From positions 212,466-276,465 of the forward strand of contig JAOIOW010000001.1 in the NCBI GenBank assembly GCA_028140795.1: DNA of 64,000 bases, in the 5' to 3' direction. The stretch comes from Fidelibacterota bacterium (GTDB lineage Bacteria; Fidelibacterota; Marinisomatia; Marinisomatales; Marinisomataceae). Positions 1 to 64,000 of this stretch are shown here, one piece after another. The first letter of the stretch is position 1. Each line of letters starts with the position of its first letter. The position numbers and the translations under genes were made by a program. The notes under the pieces were generated by a model, which did not search any database, was not told where the DNA came from, and saw only the letters and a list, made by a program, of their open reading frames with translations.

Positions 1-1999
1 ATAGGCCCATATCGTTAGCCAAGTTTTTCATTTCTTTGCGTTGAATATTAATAAACTCATGAAGTGGCGGGTCTAAAAGACGCACCGTTACTGGTAAACC
101 GTCCATTTTTTTAAATATTTTATAAAAATCTTTTGTTTGAAAAGGGAGGAGGTTTTTTAGGTAGGAAGTACGACTCTTTTTATCCTGTGCTAAGATCATT
201 TTTCTAAACTCATGAACCCTTTTTTCATCGAAAAACATATGTTCGGTTCTACAAAGACCAACGCCTTCTGCGCCAAACTCAAGCGCCCTTTCACAGTCTT
301 CAGGGGTGTCTGCATTTGTTCTAATTTTTAATTTTCTTATTTTGTCTGCCCACGACAATAACTGGCTAAGTGGACCAACGTTGTCCAGCGGGTTTTGAAA
401 CAACCTCAACCCTCCAATATAAATATCTCCAGAAGACCCATTGAGCGTTATTTGGTCACCCTCTTTTATTTTTTTGTCAGCTATTTTTGCAAACCTATGG
501 CTTTTGTCAATAGTCAGGTCTTGGCATCCGACAACACAGCTTTTACCCCAACCTCTAGCAACTAGAGCTGCGTGGCTAGTTAGACCGCCTCTTGAGGTCA
601 AAATTCCTTCAGAATAATGCATTCCATGGATGTCTTCCGGCGATGTTTCTTCTCGAATCAATATGACTTTTTTACCCTTTTTGCCAAGAGCCTCAGCTTT
701 TTCAGCGGTAAAAACCGCTGATCCACAAGATGCACCAGGACCCGCAGGAAGACCAGAAGAAACCGGCGTGTTGTTATTTAAGTCTTCAGCTACTATATTT
801 TTTAGGAGACTTTCATAAATTTGGACTGGGCGAACCCTACCCACAGCCACCTCTTTAGTTATAAGCTTTTCTTTTACCATGTCAGTTGCAATTTTTATAG
901 CAGCGATACCAGTTCTTTTACCCCTTCTTGTTTGAAGCATCCACAGTTTATTTTCCTGGATGGTGAATTCAATGTCTTGCATGTCGTCAAAATGGTTTTC
1001 CAGTCTTTTTCTTACATCTTTTAAATCTTCAAAGGCTTTTGGCAATGCAACAGACAAAGACTTATTACTGTTTTTTTCATCAATTATAGGGTGCGGCGTT
1101 CTGACACCCGCAACAACATCCTCACCTTGAGCGTTTGGCAACCACTCTCCAAAAAAATTGTTTTCCCCAGTAGAAGGATTTCTTGTAAAAGCAACGCCTG
1201 TACCAGAATTTTTTCCAAGGTTTCCAAAAACCATTGCTTGAACATTTACAGCCGTTCCCATGGAAGAAGAAATTTTTTCAAAACTCCTATATTCTTTTGC
1301 TCTTTTTCCGTTCCAGCTTTCAAAGACAGCGGCAACAGCTCCATAAAGCTGTTCGTAGTGATCGTCAGGAAAAGGAACACCAAATTCTTTTTTTACTATT
1401 TTTAAATATTTTTCAGACAACACCTTCCAGTCTTTAGCTTTCATGTTAGAGTCGTTTTTATAGCCATTAACTTTTTTAATTGAATCAAGCTCTTTTTCCA
1501 TAAGCTCTCTGATTGGACGCGATGATTTGTTTAGCTTTAGCGCCTTCTCCATAACCACATCTGCATACATCATAATTAATCTTCGATAACTGTCATAAAC
1601 AAAACGCTCGTTTCCACTGGTGGCATCAATCATAAAGGGTATTGTTTTGGATGTAAGCCCTATGTTCAATATTGTTTCCATCATTCCTGGCATAGACACT
1701 GGAGCACCAGATCTAACAGAAAGAAGTAGGGGGTTTGATCCGCCAAATGTTCTTTCAATAATACCTTCCGTTTTGGCTATGTTTTTTTTGATATTCTTCT
1801 TTAAGGAGGTTGACAGTGATTTGGTTTTTAAGTAATCAGAACAAAGGCTTGTAGCCAGGGTAAAGCCTGGAGGAACAGGAAGACCAAGCTTACACATTTC
1901 TGCGATATTCGCCCCCTTACCACCAAGGATATCAACCATGTTTTGATCCCCGTCCGTTTGAAGTTGCGAGAAAAAATATATTTTTTGTTTATTGTTCAT
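1..1999 (-). CDS. ppdK: Pyruvate, phosphate dikinase (partial, runs off the left window edge)
   Basis: Reverse-strand reading from ATG at 1999 is open to the window edge: MNNKQKIYFFSQLQTDGDQNMVDILGGKGANIAEMCKLGLPVPPGFTL...; PEP-utilizing motif GGLTSHAALVARGWGKSCVVG. Missing from the ORF track because its stop is outside the window. Confidence 0.95.
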   Translation of the reverse strand, partial: MNNKQKIYFFSQLQTDGDQNMVDILGGKGANIAEMCKLGLPVPPGFTLATSLCSDYLKTKSLSTSLKKNIKKNIAKTEGIIERTFGGSNPLLLSVRSGAPVSMPGMMETILNIGLTSKTIPFMIDATSGNERFVYDSYRRLIMMYADVVMEKALKLNKSSRPIRELMEKELDSIKKVNGYKNDSNMKAKDWKVLSEKYLKIVKKEFGVPFPDDHYEQLYGAVAAVFESWNGKRAKEYRSFEKISSSMGTAVNVQAMVFGNLGKNSGTGVAFTRNPSTGENNFFGEWLPNAQGEDVVAGVRTPHPIIDEKNSNKSLSVALPKAFEDLKDVRKRLENHFDDMQDIEFTIQENKLWMLQTRRGKRTGIAAIKIATDMVKEKLITKEVAVGRVRPVQIYESLLKNIVAEDLNNNTPVSSGLPAGPGASCGSAVFTAEKAEALGKKGKKVILIREETSPEDIHGMHYSEGILTSRGGLTSHAALVARGWGKSCVVGCQDLTIDKSHRFAKIADKKIKEGDQITLNGSSGDIYIGGLRLFQNPLDNVGPLSQLLSWADKIRKLKIRTNADTPEDCERALEFGAEGVGLCRTEHMFFDEKRVHEFRKMILAQDKKSRTSYLKNLLPFQTKDFYKIFKKMDGLPVTVRLLDPPLHEFINIQRKEMKNLANDMGL

Positions 2000-2065
2000 T
2001 ATGAATACATTTTAAATGAATTAAAAAAAACAACCTTTTTGGGCAAAACAATTTAAGGAGTGACC

Positions 2066-3187
2066 GTGAAAAAAACATTTATATTATTCGTAGCATTATT
2101 TATGGTTTCGTGTTCAGGAGAAATATATGAAGATGAGCTAAGGGTGGGTGAAGACAACCTCGCTTATGTTGGAGATACAGACAAGCTTTATTCCGGAGAT
2201 GTTCTCGACAAGTATGGAGAAAAAATGGGAACCTATAAAAAAGGAATCAAGGATGGAGCATGGACAGAAATAGACTACAAAAACGGCACTAGGAGAAAAG
2301 CCAACTATATCAAAGGAACACCGGAAGGTGAACAAATTACATATGTCTTCCCCGGACCAATGGACAACAATAAAAGGCTAGAATATATTAATTATGAAAA
2401 TGGCAAACCCGTAGGAACTTGGACACAATGGAGTAGAGACAATGAAAACAGGCTTAGAAAAACCGGAGAGATTATTTTTGAAGAAGGGGCAGGAAGATGG
2501 AGAGAGTGGGACCCCAATACGCTAGTTGTGGTAAGAGCGGGAGACTATGAAAACTGGGAGAGAAGCGGGCTTTGGAAAAGCTGGGACCCCCAAGAAGTTT
2601 TGGTGAGCGAAGGAGAATATGTTGAGGGTAATAAGGTTGGAAAGTGGACTTGGTACAAAGAAGGAGAAGATAAAGGCTGGGAAGAAAATTATAATAATGG
2701 GGTTTTGCATGGAAAGTTTAACAACCTATCCCCATATGCTAAAATTAGAGGAGTTGGGTCTTTTAGCGAGGGCGTAAAAACAGGAGAGTGGGAAGAGTAT
2801 TATAGCAGTGCAGACGGCTCTTTAGAAAGGTCACAATCAGGAGCATACCAGTTTGGGAAAAAGGTTGGCATATGGTCTTTATATGCAAAAAACGGAAGAA
2901 GAATTGCAGAAGGATCGTATAAAGACGACATTAAAGAAGGTGAATGGACCGAGGGTCAGGACATAGATTTTGGCTCAAGATTTTTTGGAAAAGGAACATA
3001 CTCTAACAATGAAAAAAACGGAAGCTGGAACTACGTTGCCCCAAGACAAAACCCAACAATTGAAGGGTTTTTTACAAACGGCGAACCTTCTGGTGAGTGG
3101 AAAGTTGTTTACAATAAAAGAACCTACAAAGGAAGCCTGGAAGAGCTTAAGAAGCAGATTACAAAGTTAAATGAGTTTTCTTTTTAA
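2066..3187 (+). CDS. Lipoprotein with MORN/YwqK-type (G-x-W) repeats
   Basis: AAGGAG five nt upstream of GTG at 2066 (MKKTFILFVALFMVSCSGE, lipobox-like Cys); many EGxxxxGxW repeats. Confidence 0.75.
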   Translation: MKKTFILFVALFMVSCSGEIYEDELRVGEDNLAYVGDTDKLYSGDVLDKYGEKMGTYKKGIKDGAWTEIDYKNGTRRKANYIKGTPEGEQITYVFPGPMDNNKRLEYINYENGKPVGTWTQWSRDNENRLRKTGEIIFEEGAGRWREWDPNTLVVVRAGDYENWERSGLWKSWDPQEVLVSEGEYVEGNKVGKWTWYKEGEDKGWEENYNNGVLHGKFNNLSPYAKIRGVGSFSEGVKTGEWEEYYSSADGSLERSQSGAYQFGKKVGIWSLYAKNGRRIAEGSYKDDIKEGEWTEGQDIDFGSRFFGKGTYSNNEKNGSWNYVAPRQNPTIEGFFTNGEPSGEWKVVYNKRTYKGSLEELKKQITKLNEFSF

Positions 3188-3376
3188 TCCTTTTTTTGGT
3201 TGTTAACAGCCTCTTTATACTTTTTGCTGTTTTAAATATTAATGATCCAGATTGGTTTTATTGAGGTTTTAGATAAAAACTCTGACACAATGATCAATAT
3301 GAAAGAGCCAAACAGAGAGGCGTTTGGGGCGCTTTTGGCTACGGGTTGGATCTATTGGACATATAGAAGTCAATAA
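3171..3376 (+). pseudogene. Decayed TMEM220-like small membrane protein
   Basis: Frame 1 reads FLILFLVVNSLFILFAVLNINDPDWFY*; frame 2 then reads IEVLDKNSDTMINMKEPNREAFGALLATGWIYWTYRSQ*. These resemble the N- and C-terminal parts of TMEM220 family proteins, with the middle missing and frames disrupted. Confidence 0.45.
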
Positions 3377-3433
3377 TAACCAATTTGTCTTTATATTTAT
3401 GTAAATGCGTTTTAAAATTAACATCACCTTAAT

Positions 3434-4093
3434 ATGTCTATAATTAAACTATTAACTTCTTCTGTAGGGAGAAAAATTTTGATGGCCATTACTGGGCTTT
3501 TATTAGCCTTTTTTATGGCCTTTCACCTTTTCGGAAACCTTTTCCTTTTTGTTGGGGAAGAGGCGTTTAATGCCTACGTAAACAAATTGCACCAGCTAGG
3601 GTTTTTAATTAGAATAGCAGAGTTCTTTTTGGTGTTGTTTGTTGGAAGCCACGCATATAGCGGAATTTTGCTTTGGATAAAAAACAGAAAGGCAAAAAAG
3701 GTAGTTTCATCATATAGCAAAGAAAACACTCCAAGCGCAGCAAGGTCCGCAGCTTTCACCGGAAGTATAGTTTTTGTTTTTCTTGCAACGCACTGGTCAA
3801 CATTTTGGTATAAGTTTAATTTTGACCTTCAGGGAATGAGCTACTATTATGTTGTTACGGAAAGCTCTGTGGGGTTCGGGAGCCCTGCTGTATCAATATT
3901 TTATATTATTGCAATCGCTCTTTTAGGATACCATCTTAAACATGGAATTGCATCAGCAGGTCAAACGCTCGGTATTGTGGGAACAAAATATGAAAGTATT
4001 TATGATAACCTTGCAGCCATCTTTTGGTTTTGGATTCCCTTAGGATTTATTTCAATTCCTGTATGGTTTGGATTTTTAGTGAGGATAATATGA
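3434..4093 (+). CDS. sdhC: Succinate dehydrogenase cytochrome b subunit (b558 type)
   Basis: Multi-TM protein immediately upstream of sdhA/sdhB; His-containing helices. Confidence 0.9.
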
Positions 4094-6012
4094 CACAATC
4101 TAATTTATTTTCGAAAGCACCAGAAGGTGAGCTTTATACAAAGTGGGAAGAATACAAAGGCAGTCTCAATAAGCTCACGCCAGAAGAGGCCAATAAGTAT
4201 AAAATTATCGTGATAGGCACAGGGCTAGCAGGAGCCTCTGCTTCTGCGACGTTGGCAGAAAGAGGGTTTAATGTTCACGCTTTTTCTTTTCATGAATCAC
4301 CAAGAAGGGCTCATAGTATCGCAGCTCAAGGTGGAATAAATGCTGCAAAGAACTATAAAAGCGATGGAGATAGTGTAATGAGACTTTTTTATGACACTAT
4401 AAAGGGCGGAGACTTTAGATCAAGAGAGGACAATGTTTATAGGTTAGCAGAGATAAGCAAAAATATTATAGATCAATGTGTTGCACAGGGGGTGCCTTTT
4501 GCAAGAGAATATGGCGGGCTATTAGACAACAGATCTTTTGGAGGTGTACAGGTTTCAAGAACTTTTTATGCTAGAGGGCAAACCGGTCAACAGCTATTGC
4601 TTGGTGCATATTCAGCTTTGAGTAGGCAGATGGAAAAGAAAAAAGTGGTTTTTTATCCAAGGCATGACATGCTAGACGTTGTGTTGGTTGAAGGCAAGGC
4701 CAAGGGAATTGTAACTAGAAATCTTGTAGACGGAAAGGTAGAAACGCACAGTGCTGACATTGTTATTTTGGCAACAGGAGGCTATTCAAATGTTTATTAT
4801 TTGTCAACAAATGCCATGGCAAGTAATGTAACTGCAAATTGGAGAGCACACAGAAAGGGAGCCCTGTTTGCAAACCCGAGCTTTACACAAATTCACCCAA
4901 CCTGCATTCCTGTTAAGAACGACTTTCAGTCTAAATTGACCCTAATGAGTGAAAGCCTTAGAAATGACGGGAGAGTGTGGGTGCCTAAAAAGAAAAACGA
5001 TCAAAGAAAACCGACAGAAATTCCAGAAGAAGAAAGAGATTATTATCTTGAAAGAATATACCCCGCTTTTGGTAATCTGGTTCCAAGAGATGTTGCTAGT
5101 AGAAGAGCTAAAGAAGTTTGTGATGAGGGAAGAGGAATTGGACCAACTGGTTTTGCGGTCTATCTTGACTTTCAAAAAGCAATTGAAGAAAAAGGGGAAG
5201 ATTTTATAAGAGAAAAATATGGTAATTTGTTTGATATGTATCAAAACATTACTGACGAAAATCCCTATAAAACACCGATGAAGATTTACCCAGCAGTTCA
5301 TTATACAATGGGCGGGCTTTGGGTTGATTATAATTTAATGACTACCATCAAAGGCCTGTTTTCAATAGGCGAAAGCAACTTCTCAGACCATGGAGCCAAC
5401 AGATTGGGAGCGAGTGCATTAATGCAGGGATTAGCAGATGGATACTTTGTTGTTCCACATACAGCAATGGACTTTCTAGCAAAAGAAACACCCCTTATGC
5501 AAGACATTACAGATAGGCCTGAGTTTAAAGAAGCGGCAGAGAAAACAAAGAATGAAATTGCTAAACTAATGAGCGTAGATGGAAAGTTGGCAGTAGATGA
5601 GGTTCATAGAGAGCTGGGGAAAATTGTGTGGGATAAAATAGGAATGGCAAGAAATGAGGCAGGCTTAAAAGAGGCTTTGTTAGAAATTCCAAAAATTAAA
5701 GAAAAGTTCTGGAATGATATTTCTATACCAGGAAGCGATAAAGATATCAACCAAGAACTAGAAAAAGCGCTAAGAATAAAAGACTTTATAGAGCTTGCAG
5801 AATTAATGGCTTTTGACGCCTTAGATAGAAAAGAATCTTGTGGTGCACATTTTAGAGAAGAGTATCAGACAGAAGAAAATGAGGCAGAAAGAAATGACCA
5901 AGACTATAAATATGTAGCAGCTTGGGATTATTCTGAAAATGAAGAACCAAAACTTTATAAAGAAGAATTAAAATATAATAATGTTAAACTAAAAACCAGA
6001 AGTTATAAGTAA
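4090..6012 (+). CDS. sdhA: Succinate dehydrogenase/fumarate reductase flavoprotein subunit
   Basis: [23 protein letters not shown] motif; [15 protein letters not shown]; start ATG 4090 overlaps the sdhC stop. Confidence 0.97.
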
Positions 6013-6777
6013 ATGAATGTCAATTTGAAAATATGGCGACAAGGTTCTGATTCCGATAAGGGAACATTGAAAGCCTACAGACTTGAAAACATAGACCCAA
6101 ACATTTCATTTTTAGAAATGCTAGATATTTTAAATATCAAGCTTGTAAAAGAAAAAAAGGATCCTGTTGCATTTGATCATGACTGCAGAGAAGGAATTTG
6201 CGGTTCTTGTGGTTTTATGATTAATGGCAGACCACACGGACCACAAAAGGCAACAACAGTGTGTCAGCTTCACATGAGAGCATTTAATAATGAAGATGAC
6301 ATTTTATTAGAACCTTTTAGGGCAGAGTCTTTTCCAGTAATAAAGGACCTCTCTGTTGATAGAAAGTCTTTTGACAGAATCATTTCTTCGGGAGGTTATG
6401 TATCAACCAATACGGGAGAGGCGCCTGAGGCCAACTCTATTTCAATCGAAAAAGAATATGCTGATGAGGCTTTCCTTTCATCCGCCTGTATCGGTTGTGG
6501 TGCCTGTGTTGCTGCTTGCAAAAATTCTTCAGCAATGTTATTTACTTCAGCAAAAGTTTCTCATTTATCTTTGTTGCCCCAAGGACAAAAAGAAGGAAAA
6601 GACAGGGTTGCTAAAATGGTAGCAACAATGGATGAAGAAGGGTTTGGTTCATGTACTAATACTGGTGCATGTTCAGCCGAATGTCCAAAAGAAATAGGGC
6701 AGATAAATATAGCAAGGTTAAATCAAGAATATATATCAAGCTCTCTTTCAGGTTTTTTAAAGAAAAAAGATGGGTGA
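6013..6777 (+). CDS. sdhB: Succinate dehydrogenase/fumarate reductase iron-sulfur subunit
   Basis: CREGICGSCGFMINGRP 2Fe-2S motif; CIGCGACVAACKN cluster motif. Confidence 0.97.
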   Translation: MNVNLKIWRQGSDSDKGTLKAYRLENIDPNISFLEMLDILNIKLVKEKKDPVAFDHDCREGICGSCGFMINGRPHGPQKATTVCQLHMRAFNNEDDILLEPFRAESFPVIKDLSVDRKSFDRIISSGGYVSTNTGEAPEANSISIEKEYADEAFLSSACIGCGACVAACKNSSAMLFTSAKVSHLSLLPQGQKEGKDRVAKMVATMDEEGFGSCTNTGACSAECPKEIGQINIARLNQEYISSSLSGFLKKKDG

Positions 6778-7381
6778 AAACTTAAAATTTGAAAATATCT
6801 ATTGTGTTGGAAGAAACTTTGCAGGACATGCAAAAGAGCTTGGCAACAAGATTCCAACGTCACCACTAATTTTTCAAAAATCAAATTCAGCTGTAAACAT
6901 TAATGAGACAATTGAGATACCATCAAACAAAACAATAGAACACGAGCTTGAAGTAGTTCTTTTGATAGGAAAAGAGGGCGTGCCAAAAAACCGCGAAGAG
7001 GCCCACACATTCATTTCTGGATTTTCAATAGGTTTAGATTTAACAGACAGACACCTTCAAACAGAGCTTAAGAAAAAAGGGATGCCATGGTTTGCTTCAA
7101 AGACATTTAAAGGATCTGCAGTAATAGATGCAAGCTTCATACACGAATGTCCACAAGAATTCTATTTAAAGGTAAATCAAAAAATAAGACAAGAAGGAAA
7201 TTTAAAAGATATGATATTTTCTTTTGAAGACATTATTCTACACCTTTCAAAGACCATTGATTTTAAAAAAGGAGATATAATTTTTACTGGTACGCCGGAA
7301 GGGGTTGGAACTCTTGAAAGCGGTGATCAAATTGAAATGGGCTTTAATAATTACCCCCCCAAAAAGCTTGTTGTTATCTGA
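6770..7381 (+). CDS. Fumarylacetoacetate hydrolase family protein
   Basis: YCVGRNFAGHAKELGN...EHELEVVLLIGK...TGTPEGVG. Confidence 0.9.
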   Translation: MGENLKFENIYCVGRNFAGHAKELGNKIPTSPLIFQKSNSAVNINETIEIPSNKTIEHELEVVLLIGKEGVPKNREEAHTFISGFSIGLDLTDRHLQTELKKKGMPWFASKTFKGSAVIDASFIHECPQEFYLKVNQKIRQEGNLKDMIFSFEDIILHLSKTIDFKKGDIIFTGTPEGVGTLESGDQIEMGFNNYPPKKLVVI

Positions 7382-7706
7382 GACCCACTCTTTTTGTAAA
7401 TACAAAGAACCAGCAAATCAAAACAATTACAACCAAGCAATATCCTCCAACAGCGATCTCAAGTCTGCTAGCGGTAATTAAGACTACAAAAGCTAAAAAT
7501 GGAACCGTTGCCAAAAGATATAAAAATGTTTTGGTCGAGCTTACCAATCTTTTAACATCAATTTTTTCCCTGTCAAAATCTGACATTGTATTATAGCCGG
7601 CTATGAGATATTTGGCATTTGTGGTGTTTAAAGCTTTGGCAACCAACAGAACGGGAATATTTGCAAATCCCACAATAAGGATTTCAAAAAGAATAAGCGA
7701 ATTCAA
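7374..7706 (-). CDS. DUF3784-like small membrane protein
   Basis: AGYNTMSDFDREKIDVKRL motif and hydrophobic helices. TTG at 7706 sits one nt after the tonB stop; exact start uncertain (ORF track extends to 7766). Confidence 0.6.
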   Translation of the reverse strand: MNSLILFEILIVGFANIPVLLVAKALNTTNAKYLIAGYNTMSDFDREKIDVKRLVSSTKTFLYLLATVPFLAFVVLITASRLEIAVGGYCLVVIVLICWFFVFTKRVGLR

Positions 7707-7707
7707 A

Positions 7708-8400
7708 CTAGTTTTGGAGCTTAAAGTTGATTGGGATTGTAATCCACACACCAACTTTTGTCTCACGTTGCTTAGCTGGTCTAAATCTAGTTTTTCTTAA
7801 AGCGTCAACAGCAGCTTCGTTAAGTCCTGTATTTGGAATTCCTTTTAAAACAATTGTTTCTTTAACTCTACCTGTTTTGTCAATGAAACACTGTACTAAA
7901 ACCTGTCCTTCAATACCAGCTTCTTGAGCAATATCAGGATAAACAGGTTTAATTGGGAACAATGGCCTTGGTGGGTCATCATATGGAATAAACTTCACCT
8001 GTGGACCAGATGGAGGTGGAGGTGGAGCGTCCCACGCATCAAAACTGTCTAAATCTGTCTCCTCAATTGTAAGGTCATCGGCGAGATCGTCATCTTCTGA
8101 TTCTACAGGAACAGACGGCCTAGCTGGCGGTGGAGGAGTTTCAAATTGTTGAGTTTCTGGTATTTCAATATTTTCAATAATAATTTGGCTCTCAGTTTCA
8201 ATATCAATATCATTTTCAAAGCGCTGCAATGAATAAAACCCTAATAGTAAAAGAAAGGATGCAAACAATAAACCAACCCTAAGTACTGTTGAATATTTTT
8301 CTTTTAATGATTTTTCAAGCAGCTTGGCTCTTTTTAGAAAAAAGTCAACCAACCTGGAGAATGGATTAAATTTATCTAATATTTTTTTTAATTCGTCCAT
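7708..8400 (-). CDS. tonB: TonB family energy transducer
   Basis: N-terminal TM, Pro-rich spacer, C-terminal PVYPDIAQEAGIEGQVLVQCFIDKTGRVKE. Confidence 0.92.
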   Translation of the reverse strand: MDELKKILDKFNPFSRLVDFFLKRAKLLEKSLKEKYSTVLRVGLLFASFLLLLGFYSLQRFENDIDIETESQIIIENIEIPETQQFETPPPPARPSVPVESEDDDLADDLTIEETDLDSFDAWDAPPPPPSGPQVKFIPYDDPPRPLFPIKPVYPDIAQEAGIEGQVLVQCFIDKTGRVKETIVLKGIPNTGLNEAAVDALRKTRFRPAKQRETKVGVWITIPINFKLQN

Positions 8401-8813
8401 TAGTTTGGAGCCTTAACCTTTGTAGAATAGTTTAATTTTAATGCATCTGCTTTCCTCAATTCATTATGAATGTCGGAAATAATTTCCATTCTAGCAGCTT
8501 GGTCAGCTTTTAATGAAACCGTAAGTTGAGGATCAGATGCTCTTTTCTCATACATTACATGTCGTACATCTTGATTATTATAAAGCTTGTCTTCAATTGA
8601 AATTAATCCGTCTTTTGATACCCAAATATCTGATGTGTGTCTTTTTGATTCCAGTTTTTCAATTCTTTCCGCCTTTGGCAGTGAAACTGGAAGACCCGAA
8701 AACTCTCTTAGAACGGTGGTAACCATAAAAAAGATTAGAAGCATAAAGATAATATCGGGCATGGAGGATGTTGATATTTTTGATTCTACCCCAGATTTTC
8801 TTCTAAACTTCAT
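8400..8813 (-). CDS. exbD: ExbD/TolR biopolymer transport protein
   Basis: STSSMPDIIFMLLIFFMVTTVL TM with Asp; next to tonB. Confidence 0.92.
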   Translation of the reverse strand: MKFRRKSGVESKISTSSMPDIIFMLLIFFMVTTVLREFSGLPVSLPKAERIEKLESKRHTSDIWVSKDGLISIEDKLYNNQDVRHVMYEKRASDPQLTVSLKADQAARMEIISDIHNELRKADALKLNYSTKVKAPN

Positions 8814-9211
8814 TATTCTGTCTCCGCAATTGATATTCTAGTAGCGTTAGCAAGTTTTAATTGATCTAGCACCTCAACATATACATCGTACTCTGATTTT
8901 TCATGAGCTTTAACAGAAATGATAAGCTTATCGTTCGCACGAATTTCTTCTTTAACCCTTCTGCTCAAGTCTTTCATTTCTACAGGCTCGCCACCAAGCA
9001 ACACATTACCTGAGGCGCTGATAAGGCAGTTAAGAATATTTTTTTTGTTGATTTCTAGCTCTTGACCTTCTGCTGGAAGAATTATTCCTAGGCCTTTGTC
9101 CATATCAATGGTTGTGGTAACCAGGAAGAATACTAGCAAAAGAAATGCTATGTCAGCCATTCCACCTTCAGGAATAGCACCAACGCGCGCTTTTCGTTCT
9201 CTAAGAGCCAT
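8813..9211 (-). CDS. exbD: ExbD/TolR biopolymer transport protein (second copy)
   Basis: IPEGGMADIAFLLLVFFLVTTTID. Confidence 0.92.
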   Translation of the reverse strand: MALRERKARVGAIPEGGMADIAFLLLVFFLVTTTIDMDKGLGIILPAEGQELEINKKNILNCLISASGNVLLGGEPVEMKDLSRRVKEEIRANDKLIISVKAHEKSEYDVYVEVLDQLKLANATRISIAETE

Positions 9212-9214
9212 ATT

Positions 9215-9820
9215 TTATTTTGAGTCTCTTAATAGGTCTGTGATTTCTATAGATCTTTCTTCCATGTCCAAAACCATACCATCAATCATTGATGAGAAAA
9301 AGTTTTGAGCAATTTGAATAATCATAGCAACAATAAGTCCAAAAGCCGTAGTTAAAAGAGCTTGGGAAATACCAACAGCTACAACAGCAGGTGAAATATC
9401 GTTTGCAGCGGCAATAGCGTCAAACGCAAAAATCATACCTGCAACCGTACCCGTAAAACCCATCATAGGTGCAATAGCGATAATTGCAGTTAGCCAACCC
9501 ATATTTTTTTCTAGGAAAGCCATCTCTAGTGAGCCGGCATTTTCAATTGCCTTTTCAACTTGCTCAGGACCTTTGCCTACTTTAGATAAACCGGCCTTGC
9601 AAATATTAGAAACAGGACCATCGTGTCCCGCACAAACATCCAAAGCTTTTTTAGATCCACCTGATTTTAAAGCGCCTCTTAAAGAGTCCATAAAACCATC
9701 AGAATCTACTTGTGATTGATTAAGGGAATAAAACCTTTCTCCTACAAGACCAAGACCTGCAAGAAGCAAGAGTAAAATCGGCCACATGAAAGGTCCACCC
9801 TCTAAAAATAATTCTACCAT
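9215..9820 (-). CDS. exbB: MotA/TolQ/ExbB proton channel family protein
   Basis: AIAPMMGFTGTVAGMIFAFDAI...ALLTTAFGLIVAMI. Confidence 0.94.
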   Translation of the reverse strand: MVELFLEGGPFMWPILLLLLAGLGLVGERFYSLNQSQVDSDGFMDSLRGALKSGGSKKALDVCAGHDGPVSNICKAGLSKVGKGPEQVEKAIENAGSLEMAFLEKNMGWLTAIIAIAPMMGFTGTVAGMIFAFDAIAAANDISPAVVAVGISQALLTTAFGLIVAMIIQIAQNFFSSMIDGMVLDMEERSIEITDLLRDSK

Positions 9821-9892
9821 TTAAATCCTCCTAATGTGTTAAATGTTCAAAAACTTAGCTTATTACATATCCAATGTCAATGGTGTAAAATT

Positions 9893-10918
9893 TTATACTA
9901 AACGAGCCAAAATATCTCGCTCAATCTCTTCTGATAATTGATGATTCATAATAATAGCGTTGATATCAATTTTAAGCTGCTGTTTAAATTCTACCAGCTT
10001 TACAAAGTCCTTTTCTGTACAAACAATATGTTTTAACCCCTCTTTTATCGAAAGGCGGTTAATCTCTTCTACATCATGTAAAGAAAAAGGCCAGTGATCA
10101 GGAAACACCAGTTTTTTGTCTACATTAATATTTATACCTTCTAGCGTTTTTGAGAAACTTTCAGGATCTCCTATAGAGCAAACCGAAACAATTCCCGACT
10201 TATTAGCCAGGGTATGAATATTTTTTATAGAACTCGAAGACAGAACCTCTTCTTTAATCTTTAGGTCTAGTGTGTGATCAGATTTAAGGCCCGTATCTTT
10301 AACTAAATTATTTTTGGTATTAATTGTAATGTCGGCTCTTTTTAAATAACATAACGGCTCTCTTAATAGACCATAGGGATAGATCAGCTGACAGCTCTTG
10401 TTTTGGTTTTCAGGGCCAAGCAAAACAACATCAACATCTCTGTCAATCCTTCTGTGTTGAAACCCGTCATCTAGCAAAACCACATTACACCCCATTTTAG
10501 ACAACTGCTTTGCAGCATAGACCTTGTTTATAGAAACAAAAATACGAGTATTTGAAGAAGTATTATTTTTTAAAAGGACCACTTCATCACCACATTCTCT
10601 CCAGCTTTGATTTTTAAGCAAAAAATCATTTGAAATATTTTCTCTTCCATGACCTCTAGATACAATACCAACGCTATAACCGTTTTTTTCTAAAAAATTT
10701 GCTATTGCAATAGTGGTAGGAGTTTTTCCAGTACCACCAAGAGCAATATTCCCTATACTAATTACTTTGGCCCCAACGTTTTCTCCTTTTAAAACTCCAA
10801 AATCATATAAAAGATTTTTTAAAAAAATAAAGACTAAGTGAACAGGGAAAACAAACAATAAAGCTGATAGGATATAGGTAAGAAGTTTATTGTTCATTGT
10901 TATATGTATGTTATTCAT
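9893..10918 (-). CDS. lpxK: Tetraacyldisaccharide 4'-kinase
   Basis: VISIGNIALGGTGKTPTTIAIANFL; LDDGFQHRRIDRDVDVVL. Start chosen at ATG 10918. Confidence 0.93.
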   Translation of the reverse strand: MNNIHITMNNKLLTYILSALLFVFPVHLVFIFLKNLLYDFGVLKGENVGAKVISIGNIALGGTGKTPTTIAIANFLEKNGYSVGIVSRGHGRENISNDFLLKNQSWRECGDEVVLLKNNTSSNTRIFVSINKVYAAKQLSKMGCNVVLLDDGFQHRRIDRDVDVVLLGPENQNKSCQLIYPYGLLREPLCYLKRADITINTKNNLVKDTGLKSDHTLDLKIKEEVLSSSSIKNIHTLANKSGIVSVCSIGDPESFSKTLEGININVDKKLVFPDHWPFSLHDVEEINRLSIKEGLKHIVCTEKDFVKLVEFKQQLKIDINAIIMNHQLSEEIERDILARLV

Positions 10919-11531
10919 GGCTACTTGCAACCCTATCTACTTTCTTCAAAGCATCTTCAATTTTTTGTGTTCCTATTTCAATGCTTTCATTTTTATTAAA
11001 GTATAACGGCTCTCCATAAACTACACGCATTTTGGAAAATGGTTTACTGAGATAAAACGTGTGCCAGTTTTTAAACTTCCAGCTATTTTTAACATCAACA
11101 ATTAATGGAATAATTGGCTTACCAGAATTTTGAGATAAAATTAAAGCGCCAGGTTTGACTTTATGTTCAGGTCCAGTTGGACCATCTGGGGTAATGATAA
11201 TTTTAGCATCAATATTTTCTTCAAAAAAATCACTTATATTCTTTATAGCCTCTTTACCACCTTTCTTGCTTGATCCTCTAAAAAATTTATATCCAAAGCT
11301 TTTTGCTATTCTTGTAATAAGATCACCATCTCTGCTTTGACTAACTAGTGCGAAATATCCTTTGTGTTTCATATGTTCCATCAAACCTAAAACCTTGCCA
11401 TGCCAAGAAACTAAAATAAATGAATCCAGGTTTTCTATGTTGCTTTCCCCAATAACTTTGGTTTTATTAAATCGATAGGATAATAATATTATTAAATATA
11501 AAATTTTTGCTTTAAAGAATGTTTTAATCAT
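10911..11531 (-). CDS. Lysophospholipid acyltransferase family protein (DUF374-like)
   Basis: ALVSQSRDGDLITRIAKSFGYKFFRGSSKKGG; ITPDGPTGPEHKVKPGAL. Confidence 0.88.
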   Translation of the reverse strand: MIKTFFKAKILYLIILLSYRFNKTKVIGESNIENLDSFILVSWHGKVLGLMEHMKHKGYFALVSQSRDGDLITRIAKSFGYKFFRGSSKKGGKEAIKNISDFFEENIDAKIIITPDGPTGPEHKVKPGALILSQNSGKPIIPLIVDVKNSWKFKNWHTFYLSKPFSKMRVVYGEPLYFNKNESIEIGTQKIEDALKKVDRVASSHE

Positions 11532-12627
11532 ATATATAGCGCGCAGCAGAGGCATACGGGTTTTCATTGGTTTTTAACTTCTCAATTAATCTGTTATACT
11601 TTTTAACAACAATATTACGATTTTCATTTTTTAACAAACTATCAACCCCGTCTGCAAGGTTTTTTGCAGACATTTGATTTTGAAGGTATTCATCTACAAT
11701 CCTGTCTTCAGCAATTAAGTTTGCTAAAGAAAGATATTTTACTTTAGATAGCATTTGAGCCAAAATCCATGTTGGAAATGATAGCTTATAACAAACTACC
11801 ATAGGACATTTTAACATTGCTGTTTCTAAAGTAGCAGTGCCCGAGCAAACAACAGCAGCATCTGCTACACCAATTGCTTCATATTGGTTTTGTCTAATTT
11901 TAATAACGTCCACATCTGAGTTTATCTTGACATTATCTCCTTCAAGCAAAACAAAACTTAAATTTTGATGTTGTTTTTGAAGTATTTGCACTGTTTTTTC
12001 AAAAATTCTCCAATGTCTTCGGATTTCAATTGATCTGCTGCCAGGCATTAGCACAATGATTTTGTTTTCTTCTGGAATGCCATGTTTTTCGCAAAATGAC
12101 ACCCTATTAAAAGCTAGATTGCTTAACTCCGAAAGAGGGTGTCCTGCATAGTGTACAGATATGTTTTTTTCGGAAAACCATTTTTGCTCAAAAGGTATAA
12201 TGCTAATTAATTTTTTACAGCAGTGCTGTAATGTTTTAATTCGCGATTCTTTCCACGCCCAAACCTGAGGTAAAATGAAATATGTTATATCGATGTTTAG
12301 GGTGCTAAGTTTTTTTGCCAGTCTTAAGTTAAACCCTGGATAATCAATTAGGATTACTTTATCAGGGTTTATTTTTTTTATTTCATTAACTGTATTGTTA
12401 AATATTTTTTTAATTCTTGAATAGTGCTTTACTACCTCAAAAATACCAATGACATTTAAATTTTTAATGTGCTCTGTAAGCTGCAACCCTTCTCTTTGCA
12501 TTCTGTTGCCACCAATTCCAAAAAATTCGGCTTTTGGATTAATCTGCTTTATAGATGCTATGAGCTTAGCGCCGTGAAGATCACCAGAGTCTTCACCTGA
12601 AATAATAAAAATTTTTTCTTTACTCAT
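11524..12627 (-). CDS. lpxB: Lipid-A-disaccharide synthase
   Basis: IFIISGEDSGDLHGAKLI; VLIDYPGFNLRLAKK; LPQVWAWKESRIKTL. Confidence 0.96.
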   Translation of the reverse strand: MSKEKIFIISGEDSGDLHGAKLIASIKQINPKAEFFGIGGNRMQREGLQLTEHIKNLNVIGIFEVVKHYSRIKKIFNNTVNEIKKINPDKVILIDYPGFNLRLAKKLSTLNIDITYFILPQVWAWKESRIKTLQHCCKKLISIIPFEQKWFSEKNISVHYAGHPLSELSNLAFNRVSFCEKHGIPEENKIIVLMPGSRSIEIRRHWRIFEKTVQILQKQHQNLSFVLLEGDNVKINSDVDVIKIRQNQYEAIGVADAAVVCSGTATLETAMLKCPMVVCYKLSFPTWILAQMLSKVKYLSLANLIAEDRIVDEYLQNQMSAKNLADGVDSLLKNENRNIVVKKYNRLIEKLKTNENPYASAARYIYD

Positions 12628-13603
12628 TTAAAAATATTTTACTTTCTATTTGCAGTGCTATTTCTAATGCTTTTGCTCCAGCCTGCCCATCAACATTTGG
12701 CTTAGATCTTGTGTTTATGCAATGAACAAAGTCATTGATTTCTTCAAGTAAAGCATCCTTATTTTCTGGTACAAATTTTTCATAATAAAGTGTTTTTACA
12801 CCTGAGTTGGTCTCAACTTCTTGCGACCTTAATTTTTCAGAAAACATATTATGATGCTCTAGGCCATATAGTTCAATTTGAGGAATCATTAAGTCTGTAA
12901 TGCTGTAAAAATTTTTTTGATATGTTCGTATTTTTCTAACATAATTTTGAGAGATTCTACTCGATTTTAAGTTCGCAACAACACCATTTTTAAATTTTAT
13001 ATGCGCGTGCGCTAAATCGACAGTGTTGCTCATCATTTTTGCTCCGCTTGCTTGAACACTTTCTAGCGGGCTATCAACCATCTCTAAAATTAAGTCAATA
13101 TCGTGCACCATTAGATCTAGCACAACGGGGACCTCAGTTCCTCTTGCTTGAAATGGCGCAAGTCTTTCAATTTCAATATAGTGTGGATTGTCAACCAACT
13201 CTTTAAGCCTATTAATTGTGGGATTAAATCGTTCAATATGACCAACCTGAATAATACACCCATTTTCTTTTGCAAGGCTAATTAGGGACGAAGCCTCTTC
13301 AACTGTGTTTGTTATGGGTTTTTCAATAAATACATCTTTTTTATGATCCAAAAATTTTTTGGCAATGTCAAAATGTGTATTTGTGGGTGTAACTATGTGT
13401 ACTGCCTCGCAGGAGGAAATTGTTTCTTCGATGCTTTGCAACGCATTTACAGAAAATTCACTACATATATTTTTTAGAGATTCAGTGTTGATATCAAAGA
13501 CACCAACAAGTTCGACACCACTGTGATTTGATAGGTGTTTTATGTGATGTTTACCAAGATGGCCTGCGCCAACAACACCAATTTTAGGTTTTTTATCGCT
13601 CAT
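12620..13603 (-). CDS. Gfo/Idh/MocA family oxidoreductase (GnnA-like by context)
   Basis: GVVGAGHLGKHHIKHL; EKPITN; QVGHIERFNPTINRLKEL; VVLDLMVHDIDLIL; inside the lpxB operon. Confidence 0.88.
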   Translation of the reverse strand: MSDKKPKIGVVGAGHLGKHHIKHLSNHSGVELVGVFDINTESLKNICSEFSVNALQSIEETISSCEAVHIVTPTNTHFDIAKKFLDHKKDVFIEKPITNTVEEASSLISLAKENGCIIQVGHIERFNPTINRLKELVDNPHYIEIERLAPFQARGTEVPVVLDLMVHDIDLILEMVDSPLESVQASGAKMMSNTVDLAHAHIKFKNGVVANLKSSRISQNYVRKIRTYQKNFYSITDLMIPQIELYGLEHHNMFSEKLRSQEVETNSGVKTLYYEKFVPENKDALLEEINDFVHCINTRSKPNVDGQAGAKALEIALQIESKIFLNE

Positions 13604-14691
13604 TGTCCTTTAATGAAGTATGCAATATCTCCTTCTTGCATAATATAGTCTCTTCCAACCATTTTCACCAAGCCCATTGTCTTCAATTCGTTAATTTTTT
13701 CCTTATTGTTCATTGCATCATCGAATGTATAAATTTCTGCTTTAATGAATTTGGTTGCGAAATCTGTATGAATTTCTCCAGCAGCTTCAACAGCTTGAGA
13801 ACCCTTTTTCATTGTCCACGCACGTACTTCTTTTTCGCCGCAAGTGAAAAAAGTCTCGAGCCCTAAAGTGCTATAAGCTTCTTTTATAAGTGCATCAAGC
13901 CCACTTTCTTTAATTCCATAGTCTTCAAGAATTAGTTTTTTTTCTTCTTCATTAAAATCAGCCATTTCCGATTCTAGTTTTCCATTAATTTTAATTAATG
14001 AAGATTTATTTTTGTTTGCAACCTCGACTGCGCTTTGAAACAAGCCAGAATCTTCTGTATTATCATCAATATTGGCAACATATATCATGGGCTTATCTGT
14101 TAAAAGAAAAAGGTTTTTTATTACAGGATCTTCTTTTGAGTTTCTTTCAAAAGAGCGAGCGGCGAGACCATTGTTCATATGATTTAAAAGGTTTGTTAAA
14201 ACCTCTTCTGCCAACCTTCCTTCTGGTTTGTTAGCCTTAATAAGTTTAACATTTTTTTCAAGACTTCTTTCAATTGTTTTTATATCTGCTAGTATGAGCT
14301 CAGTATTGATAATTTCCATATCATCCAAAGGATCGACTCTACTTTCCACATGCGTAATATTATCATCATTAAAAAAACGAACAACCTGAATAATTACATT
14401 AACAGATCTAATCTGCGATAGAAATTGATTCCCCAAGCCTTCACCCTGGTGTGCGTTTTTAACTAAACCAGCAATATCAATAAATTCAACAGTATTGTGA
14501 ATTGTTTTTTCAGGATTGAATATTTTTGTAAGCTTTTCAAGCCTTTCATCAGGAACTTCCACAATTCCAGTATTCGGTTCAATAGTACAAAATGGATAAT
14601 TTTCTGCAGCAATATTATTTTTGCTTAATGCATTAAATAGGGTTGATTTACCCACATTTGGCAGTCCCACAAATCCACAGTTTAAATTCAT
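13600..14691 (-). CDS. ychF: Redox-regulated ATPase YchF
   Basis: CGFVGLPNVGKSTLFNALS; VEFIDIAGLVKNAHQGEGLGNQFL. Confidence 0.97.
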   Translation of the reverse strand: MNLNCGFVGLPNVGKSTLFNALSKNNIAAENYPFCTIEPNTGIVEVPDERLEKLTKIFNPEKTIHNTVEFIDIAGLVKNAHQGEGLGNQFLSQIRSVNVIIQVVRFFNDDNITHVESRVDPLDDMEIINTELILADIKTIERSLEKNVKLIKANKPEGRLAEEVLTNLLNHMNNGLAARSFERNSKEDPVIKNLFLLTDKPMIYVANIDDNTEDSGLFQSAVEVANKNKSSLIKINGKLESEMADFNEEEKKLILEDYGIKESGLDALIKEAYSTLGLETFFTCGEKEVRAWTMKKGSQAVEAAGEIHTDFATKFIKAEIYTFDDAMNNKEKINELKTMGLVKMVGRDYIMQEGDIAYFIKGQ

Positions 14692-14741
14692 TGTGAGAAT
14701 ATAATACTTAATTGGATGAGTATTTATTAAATTGAAATCTT

Positions 14742-15521
14742 ATGGAAAATAAATGGGCTATTATATTAGGATGTTCAACAGGACATGGAGCAGCGATCGC
14801 AAAACAGTTAGCGACAGAAGGGTATGGTATTATTGGCTTTCATTTAGATAGAGGGTCTATCAAAAAAGACGCCGCCCGCCTACAAGAAGAAATAGCCTCT
14901 TTGAACAGTAACAGAGTAAAGTTTTGGAACGAAAATGCCGCTGATAAAGAGGTTATGTTTTCGAAAATGGAAGAAATCAAAACCATCCTTGATAACGGAA
15001 AGGTAAAGCTACTTATGCATTCCATTGCATTTGGAAGTACAACCAATTTCTTTAATCCAACCCCAGTAAGACAAAGGCAAATGGACATGACCCAACATGT
15101 CATGGCTCATTGTTTGATATATTGGACACAAGCTTTATTGGAAAATAATCTTCTAACATCAGGTTCAAGAATCCTAGGCTTAACCAGTGAAGGAAGCTAT
15201 AAAGCAATGGAGGGGTACGGCCCCGTAGGGGTTGCGAAAGCTTCTTTGGAGGCTGTAGTTCGACAAATTGGATGGGAGCTTGGAAGCCAAGGAATTACGG
15301 CAAACACTATTCAAGCTGGCATTACACCAACAAGAGCATTAACAAAGATATCAACAGACTGGGAAAATTGGGTTGAAAGAACGAAAGAAAGAAACCCGAT
15401 GAAAAGAGTTACTACGCCTGAAGACGTAGCAGGATTAGTTTCATTATTGTTAAATGATAAAGCAGACTTTGTGAATTGTTCTACTATTTTTTGTGATGGT
15501 GGAGAGCACCGTTCCCTTTAG
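14742..15521 (+). CDS. SDR family oxidoreductase, enoyl-ACP reductase-like
   Basis: ILGCSTGHGAAIAKQL; YGPVGVAKASLEAVVRQIGWELGSQGITANTIQAG resembles FabI. Confidence 0.8.
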   Translation: MENKWAIILGCSTGHGAAIAKQLATEGYGIIGFHLDRGSIKKDAARLQEEIASLNSNRVKFWNENAADKEVMFSKMEEIKTILDNGKVKLLMHSIAFGSTTNFFNPTPVRQRQMDMTQHVMAHCLIYWTQALLENNLLTSGSRILGLTSEGSYKAMEGYGPVGVAKASLEAVVRQIGWELGSQGITANTIQAGITPTRALTKISTDWENWVERTKERNPMKRVTTPEDVAGLVSLLLNDKADFVNCSTIFCDGGEHRSL

Positions 15522-15667
15522 TTTTTTTTAAAGATTTCGAACAAAACAAGACTAAAACCCTTTTTTAATAGCGCTATGCCGTTGGCTATTAACTGCATAC
15601 CATTCGTAGCTTTTGTTGCTTTCTTGCTTTTAATATCACGTTGAATTTTTTTAATATTTTTTATCAT
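15518..15667 (-). CDS. Small 49-aa protein, translationally coupled to yqgE
   Basis: Reverse strand: MIKNIKKIQRDIKSKKATKATNGMQLIANGIALLKKGFSLVLFEIFKKN*; ATG overlaps the yqgE TGA (ATGA). Absent from the ORF track (below its length cutoff). Confidence 0.65.
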   Translation of the reverse strand: MIKNIKKIQRDIKSKKATKATNGMQLIANGIALLKKGFSLVLFEIFKKN

Positions 15668-16209
15668 GATATTCCACTTGTCCCAACAAATCCATAATTA
15701 TCTAGACCAAACATATGAATTAGTTCATTCCATAAATCTTTCGGGGAAGATTTAAAAATAGAGTCACTATATTCTTGGATTAGCCAATCTCCCCTTTCAA
15801 TTTCTTCCTGTAGCTGGTTTTTCTCCCAAGCAGCGTGACCGAAAATAAGCTTTGTATCCTTTGGTGTTTCCTCATTGAACAATATTTCTTGTATAAGATC
15901 CAAGTCTGTGGATAATTCAATTTTTTCAGCAAAATCGTCAGATCTACCAGTATTTTTTTGAACAATACAGGCTTCATTCAACCCGACAGGTCCTCCAAAA
16001 AAAAATTTTTCGGATTCATTTATAATATCTTCAAATATTTTATTTTTAATCCCAGAACTAATAATCTTCATTTGGCTAATTGGCTTATTTACTATAATAC
16101 CCATTGTACCATTTGTGTCATCTTCGCAAATGAAAATCACGCTTTTTGCGAAGTAAGGATCGACCATGTTTGGCATTGAAATCAACAGTTTATTTTTTAG
16201 ACTTTTCAT
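15664..16209 (-). CDS. YqgE/AlgH family protein
   Basis: LLISMPNMVDPYFAKSVIFICEDDTNGTMGIIVNKPI; FGHAAWEKNQLQEEI. Confidence 0.93.
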   Translation of the reverse strand: MKSLKNKLLISMPNMVDPYFAKSVIFICEDDTNGTMGIIVNKPISQMKIISSGIKNKIFEDIINESEKFFFGGPVGLNEACIVQKNTGRSDDFAEKIELSTDLDLIQEILFNEETPKDTKLIFGHAAWEKNQLQEEIERGDWLIQEYSDSIFKSSPKDLWNELIHMFGLDNYGFVGTSGIS

Positions 16210-16290
16210 TTTTTATTTGTTAAAACATAAATCCTTTTTTGAATCATATCCAGAGTTAAGTAAGTTATAAGTCAAATTTTTACAATAAAT

Positions 16291-19104
16291 ATGAAAAATA
16301 AGTTAAAAATACGTGGCGCTAGACAACACAATTTGAAAGATATTGCTGTTGATATTGAAAAAAATAAATTAGTAGTTATCACAGGGCCATCTGGCTCTGG
16401 TAAGTCATCACTGGCTTTTGATACAATTTATGCTGAAGGGCAGAGAAGATACGTCGAATCTCTTTCAGCATATGCAAGACAATTTCTTGATCTAATGGAA
16501 AAACCTGATGTTGATACAATCGAAGGTCTATCTCCAGCAATATCAATTGAACAAAAAACAGGTTCACGCAATCCAAGATCTACCGTTGGTACAATTACAG
16601 AAATTCACGACTATTTAAGATTGCTTTATGCTAGTATAGGACAGCCGCATTGTTGGGAATGTTCAAGACCAATTACAAGACAATCCCCAGAACAAATAGT
16701 AGAACAAATTTTAAAATCTCACAAAGGAGAAAAAGCATATATATTATCTCCAGTAGTTCAAGGCAGAAAAGGAGAACATAAAACGGTTCTTGAAGAATTA
16801 AAAAAGAAGGGATTTCTCAGGGCAAGAATAGATAAAGAAATTGTATCTATAAGAAAAATACCTTCACTAGAAAAAAATAAAAACCACAACATAGACGTTC
16901 TAGTCGATAGAGTCCTAGTTGAAAAAGATATTAAATCGAGGCTCTTAGAATCTGTTGAGTTGGCGCTAAGTATGGGCAATGGAATTTGCGTAATAAATAT
17001 TAATAGTAAAGAAGACTACTTATTTAGCGAACATTTTGCATGCGCTTATCACCCCTATGTTATGATGACTGATTTGACACCAAGAATGTTTTCCTTTAAT
17101 TCTCCATATGGTGCTTGCCAACAATGTGATGGATTAGGATATATAACAGAGATAGATCCAAATCTTGTCGTTCCAGATACCAAAAAATCTCTAATACAGG
17201 AAGCAATTAAACCTATTGGAAGTCAACCTAAAGGATTTCATGGCAGCAAGCTAAGAGCGCTTGCACGAGAATTTGATTTATCGTTCTCAAAACCTTGGAA
17301 CAAGCTCTCAAAAGAAATAAGAACAATTTTATTATATGGTTTAAGTGGAAAAAAAATTAATGTGGATTATAATAGCTCTAACTTTTCTGGAACATATAAA
17401 GGAAAATGGGAGGGGGTTATTCCTGAGCTTCAAAGAAGGTATAAGCAAACCCAGTCGTTTGGAATAAGAAGATGGATTGAAAGCTTTATGAGCACAAGGG
17501 TTTGTGATGGCTGTAAAGGAAAAAGACTTAAAGACTCTTCATTAAATGTAAAGGTCGGTTCAATTAACATTGGAGAGGTATGTTCAAAAAATATTTCTGA
17601 CACATTAGAATTTTTTGAAAAACTTGAATTGACAGAAAGTCAAAATGAAATAGCAGGAGGAATTTTAAATGAGACCAAAAAAAGACTCAGCTTCCTCATT
17701 AATGTTGGCTTGAATTATTTAACACTTGATAGAGCTTCCCGCACACTTTCCGGTGGGGAGGCTCAAAGAATTAGGCTAGCGTCTCAGGTTGGTTCACAAT
17801 TGACTGGAGTGTTGTATGTGTTGGATGAACCGTCCATTGGTTTACACCCCAGAGATAATGATAGACTGCTTGATACTTTAAAATCACTTAAAGAAATCGG
17901 TAACACAGTAATAGTGGTTGAGCACGATTTAGATACTATAGAATCAGCTGATCAAATTATTGATATGGGGCCAAAGGCTGGATTTCATGGCGGAGAAGTT
18001 GTTTTTTCAGGCAAGCTAGAACAAATAACAAAACATAAAAAAAGCTTAACAGGTAAATATTTATCAGGAGAAAAATTTATTTCTTTACCAAATTATAGAA
18101 CTACAACCTTTGATCATTTTTCAATTATTGGCGCTTCTGGCAATAATTTGAAAAACGTAGATGTCAGTTTTCCATATGAGAGGCTCATTGCTATTACAGG
18201 TGTATCAGGAAGTGGGAAAAGCTCTCTGATTAATCAAACCCTCTATCCAGCGCTATCTAACATGGTGAATTTTGGTGTAAAAGACATGCTTCCATTTAAA
18301 AATCTTGTAAGAACAGATAAAATTGAAAGAGTGATAAATGTAGATCAAAAACCAATTGGTAAAACCCCAAGATCTAACCCCGCTACTTATACTGGAATTT
18401 TTACTCATATTAGAGATTTATTTGCGCAAACCAGGGAAGCAAAAATAAGGGGTTATAAGATTGGAAGGTTTTCTTTTAATGTAAAAGGTGGTAGATGTGA
18501 ATCCTGTCAAGGAGCAGGCATTATAAAAATTGAAATGAATTTTTTGCCAGATGTTTATGTTAATTGCGACGATTGTAATGGTAAAAGGTATAACAAAGAA
18601 ACCTTACAAATTGAATATAAAAATAAAAACATTGATGATATATTAAATATGTCAGTAGAAGATGCTAGAGTATTTTTTAAAAACATACAGCCTATTAAAA
18701 AAAGATTGGACACATTACATGATGTTGGTTTGGGATATATAAAGTTGGGACAACAGGCTACAACTCTTTCTGGCGGAGAGGCACAAAGAATTAAACTTTC
18801 TACTGAACTATCAAAAACAAGCACAAAAAATACCGTATATTTTCTTGATGAGCCAACAACAGGATTACATGTTGATGATATTCAAATGTTATTATCTGTT
18901 TTACAAAAACTTGTAGATCAAGGTAATACTATCATTGTAATCGAACATAATTTGGATGTAGTGAAATGCGCTGATTGGGTTATTGATCTCGGACCAGAGG
19001 GTGGAGAAGGTGGTGGAACAGTTGTTGCTCAAGGAACAGTGGAAGAGATATCTAGAAACAAAAGCTCAATTACAGGAAAATTTCTTAAAAAAGTTCTAAA
19101 ATAA
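16291..19104 (+). CDS. uvrA: Excinuclease ABC subunit A
   Basis: IRGARQHNLKDIAVDIEKNKLVVITGPSGSGKSSLAFDT; two ABC domains and zinc motifs. Confidence 0.98.
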   Translation: MKNKLKIRGARQHNLKDIAVDIEKNKLVVITGPSGSGKSSLAFDTIYAEGQRRYVESLSAYARQFLDLMEKPDVDTIEGLSPAISIEQKTGSRNPRSTVGTITEIHDYLRLLYASIGQPHCWECSRPITRQSPEQIVEQILKSHKGEKAYILSPVVQGRKGEHKTVLEELKKKGFLRARIDKEIVSIRKIPSLEKNKNHNIDVLVDRVLVEKDIKSRLLESVELALSMGNGICVININSKEDYLFSEHFACAYHPYVMMTDLTPRMFSFNSPYGACQQCDGLGYITEIDPNLVVPDTKKSLIQEAIKPIGSQPKGFHGSKLRALAREFDLSFSKPWNKLSKEIRTILLYGLSGKKINVDYNSSNFSGTYKGKWEGVIPELQRRYKQTQSFGIRRWIESFMSTRVCDGCKGKRLKDSSLNVKVGSINIGEVCSKNISDTLEFFEKLELTESQNEIAGGILNETKKRLSFLINVGLNYLTLDRASRTLSGGEAQRIRLASQVGSQLTGVLYVLDEPSIGLHPRDNDRLLDTLKSLKEIGNTVIVVEHDLDTIESADQIIDMGPKAGFHGGEVVFSGKLEQITKHKKSLTGKYLSGEKFISLPNYRTTTFDHFSIIGASGNNLKNVDVSFPYERLIAITGVSGSGKSSLINQTLYPALSNMVNFGVKDMLPFKNLVRTDKIERVINVDQKPIGKTPRSNPATYTGIFTHIRDLFAQTREAKIRGYKIGRFSFNVKGGRCESCQGAGIIKIEMNFLPDVYVNCDDCNGKRYNKETLQIEYKNKNIDDILNMSVEDARVFFKNIQPIKKRLDTLHDVGLGYIKLGQQATTLSGGEAQRIKLSTELSKTSTKNTVYFLDEPTTGLHVDDIQMLLSVLQKLVDQGNTIIVIEHNLDVVKCADWVIDLGPEGGEGGGTVVAQGTVEEISRNKSSITGKFLKKVLK

Positions 19105-19145
19105 TTTTTTGGATAACGGGCATTCCCTATTTATCTTAGTATATC

Positions 19146-20138
19146 GTGACCGATGAACAAAAAATAGTTATATCTTCGAACGAAGAAAAAAATTTTGATA
19201 AACAAATCAGACCAAATCTTTTTGATGATTTCATTGGGCAAGCATCCATTGTTAAATCTTTAAAAACTTATATAACCGCAGCAAAACAAAGAGGGGAAGC
19301 ATTAGACCATATACTTTTATATGGCCCCCCAGGACTTGGGAAGACAACACTTTCAAATATTATTGCCACAGAGCTTGAAAAAGGGTTTTTATCTACTTCG
19401 GGTCCAGTTATATCAATACCAGGAGACCTTTCAGGAATGTTGACCAATCTTCAAGATAGAGATGTGTTTTTCATAGATGAAATACATAGAGTTAATACTA
19501 CAGTTGAAGAATACCTTTATTCTGCAATGGAAGATTTTAAAATTGATATTTTAATAGACTCAGGACCCAATGCAAGAACAGTAAGGATTGACTTAGAGCC
19601 GTTTACGTTAGTTGGTGCAACAACCAGACTAGGAAATATTTCTACACCGATGCGAGATAGATTTGGTGCAATTTTTAGATTGGATTTTTACCAAAAAAAC
19701 GAAATCTTCAAAATATTAAAAAGAACAGCATCGATTTTAGAAATGAGTGTACAAGATGATGCGTTGATAGAAATAGCAGGAAGATCAAGAGGAACACCAC
19801 GAATAGCCAATAGGGTTTTAAAAAGAGTTAGAGATTTTGCTCAGGTAAAAAATGTCAAAGAAATTAAGGTTGAAGATGCTAGGAGCTCACTTGATAGTAT
19901 TGGTATTGATGAAAATGGATTAGAAAACATGGATCGTAAAATTTTAAAAAATCTTATTGTTAATTATAACGGTGGACCAACAGGTGGAAAATCATTAGCA
20001 ATCTCAATTAACGAAGATATTCAAACAATTGAAGATGTTTATGAACCTTATCTAATTAAAGAAGGTTTCATTGAAAGAACCTCTAGAGGAAGAATTGCGA
20101 CTGATAAAGCCTATGCTTTATTTGATTTAAAAAAATAA
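19146..20138 (+). CDS. ruvB: Holliday junction branch migration helicase RuvB
   Basis: LRP-type RPNLFDDFIGQ; HILLYGPPGLGKTTLSNIIA; GTG start. Confidence 0.97.
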   Translation: MTDEQKIVISSNEEKNFDKQIRPNLFDDFIGQASIVKSLKTYITAAKQRGEALDHILLYGPPGLGKTTLSNIIATELEKGFLSTSGPVISIPGDLSGMLTNLQDRDVFFIDEIHRVNTTVEEYLYSAMEDFKIDILIDSGPNARTVRIDLEPFTLVGATTRLGNISTPMRDRFGAIFRLDFYQKNEIFKILKRTASILEMSVQDDALIEIAGRSRGTPRIANRVLKRVRDFAQVKNVKEIKVEDARSSLDSIGIDENGLENMDRKILKNLIVNYNGGPTGGKSLAISINEDIQTIEDVYEPYLIKEGFIERTSRGRIATDKAYALFDLKK

Positions 20139-20156
20139 GGAGAAAACTAAAGCTGT

Positions 20157-21209
20157 ATGATAGAAAAAAAGAAAAAGTATAAATTGAGCGATTTTAGGTA
20201 CCAATTACCAAAAAAATTTATTGCCCAAAAACCAAAACAGAAAAGAGATGGATCAAAAATGATGGTTTTGAATAGGGAAGAGCAAACCATTAAACATAAA
20301 AAGTTTTCAGACATTACAGATTATTTTCAAAAAAACGATTTATTAATTTTAAATAATACTAAAGTATTTCCAGCAAAGCTTTATGCAACCAAAGATAGGA
20401 CTGATGCAAAAGTTGAAATATTTCTTTTAAGAGAGCTCGGTGATCGTCTATGGGAGGTTCTTGTTAAACCAGCAAGAAAGGTGCGAATTGGTAATAAATT
20501 GATTTTATCTGATGGTCTTTTTTGCGACGTTATTGATAATACTGTTTCAGGCGGAAGAGTGGTAAGATTTGAGTTCGAGAAAGGCAATTTTGACGACATT
20601 TTAGATAAGCTTGGCCACCCTCCTTTGCCACCATATATTGAAAGACCAGCAACAGCTAGTGATAAAGAAAGATACCAAACAGTATATGCCGAAAAAAGAG
20701 GTGCAGTTGCAGCCCCTATTGCAGGACTTCACTTTACGCCTCAAATACTCAAAAAACTTGAAAAAAAGGGCGTGAATATTTACTACATCACTTTACATAT
20801 AGGTCTTGGAACATTTAAGCCAGTGCAGGTGGAGGATTTAAATAGGCACCATATGGACTCAGAATATTTTGAAGTTTCTCCCAGTACAGCTGTAGCAATC
20901 AATGAAGCAAAAAGAAAAAGAAGAAGAATATTTGCAGTTGGTACTTCAACTGTTAGAGCATTAGAGACTGTAAATGTTTCTGGATTTCAAATATCTCCTA
21001 AAAAAGGTTGGACAAATAAATTTATTCACCCCCCTCATGAGTTTAAAATAGTAGATGGACTGATCACAAATTTTCATCAACCAGAAAGCACGTTATTGAT
21101 GCTCACCTCGTCTTTTGGAGGATATAAATTCATAAAGGATGCATACAAAGTAGCTAAACAAAAAAACTATAGATTTTTGAGCTACGGGGACTCAATGCTG
21201 ATCACATAA
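20157..21209 (+). CDS. queA: S-adenosylmethionine:tRNA ribosyltransferase-isomerase
   Basis: FRYQLPKKFIAQKP; APIAGLHFTPQIL; ITNFHQPESTLLMLTSSFGG. Confidence 0.97.
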   Translation: MIEKKKKYKLSDFRYQLPKKFIAQKPKQKRDGSKMMVLNREEQTIKHKKFSDITDYFQKNDLLILNNTKVFPAKLYATKDRTDAKVEIFLLRELGDRLWEVLVKPARKVRIGNKLILSDGLFCDVIDNTVSGGRVVRFEFEKGNFDDILDKLGHPPLPPYIERPATASDKERYQTVYAEKRGAVAAPIAGLHFTPQILKKLEKKGVNIYYITLHIGLGTFKPVQVEDLNRHHMDSEYFEVSPSTAVAINEAKRKRRRIFAVGTSTVRALETVNVSGFQISPKKGWTNKFIHPPHEFKIVDGLITNFHQPESTLLMLTSSFGGYKFIKDAYKVAKQKNYRFLSYGDSMLIT

Positions 21210-21210
21210 A

Positions 21211-22353
21211 ATGAAAAATATCGCAATTATAGTTGGAGCAGGATCAGGAGAAAGATTCGGCTCTTATAAGCAAGTAGAAACGATAAACAATAAGCCTGTA
21301 TATAAATATTCTATTGATGCTTTTCTTGATTCAGAATGTTTTTCTCAAATAATATTAGCTGTTCCAAAAAAATTGCTCAGTGTTATACTTAACCAATTAA
21401 ACGAAGATAGGTATAAAGATATAATAGTTTGTGAAGGAGGAAATACAAGATCACAATCTGTTTATAATGCATTTTCCAAAATTACAGAAAATGAGAAAAA
21501 TAAAATATTTATTCATGACGCAGCAAGGCCTTTGATCTCAACACAAATAATTCTAAACCTTGTACATTTCTCAAAAAAGGAAGATGCGGTTGTGCTAGCA
21601 AAAAAAATTAATGAAACGGTAAAATCTGTGAAGGCAGGGCAAACAAAGTTTACTGTAGATAGATCAACCTTATGGACTGCAGAAACACCACAAGTATTTA
21701 ATCAAGAAATTCTTCATGATGCTTATGACAGAAAGTTAGATAACATCGATGAATATTCAGATGAAGCTTCATTAGTTGAAGAATGTGGTTATGAGGTAAA
21801 AATTTGTGAAAATAGAAGTTTGAATACAAAAATTACAACAAAAGAAGATATAGATGTGATTTCAATAAATTTGATAGATAATGTTTTTTTTGGGCTTGGT
21901 CTTGACTGTCATTCTTTAGAAAAAGGAACTGGCATTACAATAGGGGGTTATAAAATTAAATGTAACTTAAAATCTGTTGCACACTCGGATGGAGATGTTT
22001 TGACGCATGCTATTATAGATGCATTATGCGGGGCATTAAATTTGGGTGATATAGGACAACATTTTCCTAATACCCCCAAAAATAAAAATATTTCGAGCAT
22101 TAAATTATTAGAAGAAATAATATCATTAATTCCCGAAAATATTAGCATTGAGAATATTGATGCTTCAGTTGTATTGAACAGCCCAAAAATCTCAAAATAC
22201 AAATCAAAAATAGCTTCAACATTAGCTCCAATATTAAAAATTTCTGAAAGCCAAATATCTATCAAAGGTATCACAAGTAACGGGCTGAGCTTTATAGATA
22301 TGAAAAATGGGTGGGGAGCAGAAGTAATTATTTCTCTAAAACGATGGAAATAA
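21211..22353 (+). CDS. ispDF: Bifunctional IspD/IspF (MEP cytidylyltransferase / MECDP synthase)
   Basis: N-terminal GAGSGERFG...KQ and HDAARP (IspD); C-terminal GLGLDCHSL...AHSDGDVLTHAIIDALCGALNLGDIGQHFP (IspF). Confidence 0.95.
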   Translation: MKNIAIIVGAGSGERFGSYKQVETINNKPVYKYSIDAFLDSECFSQIILAVPKKLLSVILNQLNEDRYKDIIVCEGGNTRSQSVYNAFSKITENEKNKIFIHDAARPLISTQIILNLVHFSKKEDAVVLAKKINETVKSVKAGQTKFTVDRSTLWTAETPQVFNQEILHDAYDRKLDNIDEYSDEASLVEECGYEVKICENRSLNTKITTKEDIDVISINLIDNVFFGLGLDCHSLEKGTGITIGGYKIKCNLKSVAHSDGDVLTHAIIDALCGALNLGDIGQHFPNTPKNKNISSIKLLEEIISLIPENISIENIDASVVLNSPKISKYKSKIASTLAPILKISESQISIKGITSNGLSFIDMKNGWGAEVIISLKRWK

Positions 22354-23180
22354 AATCAACTTCAAAGATTAATATAGGGCTGCACGTCCACAATAAAAGA
22401 AGTGATGGCTTTCATAATATTTCAACATTATTTCAAGAGATAGATCTTTGTGATACAATCAAAATGATAGAAGACAAAAATTTTTCATGCACAACAGATT
22501 GTGGTACTATTATAGAGAAAGATAATTTTGGAACAAAAGCATTTAATGTAATGAAAGCACAGTATCCTGACATGCCCAATGTACGTATTTCTATTAAAAA
22601 AACAGTACCTACAAATGCTGGTCTTGGTGGAGGATCCAGTAACGGAACTGCAGTATTAGTGGGATTGAATAATCTTTTCAAGCTTGAATTAAGCAACCAA
22701 AAATTATCTAAAATGGCAAGCAAGATTAGCTCCGACTCTGCTTTTTTTGTAAACGGGGGACTGCAATTTGGCAGTCAGAGAGGAGAAGCTCTTGATGTTA
22801 TCCAAAATATAAAAGTACCCAAACATATTTTATTAGTTCACCCAGGTATTAAAATCAGTACAAAAGAGGCTTTTGGTCATTTAAAAAACCATTTGTTAAA
22901 TGAAAATATGGACATTAACTTGTCGCAATTATTAAGAGAATTAAATAATTATAGTTTTAATTCTAAGCTATTTAAAAATGATTTTGAGATGTACGTTTTT
23001 GAAACACATCCAGAAATTGGCGCAATAAAATTAAAAATATTGGATTTAGGTGCAATATATGCCAGTTTGTCGGGTACGGGTTCGACTGTGTTTGGAATAT
23101 TTTCCTCAAAAAAAGATTTGCTTAAAGCACAATCTTTCTTTAGTCCCCAATACTCAACTTACTATGTAAATCCAATTTAA
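22344..23180 (+). CDS. ispE: 4-(cytidine 5'-diphospho)-2-C-methyl-D-erythritol kinase
   Basis: KINIGLHVHNKRSDGFHNISTLFQEIDL; PTNAGLGGGSSNGTAVL; start overlaps the ispDF end. Confidence 0.94.
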   Translation: MEIKSTSKINIGLHVHNKRSDGFHNISTLFQEIDLCDTIKMIEDKNFSCTTDCGTIIEKDNFGTKAFNVMKAQYPDMPNVRISIKKTVPTNAGLGGGSSNGTAVLVGLNNLFKLELSNQKLSKMASKISSDSAFFVNGGLQFGSQRGEALDVIQNIKVPKHILLVHPGIKISTKEAFGHLKNHLLNENMDINLSQLLRELNNYSFNSKLFKNDFEMYVFETHPEIGAIKLKILDLGAIYASLSGTGSTVFGIFSSKKDLLKAQSFFSPQYSTYYVNPI

Positions 23181-23184
23181 TTTT

Positions 23185-23256
23185 TGGGGAGTCGTCTAAT
23201 TGGCAGGACACCTGGTTTTGGTCCAGGCAGTCGGGGTTCGAGTCCCTGCTCCCCAA
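23185..23256 (+). tRNA. tRNA-Gln (anticodon TTG)
   Basis: Cloverleaf: acceptor TGGGGAG/CTCCCCA, anticodon arm CCTGG-TTTTGGT-CCAGG, T arm GGGTTCGAGTCCC. Confidence 0.95.
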
Positions 23257-23263
23257 CAAAATT

Positions 23264-24226
23264 ATGGGTAAATATGTAAAAAAAATATTCGCAGGATCTA
23301 GCAATCCTCAGCTTGCAACTAAGATTGCAGCAGAGTGTGGTGTATCTCTTGGTGAATTATCTATTAAACGCTTTAGTGATGGAGAAATTTGGGTAAAATT
23401 TGAGGAAAACCTTAGAGGCAATGACGTTTATCTTGTTCAGTCTACTAACGCGCCTGCAGATAATATCATAGAATTAGCGTTACTTATTGATGCAGCAAAA
23501 AGAGCTAGTGCCCAAAGAATTAATGTGATAATGCCATACTTTGGATATTCAAGACAAGACCGCAAAGACGAGCCAAGAGTTCCAATTTCTGCCAAAGTCA
23601 TGATGGATATTTTTATTAAAGCAGGAGCAGATAGAGTTGTCACTATGGATCTTCATTCAACACAAATTCAAGGCTTTTCATCCAAACCTGTAGACAATAT
23701 TTACGGTAGCCTCGTTTTAATGCCTGAATTGGAAAAACATTTCAAAGATTTATCATCTGATGACAATTTTACAGTTTTAATCCCAGATATGGGATCAAGT
23801 AAGTTAGGACAATCTTATGCCAAAAGATTAGGTATGAGTTTTGCTCTCATTGATAAAAGAAGAAACGCACATAATCAATCTGAAGTTGTATCTGTCGTTG
23901 GAGAGTTAAAAAATCAACATGTATTAATCATTGATGATATGATTGATACTGCCGGCACTATTTCTAATGCTGCTAAAGTAGCTAAAGAAAAAGGAGCTTT
24001 ATCAGTAACTGTGGCTGCAACACACGGCATATTATCTTCCAATGCAATTGAAAAATTATCAGATGATATTGTTGATTCTATATTTATTACAGACACAATA
24101 GATATGTCACACATTAATAATTGCGAAAAACTTAAAACTATTTCATCTGCAAAAATTTTTGCAGAAACAATTAACAGGATTCATAGCGGTGAATCAGTCA
24201 GTCAACTATTTAGGAAAGTAACATGA
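23264..24226 (+). CDS. prs: Ribose-phosphate pyrophosphokinase
   Basis: PYFGYSRQDRKDEPRVPISAKVMMDI; VLIIDDMIDTAGTISNAA. Confidence 0.98.
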   Translation: MGKYVKKIFAGSSNPQLATKIAAECGVSLGELSIKRFSDGEIWVKFEENLRGNDVYLVQSTNAPADNIIELALLIDAAKRASAQRINVIMPYFGYSRQDRKDEPRVPISAKVMMDIFIKAGADRVVTMDLHSTQIQGFSSKPVDNIYGSLVLMPELEKHFKDLSSDDNFTVLIPDMGSSKLGQSYAKRLGMSFALIDKRRNAHNQSEVVSVVGELKNQHVLIIDDMIDTAGTISNAAKVAKEKGALSVTVAATHGILSSNAIEKLSDDIVDSIFITDTIDMSHINNCEKLKTISSAKIFAETINRIHSGESVSQLFRKVT

Positions 24227-24912
24227 GTAAATTTGAAAAATTAAATGTAGATATTAGAAAAGAACACGGCACATCAGCAGCTAGAAGAGCTAGATTGCAA
24301 AATAAGGTGCCCGCAGTTGTTTATCATTCGGGAATAGAGGCAACACCTCTTTCTGTTGATAAAATAAGTTTAAATAAAGCACTTAGAACAGGTCAAATGA
24401 TTTTTGAGGTTAATGTTGAGGATAAAAATCAATTTGTCTTAGTAAAGGAAATCCAGTATCACCCGGTTACAGATGAAATCATTCACGTAGATTTTCAAAA
24501 AGTAAAAGAAGATGAGAAGATTTCTCTTGAAGTGGCTGTTAGAAGCTCTGGAGAGGCCCAGGGAGTAAAACTTGGAGGACTGTTGGTTCAAATGCTAAAC
24601 TCAGTAACCATTAAATGTAAACCAGCAGAGATTCCTGAGTTCCTTGAAATTGATGTAACAGATATGGAAATGAACACAAATCTTTTTGTTAAAGATATTA
24701 CTCTTCCAACAGATGTTGAAATGTTAACAGCTGAAGATATTGCAGTAGTTTCAGTGCAAGAGCCTAAACAAGAAAAAGAAGAAGAAGTGGGTGAAGATAC
24801 AGAAAGCAGTGAAATGGATGAATCTTCTGACGCGGATGAAAAGCCTGCAGAAGATGAAGCCACAGATGAGAGCTCTGAAGAAGCAAAAGATGAGTCTGGA
24901 GATGAGGGATAA
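24223..24912 (+). CDS. rplY: 50S ribosomal protein L25 (CTC type) with acidic tail
   Basis: REHGTSAARRARLQNKVPAVVYH; long Asp/Glu/Ser C-terminus. Confidence 0.94.
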   Translation: MSKFEKLNVDIRKEHGTSAARRARLQNKVPAVVYHSGIEATPLSVDKISLNKALRTGQMIFEVNVEDKNQFVLVKEIQYHPVTDEIIHVDFQKVKEDEKISLEVAVRSSGEAQGVKLGGLLVQMLNSVTIKCKPAEIPEFLEIDVTDMEMNTNLFVKDITLPTDVEMLTAEDIAVVSVQEPKQEKEEEVGEDTESSEMDESSDADEKPAEDEATDESSEEAKDESGDEG

Positions 24913-25481
24913 TGATAATTTTTGTCGGACTTGGTAATCATGAAACTAGGTACCACAATACCAAACATAATGTTGGTTATTGGGTGTTAGATAGTTTTGC
25001 AAAAAAATATGGTCTTGAGTTTAAGCCTGGGAAAGGAAATTATTTTGTTGCAAAAAAAGGATCTAGTTTTATGCTCATTAAACCAACAACTGGTATGAAT
25101 AATAGCGGGGCTATTATTAATGAAGTCTTGAATTTTTATAAGGCAAAAAAAGAAGATCTGGTAATAATTTTTGATGATGTAGATCTTCCGCTTGGAGAAA
25201 TAAGATTTCGTTCTGATGGGGGTGATGGTTGTCACAACGGAATGAAATCCGTCTTACAATATGTATCAAGCGACAAAGTTAAAAGATTAAAAGTTGGAAT
25301 AGCAGCCTCTGATTACAAAAGACCTTCTGAAAAATATGTTTTAAAACCATTTAATAAGCGTTTTAATTCATTGGTTGATGAGGTCTTAATTTTTGCAAAT
25401 GAAGCAATGCAGTCACTTTTAGATAATGGTGAAGAATTCACAATGAATAATTATAATAATCAAACTATAGGAGTAGCATAG
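24912..25481 (+). CDS. pth: Peptidyl-tRNA hydrolase
   Basis: [40 protein letters not shown]. Confidence 0.95.
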
Positions 25482-27520
25482 TGGAAAATCTATTCTATTT
25501 AATACCACTGTCAGGTTTATTGGCAGTTGTATTTGGGTTAATGAGAAGTAAATGGATATCTGATCAGAATCCAGGAAATGAAAAAATGCAAGAAATTGGC
25601 TTAGCAATTCGCGAAGGAGCCACCGCTTTTCTTGTAAGAGAGTATAAAGTTTTAACAATATTTGTTTTAACAGTTGCAGCACTATTATATTGGGTAAATA
25701 TATCGTCAAACACTACAGAAGTAGCACTGTCTTTTATTGTAGGTGCAATCTGTAGCGGTTTAGCTGGTGCTCTAGGTATGAGAGTTGCAACATTAGCAAA
25801 TCACAGAACAACTGAAGCTGCAAGAAACAGCTTAAGTAAGGCGCTTTCGGTTGCTTTCAGTGGTGGTGCTGTTATGGGTATGAATGTCGTAGGTTTAGGA
25901 ATATTAGGATTATCCCTACTTTTCTATTTATATGGAGGCTTAAATGGTAATGCAGACTTTTCATTAGTAATGACTAAAGTTTCTGGCTTTGCAATGGGCG
26001 CTTCATCAATTGCTTTATTTGCCCGCGTAGGTGGTGGAATCTATACTAAAGCTGCCGATGTTGGTGCAGATTTAGTTGGAAAAGTAGAAGCAGGTATACC
26101 GGAAGACGACCCAAGGAATCCGGCAACGATTGCTGACAACGTAGGTGATAATGTCGGAGATGTTGCAGGAATGGGTGCAGATCTTTTTGAATCTTATGTA
26201 GGTTCAATGATTGGAGCTATGGTTTTAGCAGCAACAGCTGGAGAAAAAAGTCTAGTATTTCTACCATTATTTTTAGCAGCAGCTGGAATTATAGTTTCTA
26301 TTTTTGGTACATTTTTTGTAAAAACAAAAGAGGGAGGAAATCCTCAAACAGCACTAAATATCGGAGTATTTGGCTCAGGAGCTGTAATGACGATGGTTAG
26401 TTACTTTTTGATTGGTAGACTAATCGAAAATCCTGTCGCTTTAGCTGATGGATACCAGAATGTACAAGCGCTTGATTTATTTCTTGCTACTCTAGTAGGT
26501 TTGGTTTCAGGAATTTTAATCGGAGTATTAACAGAGTATTATACTTCTGATCATCAAAAACCATCACAGAATGTCGCAGCTTCAAGTGAAACTGGTTCAG
26601 CAACGAATATTATTTCCGGTTTAGCTAATGGAATGTTTTCAACTGCCTTGCCAGTATTAGTAATTGCACTTTCCATTCTTGGAGCATATCACTTTGCTCA
26701 TCTATATGGTATTGCTTTAGCTGCGCTTGGTATGCTATCAACAATTGGAATTCAATTAGCAGTCGATGCTTATGGTCCAATTGCAGATAATGCAGGCGGT
26801 ATCGCTGAAATGGCAGAACTTCCAAAAGAAGTTCGCGAAAGAACTGATAAACTTGATGCTGTGGGTAATACTACCGCAGCTATTGGTAAAGGTTTTGCGA
26901 TTGGTTCTGCTGCTTTAACATCTTTAGCGCTTTTTGCAGCATTTAGAGAAACAGTTGGTGGTTTAACATTAGATATCAATAATCCTCAAGTTATGGCAGG
27001 TCTATTAATCGGATCATCATTACCATTTGTATTTTCAGCTCTTGCAATGCAGGCGGTTGGAGATGCTGCTTTTGAAATGATTGAAGAGGTTAGAAGACAA
27101 TTCAGAGAAATAAAAGGCTTGCTTGATGGAAAAGCAAAAGCAGATTATGCTAAATGTGTTGATATTGCTACTACAGCTGCAATCAATAAAATGGTGTTAC
27201 CTGGAGCATTGGCAGTATTCACACCAATTATATTTGGCTTGGTATTAGGTCAAAAAGAAATGCTTGGTGGAATTTTAGCTGGAGTGACAGTAACTGGTGT
27301 TTTACTGGCAATCTTTATGTCAAATGCTGGTGGATCTTGGGACAATGCGAAAAAATACATCGAATCTGGTAATCATGGCGGAAAAGGTAGTACAGCACAC
27401 AAAGCTGCAGTTGTTGGTGATACAGTTGGGGATCCTTTTAAAGATACAGCGGGACCATCACTAAATATTTTAATCAAATTAATATCAGTGGTATCGCTTG
27501 TAATTGCACCACTTATATAA
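25481..27520 (+). CDS. hppA: Membrane-bound ion-pumping pyrophosphatase (K+-dependent type by motif)
   Basis: [56 protein letters not shown] start. Confidence 0.97.
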
Positions 27521-27531
27521 TGGAGAAAATA

Positions 27532-27888
27532 ATGAATTATTATGAAGTACTATATATTTTAAACCCAAACTTTAGCAAAGAACAAATTGCTGGAGTAATG
27601 AGCGAAGTTTCTAGCTTTGTCGAAAAGAAGAAACATGGAATCGTTAATCACGATTTTTGGGGCAAAAAACAATTAGCATATAACGTTAAAAAACATAAAT
27701 ATGGAAACTTTGTATTGCTAAATACAGAATTTAAAGATGCAAACTTTGTAAACGAATTTAAAGTATTTTTAAATCTGAATAAAGAGGTTATGAAATACAT
27801 GATCATCAAATTAGATGAAAAGCCTTCTGAAGAAGCACAACAAGAAGTAAGTGTTGAAGAAGAAGGCAAAGTACAGGAGGAGAATTAA
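27532..27888 (+). CDS. rpsF: 30S ribosomal protein S6
   Basis: [22 protein letters not shown] upstream of ATG 27532; upstream of rpsR/rplI. Confidence 0.93.
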
Positions 27889-28112
27889 TGTTATCAAGTA
27901 GAAAAAAATCCTGTTATTTTAAAAGGAATAACATTCAAGAAATCGATTATAAAGATGTTAAGCTCTTAACAAAATTTATAAATGATCAAGGAAAAATAAC
28001 TCCACGAAGAGTTACTGGTACAAGTAGTAAAATGCATAGAAAGCTTGTATTGGCAATTAAAAGAGCAAGGAATATTGCATTACTTCCATTTGCTGCAGTA
28101 GATAGGGATTAA
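27888..28112 (+). CDS. rpsR: 30S ribosomal protein S18
   Basis: [50 protein letters not shown]. Confidence 0.97.
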
Positions 28113-28113
28113 A

Positions 28114-28560
28114 ATGAAAGTTATTTTAAAAGAAGATGTACAAAATCTAGGACAGCAGGGTGATGTTGTTGAAGTAAAATCTGGATATGCTAGGAACTAC
28201 TTAATGCCTCAGAAACTTGCTATTCTGTTTACCAAGCAACAGAAAAAGAGCATTGAAGAAGCTCAAAGAGTTGAAGAAAGAAAATTAGAAAGAGAAAAGG
28301 ATCAACTTGAATCTGTATTGAAACAAGTTGAAGACCTAAGCTTATCTCTTAAAATGCAATCTGAAGAAGACAGTAAGCTTTTTGGCTCTGTAACTAAGCT
28401 TGATATTGTAAAGCTTTTAGAGGAAAATGGTATTACCATAGATAAAAAATATGTTGATTTATCTTCCCCAATTAAAACTTTAGGCGAACATAAAGTTAAT
28501 ATTATGTTCACAAAAGAAATGTCTGCAAGCTTCACTCTTACAGTTGAAAAAGAAGACTAA
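28114..28560 (+). CDS. rplI: 50S ribosomal protein L9
   Basis: MKVILKEDVQNLGQQGDVVEVKSGYARNYLMPQKLA. Confidence 0.98.
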   Translation: MKVILKEDVQNLGQQGDVVEVKSGYARNYLMPQKLAILFTKQQKKSIEEAQRVEERKLEREKDQLESVLKQVEDLSLSLKMQSEEDSKLFGSVTKLDIVKLLEENGITIDKKYVDLSSPIKTLGEHKVNIMFTKEMSASFTLTVEKED

Positions 28561-28988
28561 GCTCTTACAGACTTAATAATCTTTTTCTGAGAATTACACT
28601 TGTTACAAAAGATAACCATATCTTTGTATTCGGACTCTTGGTGTTTACAGTTCTGATCGGTACTACAGCCATAAATATAGCGATACACATCTTGAACTTC
28701 TTTTTCAATAGAGTTGGATGCTTTTCTGAGCCAGTTTCTAAAAAAAGCCTTATAGTCTTTTTTGCGTTTTTGATTAGCCTGAAGCCAATCGAGCATTTTT
28801 AATAATTCAAACTCAATATCAACTGACGGAAATTTCTGAGCCCATTCATCAAGGTTATTTTTAATATCACTAATTTGATCTTTTTTACTAGGAAGCTTCC
28901 TTTTGCTTACTGGATCAAGCTTATCTAACCTCGATTCTAATGCTTCAATTCTTTCCAATAAAATTTCTATATCAATTTTTCTTGCCAT
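28557..28988 (-). CDS. Hypothetical protein with phage-replication-like helical motif and Cys-rich C-terminus
   Basis: ELLKMLDWLQANQKRKKDYKAFFRNWLRKASN; CSTDQNC...FCNKCNSQ. Confidence 0.6.
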   Translation of the reverse strand: MARKIDIEILLERIEALESRLDKLDPVSKRKLPSKKDQISDIKNNLDEWAQKFPSVDIEFELLKMLDWLQANQKRKKDYKAFFRNWLRKASNSIEKEVQDVYRYIYGCSTDQNCKHQESEYKDMVIFCNKCNSQKKIIKSVRA

Positions 28989-29085
28989 AATTAGTTTTTT
29001 TGTAAAACATTAATTCATTAACTATATTTAATGCTTTAACAATAATTTATAAATTAATTTGTAATTTGAGTTAAAAATTTTAATT

Positions 29086-29550
29086 ATGATAGATAAAACT
29101 GATATATTGATACTCAAAATCATGCAAGAGGATGGAAGAGCATCCGTAAGTGAAATAGCAAAAAAAGTAAAGCTCTCAATACCTGCTGCTGGTGAACGAA
29201 TAAAAAAACTTTCTGAAAAAGGTCTTTTAAAGAAATTTGCTGCTATTTTAGATCATAAAAAAGCGGGATTAGATTTAACAGCGTTTGTCTTTATTGTCAG
29301 TGAACACTCTGACCACTATTCAAAATTTGTTGAAGAAGCTAACAACTGTAAAGCTGTCCTTGAGTGTCATTCAATTACTGGAGGGGGTTCACATATTTTG
29401 AAAGTAAGGGTAGAAAATTCACAGGCACTTGAAGATCTTTTATATGAAATACAAAATTGGCCTGGAGTTTCAAGAACTCAATCTAACTTAGTTCTTTCTA
29501 CATATAAGGAAGAAACATCAATTGACCTTAATATATTAGGCAAAAAATAG
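29086..29550 (+). CDS. Lrp/AsnC family transcriptional regulator
   Basis: DKTDILILKIMQEDGRASVSEIAKKVKLSIPAAGERIKKLSEKGLL. Confidence 0.94.
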   Translation: MIDKTDILILKIMQEDGRASVSEIAKKVKLSIPAAGERIKKLSEKGLLKKFAAILDHKKAGLDLTAFVFIVSEHSDHYSKFVEEANNCKAVLECHSITGGGSHILKVRVENSQALEDLLYEIQNWPGVSRTQSNLVLSTYKEETSIDLNILGKK

Positions 29551-29640
29551 TAAATAGATAAATAATTAATTCTTTTTTACTATTTTTATAAATATATTTT
29601 GTGGTTATTAATATTTCAATTTTTCAAAAAAGGGGTAAAA

Positions 29641-30651
29641 ATGAAGGTAAAAGCAGAATATATTTGGATTGACGGATATGAGCCGACTGCCAATTTAAGA
29701 TCAAAAACTAAAGTATTGGATAGAGCAGTATCTTCAGTTTCTGAACTACCAACTTGGGGTTTTGACGGGTCAAGCACATTACAGGCAGATGGAGGAGATA
29801 GTGATTGTTTACTAAAACCAGTGTGGATGTGTCCGGACCCAATTCGTGGCGGGGAAAATATTTTAGTGATGAATGAAGTTTGCAATCCTGATGGTACACC
29901 TCATAAATCAAATTCTAGGGCTGCTTTAGTAGAGATTGCAGAAAAATTTAAAGAACATAAACCTTGGTTTGGTATTGAACAAGAGTATACACTTATGGAC
30001 GGTAAGCAACCAGCAGGATGGCCAGAAGAAGGATTTCCTGAAAGGCCTCAAGGACCTTATTATTGCAGCGTTGGATCTGAAGATGTTGCTGCTCGCTCAA
30101 TGGTAGAAGATCACCTGGATTTATGTCTAGAAGCAGGGCTAGAGGTTTCAGGAATCAATGCTGAAGTAATGTTGGGACAATGGGAATATCAAGTAGGACC
30201 TTTACCTGCTTTAGAAGTAGGTGATCAATTATGGGTAGCAAGATGGCTACTTGAAAGAGTTGGTGAAGAATATGGCCTAAGAGTAGAACTACATCCAAAG
30301 CCAATAAAAGGTGATTGGAATGGTTCTGGAGCACATATCAACTATAGTACAGAATCTATGCGCGCTGACGGAGGGTTGAAAGTAATTGAAGAAGCATGTG
30401 AAAAACTCGGGCAAAACGTTGATAAACATATAGCAGTTTATGGAGATGCTAATGAGGAGCGTTTAACTGGAGATCATGAAACATGTAGCATCAATGAATT
30501 TAAATATGGCGTAAGCGATAGAGGTGCATCAATTAGAATTCCTATGGGAGTAGCAAATGATGGTAAGGGATATTTAGAAGACAGAAGGCCCGCATCAAAT
30601 GTTGACCCATATAAAGCATGCGCTGCTTTAATAGATACAACTTGTAGTTAA
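29641..30651 (+). CDS. Glutamine synthetase, short eukaryotic-like type II
   Basis: AEYIWIDGYEPTANLRSKTKVL; WGFDGSSTLQADGGDSDCLLKPV; WNGSGAHINYST; about 336 aa. Confidence 0.94.
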   Translation: MKVKAEYIWIDGYEPTANLRSKTKVLDRAVSSVSELPTWGFDGSSTLQADGGDSDCLLKPVWMCPDPIRGGENILVMNEVCNPDGTPHKSNSRAALVEIAEKFKEHKPWFGIEQEYTLMDGKQPAGWPEEGFPERPQGPYYCSVGSEDVAARSMVEDHLDLCLEAGLEVSGINAEVMLGQWEYQVGPLPALEVGDQLWVARWLLERVGEEYGLRVELHPKPIKGDWNGSGAHINYSTESMRADGGLKVIEEACEKLGQNVDKHIAVYGDANEERLTGDHETCSINEFKYGVSDRGASIRIPMGVANDGKGYLEDRRPASNVDPYKACAALIDTTCS

Positions 30652-30672
30652 ATTATTAAATTGTAGCTTGTG

Positions 30673-31704
30673 ATGCACAACGAGCTACTAAACTGGTTTT
30701 ATCTAAATAAAAGAGATCTTCCGTGGAGACACGGGAGATCTCCATACCGTGTCTGGGTTTCAGAAATAATGTTGCAACAAACCCAAGTCAAAACTGTCAT
30801 ACCGTACTACAAAAAATGGATAAAAAAATATCCCACGTTAAATTCGTTTAAAGAGTCCAAATTTGATGATGTAATTAAAATATGGGAAGGGCTTGGATAT
30901 TATTCTAGATGTAAAAATATGTTTAATGCTGCAAAATTAATCAAATCATCTTTCCCTAATAATTATGATGACTTAATTAAATTACCAGGCATTGGTGATT
31001 ATACTGCAAAAACTATTCTAGCAATTGCATTTAAAAAAAACTTAGTTGGTATTGATACAAACCTTGAGCGAATTGGCTATAGAATTTTAGGTTTGAAGAC
31101 AAAAACAAAAAGAAATCAAAAAAGAGTTATAAGATTTTTAGAAGAAAATCAATGCCCTAAAAATCCTGGAGATTATAATGAAGCATTAATGGATTTAGGA
31201 AGTTCTTTATGTAAAGCAAATATCACACATTGCAATGAATGTCCTCTAAAAAGTATATGTAAAGCATATGCATATTCATCGCCAACATCATACCCAACAC
31301 CAAAAGCTTCAAAAAAAATACCTATATATGATGTAGCTATTTCAGTAATTGAATATCAAAATAAAGTTTTAATTACAAAACGACAGAACACTAAGTTTTT
31401 ATCTGGTTTGTGGGAATTTCCTGGAGGGAAAATTGAAAAAAATGAAACAGCTGTAAATGCAATTATACGCGAAGTTAAAGAGGAAACAAATCTAACCATA
31501 TCAAATCCACTTTTTCTAGGAAACGTATCACATAAATATTCACATTTTGGAGTTAATATTTCTTTGTTTATATCATTTCCTAAGTCAATAAAACATCTCA
31601 ATCTATCCCAAGAACACCAGTGGATTAGAATGAAAGATATTTTGAACTTCCCACTGCCAAAAGCAAATCATAAAATGTTAGATATTCTTAAAAAGTTCAA
31701 TTAA
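30673..31704 (+). CDS. mutY: A/G-specific adenine glycosylase with C-terminal MutT/Nudix-like domain
   Basis: LPWRHGRSPYRVWVSEIMLQQTQVKTVIPYY; CKANITHCNECPLKSIC 4Fe-4S; C-terminal LSGLWEFPGGKIEKNETAVNAIIREVKEETNL. Confidence 0.95.
   Translation: MHNELLNWFYLNKRDLPWRHGRSPYRVWVSEIMLQQTQVKTVIPYYKKWIKKYPTLNSFKESKFDDVIKIWEGLGYYSRCKNMFNAAKLIKSSFPNNYDDLIKLPGIGDYTAKTILAIAFKKNLVGIDTNLERIGYRILGLKTKTKRNQKRVIRFLEENQCPKNPGDYNEALMDLGSSLCKANITHCNECPLKSICKAYAYSSPTSYPTPKASKKIPIYDVAISVIEYQNKVLITKRQNTKFLSGLWEFPGGKIEKNETAVNAIIREVKEETNLTISNPLFLGNVSHKYSHFGVNISLFISFPKSIKHLNLSQEHQWIRMKDILNFPLPKANHKMLDILKKFN
30713..30742 (+). repeat. 13-bp inverted repeat with GAGA loop inside mutY
   Basis: GAGATCTTCCGTG-GAGA-CACGGGAGATCTC, one G.U pair. 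Confidence 0.8.
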
Positions 31705-31714
31705 AATAGCCGGA

Positions 31715-32428
31715 ATGATAAAAACAATAATATCTGCAATAGTATTTATTTTATTCTTACCATTATTTACCTTGTTTTTAATAACAGGTATTGTTTGCTC
31801 ATACTTTACGCATATGAGGAACGCATACTACCCCTTAATACCTTTTTCAAGCAAGCTGTTAATGTTAGTCTCTTTTCAGCAGTTTAGTGTTAAAGGTCAA
31901 GCACCTAAAAAAGAAAATGGTCCATATATTTTTATGTTTAATCACGAATCTATGTTCGATGTTTTTATGTTAGGAGGATCCATCCCTTACTATATCAATG
32001 CGATTGGCTGGGAAGGAGTATTCAAATGGCCTTTATTTGGTTTTTTTGCTAAAAGATATGGCGCCTACGCAGTAACGCATGATAATACAAACAAAGCTAT
32101 TAAAACCCTCAAAGCAGCAGAAAAAATTTTGGTTGAAGATGGGGATTCTATGATATTATCTCCAGAGGGTCAAAGGACACTCACTGGAGAATTAGGTGAA
32201 TTCAAAAAAGGTGTATTCCATTTTGCAAAAAGTACAAATGTAGCATCGATTGTTCCTGTTGGATTAATTGGCGCCTACAGAGCAAATGTCAGAAATAGCT
32301 GGATTGTCAATCCAGGTAAGCTTACCACAGTGTTTGGAGAACCAATTACTCCACAAGACTATAAAGATATGTCAGTTGAAGAATTAAGAGATTTAACAAA
32401 GGAAAGAATATCAGAACTTCTAGTTTAA
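31715..32428 (+). CDS. plsC: 1-acyl-sn-glycerol-3-phosphate acyltransferase
   Basis: FMFNHESMFDVFMLGG (NHxxxxD); LSPEGQRTLTGEL. Confidence 0.92.
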   Translation: MIKTIISAIVFILFLPLFTLFLITGIVCSYFTHMRNAYYPLIPFSSKLLMLVSFQQFSVKGQAPKKENGPYIFMFNHESMFDVFMLGGSIPYYINAIGWEGVFKWPLFGFFAKRYGAYAVTHDNTNKAIKTLKAAEKILVEDGDSMILSPEGQRTLTGELGEFKKGVFHFAKSTNVASIVPVGLIGAYRANVRNSWIVNPGKLTTVFGEPITPQDYKDMSVEELRDLTKERISELLV

Positions 32429-33616
32429 GTATCTAACTTTGGGATGTAACACTCCTGCAATACCACATAATCCAGCTAGTATACCAAACAATAAAAATAT
32501 TTCATGAATACTCATGAATTCAGCCAAAAAACCTATAATGCCACTTGAAACTGCTGTCATACTTAAGATGGAAACAGAAATGATTGCAAAGATTCTACCC
32601 AGTAGTTTCTCTGGTATGTTCTTTTGCATAATAGATACTCTTGAAATAATTAAAAAAGGAATCCCTATGCCATGCACACATGACCAAAAATTTAATTGTG
32701 TCATAGTTTCAATAAAGTAATAAAAGCAAAAACTTGCTCCATCGATAAATAGACCCAAAAGAAATAAGGTTCCATGATTGAACTTGTGACCAATTTTATA
32801 AACAGTGGCAGTTCCTATGAGCATACCAAGACCAACAAAAGCTTCAACAAGCGCAAAATCAGAGGCTGTACCCCCTAAATAAAGTTTAACCAAAATTGGT
32901 ATACCAACAATAGCAGGACCCATAACAAATAGGTTGCTCAGCAAAGTTAATAAGATTATGAAAGCAAAGGTTGTATGTTTTTTAAGATATAATATACCTT
33001 CCTTTGTTTTGTTAAAAATCTTCTTAAAGTTGATTTCTTCTTTTTCAACTTCATCTTTAGGAGCAAGAGAAGTAATGAAAGCCGCTATAAAATAAAAAAC
33101 TAGACAAAAAAGAAATAAATTTTCGACATCATAGACAGTCAATAGTTGGGCAGCAATAATTGGTCCTATTAATACAGCTGTTTGCCAAGAAATATTTACA
33201 ATTGAGTTTGCTTTTAAAAGACCATCTTTTTCAATTTGCGTTGGTAGGTATGCATTAAACGCGGGCACCATCGGTAACCCAAAAGCATTATGAAAAAATG
33301 CAATTAAAACAATAACCCAAACGGATTTTATATCAAAAAAAAATAGTATTGGTATTAGCGTCAAAATCAATCCCTGCATTATTGTTGCAAAAGATATCAT
33401 CCTAGTTTTTGAAAAAAGATCAACAATTGCTCCAATGAATAGTCCACAAAGTATAGCCGGTAAATAAGATGTCATTGCAACTAAACCAGTAATTCTTTCA
33501 GAGTTGGTTAATTCTAAAACAAGCCATATAAATGCTACATCATAAATAGCCCTGGCTATTGAATTCATCAACGGTACTGACAGTAAAAATAAATTTAAGT
33601 TTTTTTGTTTGAACAT
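32420..33616 (-). CDS. MFS transporter
   Basis: About 12 hydrophobic segments; [23 protein letters not shown]. Start placed at ATG 33616. Confidence 0.88.
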
Positions 33617-33647
33617 CGGACCGAAACTACGTATAATTAACTTAATT

Positions 33648-33944
33648 ATGACATACATTATAACAGATCCTTGTGTTGGAACATGCGACACAGCATGTGT
33701 TGAGGTTTGCCCTGTTGATTGCATTCATGGTCCTGATGACCCTGAAGGATCAGGCGAAGAGGCAAAAGAAGACGGTTACGACGCTACCAATAAACAATTA
33801 TATATTAATCCAGAAGAATGTATAGATTGTGGGGCTTGTGAGCCAGAATGTCCTGTTGATGCTATTTACGATGAAGACGAAGTGCCTGAAGAGTATGAGC
33901 CATCAATCGATAAAAATTATTCTTTTTTTGGTCAAGAAAGATAA
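33648..33944 (+). CDS. Ferredoxin (two Cys clusters)
   Basis: [27 protein letters not shown]...[17 protein letters not shown]. Confidence 0.93.
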
Positions 33945-34010
33945 ATTGATAATTTTATAACATTTTATACATTCGTTATCTATTTTTACAATCATACAAT
34001 AATATAGTAA

Positions 34011-35126
34011 ATGGATAAAAATCAAATATTAGATCAACTCAAACAAATTAACTATCCAGGGTTTAATAGAGATATTGTTTCCTTTGGAATGGTTAAAGAT
34101 GTTGTTATTGATCAAAGTACCATCACAATAATTCTTGCTATTTCTTCCTCAAATGAAGAAAAAAAGAATCAACTGGTTCAGGAAATATCTGATAATATTA
34201 AAGTAGATAGTTTTGAGATTAAAATTAAAGTTTTGGATCAAGCACCCAGAAAAACTGTTGATACAAGCAATAAGGATGCAAACGTCCAAGGAAATATTAA
34301 AAATATTATTGCTGTTGCAAGCGGAAAAGGCGGTGTAGGAAAATCTACTATTGCATTAAATTTAGCAGCAGCATTATCAAAAGCAGGACATAAAACAGGA
34401 CTGTTAGATTTAGATATTTATGGCCCTTCTTTACCAATCACCATGGGAATTGTTGAAAATCCAGAGGTAAATGATCAACAAAAAATCATACCAGTGATAA
34501 AAGATAATTTAAAATTAATGAGTTTTGGTTTTATAAGTGGAAATCAAGCTCCGGTTGTATGGAGGGGGCCTCTTGTGGCTAAAATGACTGAACAGTTTTT
34601 TAGAGATGTAGTATGGGGGGAATTAGATTATCTAATATTAGATCTTCCACCAGGTACTGGAGATGTTCAACTAACCCTTTCACAAAAAATTCCTTTAGAT
34701 GGAGCAATCATTGTAACAACGCCAAATGATATTGCATTAACTGATGTTCGCAAAGGAGCAGATATGTTTAGTAAAGTGAAAACACCTTTATTGGGAGTAG
34801 TAGAAAACATGTCATTTATGCAAATCAGTGGAAAACTTCAATTCTCAAATACTGATTTATCTGATGTTGAGCTGTATATTAACGAAAAGAAAATATCTCT
34901 TGAAGATGACAAATCATTCAATTACAAATTTCATCTCTTCAAAGAAGGAGGAGGGCTTAATGAAAGCCAGCGTCTTAATGTTCCACTTTTAGGACAAATT
35001 CCATATTCAGAAGACCTAATGTTATCTATTGATAAAGGGGAACCTTTAGTTTTCTCAAACGATAAACACCCCGTATCGGAAATTTTTAATAAAATTGCAC
35101 AGAGCCTTGAAGAGAAGCATGAGTAA
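34011..35126 (+). CDS. Mrp/ApbC (Nbp35-like) P-loop ATPase, cysteine-free
   Basis: IIAVASGKGGVGKSTIALNLAAALSKAGHKTGLLDLDIYGPSLP; DYLILDLPPGTGDVQLTL; VENMSFM. Confidence 0.93.
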   Translation: MDKNQILDQLKQINYPGFNRDIVSFGMVKDVVIDQSTITIILAISSSNEEKKNQLVQEISDNIKVDSFEIKIKVLDQAPRKTVDTSNKDANVQGNIKNIIAVASGKGGVGKSTIALNLAAALSKAGHKTGLLDLDIYGPSLPITMGIVENPEVNDQQKIIPVIKDNLKLMSFGFISGNQAPVVWRGPLVAKMTEQFFRDVVWGELDYLILDLPPGTGDVQLTLSQKIPLDGAIIVTTPNDIALTDVRKGADMFSKVKTPLLGVVENMSFMQISGKLQFSNTDLSDVELYINEKKISLEDDKSFNYKFHLFKEGGGLNESQRLNVPLLGQIPYSEDLMLSIDKGEPLVFSNDKHPVSEIFNKIAQSLEEKHE

Positions 35127-35805
35127 AAACTCCATTAATCATCTTGCAATTATAATGGATGGTAACGGTAGATGGGCTAAACAAAAAAATCATCCAAGAG
35201 CTTTTGGTCATGAAACTGGAGCGCAAACCGCAAAAACAATCATAAATGACTGTGTTAAAAAGGAAATACCACATCTTACACTTTATACCTTTTCCAAAGA
35301 AAACTGGTCAAGACCAAAAGAAGAAATAGATATTTTAATGGTCTTACTCTCTACAATGCTTGAAAAAGAAACTGAAAATATGTTAAGGAACAATATTAGG
35401 TTTAATATCGTAGGAAAAATAGAGGATTTGCCGGATAAAACAAGGGATTGGGTATTATCTACAATAGAAAAAACAAAAAATAACACAGGATTAATTTTAA
35501 CTTTAGCGCTTAGCTACGGAGGACGACAAGAGATTGTTGATGCATTCAATTCATTGATAAAATCGGACGTAAAAATTATTAATGAAGAAATCCTTAAAAA
35601 TCACTTATATTGCCCTGAACTGCCAGATCCAGATATGATAATCAGGACTGGGGGTGAATATAGATTGAGCAATTTTTTACTATGGCAATCAGCATATTCA
35701 GAAATTTATGTTTGTAATAAAAATTGGCCAGATTTTGATGTAGCAGAACTTGAAAAAGCTTTAAAAGAATATGATAACAGAAATAGAACATTTGGGAAAG
35801 TTTAG
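35119..35805 (+). CDS. uppS: Isoprenyl transferase (undecaprenyl diphosphate synthase)
   Basis: LAIIMDGNGRWAKQKNHPRAFGHETGA; DPDMIIRTGGEYRLSNFLLWQSAYSE. Confidence 0.97.
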   Translation: MSKNSINHLAIIMDGNGRWAKQKNHPRAFGHETGAQTAKTIINDCVKKEIPHLTLYTFSKENWSRPKEEIDILMVLLSTMLEKETENMLRNNIRFNIVGKIEDLPDKTRDWVLSTIEKTKNNTGLILTLALSYGGRQEIVDAFNSLIKSDVKIINEEILKNHLYCPELPDPDMIIRTGGEYRLSNFLLWQSAYSEIYVCNKNWPDFDVAELEKALKEYDNRNRTFGKV

Positions 35806-35808
35806 AAA

Positions 35809-38187
35809 ATGAATTTTGCGAAAATATTTATACTATTTTTATGTTTTTGCGCGCAGATATTTGCTCAGCAAGTAACTCTTTACAGAGTAAATGTTGAAGG
35901 TAATACTACTACTTCTGACAAAATGATCAAATATTCTGCTGGCCTAAGGGATGGTACACAAATTCAAAGATCAGATATCTCTACTGCAATTACGAGATTA
36001 TGGGATTTAGGCTTATTTGAGGATGTAAATATTGTTTTAAACAACGAATCACAATATGGGGTAGAAATAACAATCAAAGTTTCAGAGAGCCCAATTCTTA
36101 ATCAGGTTCTGTTTGAGGGTATGACCGTTCGAGAAGGAAGATTCAGAGAAAAAATTGAACTTAGGTCTGGGCAGCGTATTAAGCCAAATTCAATTGACAA
36201 AGCTGTCAGAAAAATCACGGAAATATATAAAGATGACGGATATTTCAACGTAGAAATATCTTCTTCAGTTGTTGTTCCTCAAGATACAATCGTAAGAGTA
36301 GATTATCCAAGAGACGTTTTATTTACTATTAATGAAAACACGAAATACAGATTAAAGAATATAACTTTTAATGGAAATAAAAGTTTTTCAGAAAGAAAAC
36401 TCAGAAGAGAGTTAACAAATACCAAGCAAAAAAAATGGTGGACATTTTGGGTAAAGAATTTTGATCCTAAAACATTTACAGAAGACAAAGAGACATTATC
36501 AACTTTTTATCAGAATGAAGGTCATCGAGATTTTAGAGTATTAAGCGATAGCTTAATTGTTAATGAGGACGATGCATCATTAACCCTTCAAATAAATATT
36601 GAAGAGGGACCAAAATATTTCTTTAGAAACTTCATTTTTGACGGTAATCAAATTGCAGAAGAAGATGAGTTAAAAAGACTTCTGGGCATTCAATCTGGAG
36701 ATATGTTTTCCAAAGAACAGTTTGACAAATCAGTTTATGAAAATATGATGAGTACCTATCAAGATAAAGGATATATTTTTAGCAGTGTGACACCTGAAGT
36801 TACTCCTGCTGGAAAAGATTCCTTAGATGTTAAGTTTGTTTTTAATGAAGGTAATAAGGTATATGTAGAAAATATTTTTGTTTCTGGAAATGAAAAAACT
36901 AGAGAAAATGTTATTAGAAGAGAATTAAAGCTTTATCCAGGAGATGTTTTCAGTAGATCTAAACTGATGAGGAGTCAAAGAGATATATGGATTTTAAATT
37001 ATTTTGATAATGTGATTCCTGATGTAACCCCAATATCAGACGATAAAGTAAACCTTGATTTTGTTGTTGAGGAAAAAAAATCAACGCAAAGAATCAATGC
37101 TAACCTTGGCTTTACGGGTGAATACGGTATAACTGGGGGGGCAGGTGTTGAGTTTGATAATTTTAGAGGAAAGGGGCAAAAGCTAAATATTGGGGCAAGT
37201 ACTGGTACCAATTTTTCAATTTATACTACGCAAGAGCCTTCAAAATACAGATCATTAAATATTAGCTTCCAAGACCCAATGATTAATGATAGCCCTTATC
37301 TTGTAGGCGCATCTATTTTTTATTCTTTTAGAGGTTCGTCTACAAACTATTATTTTCCATTAGATTTTACTGTAGGAGGAGCAGTAGCAAGTTTTGGTAG
37401 GAGATTAGAATGGCCAGATGATTTCTTTAGGGTAATGTGGTCAGCAAAGTTCATGCAAAAAGAATATGAAGGTTCACAATCTGATATAGATAATTATATT
37501 GGTGGACTACAGAAAACCAGAGGAATTAGTTTATCGCAAGTATTGTCCAGAGATAGTAGAAATAGAGCAGAATTCCCTACCAATGGTTCAACATTTATTT
37601 TAGAGAATACTTATTCTGGTGGATTTCTTGGAGGAAATGAGAATTTTCAAAAGCATATGCTAACTCTTGATTGGTTTACTCCTACTTTTTCAAAGTTTGT
37701 TTTATATAATTCAGTAAAACTTGGCGTTATTAAAACCATAGATGTTGGTGATGACATACAATCGTTTGTTCCATTTGATGAAAGATTTATTATGGGAGGA
37801 AATGGTATACCTTACGGTAATGCATTAAGAGGTTATCCTGATAATGCTATAGGGCCCCAAACTGTTTCAGGTCAAGCAGTCGGTGGTAATTCGATGGGCA
37901 GATTTGTAACAGAGCTTAGATTCCCACTTTCTGAAAATCCTGTAATTTATGTAATGGCATTCGGAGAAATGGGGAATGTGTGGAATACATCTGCATTGAC
38001 AGAGCCGTTTTACATTGATAGATTTAGCTCAATTTCAATGAAAAAGTCTGCTGGAGTTGGTGTTAGGTTTTTTATGCCAGGTATTGGTAAATTAGGCTTT
38101 GATATGGGATATGGTTTTGATGATATAAATGGCGATGGAGAAGCCCAAGGTTGGGAATATACTATCACATTTGGGCAAACTTTTTAA
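35809..38187 (+). CDS. bamA: Outer membrane protein assembly factor BamA
   Basis: Signal peptide, POTRA repeats, C-terminal beta-barrel FGNTF-like end (EYTITFGQTF). Confidence 0.96.
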   Translation: MNFAKIFILFLCFCAQIFAQQVTLYRVNVEGNTTTSDKMIKYSAGLRDGTQIQRSDISTAITRLWDLGLFEDVNIVLNNESQYGVEITIKVSESPILNQVLFEGMTVREGRFREKIELRSGQRIKPNSIDKAVRKITEIYKDDGYFNVEISSSVVVPQDTIVRVDYPRDVLFTINENTKYRLKNITFNGNKSFSERKLRRELTNTKQKKWWTFWVKNFDPKTFTEDKETLSTFYQNEGHRDFRVLSDSLIVNEDDASLTLQINIEEGPKYFFRNFIFDGNQIAEEDELKRLLGIQSGDMFSKEQFDKSVYENMMSTYQDKGYIFSSVTPEVTPAGKDSLDVKFVFNEGNKVYVENIFVSGNEKTRENVIRRELKLYPGDVFSRSKLMRSQRDIWILNYFDNVIPDVTPISDDKVNLDFVVEEKKSTQRINANLGFTGEYGITGGAGVEFDNFRGKGQKLNIGASTGTNFSIYTTQEPSKYRSLNISFQDPMINDSPYLVGASIFYSFRGSSTNYYFPLDFTVGGAVASFGRRLEWPDDFFRVMWSAKFMQKEYEGSQSDIDNYIGGLQKTRGISLSQVLSRDSRNRAEFPTNGSTFILENTYSGGFLGGNENFQKHMLTLDWFTPTFSKFVLYNSVKLGVIKTIDVGDDIQSFVPFDERFIMGGNGIPYGNALRGYPDNAIGPQTVSGQAVGGNSMGRFVTELRFPLSENPVIYVMAFGEMGNVWNTSALTEPFYIDRFSSISMKKSAGVGVRFFMPGIGKLGFDMGYGFDDINGDGEAQGWEYTITFGQTF

Positions 38188-38201
38188 ATAAGGAGAATAA
38201 A

Positions 38202-38717
38202 GTGTATAAAAAAATATTAACAGTATTATTATTAACAGGAATTGCTTTTTCCCAACAAAAGATTGGTATCGTGTTTTCTGAAAAAATTAGACTTGATTTT
38301 GAAGAGTTTAAGGATGTCGAGCAACAATTACAGCTTGAACTAGAAGTTATTCAAAAAGAATATCAATCAATGGCAACTCAATTAGATAGTATGGTTAAAG
38401 AGTATGAACAGCAAAGCTTAATGATGTCTGAAGAGCTTAAGAAAGCTAAAGAACAAGACATTGTTGATATGAACAACTCTATGCAAAGCTACCAATTATC
38501 TAAAGTTGGACCAAACGGTGAACTCACTAGAAAGCAAGCTCAACTAGAATTTGAATTAGTAGAAAAATTCAAAGCAGCTGTAAATGCTGTTGCAATATCT
38601 AAGGGTTTTGATTTGATTATTGATGGATCTCAAGCTTCATTATACACAAAGCCAACTATTGATTTAACGGACGACGTACTATACGAGCTTAGAAAGACCA
38701 ATCAGTCATCTGAATAA
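38202..38717 (+). CDS. skp: OmpH/Skp family periplasmic chaperone
   Basis: Signal peptide, coiled coil, C-terminal AVNAVAISKGFDLIIDGSQASLYTKPTIDLTDDVL; GTG start with AAGGAG. Confidence 0.88.
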   Translation: MYKKILTVLLLTGIAFSQQKIGIVFSEKIRLDFEEFKDVEQQLQLELEVIQKEYQSMATQLDSMVKEYEQQSLMMSEELKKAKEQDIVDMNNSMQSYQLSKVGPNGELTRKQAQLEFELVEKFKAAVNAVAISKGFDLIIDGSQASLYTKPTIDLTDDVLYELRKTNQSSE

Positions 38718-38729
38718 TAAGGTTAGCAC

Positions 38730-39725
38730 TTGATTACTCTTAAAGAGTTAGCTGATAAAGTAAATGGAAAGTTGATTGGTGATGGTAGTATTGCTATTTC
38801 GACAGTAGATGATTTAAAATCTGCTTCAAATAAATCAATAACATTTGCATTCTTACCTAAGTTTAAAAAAGAAATTTCTTCATCAAGCGCTGCGGCATTT
38901 ATTGTTACTTCTGATGAAGATTTAAAGGAAAACGCTGGGATAGTTGTTGAAAACCCATACTTAGCTATGATAACCATTTTGGATCTTTTTGATAATAGGC
39001 CTGTTCCTGTATTTAATATTTCCAAACATTCTGAACTACATGAATCTGTTGAAAAACCACACAACCTTCACATTGGAGCTTTTTCAGTTATTGAACAAGA
39101 CGTAGTTCTTGGTGAAAATGTATTTATTGGAAATGGTGTGAAAATTAATGCTGGATGTGTAATTGGAGACAACAGTGTTATCTATGATAATGTAGTATTG
39201 TATGATAACACCATTCTTGGAAAAAATTGCATTATTAATGCTGGGACAGTAATAGGAAGTGATGGCTTTGGTTATCACACAGTTGGAAATGAACACCATA
39301 AAATTCCTCATATAAAAACAGTAATTATTGGTAATGATGTTGAAATTGGGGCTGCATGTACTATTGATAGAGGGTCTGTTCAAGATACAACAATTGGAGA
39401 TTTTTGTAAATTTGATAATCAGGTACATATTGCACATAATGTGTCAATTGGGAAAGCATGTTTATTTGCAGGAGGAGTTTTTATTGGCGGAAGTACAAAA
39501 ATTAAAGATTTTGTAACTATAGCTGGGAAGAGCGACATAGGTCCACATATCACTTTAGGCGAAAAATCAGTAATTGCTGCAAGATCATGTGTTCTGAAAT
39601 CACTTCCAGGCTCTGAAATGTATGCAGGGAATCCAGCGCGACCTATTAAAGAGAAACAAAAAAGAGATGCTATTTATACAAGATTTGAATTACTTGAAAA
39701 AAGATTAAAAAAAGATGCCAGCTAA
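38730..39725 (+). CDS. lpxD: UDP-3-O-acylglucosamine N-acyltransferase
   Basis: Hexapeptide repeats; GTVIGSDGFGYHTVGNEHHKIPHI; TTG start. Confidence 0.96.
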   Translation: MITLKELADKVNGKLIGDGSIAISTVDDLKSASNKSITFAFLPKFKKEISSSSAAAFIVTSDEDLKENAGIVVENPYLAMITILDLFDNRPVPVFNISKHSELHESVEKPHNLHIGAFSVIEQDVVLGENVFIGNGVKINAGCVIGDNSVIYDNVVLYDNTILGKNCIINAGTVIGSDGFGYHTVGNEHHKIPHIKTVIIGNDVEIGAACTIDRGSVQDTTIGDFCKFDNQVHIAHNVSIGKACLFAGGVFIGGSTKIKDFVTIAGKSDIGPHITLGEKSVIAARSCVLKSLPGSEMYAGNPARPIKEKQKRDAIYTRFELLEKRLKKDAS

Positions 39726-40635
39726 ACAAAAAACTATCAAATATTCTGTATCATGTACTGGGGTGGGGCTTCATACAGGCGTACAAAGCACTGTTACTTT
39801 TCATCCTGCTGATGAAAATACTGGAATCAAATTTATTAGAAATGATAAAGGAGATAAAGTTGTAACCCCAGATATAGATAATGTAGTCGATCTAACACGT
39901 GGTACTACAATTGAAGAGAATGGAGTAAGAGTACATACAACTGAGCATGTAATGTCTGCGTGTGCTGGTATGAGAGTAAATAATCTTTTAATTGAATTAA
40001 ACAGTAAAGAGCCTCCAGTGATGGATGGAAGTTCTAAAGATTTTGTATCAGCTTTAAAAGAAGGTGAAATCATTGAGCAGAATGCACCTGTTGACTTTTT
40101 AGAAATCACAAAGCCTGTAGTTTATAATGATGAAGAAAAAGATGTTGAAGTGCTAGCAGTTCCATTTGATGGTTTTAAAACTACTTTTACGATTCAATAT
40201 GATTTAGAAGATTTAGATGTTCAATACAGTTCAATTCAAAATGCATATACTAACTATGAAAAGCAGATAGCACCTGCTAGAACATTTTGTTTATTGAGCG
40301 AAGTCACAGAACTGGCTAAGCAAGGATTAATTAAAGGCGGCAATGTTGGTAATGCAGTAATCATTGTTGACAAAGATATAGATGGAGATGAAGTAAAGTT
40401 TTTTATGGATAAGTTTGGTATCAAATTCTACCAAGGATCTCGAGGATTGTATAAATCGCAGCATTTAAGGTTTAAAAATGAGCCAGTAAGACATAAAACA
40501 TTGGACTTGATTGGAGACTTAGCTTTGCTAGGGAAGCCAATCAAAGGACATGTAACTGCTATTAAAAGCGGACACAAAGGAAATGTTGAGTTTGCACGAA
40601 TCTTAAGAGAGGAATTTAAAGAACAATTTAAATGA
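39715..40635 (+). CDS. lpxC: UDP-3-O-acyl-N-acetylglucosamine deacetylase
   Basis: SCTGVGLHTG; VHTTEHVMSACAGM; PVRHKTLDLIGDLALLGKPIKGHVTAIKSGH. Confidence 0.97.
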   Translation: MPAKQKTIKYSVSCTGVGLHTGVQSTVTFHPADENTGIKFIRNDKGDKVVTPDIDNVVDLTRGTTIEENGVRVHTTEHVMSACAGMRVNNLLIELNSKEPPVMDGSSKDFVSALKEGEIIEQNAPVDFLEITKPVVYNDEEKDVEVLAVPFDGFKTTFTIQYDLEDLDVQYSSIQNAYTNYEKQIAPARTFCLLSEVTELAKQGLIKGGNVGNAVIIVDKDIDGDEVKFFMDKFGIKFYQGSRGLYKSQHLRFKNEPVRHKTLDLIGDLALLGKPIKGHVTAIKSGHKGNVEFARILREEFKEQFK

Positions 40636-41063
40636 AAGATATAAACTACATTTTAGAAATGATTCCACATCGATATCCTTTTTTACTTGTTGATAGGATT
40701 ATTGATAAGAAGGACAAAAAAGAAATTAAAACTTTAAAAAATGTTACAATTAATGAACCATTTTTTTCAGGACATTTTCCTAACAAGCCAATAATGCCTG
40801 GAGTGCTAATACTAGAGTCAATGGCCCAATCAGCATGTCTAATCATACTGGACTTTATTGATAATCCAGAAAATCATTTAGTTTATTTATCAAAAGTGAA
40901 CAATTTTAGAATTAATTCAAATGTCATACCAGGTGACCAAATTATTATAGATGCAAAAGTAGTAAATGAAAAGTTAAATTCATTTAAGTTTGAATCTACT
41001 TGTCATGTTAATGATAAGCTTGTAGCCAAAGCAGAATTTTTAGCCTCAATGGTTGAAAGATAG
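40632..41063 (+). CDS. fabZ: 3-hydroxyacyl-ACP dehydratase FabZ
   Basis: MIPHRYPFLLVDRI; FFSGHFPNKPIMPGVLILESMAQ; ATGA overlap with lpxC. Confidence 0.97.
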   Translation: MKDINYILEMIPHRYPFLLVDRIIDKKDKKEIKTLKNVTINEPFFSGHFPNKPIMPGVLILESMAQSACLIILDFIDNPENHLVYLSKVNNFRINSNVIPGDQIIIDAKVVNEKLNSFKFESTCHVNDKLVAKAEFLASMVER

Positions 41064-41071
41064 GAGATAAA

Positions 41072-41842
41072 ATTAGCAAGATACACCAAACAAATATTAT
41101 ATCAAGCTCAGCCAAAATTGGTAACAATGTTGAGATTGGACCTTATAACGTAATTGAAGATAATGTTATAATTGGTGACAACGTAAAGATTGGTAATTTT
41201 AATACCATTTCTCAGTTTACAGAGATTGGAAATGATTGTCACATAGTAAATAACAGTAGTATTGGTGCAATTCCTCAAGATAAAAAATTTGGCGGTGAGG
41301 ATACAAAATTAATTATTGGCGATAGAACAATTATAAGAGAGTTTGTGACTTTAAACAGAGGAACAAATGCAACAGGAGAAACTAGAATTGGTGAAGATGT
41401 ATTAATTATGACCGGCGTTCATGTTGCACATGACTGCATTATTGGTAATAATGTTATCTTAGTAAACCTAGTTGCATTAGGTGGTCATGTAGAAATTGAT
41501 GATTGGGCAATTTTGGGCGGAGCAAGCAATGCGCACCAATTTTGTAAAATTGGAAAACATGCTATGGTGGCAGCAAACTCAAAACTTGTACAAGATGTAC
41601 CTCCATTTATACTTGCTGGTAAACATCCAGTTCAATATTCTGGTATTAACTCTTTAGGTTTGAGCAGAAGAGGTTTTTCAGATGATGAAAAATCTGAAAT
41701 TAAAAAAGCTTACAGGTACCTTTTTAGATCTGATTTAAATCAATCAGATGCTCTTGCTAGAGTCAAAGAAGAGCTTTCTGATAGTAAGCATATCAATGAA
41801 ATTCTTCACTTTTATCACTCTAGTAAGCGAGGCATCATTTAA
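41072..41842 (+). CDS. lpxA: Acyl-ACP--UDP-N-acetylglucosamine O-acyltransferase, apparent ATT start
   Basis: From ATT 41072 (AGGAG 5 nt upstream): ISKIHQTNIISSSAKIGNNVEIGPYNVIEDNVIIGDNVKIG... continuing into the ORF listed at 41345; hexapeptide repeats and VPPFILAGKHPVQYSGINSLGLSRRGF. Confidence 0.9.
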   Translation: MSKIHQTNIISSSAKIGNNVEIGPYNVIEDNVIIGDNVKIGNFNTISQFTEIGNDCHIVNNSSIGAIPQDKKFGGEDTKLIIGDRTIIREFVTLNRGTNATGETRIGEDVLIMTGVHVAHDCIIGNNVILVNLVALGGHVEIDDWAILGGASNAHQFCKIGKHAMVAANSKLVQDVPPFILAGKHPVQYSGINSLGLSRRGFSDDEKSEIKKAYRYLFRSDLNQSDALARVKEELSDSKHINEILHFYHSSKRGII

Positions 41843-41850
41843 TACTTCTG

Positions 41851-42984
41851 ATGAAAAATATTGTTGTAATGGGCTCTACAGGATCGATTGGGATTCAATC
41901 ATTAGATGTAATTTCGAAAAATAATTCCCACAAAGTGATTGGTCTTACTTGCCACTCTAATGCTGATCTTCTTTTTGAACAAACTAAAAAATACTCACCT
42001 GATTTTGTTGCAATTGATGTGATTGATTCTTCCCATAATCTTTTTAATCTATGTAAAAAAAATAATATTGAACTTATAACTGGTAATGATGCTTCAAGCA
42101 ATATACCATTTAGCAATTTAGATTTAGCAATTAATGCTATTGTCGGTACTTCTGGTTTACGACCTACAGTTGAATTAATTAAGAACGGTGTTGATGTCGC
42201 TTTAAGTAATAAAGAGTCATTAGTGCTTGGAGGTCATATTATTATGCCGTTGGCAAACGAAAAAAATGTAAATATAATTCCTGTTGATAGTGAGCACTCA
42301 GCTATTTTTCAATGCTTGAACGGTGAAAATCAAAAAGAATTAAAAAAAATTATTCTTACTGGCAGTGGTGGGCCGTTTCTTAAGAAACCAATTCATGAAT
42401 TTGATACTATTACACCTAACGAAGCACTAAAACACCCCAATTGGGACATGGGAGCAAAGATATCAATTGATTCTGCGACAATGATGAATAAAGCATTAGA
42501 GTTGGTTGAAGCATTATGGCTATTCAATATAAAGCTTGATAAGATACAAATTACTATTCATCCACAGTCTGTTGTACATTCAATGGTTGAGTTTGTTGAT
42601 GGTTCTTACAAAGCTCACCTAGGTTTGCCTGATATGAAAGTTCCTATTCAGTATGCATTAACTTTTCCTGAAAGAAAAGATTCCTCTGTAGGAAGCTTAG
42701 ATTTTGATAATTTAAATTTAGATTTTAAAAAACCAGACCTAGAAAAGTATCCAATTTTATCGCTTGTTGAAGAGCTAATTAACTTAGGTGGAAATAGAGT
42801 GGCAGCAATGAGCATGGCCAATGATTACATTGTTCAAAAATTTCTTGATCAAAAAATTTCTTTTAATGAAATATTCTCTTTAATTAAAGAAGTTGTTGAT
42901 GAATTTGCTTCCGATGATTTACCTTCTTTAGAAGAATTATTTATTTTAGATAAAAATATTCAATTATATTTGGACCCTAATTAA
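41851..42984 (+). CDS. dxr: 1-deoxy-D-xylulose-5-phosphate reductoisomerase
   Basis: VVMGSTGSIGIQSLDVI; ALSNKESLVLGG; PVDSEHSAIFQCL. Confidence 0.97.
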   Translation: MKNIVVMGSTGSIGIQSLDVISKNNSHKVIGLTCHSNADLLFEQTKKYSPDFVAIDVIDSSHNLFNLCKKNNIELITGNDASSNIPFSNLDLAINAIVGTSGLRPTVELIKNGVDVALSNKESLVLGGHIIMPLANEKNVNIIPVDSEHSAIFQCLNGENQKELKKIILTGSGGPFLKKPIHEFDTITPNEALKHPNWDMGAKISIDSATMMNKALELVEALWLFNIKLDKIQITIHPQSVVHSMVEFVDGSYKAHLGLPDMKVPIQYALTFPERKDSSVGSLDFDNLNLDFKKPDLEKYPILSLVEELINLGGNRVAAMSMANDYIVQKFLDQKISFNEIFSLIKEVVDEFASDDLPSLEELFILDKNIQLYLDPN

Positions 42985-42990
42985 AATAAT

Positions 42991-44163
42991 ATGATATATA
43001 TATTAGCATTTATAGTATTAATCGGCGTAATTGTTTTTGTTCATGAGCTTGGACATTTTTGGGCTGCAAGAAGCGTCGGTGTCGGAGTAGAGCGCTTCTC
43101 TGTTGGTATGCCACCAAATTTTATTGATTTTACAAAAACGGAAAAGGGTTTAGTGGTAGATATATTCTTTTTTGGCCTTCAGGATAAAAAAATTAAGTGG
43201 AAAAAAGTATTTTCCACAACTTTCAGTTCATTCAACACACCCTCAGAAACGATATATACAATTGGATTACTGCCTTTAGGCGGATATGTGAAAATGAAAG
43301 GTATCTTAGATGAAAGTATGGATAGCGAATTTAAAGGCGCTGATGATGAGCTTGAATCTAAAAATGCCTTGCAAAAAATATGGGTGATGAGCGCAGGTGT
43401 CATTATGAACCTGATATTAACATTTTTTGTTTTTGTTTTAATTGGGAATCTGCAAGGTGATACAAGAGTTGAAACTAATGACACTGTCATAGATTATGTA
43501 GTACCAGAACAATCGGCTGAGCTTGCTGGGATTATAGCTGGTGATAAAATAATATCTATTGATGATGTTGAGGTTGAAACTTGGAATGAAGCTGTTGCAA
43601 ATATTTCACAACACCCAAATGAAACAATACCAATCGCTATAGAACGAAGTGGAGAAATATTATTTTTGGAAGCTTCTTTGGGATCTAGACCAAATATTTC
43701 CACAGGTAGAGTTGATCAACAGGTTGGTACATTGGGTGTATCAAAGTCTCAAGTTCCAGTTGAATTAAATTTTCAAGAGTCAGTTGTGTACGGTTTCAAT
43801 GAAACGACTTGGGCAATGACTTTAATGACTTCATCACTGAAAATGATTTTTCAAGGAAACGTATCACGAGACGAGGTTGGAAGTGTAATAATGATTGGTG
43901 ATATGGCAGGCCAAGCAGCGCAAGCAGGCTTAGTACCCTTTCTTTTTCTAATGGCTTTGATTAGTGTTAATCTTGCATATATAAATATTTTACCTATACC
44001 TGGATTAGATGGGGGGCATATTGCTTTAATACTCATTGAAGTTTTAATGGGCAGAAAACTATCTGTAAAGGCTAGGATAAGAATTCAATCAATAGGAATG
44101 TTTATACTATTATCATTAATGGTGTTTTTGCTTTTAAATGATATTATTCGCGTATTTTTTTAA
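42991..44163 (+). CDS. rseP: RIP metalloprotease RseP (site-2 protease, PDZ)
   Basis: VFVHELGHFWAAR (HExxH); PDZ segment; ILPIPGLDGGHIAL. Confidence 0.95.
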   Translation: MIYILAFIVLIGVIVFVHELGHFWAARSVGVGVERFSVGMPPNFIDFTKTEKGLVVDIFFFGLQDKKIKWKKVFSTTFSSFNTPSETIYTIGLLPLGGYVKMKGILDESMDSEFKGADDELESKNALQKIWVMSAGVIMNLILTFFVFVLIGNLQGDTRVETNDTVIDYVVPEQSAELAGIIAGDKIISIDDVEVETWNEAVANISQHPNETIPIAIERSGEILFLEASLGSRPNISTGRVDQQVGTLGVSKSQVPVELNFQESVVYGFNETTWAMTLMTSSLKMIFQGNVSRDEVGSVIMIGDMAGQAAQAGLVPFLFLMALISVNLAYINILPIPGLDGGHIALILIEVLMGRKLSVKARIRIQSIGMFILLSLMVFLLLNDIIRVFF

Positions 44164-44860
44164 GTCTTAATTCGATAACCCCGCTACCAAGTTTTATCAA
44201 TATCTTAGCTGGAACTAAGGTATCATTAATGGGCACATAACTTACTTCCATATCACCTTTATTTTTAAGAACTGGTTGTCCATTTTTCACCGGAGATAAA
44301 GTATATCCCTGCTTGTTTCCATATGGTGTTTTAATTGTTTGAGTACCAAGATTTTTAATTTCTATTATTCTGCTTTTACCAGCATCAACGATATTAAACT
44401 CTTTAGATTGATTAATTGGTATATCAAATTCTGATAAAATTAATATTAGTGAGTATGGATCAAAAACGTTGTCTTTTACAATAAATTCCTTTCCATTTGT
44501 GATTCCTTTCTGATTTCTAATAATAGTTTCAGAATTCTTCTTTTTGCGAAGCTCCCTTATATTTTTATTTTGCTTTACTACATTTAGAGTTTCCTGGTTA
44601 ACCCAAACATCAATTTTATTGCGAATTTTATATATTGTGTCTCCCAACTTAGTAGTACGAACATTAAAATTTAAGTGGTAAACATTTATTCCATCTATAT
44701 TTCCTGGAGCCTTTACTGATAAAGAAGCTTCCCCTAGTTTTAGATTTAATACTTCGAGATATACGTTATATTCATATTTTACTTTGGAGTCAAAACGATT
44801 ATTTTGACTATTTGCCATTAATGTAAATGAGCTTAAAACAAGGATTATAATTAATTTCAT
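44144..44860 (-). CDS. DUF3108-like exported protein
   Basis: Signal peptide; YEVYLEVLNLKLGEASL-type N-terminus; DPYSLILILSEFD. Confidence 0.65.
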   Translation of the reverse strand: MKLIIILVLSSFTLMANSQNNRFDSKVKYEYNVYLEVLNLKLGEASLSVKAPGNIDGINVYHLNFNVRTTKLGDTIYKIRNKIDVWVNQETLNVVKQNKNIRELRKKKNSETIIRNQKGITNGKEFIVKDNVFDPYSLILILSEFDIPINQSKEFNIVDAGKSRIIEIKNLGTQTIKTPYGNKQGYTLSPVKNGQPVLKNKGDMEVSYVPINDTLVPAKILIKLGSGVIELRLKKIRE

Positions 44861-45424
44861 TTAACGTATTCGTTTTATTTCGTTCTTTTCAAATATAAAA
44901 ATTTTTGAAGGACTATTTTTGATTATTCCATCATCAATCAATAAATCAATTTTATCACCAAACTGTTCTTCAATTTCATCTGGAATATATAATGGTTCAG
45001 ATCCTGTTTTATTAATACTGGTGGTTGTAATAGGTTGCTGATATTCATTTAATACAGTTTTTAGATATTCATGATTAGGAATTCTAAAGCCTATTTTACC
45101 ATCTTTAGCAATTTTATCATTTAATGATCCAGGAGTATATGGTGCAATGCAGGTACTACCATCTTTGAGAATTTCTTCTATTTCAAACATTTCATTTGCA
45201 TTGGCCATAATGTGATTTTTAATAACACTAAAGCTTCCCAATGCAATACTCATTGGCTGTTCTCGCATTTTCATCAGATTTATTCTTTCAATTCCTTCAT
45301 CATTATTCATTGCAGTACCTAAACCATATATGGTATCCGTTGGATAAGCAATGACTTGATTATCATGTATTGCATTAAGGAATATTTCTTTTGCATCAGG
45401 ATGATTTATTTTAACTCTCTTCAT
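44861..45424 (-). CDS. Threonylcarbamoyl-AMP synthase (Sua5/YciO/YrdC family)
   Basis: VIAYPTDTIYGLGTAM; PGSLNDKIAKDGKIGFRIPNH; TTSINKTGSEPL. Confidence 0.92.
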   Translation of the reverse strand: MKRVKINHPDAKEIFLNAIHDNQVIAYPTDTIYGLGTAMNNDEGIERINLMKMREQPMSIALGSFSVIKNHIMANANEMFEIEEILKDGSTCIAPYTPGSLNDKIAKDGKIGFRIPNHEYLKTVLNEYQQPITTTSINKTGSEPLYIPDEIEEQFGDKIDLLIDDGIIKNSPSKIFIFEKNEIKRIR

Positions 45425-46260
45425 TAGTATGCCTTGACTGACTTCCATCTTTTATGAAACCAAAAATATTGCTCTGGATTATTGATAATTGTTTTTTCAA
45501 TTTCTGATGTATACTGTTGTACGATATCATTGATACTACCTGAAGTATTGATTTTTACAAACTCCACTTCATAAACATTGTTTTTGCTGGTAATACTTGC
45601 ATAAATAATAGGACTCTTATTTCTTTTGCTTAGTATAGCAGCCCCTGAGTGCGTTGATGAATCAATTCCAAAAAATTTAGCCTTAACCCCTTTTTTCTTA
45701 GCATCTTGATCACTTAATAAAATTAAAATATTATTTTTAACTAATGAATTTTTCAGCTGCTTTACATCCCCACCTTTGTAAAGCTGGTCTTCCATAAAAT
45801 TTTCTCTTATTTGTTTAAAAAAAGTATCAGCACCACTGTTATTCTGTTTATAAGCAACGCCTGTTAAATTGTACTCTTCCTGACTTAGTGCATAAAATAG
45901 TTTATCAAAAGAACCATAATGAGATCCTACAAGTATAATTCCTTTTTTCATTGCATGTGCGGAGGATAAAACCTCTAAATTTTTAAATTTTATTTTGCTT
46001 GAGCTATAATTTTTTGGAAATGATATAAAATCTAAAAATTCTTTTGTAAAAAATTTATAGCACTGCTTCATTGTATTTTTGTACCACTCTTCATTTTTAT
46101 CTGGGAAAGCCCATCGAAGATTAGTCAATACTGTTTTTTGTCTCATTTTTAGCACATGGAATAGTAGACTATAAATTATTTTATAGGTAATTTTATAAGC
46201 AAATGTTGGAGCATTTCTTAAGTACAAAGAAAACACTTTTAAAAAAAAATACATCTCCAT
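45424..46260 (-). CDS. Lysophospholipid/lipid A acyltransferase (LpxL/HtrB-like)
   Basis: GIILVGSHYGSFDKLFYAL; PEQYFWFHKRWK C-terminus. Confidence 0.85.
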   Translation of the reverse strand: MEMYFFLKVFSLYLRNAPTFAYKITYKIIYSLLFHVLKMRQKTVLTNLRWAFPDKNEEWYKNTMKQCYKFFTKEFLDFISFPKNYSSSKIKFKNLEVLSSAHAMKKGIILVGSHYGSFDKLFYALSQEEYNLTGVAYKQNNSGADTFFKQIRENFMEDQLYKGGDVKQLKNSLVKNNILILLSDQDAKKKGVKAKFFGIDSSTHSGAAILSKRNKSPIIYASITSKNNVYEVEFVKINTSGSINDIVQQYTSEIEKTIINNPEQYFWFHKRWKSVKAY

Positions 46261-46282
46261 AATGTAAATCTTTGAATTAGCA

Positions 46283-47488
46283 ATGAAAACAAAATTTAAG
46301 AACATATTAATCGGCATTACTTTTTTATTTTCTGCATTTATTTTTGCAGAACAAACAAGTAAGAAAGTATATGTTGTACCTATTCAAGATGTAATCGATC
46401 TTGGTATACCAGGCTTGGTCACCCGTGCAATCAATTTAGCTGAGACAGATAATGCTTCATTAATTATTTTTGACATCGATACTTTTGGTGGGCGTGTTGA
46501 CGCTGCTACACAAATAAAGGATGCTATATCATCTACAGAAATTGAAACCATCGCTTTTATTAATCGAAGAGCTATTTCTGCTGGATCCTTAATATCTCTT
46601 TCTTGCGATCAAATTTATATGACTGGGGGAGCCACGATTGGTGCCACAAGCGTTGTTGATATGTCTGGATCTAAGCAGTCTGAAAAATCTCAAAGCTATA
46701 TGAGAGAAGAAATGGCTGCAACTGCAGAAAAATCAGGTAAAAATCCTGATATTGCACGTGGAATGGTAGATGAAGAATTAAGTTTTGAATATCTAATTGT
46801 TGAAGGAGATACTCTTCAGGTAGATGATATCGAAGGAAGGAAAGAAGGAAAGCTCATTACACTCACTACTGAGCTCGCAATGAAATATGGAATTGCTGAT
46901 GGTAAAAGTGAGAGTATTGAAGAAGTACTTTCATCATTGCAAATAGAAGATTATGAGATAATAACTGTAGGTGAAAACTGGTCTGAAAATGTTGTTAGAA
47001 TATTAACCAATCCTACAGTATCATCACTGTTAACTACTTTTGGTACGATTGGAGTAATCTCTGAATTGTACAGTGCTGGATGGGGTATAGGCGGTACTAT
47101 TGGTATTATTTGTTTAACGCTTGCGCTGGGTGCCGGATATTTAACTCAATTAGCATCTTCAACTGATCTTCTGATAATTTTATTGGGCCTTGTATTATTG
47201 TTTGTTGAGGCTATTGCAATTCCTGGATTTGGAGTTTTTGGTATAACAGGTATCATTGTTTTGTTTTACGGGTTATACTTATTATTAATACCTGATGTAC
47301 CTGTAAGTCCTGAAATCTATTCTGAAGCATTAGATGGATTTTCATGGGCCATTGTTGTAGGAATATTTGGTATTATTTTTATTTTAAGATTAATTAGTAA
47401 ATCTGCGTTTTTTCAAAAGCTAGTGACCAGTGATTCTAATAAAACTACCTTAAAAAAGAATTTTAAAAACAGAAGTAAAGTTGAGTAG
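46283..47488 (+). CDS. NfeD family membrane-bound serine protease
   Basis: INRRAISAGSLISLSCDQIYMTGGATIGATSVV; C-terminal TM bundle. Confidence 0.9.
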   Translation: MKTKFKNILIGITFLFSAFIFAEQTSKKVYVVPIQDVIDLGIPGLVTRAINLAETDNASLIIFDIDTFGGRVDAATQIKDAISSTEIETIAFINRRAISAGSLISLSCDQIYMTGGATIGATSVVDMSGSKQSEKSQSYMREEMAATAEKSGKNPDIARGMVDEELSFEYLIVEGDTLQVDDIEGRKEGKLITLTTELAMKYGIADGKSESIEEVLSSLQIEDYEIITVGENWSENVVRILTNPTVSSLLTTFGTIGVISELYSAGWGIGGTIGIICLTLALGAGYLTQLASSTDLLIILLGLVLLFVEAIAIPGFGVFGITGIIVLFYGLYLLLIPDVPVSPEIYSEALDGFSWAIVVGIFGIIFILRLISKSAFFQKLVTSDSNKTTLKKNFKNRSKVE

Positions 47489-47548
47489 TTGTAATATGTT
47501 AATTACTAAAGACTTAAATTTATTTATAAAACATATGAAGGAGGAGTA

Positions 47549-48520
47549 ATGGGACTATATGTTGCCATACCGTTAGTATTATTTATTCTATTACTATTGT
47601 GGATTGTACCAGTTGGTTTGTGGTTACAAGCTATTTTTAGTATTGGAGGAGGAAATGTAACCATTTTAGGTCTTGTTGGTATGAGATTCAGACGCGTACC
47701 ACCAGGAGTTATTGTAAATGGCTTAATTGCTGCAAGAAAAGCAGGTCTTGATAATATATCAACTAGCGATCTAGAGGTACATTACATGGCTGGTGGAAAC
47801 GTTGATAAAGTTGTTGATGCGTTAATTGCCGCTTCAAAAGCAGGAATTGAACTGACTTATTCCATAGCAACAGCAATTGACCTAGCAGGTAGAGATGTAT
47901 TATCAGCAGTTCAAACAAGCGTATATCCAAAAGTAATTGATGCCCCGATCGACGGAAAATTATCTGCAGTTGCTAAGGATGGTATTGAAGTGCGAGCAAG
48001 AGCTAGAGTTACTGTTAGAACCGATATACCAAACCTTGTAGGAGGTGCAACTGAAGATACTATTATTGCCAGAGTTGGTGAAGGTATTGTAAGTGCTATT
48101 GGTTCAAGAGAAACATACGAAGCTGTTTTAGAAAATCCTGATTCAATATCAAGAACGGTACTTGAAAAAGGACTAAACAAAGGTACAGCTTTTGAAATTC
48201 TTTCTATTGACATTGCCGATATTGATGTCGGTAAAAACATTGGTGCACAATTACAAGCTGACCAAGCAGAAGCAGATCTTAGAGTTGCTCAAGCTAAAGC
48301 AGAAACTAGAAGAGCTATGGCTGTTGCACTAGAGCAAGAAATGAAAGCTAAGGTTGTTGAAGCAGAATCTGAAGTTCCTTTAGCTATGGCTGAGGCCTTC
48401 AAAAAAGGAAATCTCGGTGTGCTAGACTATTATAAGCTAGACAATATTGCATCTGATACCAGCATGAGACAATCAATTGCGGGTGTCACAGATGACAGCA
48501 AAGAAGAATCAGAGGATTAA
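47549..48520 (+). CDS. floA: Flotillin-like protein FloA
   Basis: [68 protein letters not shown]. Confidence 0.95.
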
Positions 48521-48522
48521 CT

Positions 48523-49041
48523 TTGGAAGAGTTAATATATTGGGGAATAATTTTCCTATTTTATCTATTTTCTGCCTACAGAAGTAGGCAGAAAAAGGTA
48601 GAAGGTGAACAATTTCAAGTTCAAGATCCATTGCCTCAAACAGAAGATAAAACTTCAAAAACAGATTTTAATATTTTTGAATTTTTGGATGAAGCGATGG
48701 AGAAATCTGCAGTAGAATTAGATGATAGTTTAACTTCAAATTTTGTTGAACCATCAAAGGATGATTCGCTTATTTCAAGGCAGATAGAACAACCTGTCCA
48801 AGCTAGCTATACTGAAGTAGAAGATTTAAATAAAGATAATTATAATCAGGCTTTGAAGAGTTCTTATGATATAAAAGATAAACATTTAAGTCATTTACAA
48901 TCACGTATTACCACAAAGCAGGATACCACTCATTCTGAGCAAAAATTATTAACATTACAACATAAGTTAAAAAATAAGCCAACCAAATTAGCAATCGTTA
49001 TGCAGGCAATTTTTGATCCACCTAAATCACAGGGTATTTAA
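48523..49041 (+). CDS. Hypothetical single-TM protein
   Basis: TTG start directly after floA; N-terminal TM, polar C-terminus. Confidence 0.7.
   Translation: MEELIYWGIIFLFYLFSAYRSRQKKVEGEQFQVQDPLPQTEDKTSKTDFNIFEFLDEAMEKSAVELDDSLTSNFVEPSKDDSLISRQIEQPVQASYTEVEDLNKDNYNQALKSSYDIKDKHLSHLQSRITTKQDTTHSEQKLLTLQHKLKNKPTKLAIVMQAIFDPPKSQGI
48568..48595 (+). repeat. 12-bp perfect inverted repeat with AGAA loop just inside the gene after floA
   Basis: TTTTCTGCCTAC-AGAA-GTAGGCAGAAAA. Confidence 0.85.
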
Positions 49042-49593
49042 ATGAAGTTGTTAATTATGGGACCTCCAGGGGCAGGAAAAGGAACCCAAGCCAAAATTTT
49101 AGCAAAGAAATTTAACCTTGTTCATCTATCAACAGGAGATATCCTTAGAAAAGAAATTGATAAATCCTCCGAAGTAGGGCTCAAAGCTCAAACTTATATG
49201 AATGCTGGCAATCTTGTTCCAGATGAGGTCTTGTTAGAAATGATGCAATCAACGTTAACTGAATTAAAAGATTCAGGAGTCATACTTGATGGTTTCCCCA
49301 GAACAATTCCTCAAGCAATAGGATTATCAAAAATTTTTCAATCTTTAAATCAAGCAATTGATAGTATTATAAACATCGAAGTTGATAAGAATGTTTTAAT
49401 CACCAGATTAGTTGAAAGAGCAAAAAAATCAGGAAGAGCCGATGACACAGAAGAGGTAATTGTAAATCGACAAAATGTTTATCTAGAGCTCACAGCACCT
49501 TTAATTGAGTTTTATCAAAGCAACATTATTCATATTGATGGTGATGGATCAATTGATGAAGTTACAGAAAGAATTTTAAACCACATTCCGTAA
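49042..49593 (+). CDS. adk: Adenylate kinase (short-lid form)
   Basis: LLIMGPPGAGKGTQAKILAKKFNLVHLSTGDILR; short RAKKSGRADDTEEVI lid. Confidence 0.97.
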   Translation: MKLLIMGPPGAGKGTQAKILAKKFNLVHLSTGDILRKEIDKSSEVGLKAQTYMNAGNLVPDEVLLEMMQSTLTELKDSGVILDGFPRTIPQAIGLSKIFQSLNQAIDSIINIEVDKNVLITRLVERAKKSGRADDTEEVIVNRQNVYLELTAPLIEFYQSNIIHIDGDGSIDEVTERILNHIP

Positions 49594-50177
49594 TGAATAT
49601 CATTGGAATTACTGGTGGTATAGCATCAGGGAAAAGCACAGTTTCTTTATATCTACAAGATAAGTACAAGGCATATATTTTTGATGCAGACAAAGAAGCA
49701 AAAGCACTACTCAAATCATCCTTTGTAAAAGATAAAATTCTTCAAGCTTTTCCAAATCTTGAAGACTTCTCTACTACATCTATCGCTCAAGAGGTATTTA
49801 AAAACTCAGAATCGCAAGCAAAGATAAATAATATTATTCACCCTATAATAAGTGATTTAATATTAGAAAGAATTAATGAAAAAAAAGATTTGCATGATAT
49901 TTTTGTTGTAGATGCTGCATTAATTATTGAATCAGGAATATTTGAACAACACCAAAAAAGTGGTGCCAAACTTATCTTAGTTATAGCAGATGAAGAATTA
50001 AGATTTAAGCGTGCACTTCATAGAGGTGATTTAAAGGAAGAAACGATAAAAAATAGAATACGCTTACAAATGAAAGATGATGAAAAAAGTAAATATTCTG
50101 ACTATGTTGTAGAAAATAATTCATCAGAGTTGGAGCTATTTAGTAAAATAGACCAAATTATAACGAAAATAATATGA
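49593..50177 (+). CDS. coaE: Dephospho-CoA kinase
   Basis: IIGITGGIASGKSTVSLYL; VVDAALIIESG. Confidence 0.95.
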   Translation: MNIIGITGGIASGKSTVSLYLQDKYKAYIFDADKEAKALLKSSFVKDKILQAFPNLEDFSTTSIAQEVFKNSESQAKINNIIHPIISDLILERINEKKDLHDIFVVDAALIIESGIFEQHQKSGAKLILVIADEELRFKRALHRGDLKEETIKNRIRLQMKDDEKSKYSDYVVENNSSELELFSKIDQIITKII

Positions 50178-51139
50178 ATAAATTTTTCAAAATATTTTTT
50201 ACCACTTTATTTATTGTCCATTGTTCTTCTGATGTTAGTTCTGAAGATATTTTAAGTGATAATAATGGGAATGAAGGTGGTGGGGGTTTCACTGGGGGAG
50301 GTAGCCAAACAATTCCTGAACTAACTGTAGAATTAATTTCTACCTACAATGATCAAACAGCTTCCTTTTCAACTTCATATGGTAGTTTTATGAGGAACTT
50401 CATTGTACATACACCTCCAAATTTTGATTATCAAACCGAATCGCTACCATTACTATTTGTTTTACATGGATATACGGGCAGGGCACCATCAATAAGAGAG
50501 TATTCAGGATTTGATCAAATTGCAGACGAAGAAAGATTTATAGTTGTTTATGTTCAAGGGACTACAGATCAGTTTGGCAATACAGGATGGAATGTTAATG
50601 TTGTAGCGAGTTTTCTTGGTGTTGATGATGTAGGATTTTTTAAAGCACTAATAAAATATTTTAAAGCCAGTTATAATATTGATAGTAACAAGATTTTTTC
50701 TTCTGGAATGTCATTAGGCGGTTTTATGAGTTATAGACTAGCTTGTGAGCTAGAAGAAATTAATAGTATTGGATCTGTGACGGGGTCAATGGCAGGATAT
50801 TATCAATGTAACCCCCCTAAAAAATCAAGCATTATCCATTTACATGGAATGAATGATGCTATTGTTCCATATAATGGTGTAGAATGGAGTTTTTCTGCAA
50901 AAGCAGCACATGATTTTTGGAAAAATCATAATCAATGCAATTCACAAAATGAGATAACCATACCAGATTTTAATGGTGATGGCGAGTATACTACGCGCTT
51001 AATATCATATGACTGCGAAGACAATAAAAGTGTTGAACTTTATTCTTTAGAGGGGGAAGGTCATACTTGGTGGAAAAAATCATGGGGACACGACATTAAT
51101 GCCTCAGAATTAATATGGCAGTTTTTTAAAAGCCAATAA
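50174..51139 (+). CDS. PHB depolymerase/LpqC-like esterase, probable lipoprotein
   Basis: Signal with Cys (FIVHCSSD); LLFVLHGYTGRAPSIREYSGFDQIADEE; SSGMSLGGFMSYRLACE. Confidence 0.88.
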   Translation: MNKFFKIFFTTLFIVHCSSDVSSEDILSDNNGNEGGGGFTGGGSQTIPELTVELISTYNDQTASFSTSYGSFMRNFIVHTPPNFDYQTESLPLLFVLHGYTGRAPSIREYSGFDQIADEERFIVVYVQGTTDQFGNTGWNVNVVASFLGVDDVGFFKALIKYFKASYNIDSNKIFSSGMSLGGFMSYRLACELEEINSIGSVTGSMAGYYQCNPPKKSSIIHLHGMNDAIVPYNGVEWSFSAKAAHDFWKNHNQCNSQNEITIPDFNGDGEYTTRLISYDCEDNKSVELYSLEGEGHTWWKKSWGHDINASELIWQFFKSQ

Positions 51140-51723
51140 TGATTCATCAAAAACATATAGATTATTTATCAAAAGTAGATAATACATTAAAAAGTATAAT
51201 TGAAAATAATACAATTCCGAAAATATCGAAGTCCAATGACTACGTATTAGATTTATATAAGTATATTATCTTTCAACAAATATCTACCAAAGCTGGAAAT
51301 AGTATTTATAATCGTTTTCTAGATTATTATAATGCAAACAAAAATAACATCCCAGCTTGGAATGAACAGGAATGGAAACACATAGGATTATCGAATCAGA
51401 AAAAAAATTATATTGAGAACATTTTTAGATTAAAAAATGAAATATATGATCTAAAACAAGTGAACGATGTAAGAAAAATCTACAAACAACTTATTCAAAT
51501 TAAAGGAGTTGGCAACTGGACAATTGATATGTTTTTAATTTTCTCAAAAAATAATCTCGATATTTTTCCAGAAGGAGACTTAGCACTAATCAATGTGATT
51601 AAAAAAGAATATAAAGTTGATTGTCACGATAAAATTAAAGAAATAGCTAATCAGTGGTCACCATACAAAACTATAGCAACTTTGTATCTTTGGGAGTCAC
51701 TTGACGATGATTTTCCTAATTAA
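51139..51723 (+). CDS. DNA-3-methyladenine glycosylase II family (AlkA-like)
   Basis: IIFQQISTKAGNSIYNRF; LIQIKGVGNWTIDMFLIF HhH motif; FPEGDLAL. Confidence 0.88.
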   Translation: MIHQKHIDYLSKVDNTLKSIIENNTIPKISKSNDYVLDLYKYIIFQQISTKAGNSIYNRFLDYYNANKNNIPAWNEQEWKHIGLSNQKKNYIENIFRLKNEIYDLKQVNDVRKIYKQLIQIKGVGNWTIDMFLIFSKNNLDIFPEGDLALINVIKKEYKVDCHDKIKEIANQWSPYKTIATLYLWESLDDDFPN

Positions 51724-52610
51724 AAAAGCTCATTTGTAAGACAATGAACTGAACCGCCACTTAAATTAAACTGAGATACGTTAGTAGAATCAAAAATTAT
51801 GTTATTTGATAAAGCAAAATCTGATATCTGTCTTTGATTTAATTTTGTGCTTCCAATGAAAAGTCCTGGTAGCGTTAGACCATTCATTGCCGTTCTAAAA
51901 CTTAACGATGAATTGATGTCTTGATGTTCGATTTCTATCAGTTCCCATTGATTTGATTTACAAATACTTCTTAAATCATTTATTTCATTATTATTGAATA
52001 CTTCACGAGCACATATTAGTCCAATGCAATCATATTCATTATTAAAAATAGGAGATATTGAAGTATCTAAATGATAACCGCTTGAATTTATAATGTGAAG
52101 ATTAGACACATTAAGTTTTTCTGCCATTTGCTCTGCGCCCTTAAGGTTGTTTCTGCATTGACCAGCCAATAGTATATTTTCATTTGGAAGATAGAAGAAT
52201 TCCCCGCCCTCTGCTATACAATCCTCATCAAGAAACGAAACCCTGTATTGTAAGTCATTTAAAGTAGAGATAACATATTCTCCTTCATTCATTCTTTCAG
52301 AAAGCTTCATATTACACATTACAATATCTTTATTCGTATTACAGAGAAAATGATCACGCATAAAAACAAAATCATATTTTTTACTTTTTTCAAGTTCAGA
52401 TTTAAAGGGAACGATTATTGTTTCAAGTGAATACTTATCAAGCGCTTTGATTAAATTTTTATGTTCTTCATTCAATAGACCTTGATTAGGTATCGCACCA
52501 TTATTCATCATATCATTATCATGATATGCTACTATTCCATTATTCCACCAGCCGTTTTTTGGGAGTGAACTAACAGCAATTGTGATTTTTTTTAAGTCAC
52601 TCATGTTCAA
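51720..52610 (-). CDS. Amidinotransferase/dimethylargininase superfamily protein
   Basis: FVFMRDHFL; CIAEGGEFFYL; SGYHLDTSISPI; LSGGSVHCLTNEL with C-terminal catalytic Cys. Confidence 0.82.
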   Translation of the reverse strand: MNMSDLKKITIAVSSLPKNGWWNNGIVAYHDNDMMNNGAIPNQGLLNEEHKNLIKALDKYSLETIIVPFKSELEKSKKYDFVFMRDHFLCNTNKDIVMCNMKLSERMNEGEYVISTLNDLQYRVSFLDEDCIAEGGEFFYLPNENILLAGQCRNNLKGAEQMAEKLNVSNLHIINSSGYHLDTSISPIFNNEYDCIGLICAREVFNNNEINDLRSICKSNQWELIEIEHQDINSSLSFRTAMNGLTLPGLFIGSTKLNQRQISDFALSNNIIFDSTNVSQFNLSGGSVHCLTNELF

Positions 52611-52649
52611 AAACTTACAATTTTTAAATTAACTTTATAAGATTAAATT

Positions 52650-53378
52650 ATGTTAGTGAACAAAGATATTTTAACAGTAAAAGATTTAAACAAATATTTA
52701 CCTGCTTTAAAAACAGAGATTGATATTCATTTTCATGAAAAACTTAAAGAGGGATTATTTAAGGTAGACGCATTAGTAGGATTAAAGAAAATTCCAAGCG
52801 AGTCTATTGATTTGATTGTCACTGAACCAGCATTAGACCCTAACAGTGGAATGTCCTATTCATCTTATATTAAGTGGATTGAAGAATGGGTTTCAGAATG
52901 TAAAAGAGTTTTAACAGCAAGTGGTTCAATTTATATTATATGTCCTTGGGAATCTTCGTCTCTTTATCACTCAGTACTTGGAAAAAATTTTATCATACAA
53001 TCAAGAATTACAGCTGAAAGACAAATCGAAAACACTGAACTATCTCAGTGGAAGAACAAAATATCAGATATTTGGTTTGCTACTAAAACAAACGACTATA
53101 TTTTTAATCAAAATTATATAGTGAATGGAAAAAATATAAATAACCCTAAACCAGAAGAAATTAAGGATAATCTATGGTTTCATCTTGATTATGAAGAAAT
53201 AGTACATAGAATAGTTAAGGCAAGTAGTTTTAAGCTAAACTGGATTCTTGATCCATTTATGAATGTAGGGGCTGTCGGAGTTGTTGCGAAAAAAAGAGGT
53301 AGAAGATTTATAGGCTTTGAAAATAATCAAGACCAAATTCTTCTTGCTATGAAAACAATTAACGAAAGAGAAAAATAA
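52650..53378 (+). CDS. DNA methyltransferase-like protein with degenerate motifs
   Basis: SIDLIVTEPALDPNSGMSY in place of TDPPY; ILDPFMNVGAVGVVAKKRGRRFIGFENNQDQ in place of DPFxGSGTT. Confidence 0.75.
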   Translation: MLVNKDILTVKDLNKYLPALKTEIDIHFHEKLKEGLFKVDALVGLKKIPSESIDLIVTEPALDPNSGMSYSSYIKWIEEWVSECKRVLTASGSIYIICPWESSSLYHSVLGKNFIIQSRITAERQIENTELSQWKNKISDIWFATKTNDYIFNQNYIVNGKNINNPKPEEIKDNLWFHLDYEEIVHRIVKASSFKLNWILDPFMNVGAVGVVAKKRGRRFIGFENNQDQILLAMKTINEREK

Positions 53379-53815
53379 TGCTAAAACAGATTGAAAAAGA
53401 TATGATGGAGGCACTCAAAAATAAGAATAAAGAAAAAGCAGGAGCGTTGAGGCTTTTAATATCTAAGTGCAAAAATAAAGCTATTGAGGTCGGACATGAA
53501 TTATCTGACTCTGAGGTTATAAAAGTACTTCAAACCGCAGCAAAACAACATAAAGAATCTATTAGAATGTACAAAGAAGGCAATAGAGATGATTTAGTTG
53601 AAGCTGAAATGAATGAATTACAATTTGTAGAATCATATTTACCATCAATGATGAGTGAAGAAGAGGTTAGAAGTTTAGTAGAAAATATTATTTCAGAAGT
53701 TGGGGCTTCACAAATGTCGGATTTTGGTAAGGTAATGCCTCAAGTGATGAAAAAGGGCGCAGGAAAAGTGGACGGAAATGTAGCCCAATCTATAGTTAAA
53801 GAATTACTTTCTTAA
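53378..53815 (+). CDS. GatB/YqeY domain protein
   Basis: DMMEALKNKNKEKAGALRLLISKCKN; MPQVMKKGAGKVDGNVAQSIVKELL. Confidence 0.94.
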   Translation: MLKQIEKDMMEALKNKNKEKAGALRLLISKCKNKAIEVGHELSDSEVIKVLQTAAKQHKESIRMYKEGNRDDLVEAEMNELQFVESYLPSMMSEEEVRSLVENIISEVGASQMSDFGKVMPQVMKKGAGKVDGNVAQSIVKELLS

Positions 53816-53817
53816 AT

Positions 53818-54282
53818 ATGATTATTGACATCCTTTTTTTAATGATATTTCTCATCATGGGCGTTTTTGGGATGAGAAAAGGATTTATTGAATCACTTAC
53901 AGACTTTTTAAATCTTGTTGTAGGAATATCAATTGCATTGTTTTTTTATGTAGATTTATCATTCTTTATCTCAAAATATGTTTCAATTAACCAAACTATT
54001 ATCATATTCTTTTCTATTGGCGCAATCTTTGTAATATCTCTTATAATATTAAGGTTGTTAACTAGTTTGCTATTATTTTTATTCGATGGAAGTATCTCAT
54101 CATACAAGACACTAAATATGATTTTAGGCTTTACGTTAGGAATATTTAAAGGAGCATTAAGCTTAGTACTATTTACAGGTATTTTTGAAAATTACATTTC
54201 ATTGAGGCTTTATGAAATTTTATTTCAACAGTCGAAGATTCTTGTTTTACTGGAACCTATCAAAGACTATATTTTTAGTTAA
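53818..54282 (+). CDS. CvpA family membrane protein
   Basis: DILFLMIFLIMGVFGMRKGFIESLTDFLNLVVGI; four TMs. Confidence 0.88.
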   Translation: MIIDILFLMIFLIMGVFGMRKGFIESLTDFLNLVVGISIALFFYVDLSFFISKYVSINQTIIIFFSIGAIFVISLIILRLLTSLLLFLFDGSISSYKTLNMILGFTLGIFKGALSLVLFTGIFENYISLRLYEILFQQSKILVLLEPIKDYIFS

Positions 54283-56024
54283 TGAGAAGAATAGCGCAAG
54301 AAACAATAAATAGAGTTTTAGAAGAAGTTGATATCTTTGAGGTTGTTTCACAATATGTTGATTTAAAAAAAAGAGGTAAAAACTACTTTGGGTTGAGTCC
54401 ATTTAGATCTGAAACAAAGCCATCATTTAGTGTAGCTCCAGATAAAAATATGTGGTATGACTTTGGATCTGGCCAGGGCGGGAATGCTGTACAATTTCTT
54501 ATAGAATATGAAAAAATTAGCTTTTCTGAAGCAATTCGTTCACTTGCTGAAAAACATAATATTGAAATAATTGAAGTTGGCGATGAACAGCAAAGCAACT
54601 TATATGATCAACTTTATGAAATCCATAATCTTGCAAATCTATTTTTTATAAATAATTTATCTACAAAAAAAGGAATCAAAGCTAAATCTTACATGAAAGA
54701 TAGATTTTTCGATGATACAATAATAAAAAAATTTTCCCTTGGCTTTGCTAGTGATGCTTGGGATGAATTATATAATGAATTAAAAGAAAAATTTGATAAC
54801 GAAGTTATAGAAAAATCTGGTCTATTTTCAAAAGGGAAAAAGGGATATTTAGATAGGTTTAGAAACAGAATTATGTTTCCATTTTTTAGCCCATCAGGAA
54901 AAGTGATAGGTTTTAGTGGTAGAAGCTTATCGGAAAAAGAAGATGTTAAATATCTTAACTCTCCTGAAACATTATTATTTCAAAAAAGTAAAGTTTTTTA
55001 TGGTTCATATCAAACAATGCCTGAAATTCGTAAGCAAAATTATGTTCTTTTAGTTGAAGGACAGACTGATTTTTTAAGATTATATGAAAAAGGGTTTACA
55101 AATGTATTAGCAACATCTGGTACTGCATTTTCGTCCAAACACGCAGTAGCTTTAAATAAATATACAAATCGTGTAATTCTTACTTATGATTCGGATAATG
55201 CTGGAATTAATGCAGCAATTAGAACTGGATATATTTTAATGCAAAATGGTTTTGAAGTAAGAGTTCTTGATTTAGGAAATGAACTTGATCCTGACGATTA
55301 CTTTAAGCTTAAGGAAAATAATAATACTTCCTTTAAACAGCTTATTAAAGAAGCAGTACATCCGATAAATTATATTATTGTTAAAAAGAATATATTATCA
55401 AAAGGCGCTTCCGATCGATCAAAGTTCTTGAATGAGTCCATAGAAGAAATCAAGTTGGTAAAAGATGTTATCATTAGAAATGACTTAATCAAAAGACTAT
55501 CTAACGAACTTGGAGTTATTGAGAGCGAGATTTTAAATCGCTTTGGTCAAATATCTCCTAGAAAAGTTAAAGCGAGTAAAGTGACCGATGCAGAAGAAAC
55601 CTCTATAAGAAACTTTGATTCTAAGTCTGATATTGCTCAGCTAGAAATATTAAAATTGCTAATCCACAATGCAGCATTAGCTGATAAAATCAATATATCG
55701 TTATTTGATAATAAGCTTTGTTACAATATTGTTAAGTCTATTAAAGATCATAAAGGATCATATAATAATGTTGCCCAACTCCTTGAATTTATAGGCAATA
55801 GTCCAGAAGAACGTAATTTGGTTGCAGCTTTAGCAGTCGATAGACCTGAAAAGGAAAATGAATTAATTATATTAAATGATTGTGTTAAAACCTTAGAAGA
55901 TATATCTATCAAAAAAGAAATTAGCCAGATTAGAAATCAAATTCGCATTGCAGAAGATAATAATCAAAGTTTAGATACTAGCTTGATTCGTAAGCTGGAA
56001 GAACTTCAGAAGAAAGTCTCATAA
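54282..56024 (+). CDS. dnaG: DNA primase, zinc-binding residues replaced
   Basis: GLSPFRSETKPSFSVAPDKNMWYDFGSGQGGNAVQF; RNRIMFPFFSPSGKVIGFSGR; Toprim VEGQTDFLRLYEKGFTNVLATSGTA...TYDSDNAGINAA. Confidence 0.95.
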   Translation: MRRIAQETINRVLEEVDIFEVVSQYVDLKKRGKNYFGLSPFRSETKPSFSVAPDKNMWYDFGSGQGGNAVQFLIEYEKISFSEAIRSLAEKHNIEIIEVGDEQQSNLYDQLYEIHNLANLFFINNLSTKKGIKAKSYMKDRFFDDTIIKKFSLGFASDAWDELYNELKEKFDNEVIEKSGLFSKGKKGYLDRFRNRIMFPFFSPSGKVIGFSGRSLSEKEDVKYLNSPETLLFQKSKVFYGSYQTMPEIRKQNYVLLVEGQTDFLRLYEKGFTNVLATSGTAFSSKHAVALNKYTNRVILTYDSDNAGINAAIRTGYILMQNGFEVRVLDLGNELDPDDYFKLKENNNTSFKQLIKEAVHPINYIIVKKNILSKGASDRSKFLNESIEEIKLVKDVIIRNDLIKRLSNELGVIESEILNRFGQISPRKVKASKVTDAEETSIRNFDSKSDIAQLEILKLLIHNAALADKINISLFDNKLCYNIVKSIKDHKGSYNNVAQLLEFIGNSPEERNLVAALAVDRPEKENELIILNDCVKTLEDISIKKEISQIRNQIRIAEDNNQSLDTSLIRKLEELQKKVS

Positions 56025-56056
56025 AATAAAAGCCCTCTAAAAAGAGGGCTTTTATT
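56025..56056. terminator. Bidirectional intrinsic terminator between convergent dnaG and TonB receptor genes
   Basis: 14-bp stem AATAAAAGCCCTCT / AGAGGGCTTTTATT with AAAA loop; T-rich on both strands. Confidence 0.9.
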
Positions 56057-56081
56057 ATTTAATAATCAGATATTATTCAAC

Positions 56082-58769
56082 TTAGTAGTTGATAGTTACC
56101 CCAAAATTAAATTGTTTTGGAGCACCCATACGAACTCTTAAGTTTGCAACGTCTCCAGAACCATCGTAAGCGTCTACAAAGTCACCAATGTATAATTCAT
56201 CAGTCGCGTTGAATATAGAGTAATTAAATGTTACGTCTCTATCCATAATCTCTGTACCATAGCTTAACTGTAAGTTATAGATGGTTTTTCTTTCAGTTTC
56301 ATAAGCATCATCAGCAAAAGTATTACCTTCACCTAATAGGAATGCTAAGTCCTGAATAGCGCCATCATAACCCCATCTTGGGTACTGTCTAGCAAATGAT
56401 TCTGCTTCAACAGATGCTTTTAATCTGTTAAAGAAACCAGTTACCATTAATACAGTTTGTGACTGTGGAGCACCTGAAATCATCACATCTTTAACATATA
56501 GGTCGAAAGTTTCTGAACTTGTGTCGTCACCTTCAATTTCATTATATGTATATGATAAATCATCAGTAAATCTCCAGTCACTTTCATGACCTCTAAGATC
56601 TATTCTTAATACTGGAATTGGCTGATATGCAATAGAGTATTCTAACCCTGTGTGCAATTCGCTTAATCCAGTAATGCTGAAGAATGATTCAACACCGTTT
56701 AAGTCTTCAGAAGTACCACTTTGAGCTCTATCAGACCATAGTGCATAGTAGTAATTTAAACTACCAGCCCACTGACCATTTAGTGACTTAAATCTAGTAC
56801 CTACATCAAACCATGTAGCTGTTTCATTCTCGAAGCCTTCGTTCTTGATCATGTTTACATCATCAATAAGTTTATCTAATGATGGTGTCATAGCAGAGTA
56901 ACTAACGTTACCAAATAGTTGCCATGTATCGTTTAATGCACGACTTCCACCAAGTTTCATTTGATATCCTAACTCAGCATCAGCTTCAATTTTTAAATTA
57001 TCAAGCGTGAAATGATCTTGTGCTGTGTAGCTAGCAGTTGTAGCACCGAACATTGCAAAAGCGTTTGTTCCTGCACCATCATCATAATTTGCTTGAACAT
57101 ATCCACCTAACCAGTCAACAGTATTAGTGTTATCATAGTATAACTTGTCACCAAGTGTTCTATGTCTTTGTTCTTCTGACCAATTTGGATTAGATGAGTT
57201 GTAGAAGAAGTCACCACCTAGCAAGTCATAAACTTGACGATAGTGCTCAACTTTAGCAGTTCTGATATCTAGACCTAAAGTCATAGATACAGTGTCTGTC
57301 ATCTCTTTTTCCATTTTAGACATAATACCATAGGTATACTGATTGTTTCTACTACCTCTTAGGATACCTCTGGATTCATAGCCGTAGCCATCTTTCCATT
57401 GACCTTCAGACATATTACGTGCAATAGTTGCGTCGTAATCTCTGTAGCCGTCACCCCAAAGGATAGAACCAGCAGAACCTGAACCACCACCTTCACCACC
57501 TGAGTAGTAGAAAGAAGTAGCCATTGTTGTTGATTCATCTAGGTTTGAGTACCAGTTCAACTGAACAATTGGTTTGTGGAAATAATTATTTCTTTCGTTA
57601 ATCATAGTTGTTGAGCGTTGATCTCTTACTTTATAATTCCAGCCATCAAATGGTACCCAACTAGCTACAGCTCTCTTACCAGTGTAAGGAGTTTCTAGAT
57701 AGTCAGCTCTAGGATTATAATCTAGACCATACTCTGTTCTTAGATCTTCTTCAGCCACACCCATTTCAAGTGCTAATTCATGACTGTAGTTTGAAATACG
57801 ATTATTCCAAAAGTTTTGTCCATGAAACTGAGGAGAACCTAATGCGATAAACTCTAAACGATTATCGTTGTTTACGGAGTATGATGCATTAAAGTAGTAA
57901 GACCATGCATCTGAATAAGTACCTCTAGCAAAAAGCTTATCAGCAGTTCTTCTTGAAGCTGAAGCCATCATTGCTAGTTTACCATCCATTAATAAACCAG
58001 TGTTAACAGTAACAGCAGTTTTTGAGTACTGATGTTCACCGGCTTCTTGTTTAACAACAACGCCTGGTTCAGTTGATGCAGGTGCACTCATAAAGTTCAC
58101 CACACCACCTAAACTTGGTGTTGCAAGATTAACGGATCCTGCTCCTCTTTGAACCTGAACAACAGATGCAACGTCAGCAAGTACACTCCAGTTAGAGAAG
58201 TATAAATTACCGTTTTCCATGTCATTCATAGGAACACCGTTAATTAAATATGATGTGTAACGATCGTCAAAACCACGAACGTATACATTTTCATCATCCC
58301 AACCACCACCATTTTCAACGTAAACGTTTGGTAGGGTTGATAGAGCTTTTGGCAATCCACGACCACCTAATCTGAAATCAATATCAGCTTTGGTGTATTC
58401 ATTAAATGGGATTGCTGAGGTGTTGTCTACACGTTCAGCAAGTACTTCAACACCGCCTAACGCGACGGATGCTGATTCTAGTGTAAAGTTTGCAGATGCG
58501 TTAGAACCTGAAACTCTCACAGTAGCACTTGAAGATTTGTAACCTACAACACTGGCAGTTACTGTGTAGCTACCATCAGGAACATTAATAGAATATCCAC
58601 CGCTTAATGTAGCAGCAGCACCTAATGTTGTTCCTTCAACCACAACATTTGCCCCTGGTAAAGCATTACCATCTGCGTCTGAAACAGACCCAGAGATAGT
58701 ACCTTGACCAAAGAGAGCGCCTGAAATCATAATGATTCCAACTAGCGCACCAAGAATCGAACGATTCAT
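56082..58769 (-). CDS. TonB-dependent receptor with N-terminal carboxypeptidase-regulatory-like domain
   Basis: GTISGSVSDADGNALPGANVVVEGTTLGAAATLSGGYSINVPDGSYTVTASVVGYKS; plug VYVRGFDDRYTSYLINGVPMND; AAGGAG before ATG 58769. Confidence 0.93.
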   Translation of the reverse strand: MNRSILGALVGIIMISGALFGQGTISGSVSDADGNALPGANVVVEGTTLGAAATLSGGYSINVPDGSYTVTASVVGYKSSSATVRVSGSNASANFTLESASVALGGVEVLAERVDNTSAIPFNEYTKADIDFRLGGRGLPKALSTLPNVYVENGGGWDDENVYVRGFDDRYTSYLINGVPMNDMENGNLYFSNWSVLADVASVVQVQRGAGSVNLATPSLGGVVNFMSAPASTEPGVVVKQEAGEHQYSKTAVTVNTGLLMDGKLAMMASASRRTADKLFARGTYSDAWSYYFNASYSVNNDNRLEFIALGSPQFHGQNFWNNRISNYSHELALEMGVAEEDLRTEYGLDYNPRADYLETPYTGKRAVASWVPFDGWNYKVRDQRSTTMINERNNYFHKPIVQLNWYSNLDESTTMATSFYYSGGEGGGSGSAGSILWGDGYRDYDATIARNMSEGQWKDGYGYESRGILRGSRNNQYTYGIMSKMEKEMTDTVSMTLGLDIRTAKVEHYRQVYDLLGGDFFYNSSNPNWSEEQRHRTLGDKLYYDNTNTVDWLGGYVQANYDDGAGTNAFAMFGATTASYTAQDHFTLDNLKIEADAELGYQMKLGGSRALNDTWQLFGNVSYSAMTPSLDKLIDDVNMIKNEGFENETATWFDVGTRFKSLNGQWAGSLNYYYALWSDRAQSGTSEDLNGVESFFSITGLSELHTGLEYSIAYQPIPVLRIDLRGHESDWRFTDDLSYTYNEIEGDDTSSETFDLYVKDVMISGAPQSQTVLMVTGFFNRLKASVEAESFARQYPRWGYDGAIQDLAFLLGEGNTFADDAYETERKTIYNLQLSYGTEIMDRDVTFNYSIFNATDELYIGDFVDAYDGSGDVANLRVRMGAPKQFNFGVTINY

Positions 58770-58986
58770 AGTTAACTCCTTTTTCTCGGTTATCTTCATA
58801 TATTAATATATTAACTTAGGATACACGCGAGTACCCTTTCGCAAAGTTCACTTATTTATATCAAAAAAACAAACGATTATTTATACATTCTAAATTTCTA
58901 ATTATTCTCTAACAAATATCTTTTTTAAAATCATTTTTAATTAATTTTATCATTCAGGAATAAATTCATTAATTTATTAGCCAATT

Positions 58987-60099
58987 ATGGAATTTTTAGA
59001 CTTAAAAACCCAACAGAAACGCATAAGAAAACCTCTTGAGAAGAGAATTAATAAAATTCTAGATCATGGAGCTTATATCATGGGTCCTGAAGTATTCGAA
59101 CTTGAAGAAAAATTAGCAGACTATTGTGAAGTAAAGCACGCTATTTCATGTTCATCTGGAACTGATGCACTACTGATACCTTTAATGGCTTGGGGAATAG
59201 GTCCAGGAGACGCAGTCTTTACGACGCCTTTTACCTATGTTGCTACTGCGGAGGTAATTTCTATTCTTGGTGCAACACCTATTTTTGTAGATGTTTATGA
59301 ATCTACTTTTAATATTGATTGTGATAAGTTAGAAATTGAAATAAATAAAGTCATAGAAGATGGAAAGCTTAAACCAAAAGCAATCATCCCTGTAGATTTA
59401 TTTGGATTGCCTGCACGATATAGGCTGATTGATAAAATTGCTAAAAAATATAATTTGAAAGTTATAGAGGATGCAGCTCAAAGTTTTGGAGGATCAATAA
59501 GAGGTAAAAAGGTTGGTACATTTGGAGATGTTGCTGCAACTTCTTTTTATCCTGCAAAGCCTCTTGGCTGTTATGGAGATGGTGGTGCTATTTTTACAAA
59601 TGATGATAGTTTAGCTGAAGAATGTAAAGCAATCCGTATTCATGGAACCAAACAAGATAAATATAACAGTGAAATGATTGGATTAAATGGTAGACTTGAT
59701 AGTATTCAAGCTGCTGTTTTATTGGAAAAGCTAACAATTTTTGATGAAGAATTAGAAATGAGGAATACAATTAATTCTTGCTATAGAAAATTCTTAAATA
59801 ATGCGCAATATATCCCAAAAGATTATCAGTCTGCTCTTGCCCTATTTTCTATAGTACTAGGCTCAAGAGAAAAACGTGATGATTTGATTGAAAGACTATC
59901 TAAAAATAATATTCCATCTGTTATTTATTATAAATTCCCCATTCACTTAATGAAAGCCTTCAAATATCTTGACTATAAAAAAGGAGATTTACCTATTTCT
60001 GAAAAATTATCAAATAATATATTGAGCTTACCGATGCATCCATATCTTTGTGAGCAGGATATTCAAGATGTAGTTCAAGCAATTATTGAAAAGTTATAA
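58987..60099 (+). CDS. DegT/DnrJ/EryC1/StrS family PLP aminotransferase (sugar)
   Basis: FLDLKTQQKRI; ISCSSGTDALLIPLMAWGIGPGD; VIEDAAQSFGGSIRGKKVGTFGDVAATSFYPAKPLGCYGDGGA. Confidence 0.94.
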   Translation: MEFLDLKTQQKRIRKPLEKRINKILDHGAYIMGPEVFELEEKLADYCEVKHAISCSSGTDALLIPLMAWGIGPGDAVFTTPFTYVATAEVISILGATPIFVDVYESTFNIDCDKLEIEINKVIEDGKLKPKAIIPVDLFGLPARYRLIDKIAKKYNLKVIEDAAQSFGGSIRGKKVGTFGDVAATSFYPAKPLGCYGDGGAIFTNDDSLAEECKAIRIHGTKQDKYNSEMIGLNGRLDSIQAAVLLEKLTIFDEELEMRNTINSCYRKFLNNAQYIPKDYQSALALFSIVLGSREKRDDLIERLSKNNIPSVIYYKFPIHLMKAFKYLDYKKGDLPISEKLSNNILSLPMHPYLCEQDIQDVVQAIIEKL

Positions 60100-60101
60100 T
60101 T

Positions 60102-61343
60102 TCAGAATTGATAGTTTACACCAAAACCATAATTTGTAACTTTTTTATCTTTAAAAATTAAAAAATCCATAATTATATTTTCACTCATCTTCCTTTTAAT
60201 TATAAGCATAGATTTTTGATAGTCGTTCATATTGATTTTACGAGATGTTAAAAGTTTAAAATTCATTTTGTCTTTGTGAAAATAAAATCCTAAATGCATT
60301 AATTTTATAAGATCAACGTAAATAGAGTTTTCAGGATTAACAAAAGGATTACCAATAATATTATTTTTGTATCTCCATCCAGATTTGTACTGATAATTAT
60401 AGTAATAATTATCAGACTGATATGGAGGATCAATGCAGCAATTTGTAGTATTTAAGTATTCCAAGAGAATTCCTGTTTTGTAATTCAAATTATCATATTG
60501 AAAGCCCCAAAGACCATCAGATTTATTAGCAAACCTAAGACTGCTTGTATCTTCAAATATATGCTGATAGTAAAATTTAAATCTATTTTCTCTTTCTTTT
60601 TGAATATAATAAAAATCCCATATACCCAAATGATTCCCCAAAGCATTTGCATGTACTTCGCCTTCTCTAAGCGGACCATCAGCAGAAATAAATACCTTCA
60701 AAAAATTTTTAAAACCTACAGGTTGTTTTCCAGGATGTTCTCCAATTAATATATTTCCACCCCACATTGCCTCATGTACAAGTCCAATGCCAAATTCTGA
60801 ATTTTTATTTTTTCTAATTAGATAAATAAATTTTTCATGAAGATAGGGGGCTGATTTATAGAACGAATTTTTATCAAAAACTCCATGAGCTAAACCAAAA
60901 CTAAAATTTAATTTTGTGCGTTTTTTAGGTTTATAATTATAGTAAATGCCAATTTTAGGTATTTTTTGAGCATTTGTGCTTTCTAGCATTGATCCTGAAC
61001 TTAATTGATCATCTAAGTATGTTGAAAACTGCCTTTCAAATCTACCAAGCTTTACATTTACACTCTTATTTAAATCGTAGCTAAGACTTGCAGTATTAAA
61101 ATGAAAAATATTTTCACTAATACTATAATAAAAATCACTTTTCAGATAAATTGAATTTTTATTTAAATTTATTGAACCTTTTAAAAAAGCCTTTTCAATT
61201 TCAAATCCATTATTATTATTAGTTTGCCACCAAGTAGAATTCTGATTGGAAATTTTGAAAAAAGAAATACTAGAGTAATTTTCAGCTGCTAATAAATTGG
61301 CAGATAAAAAAATAATGATCTGAATTGTCCTATAAAATTTCAT
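60102..61343 (-). CDS. Capsule assembly Wzi-like outer membrane protein
   Basis: Signal peptide, beta-strand-rich; EVHANALGNHLGIWDFYYI...YYQHIFEDTSSLRFANKSDGLWGFQY. Confidence 0.65.
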   Translation of the reverse strand: MKFYRTIQIIIFLSANLLAAENYSSISFFKISNQNSTWWQTNNNNGFEIEKAFLKGSINLNKNSIYLKSDFYYSISENIFHFNTASLSYDLNKSVNVKLGRFERQFSTYLDDQLSSGSMLESTNAQKIPKIGIYYNYKPKKRTKLNFSFGLAHGVFDKNSFYKSAPYLHEKFIYLIRKNKNSEFGIGLVHEAMWGGNILIGEHPGKQPVGFKNFLKVFISADGPLREGEVHANALGNHLGIWDFYYIQKERENRFKFYYQHIFEDTSSLRFANKSDGLWGFQYDNLNYKTGILLEYLNTTNCCIDPPYQSDNYYYNYQYKSGWRYKNNIIGNPFVNPENSIYVDLIKLMHLGFYFHKDKMNFKLLTSRKINMNDYQKSMLIIKRKMSENIIMDFLIFKDKKVTNYGFGVNYQF

Positions 61344-61402
61344 TAAATTAAATTAAGAATAATAAGTATTGTAAATTATAATATTTGAAAATAATTTAGT
61401 TT

Positions 61403-62188
61403 ATGCTTGATTACATCAACAAAGAAAATCTAGAAAAATCATTTAAAAATTTCCGTGGAGCTTTTCCTTTTGATCATTGTGTGGTAGATAACTTTTTTAC
61501 TGATGAAATGGCGTCAATTCTTTCAAATGATTTTCCTGCATTTGATGATCCAATTTGGCATCAATACGATAATCCAATAGAAATTAAAAAAGTCTCTAAC
61601 CTATGGAATATATTTCCACCAACCACATATGAAGTTTTTAGCGACTTAAATTCACCTGATTTTGTTAGTTATTTATCAGATATTTCTGGTATTGATCCTC
61701 TATACGCAGATAATGGTTTAAATGGAGGTGGATGGCATATGCTTAATAACGGAGGTAAGTTAAACCCTCACCTTGACTATTCTATGCACCCTAAACTTCC
61801 TCTCCAAAGGAAAATTAATCTAATAGTTTATTTAAATAAGAATTGGAAAGAAGGTTGGGGCGGTGAACTTGGACTGTGGAGTTCTGAAAATGATGGTAAG
61901 AGTCCCAAAAAAATTGAAACAATTGTTCCCTGTTTTTACAATAGAGCAATATTTTTTGATACAACTATGCATAGTTGGCATGGTTTATACAATGTTGTTA
62001 ATTCTCCAGAAGATGAATTTAGAAAAAGCTTAGCTATTTATTATTTAACGACTCCACCATCAGATGTAGATAAACGAGGTAAAGCGCTCTTTGCTCCAAC
62101 TGATGATCAAAAAGGGGATAAAGATATTGAAGAGTTAATTGATAAACGTTCAAAAGTAGAAACCGCTTCAGAAGTTTATAAAAAATAG
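61403..62188 (+). CDS. 2OG-Fe(II) oxygenase family protein
   Basis: GGWHMLNNGGKLNPHLDYSMHP (HxD); FDTTMHSWHGL; FRKSLAIYYLT. Confidence 0.8.
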   Translation: MLDYINKENLEKSFKNFRGAFPFDHCVVDNFFTDEMASILSNDFPAFDDPIWHQYDNPIEIKKVSNLWNIFPPTTYEVFSDLNSPDFVSYLSDISGIDPLYADNGLNGGGWHMLNNGGKLNPHLDYSMHPKLPLQRKINLIVYLNKNWKEGWGGELGLWSSENDGKSPKKIETIVPCFYNRAIFFDTTMHSWHGLYNVVNSPEDEFRKSLAIYYLTTPPSDVDKRGKALFAPTDDQKGDKDIEELIDKRSKVETASEVYKK

Positions 62189-62214
62189 TTATTTCTTATT
62201 ATAAGTACCCAATT

Positions 62215-63153
62215 ATGTCAAACAACACCCAATTATCTGTTGGATTAGTGATTCCCACATCAAATGCCGAAAAGCATTTAAAAAAAAACTTAAAAGTTAT
62301 TGATCAAGAACAAAATAAAGTTTTGGTTATTGATTCAAACTCCTCGGATAGAACAGTAGAAATCGCAAAAGAATATAAATGTAAAATTGCAACTGAAAAT
62401 AATTTTAATCATGGTCTCACTAGAGAAAAAGCAAGAAAAATTTTAAATACTGACATTGTAGTTTTCATAACACAAGATGCATATATAGATAGCCAAGAAT
62501 CAATAAATCGTTTGGTAAAACCAATTAAGGAAGGAAAAGCATCAATAACATATGGAAGACAAATACCAAGAAAAAATTCAAGTATTTTTGAATATTTTCC
62601 CGTTAATTTTAATTATCCAGAACTTTCAAATACTAGATCTATTGAAAATTTAAGCAAGGATGGAGTGTATACATTCTTTTGCTCAAACAATTTTGGTGCT
62701 TACTTAAATAAAGACTTAAATGAAGTGGGGGGTTTTGAATATATATTAACTGGTGAAGATTATGTTGCTTGCACACATTTACTTTTGACAGGTAAAAAAG
62801 TGGCATATGTTTCAAAAGCAATAGTAGAACATTCACATAACTTTTCGCTTTCAGAAAATTTCAGAAGATATTTTGATACTGGTTTTATTAGAGGTGAAAG
62901 ACCATATTTACAAGAGTTAGCTGGTAATGCAAATGGAAGAGGAGCAAAGCTAACAAAGCTATTTTTTAAAAAAATTATAAAAGAAAAACCTCATTTAATT
63001 TTTTATGCATTTATTGAAACTGTAGTAAAATTTTTAGGTTTTAAAGTTGGGAGTTTTTTTGGTTTTTACGGATCAAATTTTTCATCAGAGGTTAAAATGT
63101 TTTTAAGTAATCAAAAATACTTTTGGAAAAATAAAAAACCTTCAATTAATTAG
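62215..63153 (+). CDS. Glycosyltransferase family 2
   Basis: VGLVIPTSNAEKHLKKNLKVIDQE; VLVIDSNSSDRTVEIAKEY; FITQDAYID. Confidence 0.9.
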   Translation: MSNNTQLSVGLVIPTSNAEKHLKKNLKVIDQEQNKVLVIDSNSSDRTVEIAKEYKCKIATENNFNHGLTREKARKILNTDIVVFITQDAYIDSQESINRLVKPIKEGKASITYGRQIPRKNSSIFEYFPVNFNYPELSNTRSIENLSKDGVYTFFCSNNFGAYLNKDLNEVGGFEYILTGEDYVACTHLLLTGKKVAYVSKAIVEHSHNFSLSENFRRYFDTGFIRGERPYLQELAGNANGRGAKLTKLFFKKIIKEKPHLIFYAFIETVVKFLGFKVGSFFGFYGSNFSSEVKMFLSNQKYFWKNKKPSIN

Positions 63154-64000
63154 CCAAAATTTTAATGGATTCCATCCTAGTCTAATTTTTACAAAATATG
63201 CAGCTAATAAATTTTGAACAGATAATGCTAAAGTTGTGGAAATTGCTGCACCTAAGGCTCCATAGAGACTTATAAGAAAACTACCGAAGAGAAATGCTAT
63301 TAATAAAGAAAAAATTCTTATGTTTCTCATATCATTTTCATGACCAGTCATATTTAATATTTCTTCTACAGAACCACATAAAGCTGTAATAAACTGACCA
63401 ACAATCAATATCTTTAAAATTATTGCTCCTTGGTAATATTCGTCCCCAAAAAAAGACATTATTTGATCTGAAAATAATATTATAAAAACTAAAATTGGGA
63501 AAGCTAAAGTAATGATTATTTTACTGCATAAGTAAAATGTTGAACGCATTTTTGAAATTTCATTATTGTGGAAATAAGATGAATATCTTGGCGCTGCAAT
63601 AAGGTTTATTGATATTAATATTAGGGAAGTGAGCATTGCAACTCTGTTCGCAACTGAAAAGATTGCTACATCACTAGAATTTGAGAAGATACCTGTTAAT
63701 AATACCCCAGACCATTCCATAAGAACTGTTGCAGAACTTAAAACCCATAAAGATTTTGTAGTATCTAGGAAAAAATGATTTTCGGTAGTATCTATTTTAT
63801 CTGTCTTTTTTCTATTTTTTAACCATAAAAAAATACTAATAATAAAAGTAAATATACTGGAGCTTAAAAAATAAATAGAAAATGTATAAAGATTAAAATC
63901 GATGGAGCGTAAATAGCCATTAAAAACAAATATTGAGAAAATAATTGGAACGCTAATATTATGCAAAAAAACTGTCCAAGATGTTTTACCAAGTCCTTGC
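63142..64000 (-). CDS. Polysaccharide flippase/oligosaccharide export (Wzx-like), partial at right edge
   Basis: Polytopic protein; the frame stays open to the window end (GLGKTSWTVFLHNISVPIIFS...), so the ORF-track start at 63966 is only a truncation artefact. Confidence 0.82.
   Translation of the reverse strand, partial: QGLGKTSWTVFLHNISVPIIFSIFVFNGYLRSIDFNLYTFSIYFLSSSIFTFIISIFLWLKNRKKTDKIDTTENHFFLDTTKSLWVLSSATVLMEWSGVLLTGIFSNSSDVAIFSVANRVAMLTSLILISINLIAAPRYSSYFHNNEISKMRSTFYLCSKIIITLAFPILVFIILFSDQIMSFFGDEYYQGAIILKILIVGQFITALCGSVEEILNMTGHENDMRNIRIFSLLIAFLFGSFLISLYGALGAAISTTLALSVQNLLAAYFVKIRLGWNPLKFWLIN

Follow-up and report, generated by a model that had tools for sequence, protein, structure and literature searches.

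The only DnaG primase of a lineage of small-genome marine Marinimicrobia carries an N-terminal ribbon in which all four zinc ligands have been exchanged, C-H-C-C having become S-R-D-S. The most probable reading, to which we assign a probability of roughly three in four, is that this is a zinc-free ribbon in a vertically inherited sole DnaG, and that it forms part of a stepwise shedding of zinc sites across the lineage. The gene lies in a window of 64,000 nucleotides, the whole stretch of DNA analysed here, from a Marinimicrobia (SAR406) genome represented by a 0.92 Mb assembly that is 85.8% complete. No report of a cellular DnaG devoid of all zinc ligands was found in the open-access literature, where absence is not proof.

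A housekeeping primase without zinc ligands

The dnaG gene (54282..56024, + strand, as are all features of the window given below) has an ATG start and encodes a genuine housekeeping enzyme, a replicative DNA primase of 580 aa. This is what the sequence-only reading had taken it to be, and three observations bear it out: the full-length product scores 383.9 bits against the curated DnaG model TIGR01391 (cut-off 283.6), no other DnaG turned up in its genome, and the gene occupies the ancestral locus. Directly upstream lies a gene for a CvpA-like membrane protein (53818..54282), preceded by conserved neighbours encoding a GatB/YqeY-like protein (53378..53815) and a DNA methyltransferase-like protein (52650..53378). 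All three were named by inspection and placed by synteny, this MTase-YqeY-CvpA-DnaG order being common to the genus and to outgroup families.

The domain order in the ORF is equally familiar. A match to PF01807 (CHC2 zinc finger, 101.3 bits) is followed by DNAG_N (PF08275, 131 bits), which makes up part of the RNA polymerase domain (residues 121-244; 54642..55013), by the Toprim domain (PF13155, 63.6 bits; residues 254-340; 55041..55301) and by a weak DnaB-binding match (PF10410, 21.9 bits, cut-off 20.6) in the fast-evolving C-terminal helicase-binding region (residues 366-580; 55377..56021), where there is also a weak fold match to the DnaG CTD structures 6cbr and 4im9. The Toprim motifs, whose catalytic acidic residues had earlier been said to be retained, are indeed so: E259, G260, D263, D303 and D305 do not vary among 42 aligned DnaGs. 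The protein thus resembles canonical DnaG (TIGR01391, PF01807; 1d0q, 2au3) in domain order, Toprim residues, predicted fold, neighbourhood and single copy, but the genus departs from it in having S-R-D-S at the ligand positions together with six fixed changes in the polymerase domain.

The ligand segment of the protein reads FGLSPFRSETKPSFSVAPDKNMWYDFGSGQGG. Codons and alignment place S39 (54396-54398) at the position of zinc ligand Cys 1, R42 (54405-54407) at that of the His, D60 (54459-54461) at that of Cys 3 and S63 (54468-54470) at that of Cys 4. A search across the phylum covered 245 genomes and found DnaG in 205 of them. S-R-D-S was present in 22/22 same-genus genomes yielding dnaG, whereas the other DnaGs read, drawn from ~25 families of the phylum, had C-H-C-C without exception (68/68), and no intermediates between the two states were seen in these 22 and 68 sequences, making for a sharp switch. 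The genus in question, hereafter the clade, is the only one of its family (labelled f1) in the search. Given that S-R-D-S recurs in 22 independent assemblies while all 68 others retain C-H-C-C, neither sequencing error nor chance can account for it. The phylum-wide alignment, which had been proposed as a check on the claim that all four ligands are replaced, therefore upholds that claim and extends it to the whole genus.

Other changes accompany the four replacements. At 13 of 100 outgroup-conserved positions the genus has a different, fixed residue, and all four ligands (4/4) are among them, for which P ~ 2e-4 under random placement. Near the ligands, T46K, I57M and a Trp at position 58 are fixed as well. 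In the polymerase domain, the genus likewise carries fixed substitutions at six positions conserved in outgroups (I201F, G212S, A222V, Y233F, Y261Q and G304S); it is possible that these compensate for the altered ribbon.

Residues 1-100 (54282..54581) make up the N-terminal template-binding domain, which in the window's DnaG contains no Cys at all. Its profile score and predicted ribbon fold, which matches 1d0q, assign it to PF01807, but the three-Cys-one-His zinc set is missing. A full-length AF2 model based on the 42-sequence alignment reached a pLDDT of 86.8, with the domain lying 1.1 Å from 1d0q, the B. stearothermophilus ZBD, over 92 columns. A second model of the domain was built from clade sequences alone, so that relatives with zinc sites would weigh less, and gave a pLDDT of 91.9, a pTM of 0.83 and a distance of 1.2 Å to 1d0q, with two of the five models being poorer (pLDDT 75.7 and 44.9); these values are to be read in the light of AF2 having been trained on the family and tending to return the family fold even without a stabilising metal. 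Structure prediction of residues 1-100, another of the checks that had been suggested, is thus consistent with a domain that keeps the zinc-ribbon fold.

The N-terminal domain is also under strong purifying selection. Mean identity within the clade is 87% for this domain, compared with 75% for the RPD and 53% for the CTD, and dN/dS is ~0.03 in two pairs with unsaturated synonymous sites (0.013/0.475 and 0.027/0.774). These figures are difficult to reconcile with a domain that is decaying and dispensable for priming, as in metazoan mitochondrial Twinkle, which likewise has a primase-like N-terminus without its former zinc cysteines. Human Twinkle lacks the four cysteines as well as primase activity (PMC3610141), and the clade genomes are reduced, both of which would be in keeping with decay. 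However, Twinkle has lost its other primase motifs along with the activity (PMC3610141), whereas in the clade the catalytic residues are intact, no part of the protein is better conserved than the N-terminal domain, the four replacements are fixed across 22 genomes, and the searches described below found no other DnaG or PF01896 primase. As constraint and single-copy status together make a loss of function unlikely, we see little room for decay, and a domain that is still in use is the better reading.

Such a domain might nonetheless hold a metal by other means. The sequence-only reading had named a shifted set of zinc ligands as a finding that would speak against it, and none turned up: residues 1-100 hold on average 0.06 Cys and 0.44 His per clade sequence, as against 3.0 and 2.7 in outgroups, with a single Cys in 1/18 clade sequences and at most one His in any. 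With almost no Cys or His in this region, a shifted zinc site is ruled out. General cysteine depletion was considered as well and rejected, as Cys is not lower in the ribosomal cluster or in the rest of DnaG; the latter has 2.9 Cys in the clade versus 2.0 in outgroups, and this higher number means that the N-terminal loss is not a matter of Cys avoidance. More subtly, the domain could bind zinc or another metal through D60, E44, H91 or a residue elsewhere, since D60 occupies a former ligand position and Asp is able to ligate metals. Yet a conserved set of strong ligands is absent, with Cys confined to that one sequence in 18 and His averaging 0.4, and we know of no structural zinc set composed of S, R, D and S; metal binding of this kind strikes us as improbable.

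Alternatively, a zinc-containing second primase might do the work. This, too, had been flagged as an outcome that would overturn the earlier interpretation, and no second DnaG was found in the window's own genome, which has one PF01807 match, or among relatives searched with full-length DnaG; archaeal-type primase PF01896 was absent from the 28 genomes searched for it. With its own assembly only 85.8% complete, a second enzyme could in theory hide in the missing part, but relatives up to 98% complete, several of them at 92-98%, show one full-length DnaG match each, the exception being G043 with two. We therefore consider a hidden second primase very improbable indeed, which leaves the zinc-free DnaG as probably the sole primase.

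Zinc-free ribbons in viral and mobile-element primases

The S-R-D-S ribbon is not without parallels. The earlier suggestion that it resembles zinc-less domains of mobile-element Toprim primases proved correct, as its motif is shared with Bacteroides and viral primases: motifs of the SPLRxExTPSF...NxWYDFG type occur in Bacteroides locus L051 and in 15 viral contigs. In viral sequences, neither exact peptide patterns nor short queries produced matches; degenerate DNA patterns did. A broader viral scan, in which only PF, PSF and W-x-D-F were fixed and sites 1 and 4 lay outside the query, returned 35 primase-like ORFs, a few of them near-duplicates, with Ser at site 1 in 35/35, S/A/T at site 4 in 31/35 and varying residues at site 2. 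Viral primases of 240-1100 aa commonly have a zinc-free CHC2 version of the form S-P-F-x-x-E...W-x-D-F-x-[SAT]-G (L321-L377, L315, L378, L379). Bacteroides-type mobile and phage zinc-free primases (L051, L112-L126, L315, L321-L379) have in common with the clade's DnaG a Ser at site 1, an Asp at site 3, a small residue at site 4 and a Trp two residues ahead of the Asp. They differ from it in being element-encoded, in many cases only ~300 aa long, and in standing apart in a tree from which the motif was masked.

This likeness raises the question of whether the zinc-free domain was brought in from a phage or mobile element by recombination instead of evolving in place. The S..D motif is common to Bacteroides-type mobile primases and those of Flavobacterium phages, being carried in zinc-free form by laban6-1, FPSV-D35 and 1H, and among viral entries Flavobacterium phage 6H gives the closest fold match. 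Once the seven columns of the ligand motif are masked, however, the domain branches within Marinimicrobia DnaG in the tree (clade support 0.998, enclosing node 0.886). It shares 56% identity with Marinimicrobia DnaG versus 38% with viral zinc-free forms. Moreover, residues beside and between the motif positions (YFGL, PSFSVAP) agree with the host family, and the gene order at the dnaG locus is ancestral. The grouping in the masked tree argues that the S-x-D-S ribbon evolved in place; a mobile-element origin of the domain was rejected on the strength of this tree and of synteny, and we hold recombination to be quite unlikely. Since the masked tree keeps them apart, the likeness to viral and mobile zinc-free primases is one of convergence. 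The viral zinc-free forms themselves are scattered at several places among zinc forms in the masked tree, a distribution that suggests repeated loss.

Layered loss of structural zinc sites

The sequence-only reading had concluded from the zinc motifs of UvrA that there was no general loss of zinc in this genome. This is correct in that UvrA keeps its CxxC, but L31, L32, L36, S14, DnaX, DnaJ centre I and some RecR proteins have lost their ligands, as became apparent when the window's whole own genome was read for zinc sites and compared with relatives. Among ribosomal proteins, L36 has altered ligands in 8/8 clade genomes versus C-C-C-H in 13/13 outgroups, L32 has lost three of four Cys in 7/7 clade members while being intact in 15/15 outgroups, and S14 is of the zinc-free type in 6/6 clade genomes and of the zinc type in 13/14 outgroups. 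The zinc site of L31 is lost in 7/7 clade members, in family f13 (3/3) and in genome G074, and kept in the 9 others read. Similarly, the clamp-loader subunit DnaX has lost its zinc module in 7/7 clade members and in f13 (3/3), while 18/18 others keep it; an example lies in genome G000 (contig C7:25098-27435; L169 5098-7435). DnaJ centre I is lost in 7/7 clade members, f13, G074 and G024, and kept in 15.

Two further proteins vary within the clade. RecR, encoded near DnaX, lacks its C4 zinc site in 4/7 clade members and in none outside the clade, and in the same four the first Cys pair of LigA is altered, although one of them has four Cys with changed spacing, so that the zinc-site status of LigA is, from its sequence, ambiguous. 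L33 and LeuRS are without zinc sites in the own genome, where alone they were recorded, and were left out of the loss count. By contrast, zinc sites are kept in RpoC (N- and C-terminal), UvrA (CxxC), AlaRS (CGGTHV), CysRS (the WHTEC cysteine) and DnaJ centre II, and the survival of those in RpoC, UvrA, AlaRS and DnaJ centre II implies that zinc removal is selective.

The distribution of the losses reveals layers, some common to f13, some clade-wide (DnaG, L36, L32) and some within the clade (RecR, LigA). Family f13 has lost the sites of DnaX, L31 and DnaJ centre I, as well as that of S14 in one genome, but its DnaG is still C-H-C-C, and this partial state makes the losses look stepwise or parallel. 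In outgroup genomes, losses are isolated: L31 in G074, and DnaJ centre I in G074 and G024. Several candidates were discarded. Loss of the L36 gene in the own genome was rejected because the assembly is incomplete and relatives carry L36 with altered ligands; absence of the TopA zinc ribbon and the ClpX zinc domain is common to most of the order and does not count as a clade loss. A ZnuA-type solute-binding protein was found in none of nine genus genomes (G000, G048, G057, G055, G045, G041, G039, G047, G058), but it is missing in many relatives too and was rejected as a clade-specific trait.

As for why zinc sites were lost, the likeliest driver, judging from habitat, would be the scarcity of zinc in surface seawater, which taken on its own we rate at about even odds. 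In the surface ocean, zinc concentrations run from picomolar to nanomolar (PMC9337993). Both zinc-free ribosomal proteins and zinc-free paralogs have been tied to zinc economy (PMC3087516, PMC2770081). Streamlining is known in epipelagic Marinimicrobia, with zinc going unmentioned there (PMC6143742). A cause other than zinc scarcity, be it oxidation resistance of cysteine sites or relaxed selection and drift in the course of genome reduction, is less likely but by no means remote, resistance to oxidation in particular keeping a fair chance. Zinc ribbons are prone to oxidation, which would fit the former. Genes for stress mitigation are present in epipelagic Marinimicrobia, and the streamlining literature has weighed drift among the possible causes (PMC6143742). 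On the other hand, general Cys content is not reduced, and the DnaG replacements are invariant, whereas relaxed selection would leave variable residues. Taken singly, scarce zinc is the cause we favour.

How a zinc-free primase may work

In known primases, template reading and assistance in starting the primer fall to the ZBD, T7 primase without its ZBD making random dinucleotides (PMC6163395), and in a plant organellar primase residues near the zinc cysteines are used for recognition (PMC10557236). Against this background, we propose that the sole chromosomal DnaG, passed on vertically in the clade of small-genome marine Marinimicrobia, had its zinc ribbon converted into a zinc-free one by swapping all four ligands for S-R-D-S, together with fixed changes nearby. 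In place of zinc, contacts between side chains (S39, D60 and S63, perhaps R42-D60), whether hydrogen bonds or a salt bridge, may tie the knuckles, and the zinc-free domain would still bind template and work with the polymerase domain in priming, be it with changed or unchanged priming-site specificity. The change in DnaG would be one step in a lineage-wide removal of structural zinc from replication and translation proteins, and on the best reading the most unusual step in this series.

The closest precedents for such a series are the C-minus forms of ribosomal proteins (L31, L36, S14, S4 and others) and Zur-regulated paralogs, in which core proteins likewise lose ligands, a loss tied to zinc economy (PMC3087516, PMC2770081). 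Where those are often conditional paralogs existing beside zinc forms, in the clade no form but the zinc-free one was seen, and the list of proteins reaches as far as the replication primase and a clamp-loader subunit. We consider it somewhat better than an even bet that this free-living lineage has hard-wired its zinc economy, with a zinc-free primase, a DnaX without zinc module and zinc-free L31, L32, L36 and S14, and that the recurrent S-x-D-S ribbon, having arisen independently in cells and viruses, supports template-directed priming.

The zinc ribbon of primases is treated as the reader of priming sites, while the contribution of zinc itself has been described as unresolved (PMC6163395). 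A natural, essential, single-copy DnaG with no ligand left makes the role of the metal directly testable, since it allows fold, template recognition and zinc to be told apart in a working enzyme. The recurrence of S-x-D-S in viruses suggests a general way of making a zinc-free ribbon, and parts of the core machinery held to depend on zinc can, it appears, be remade to do without. Taken as a whole, the pattern would be a concrete case of cells, in an abundant ocean phylum, lowering their need for zinc through changes to conserved proteins themselves and not through conditional paralogs.
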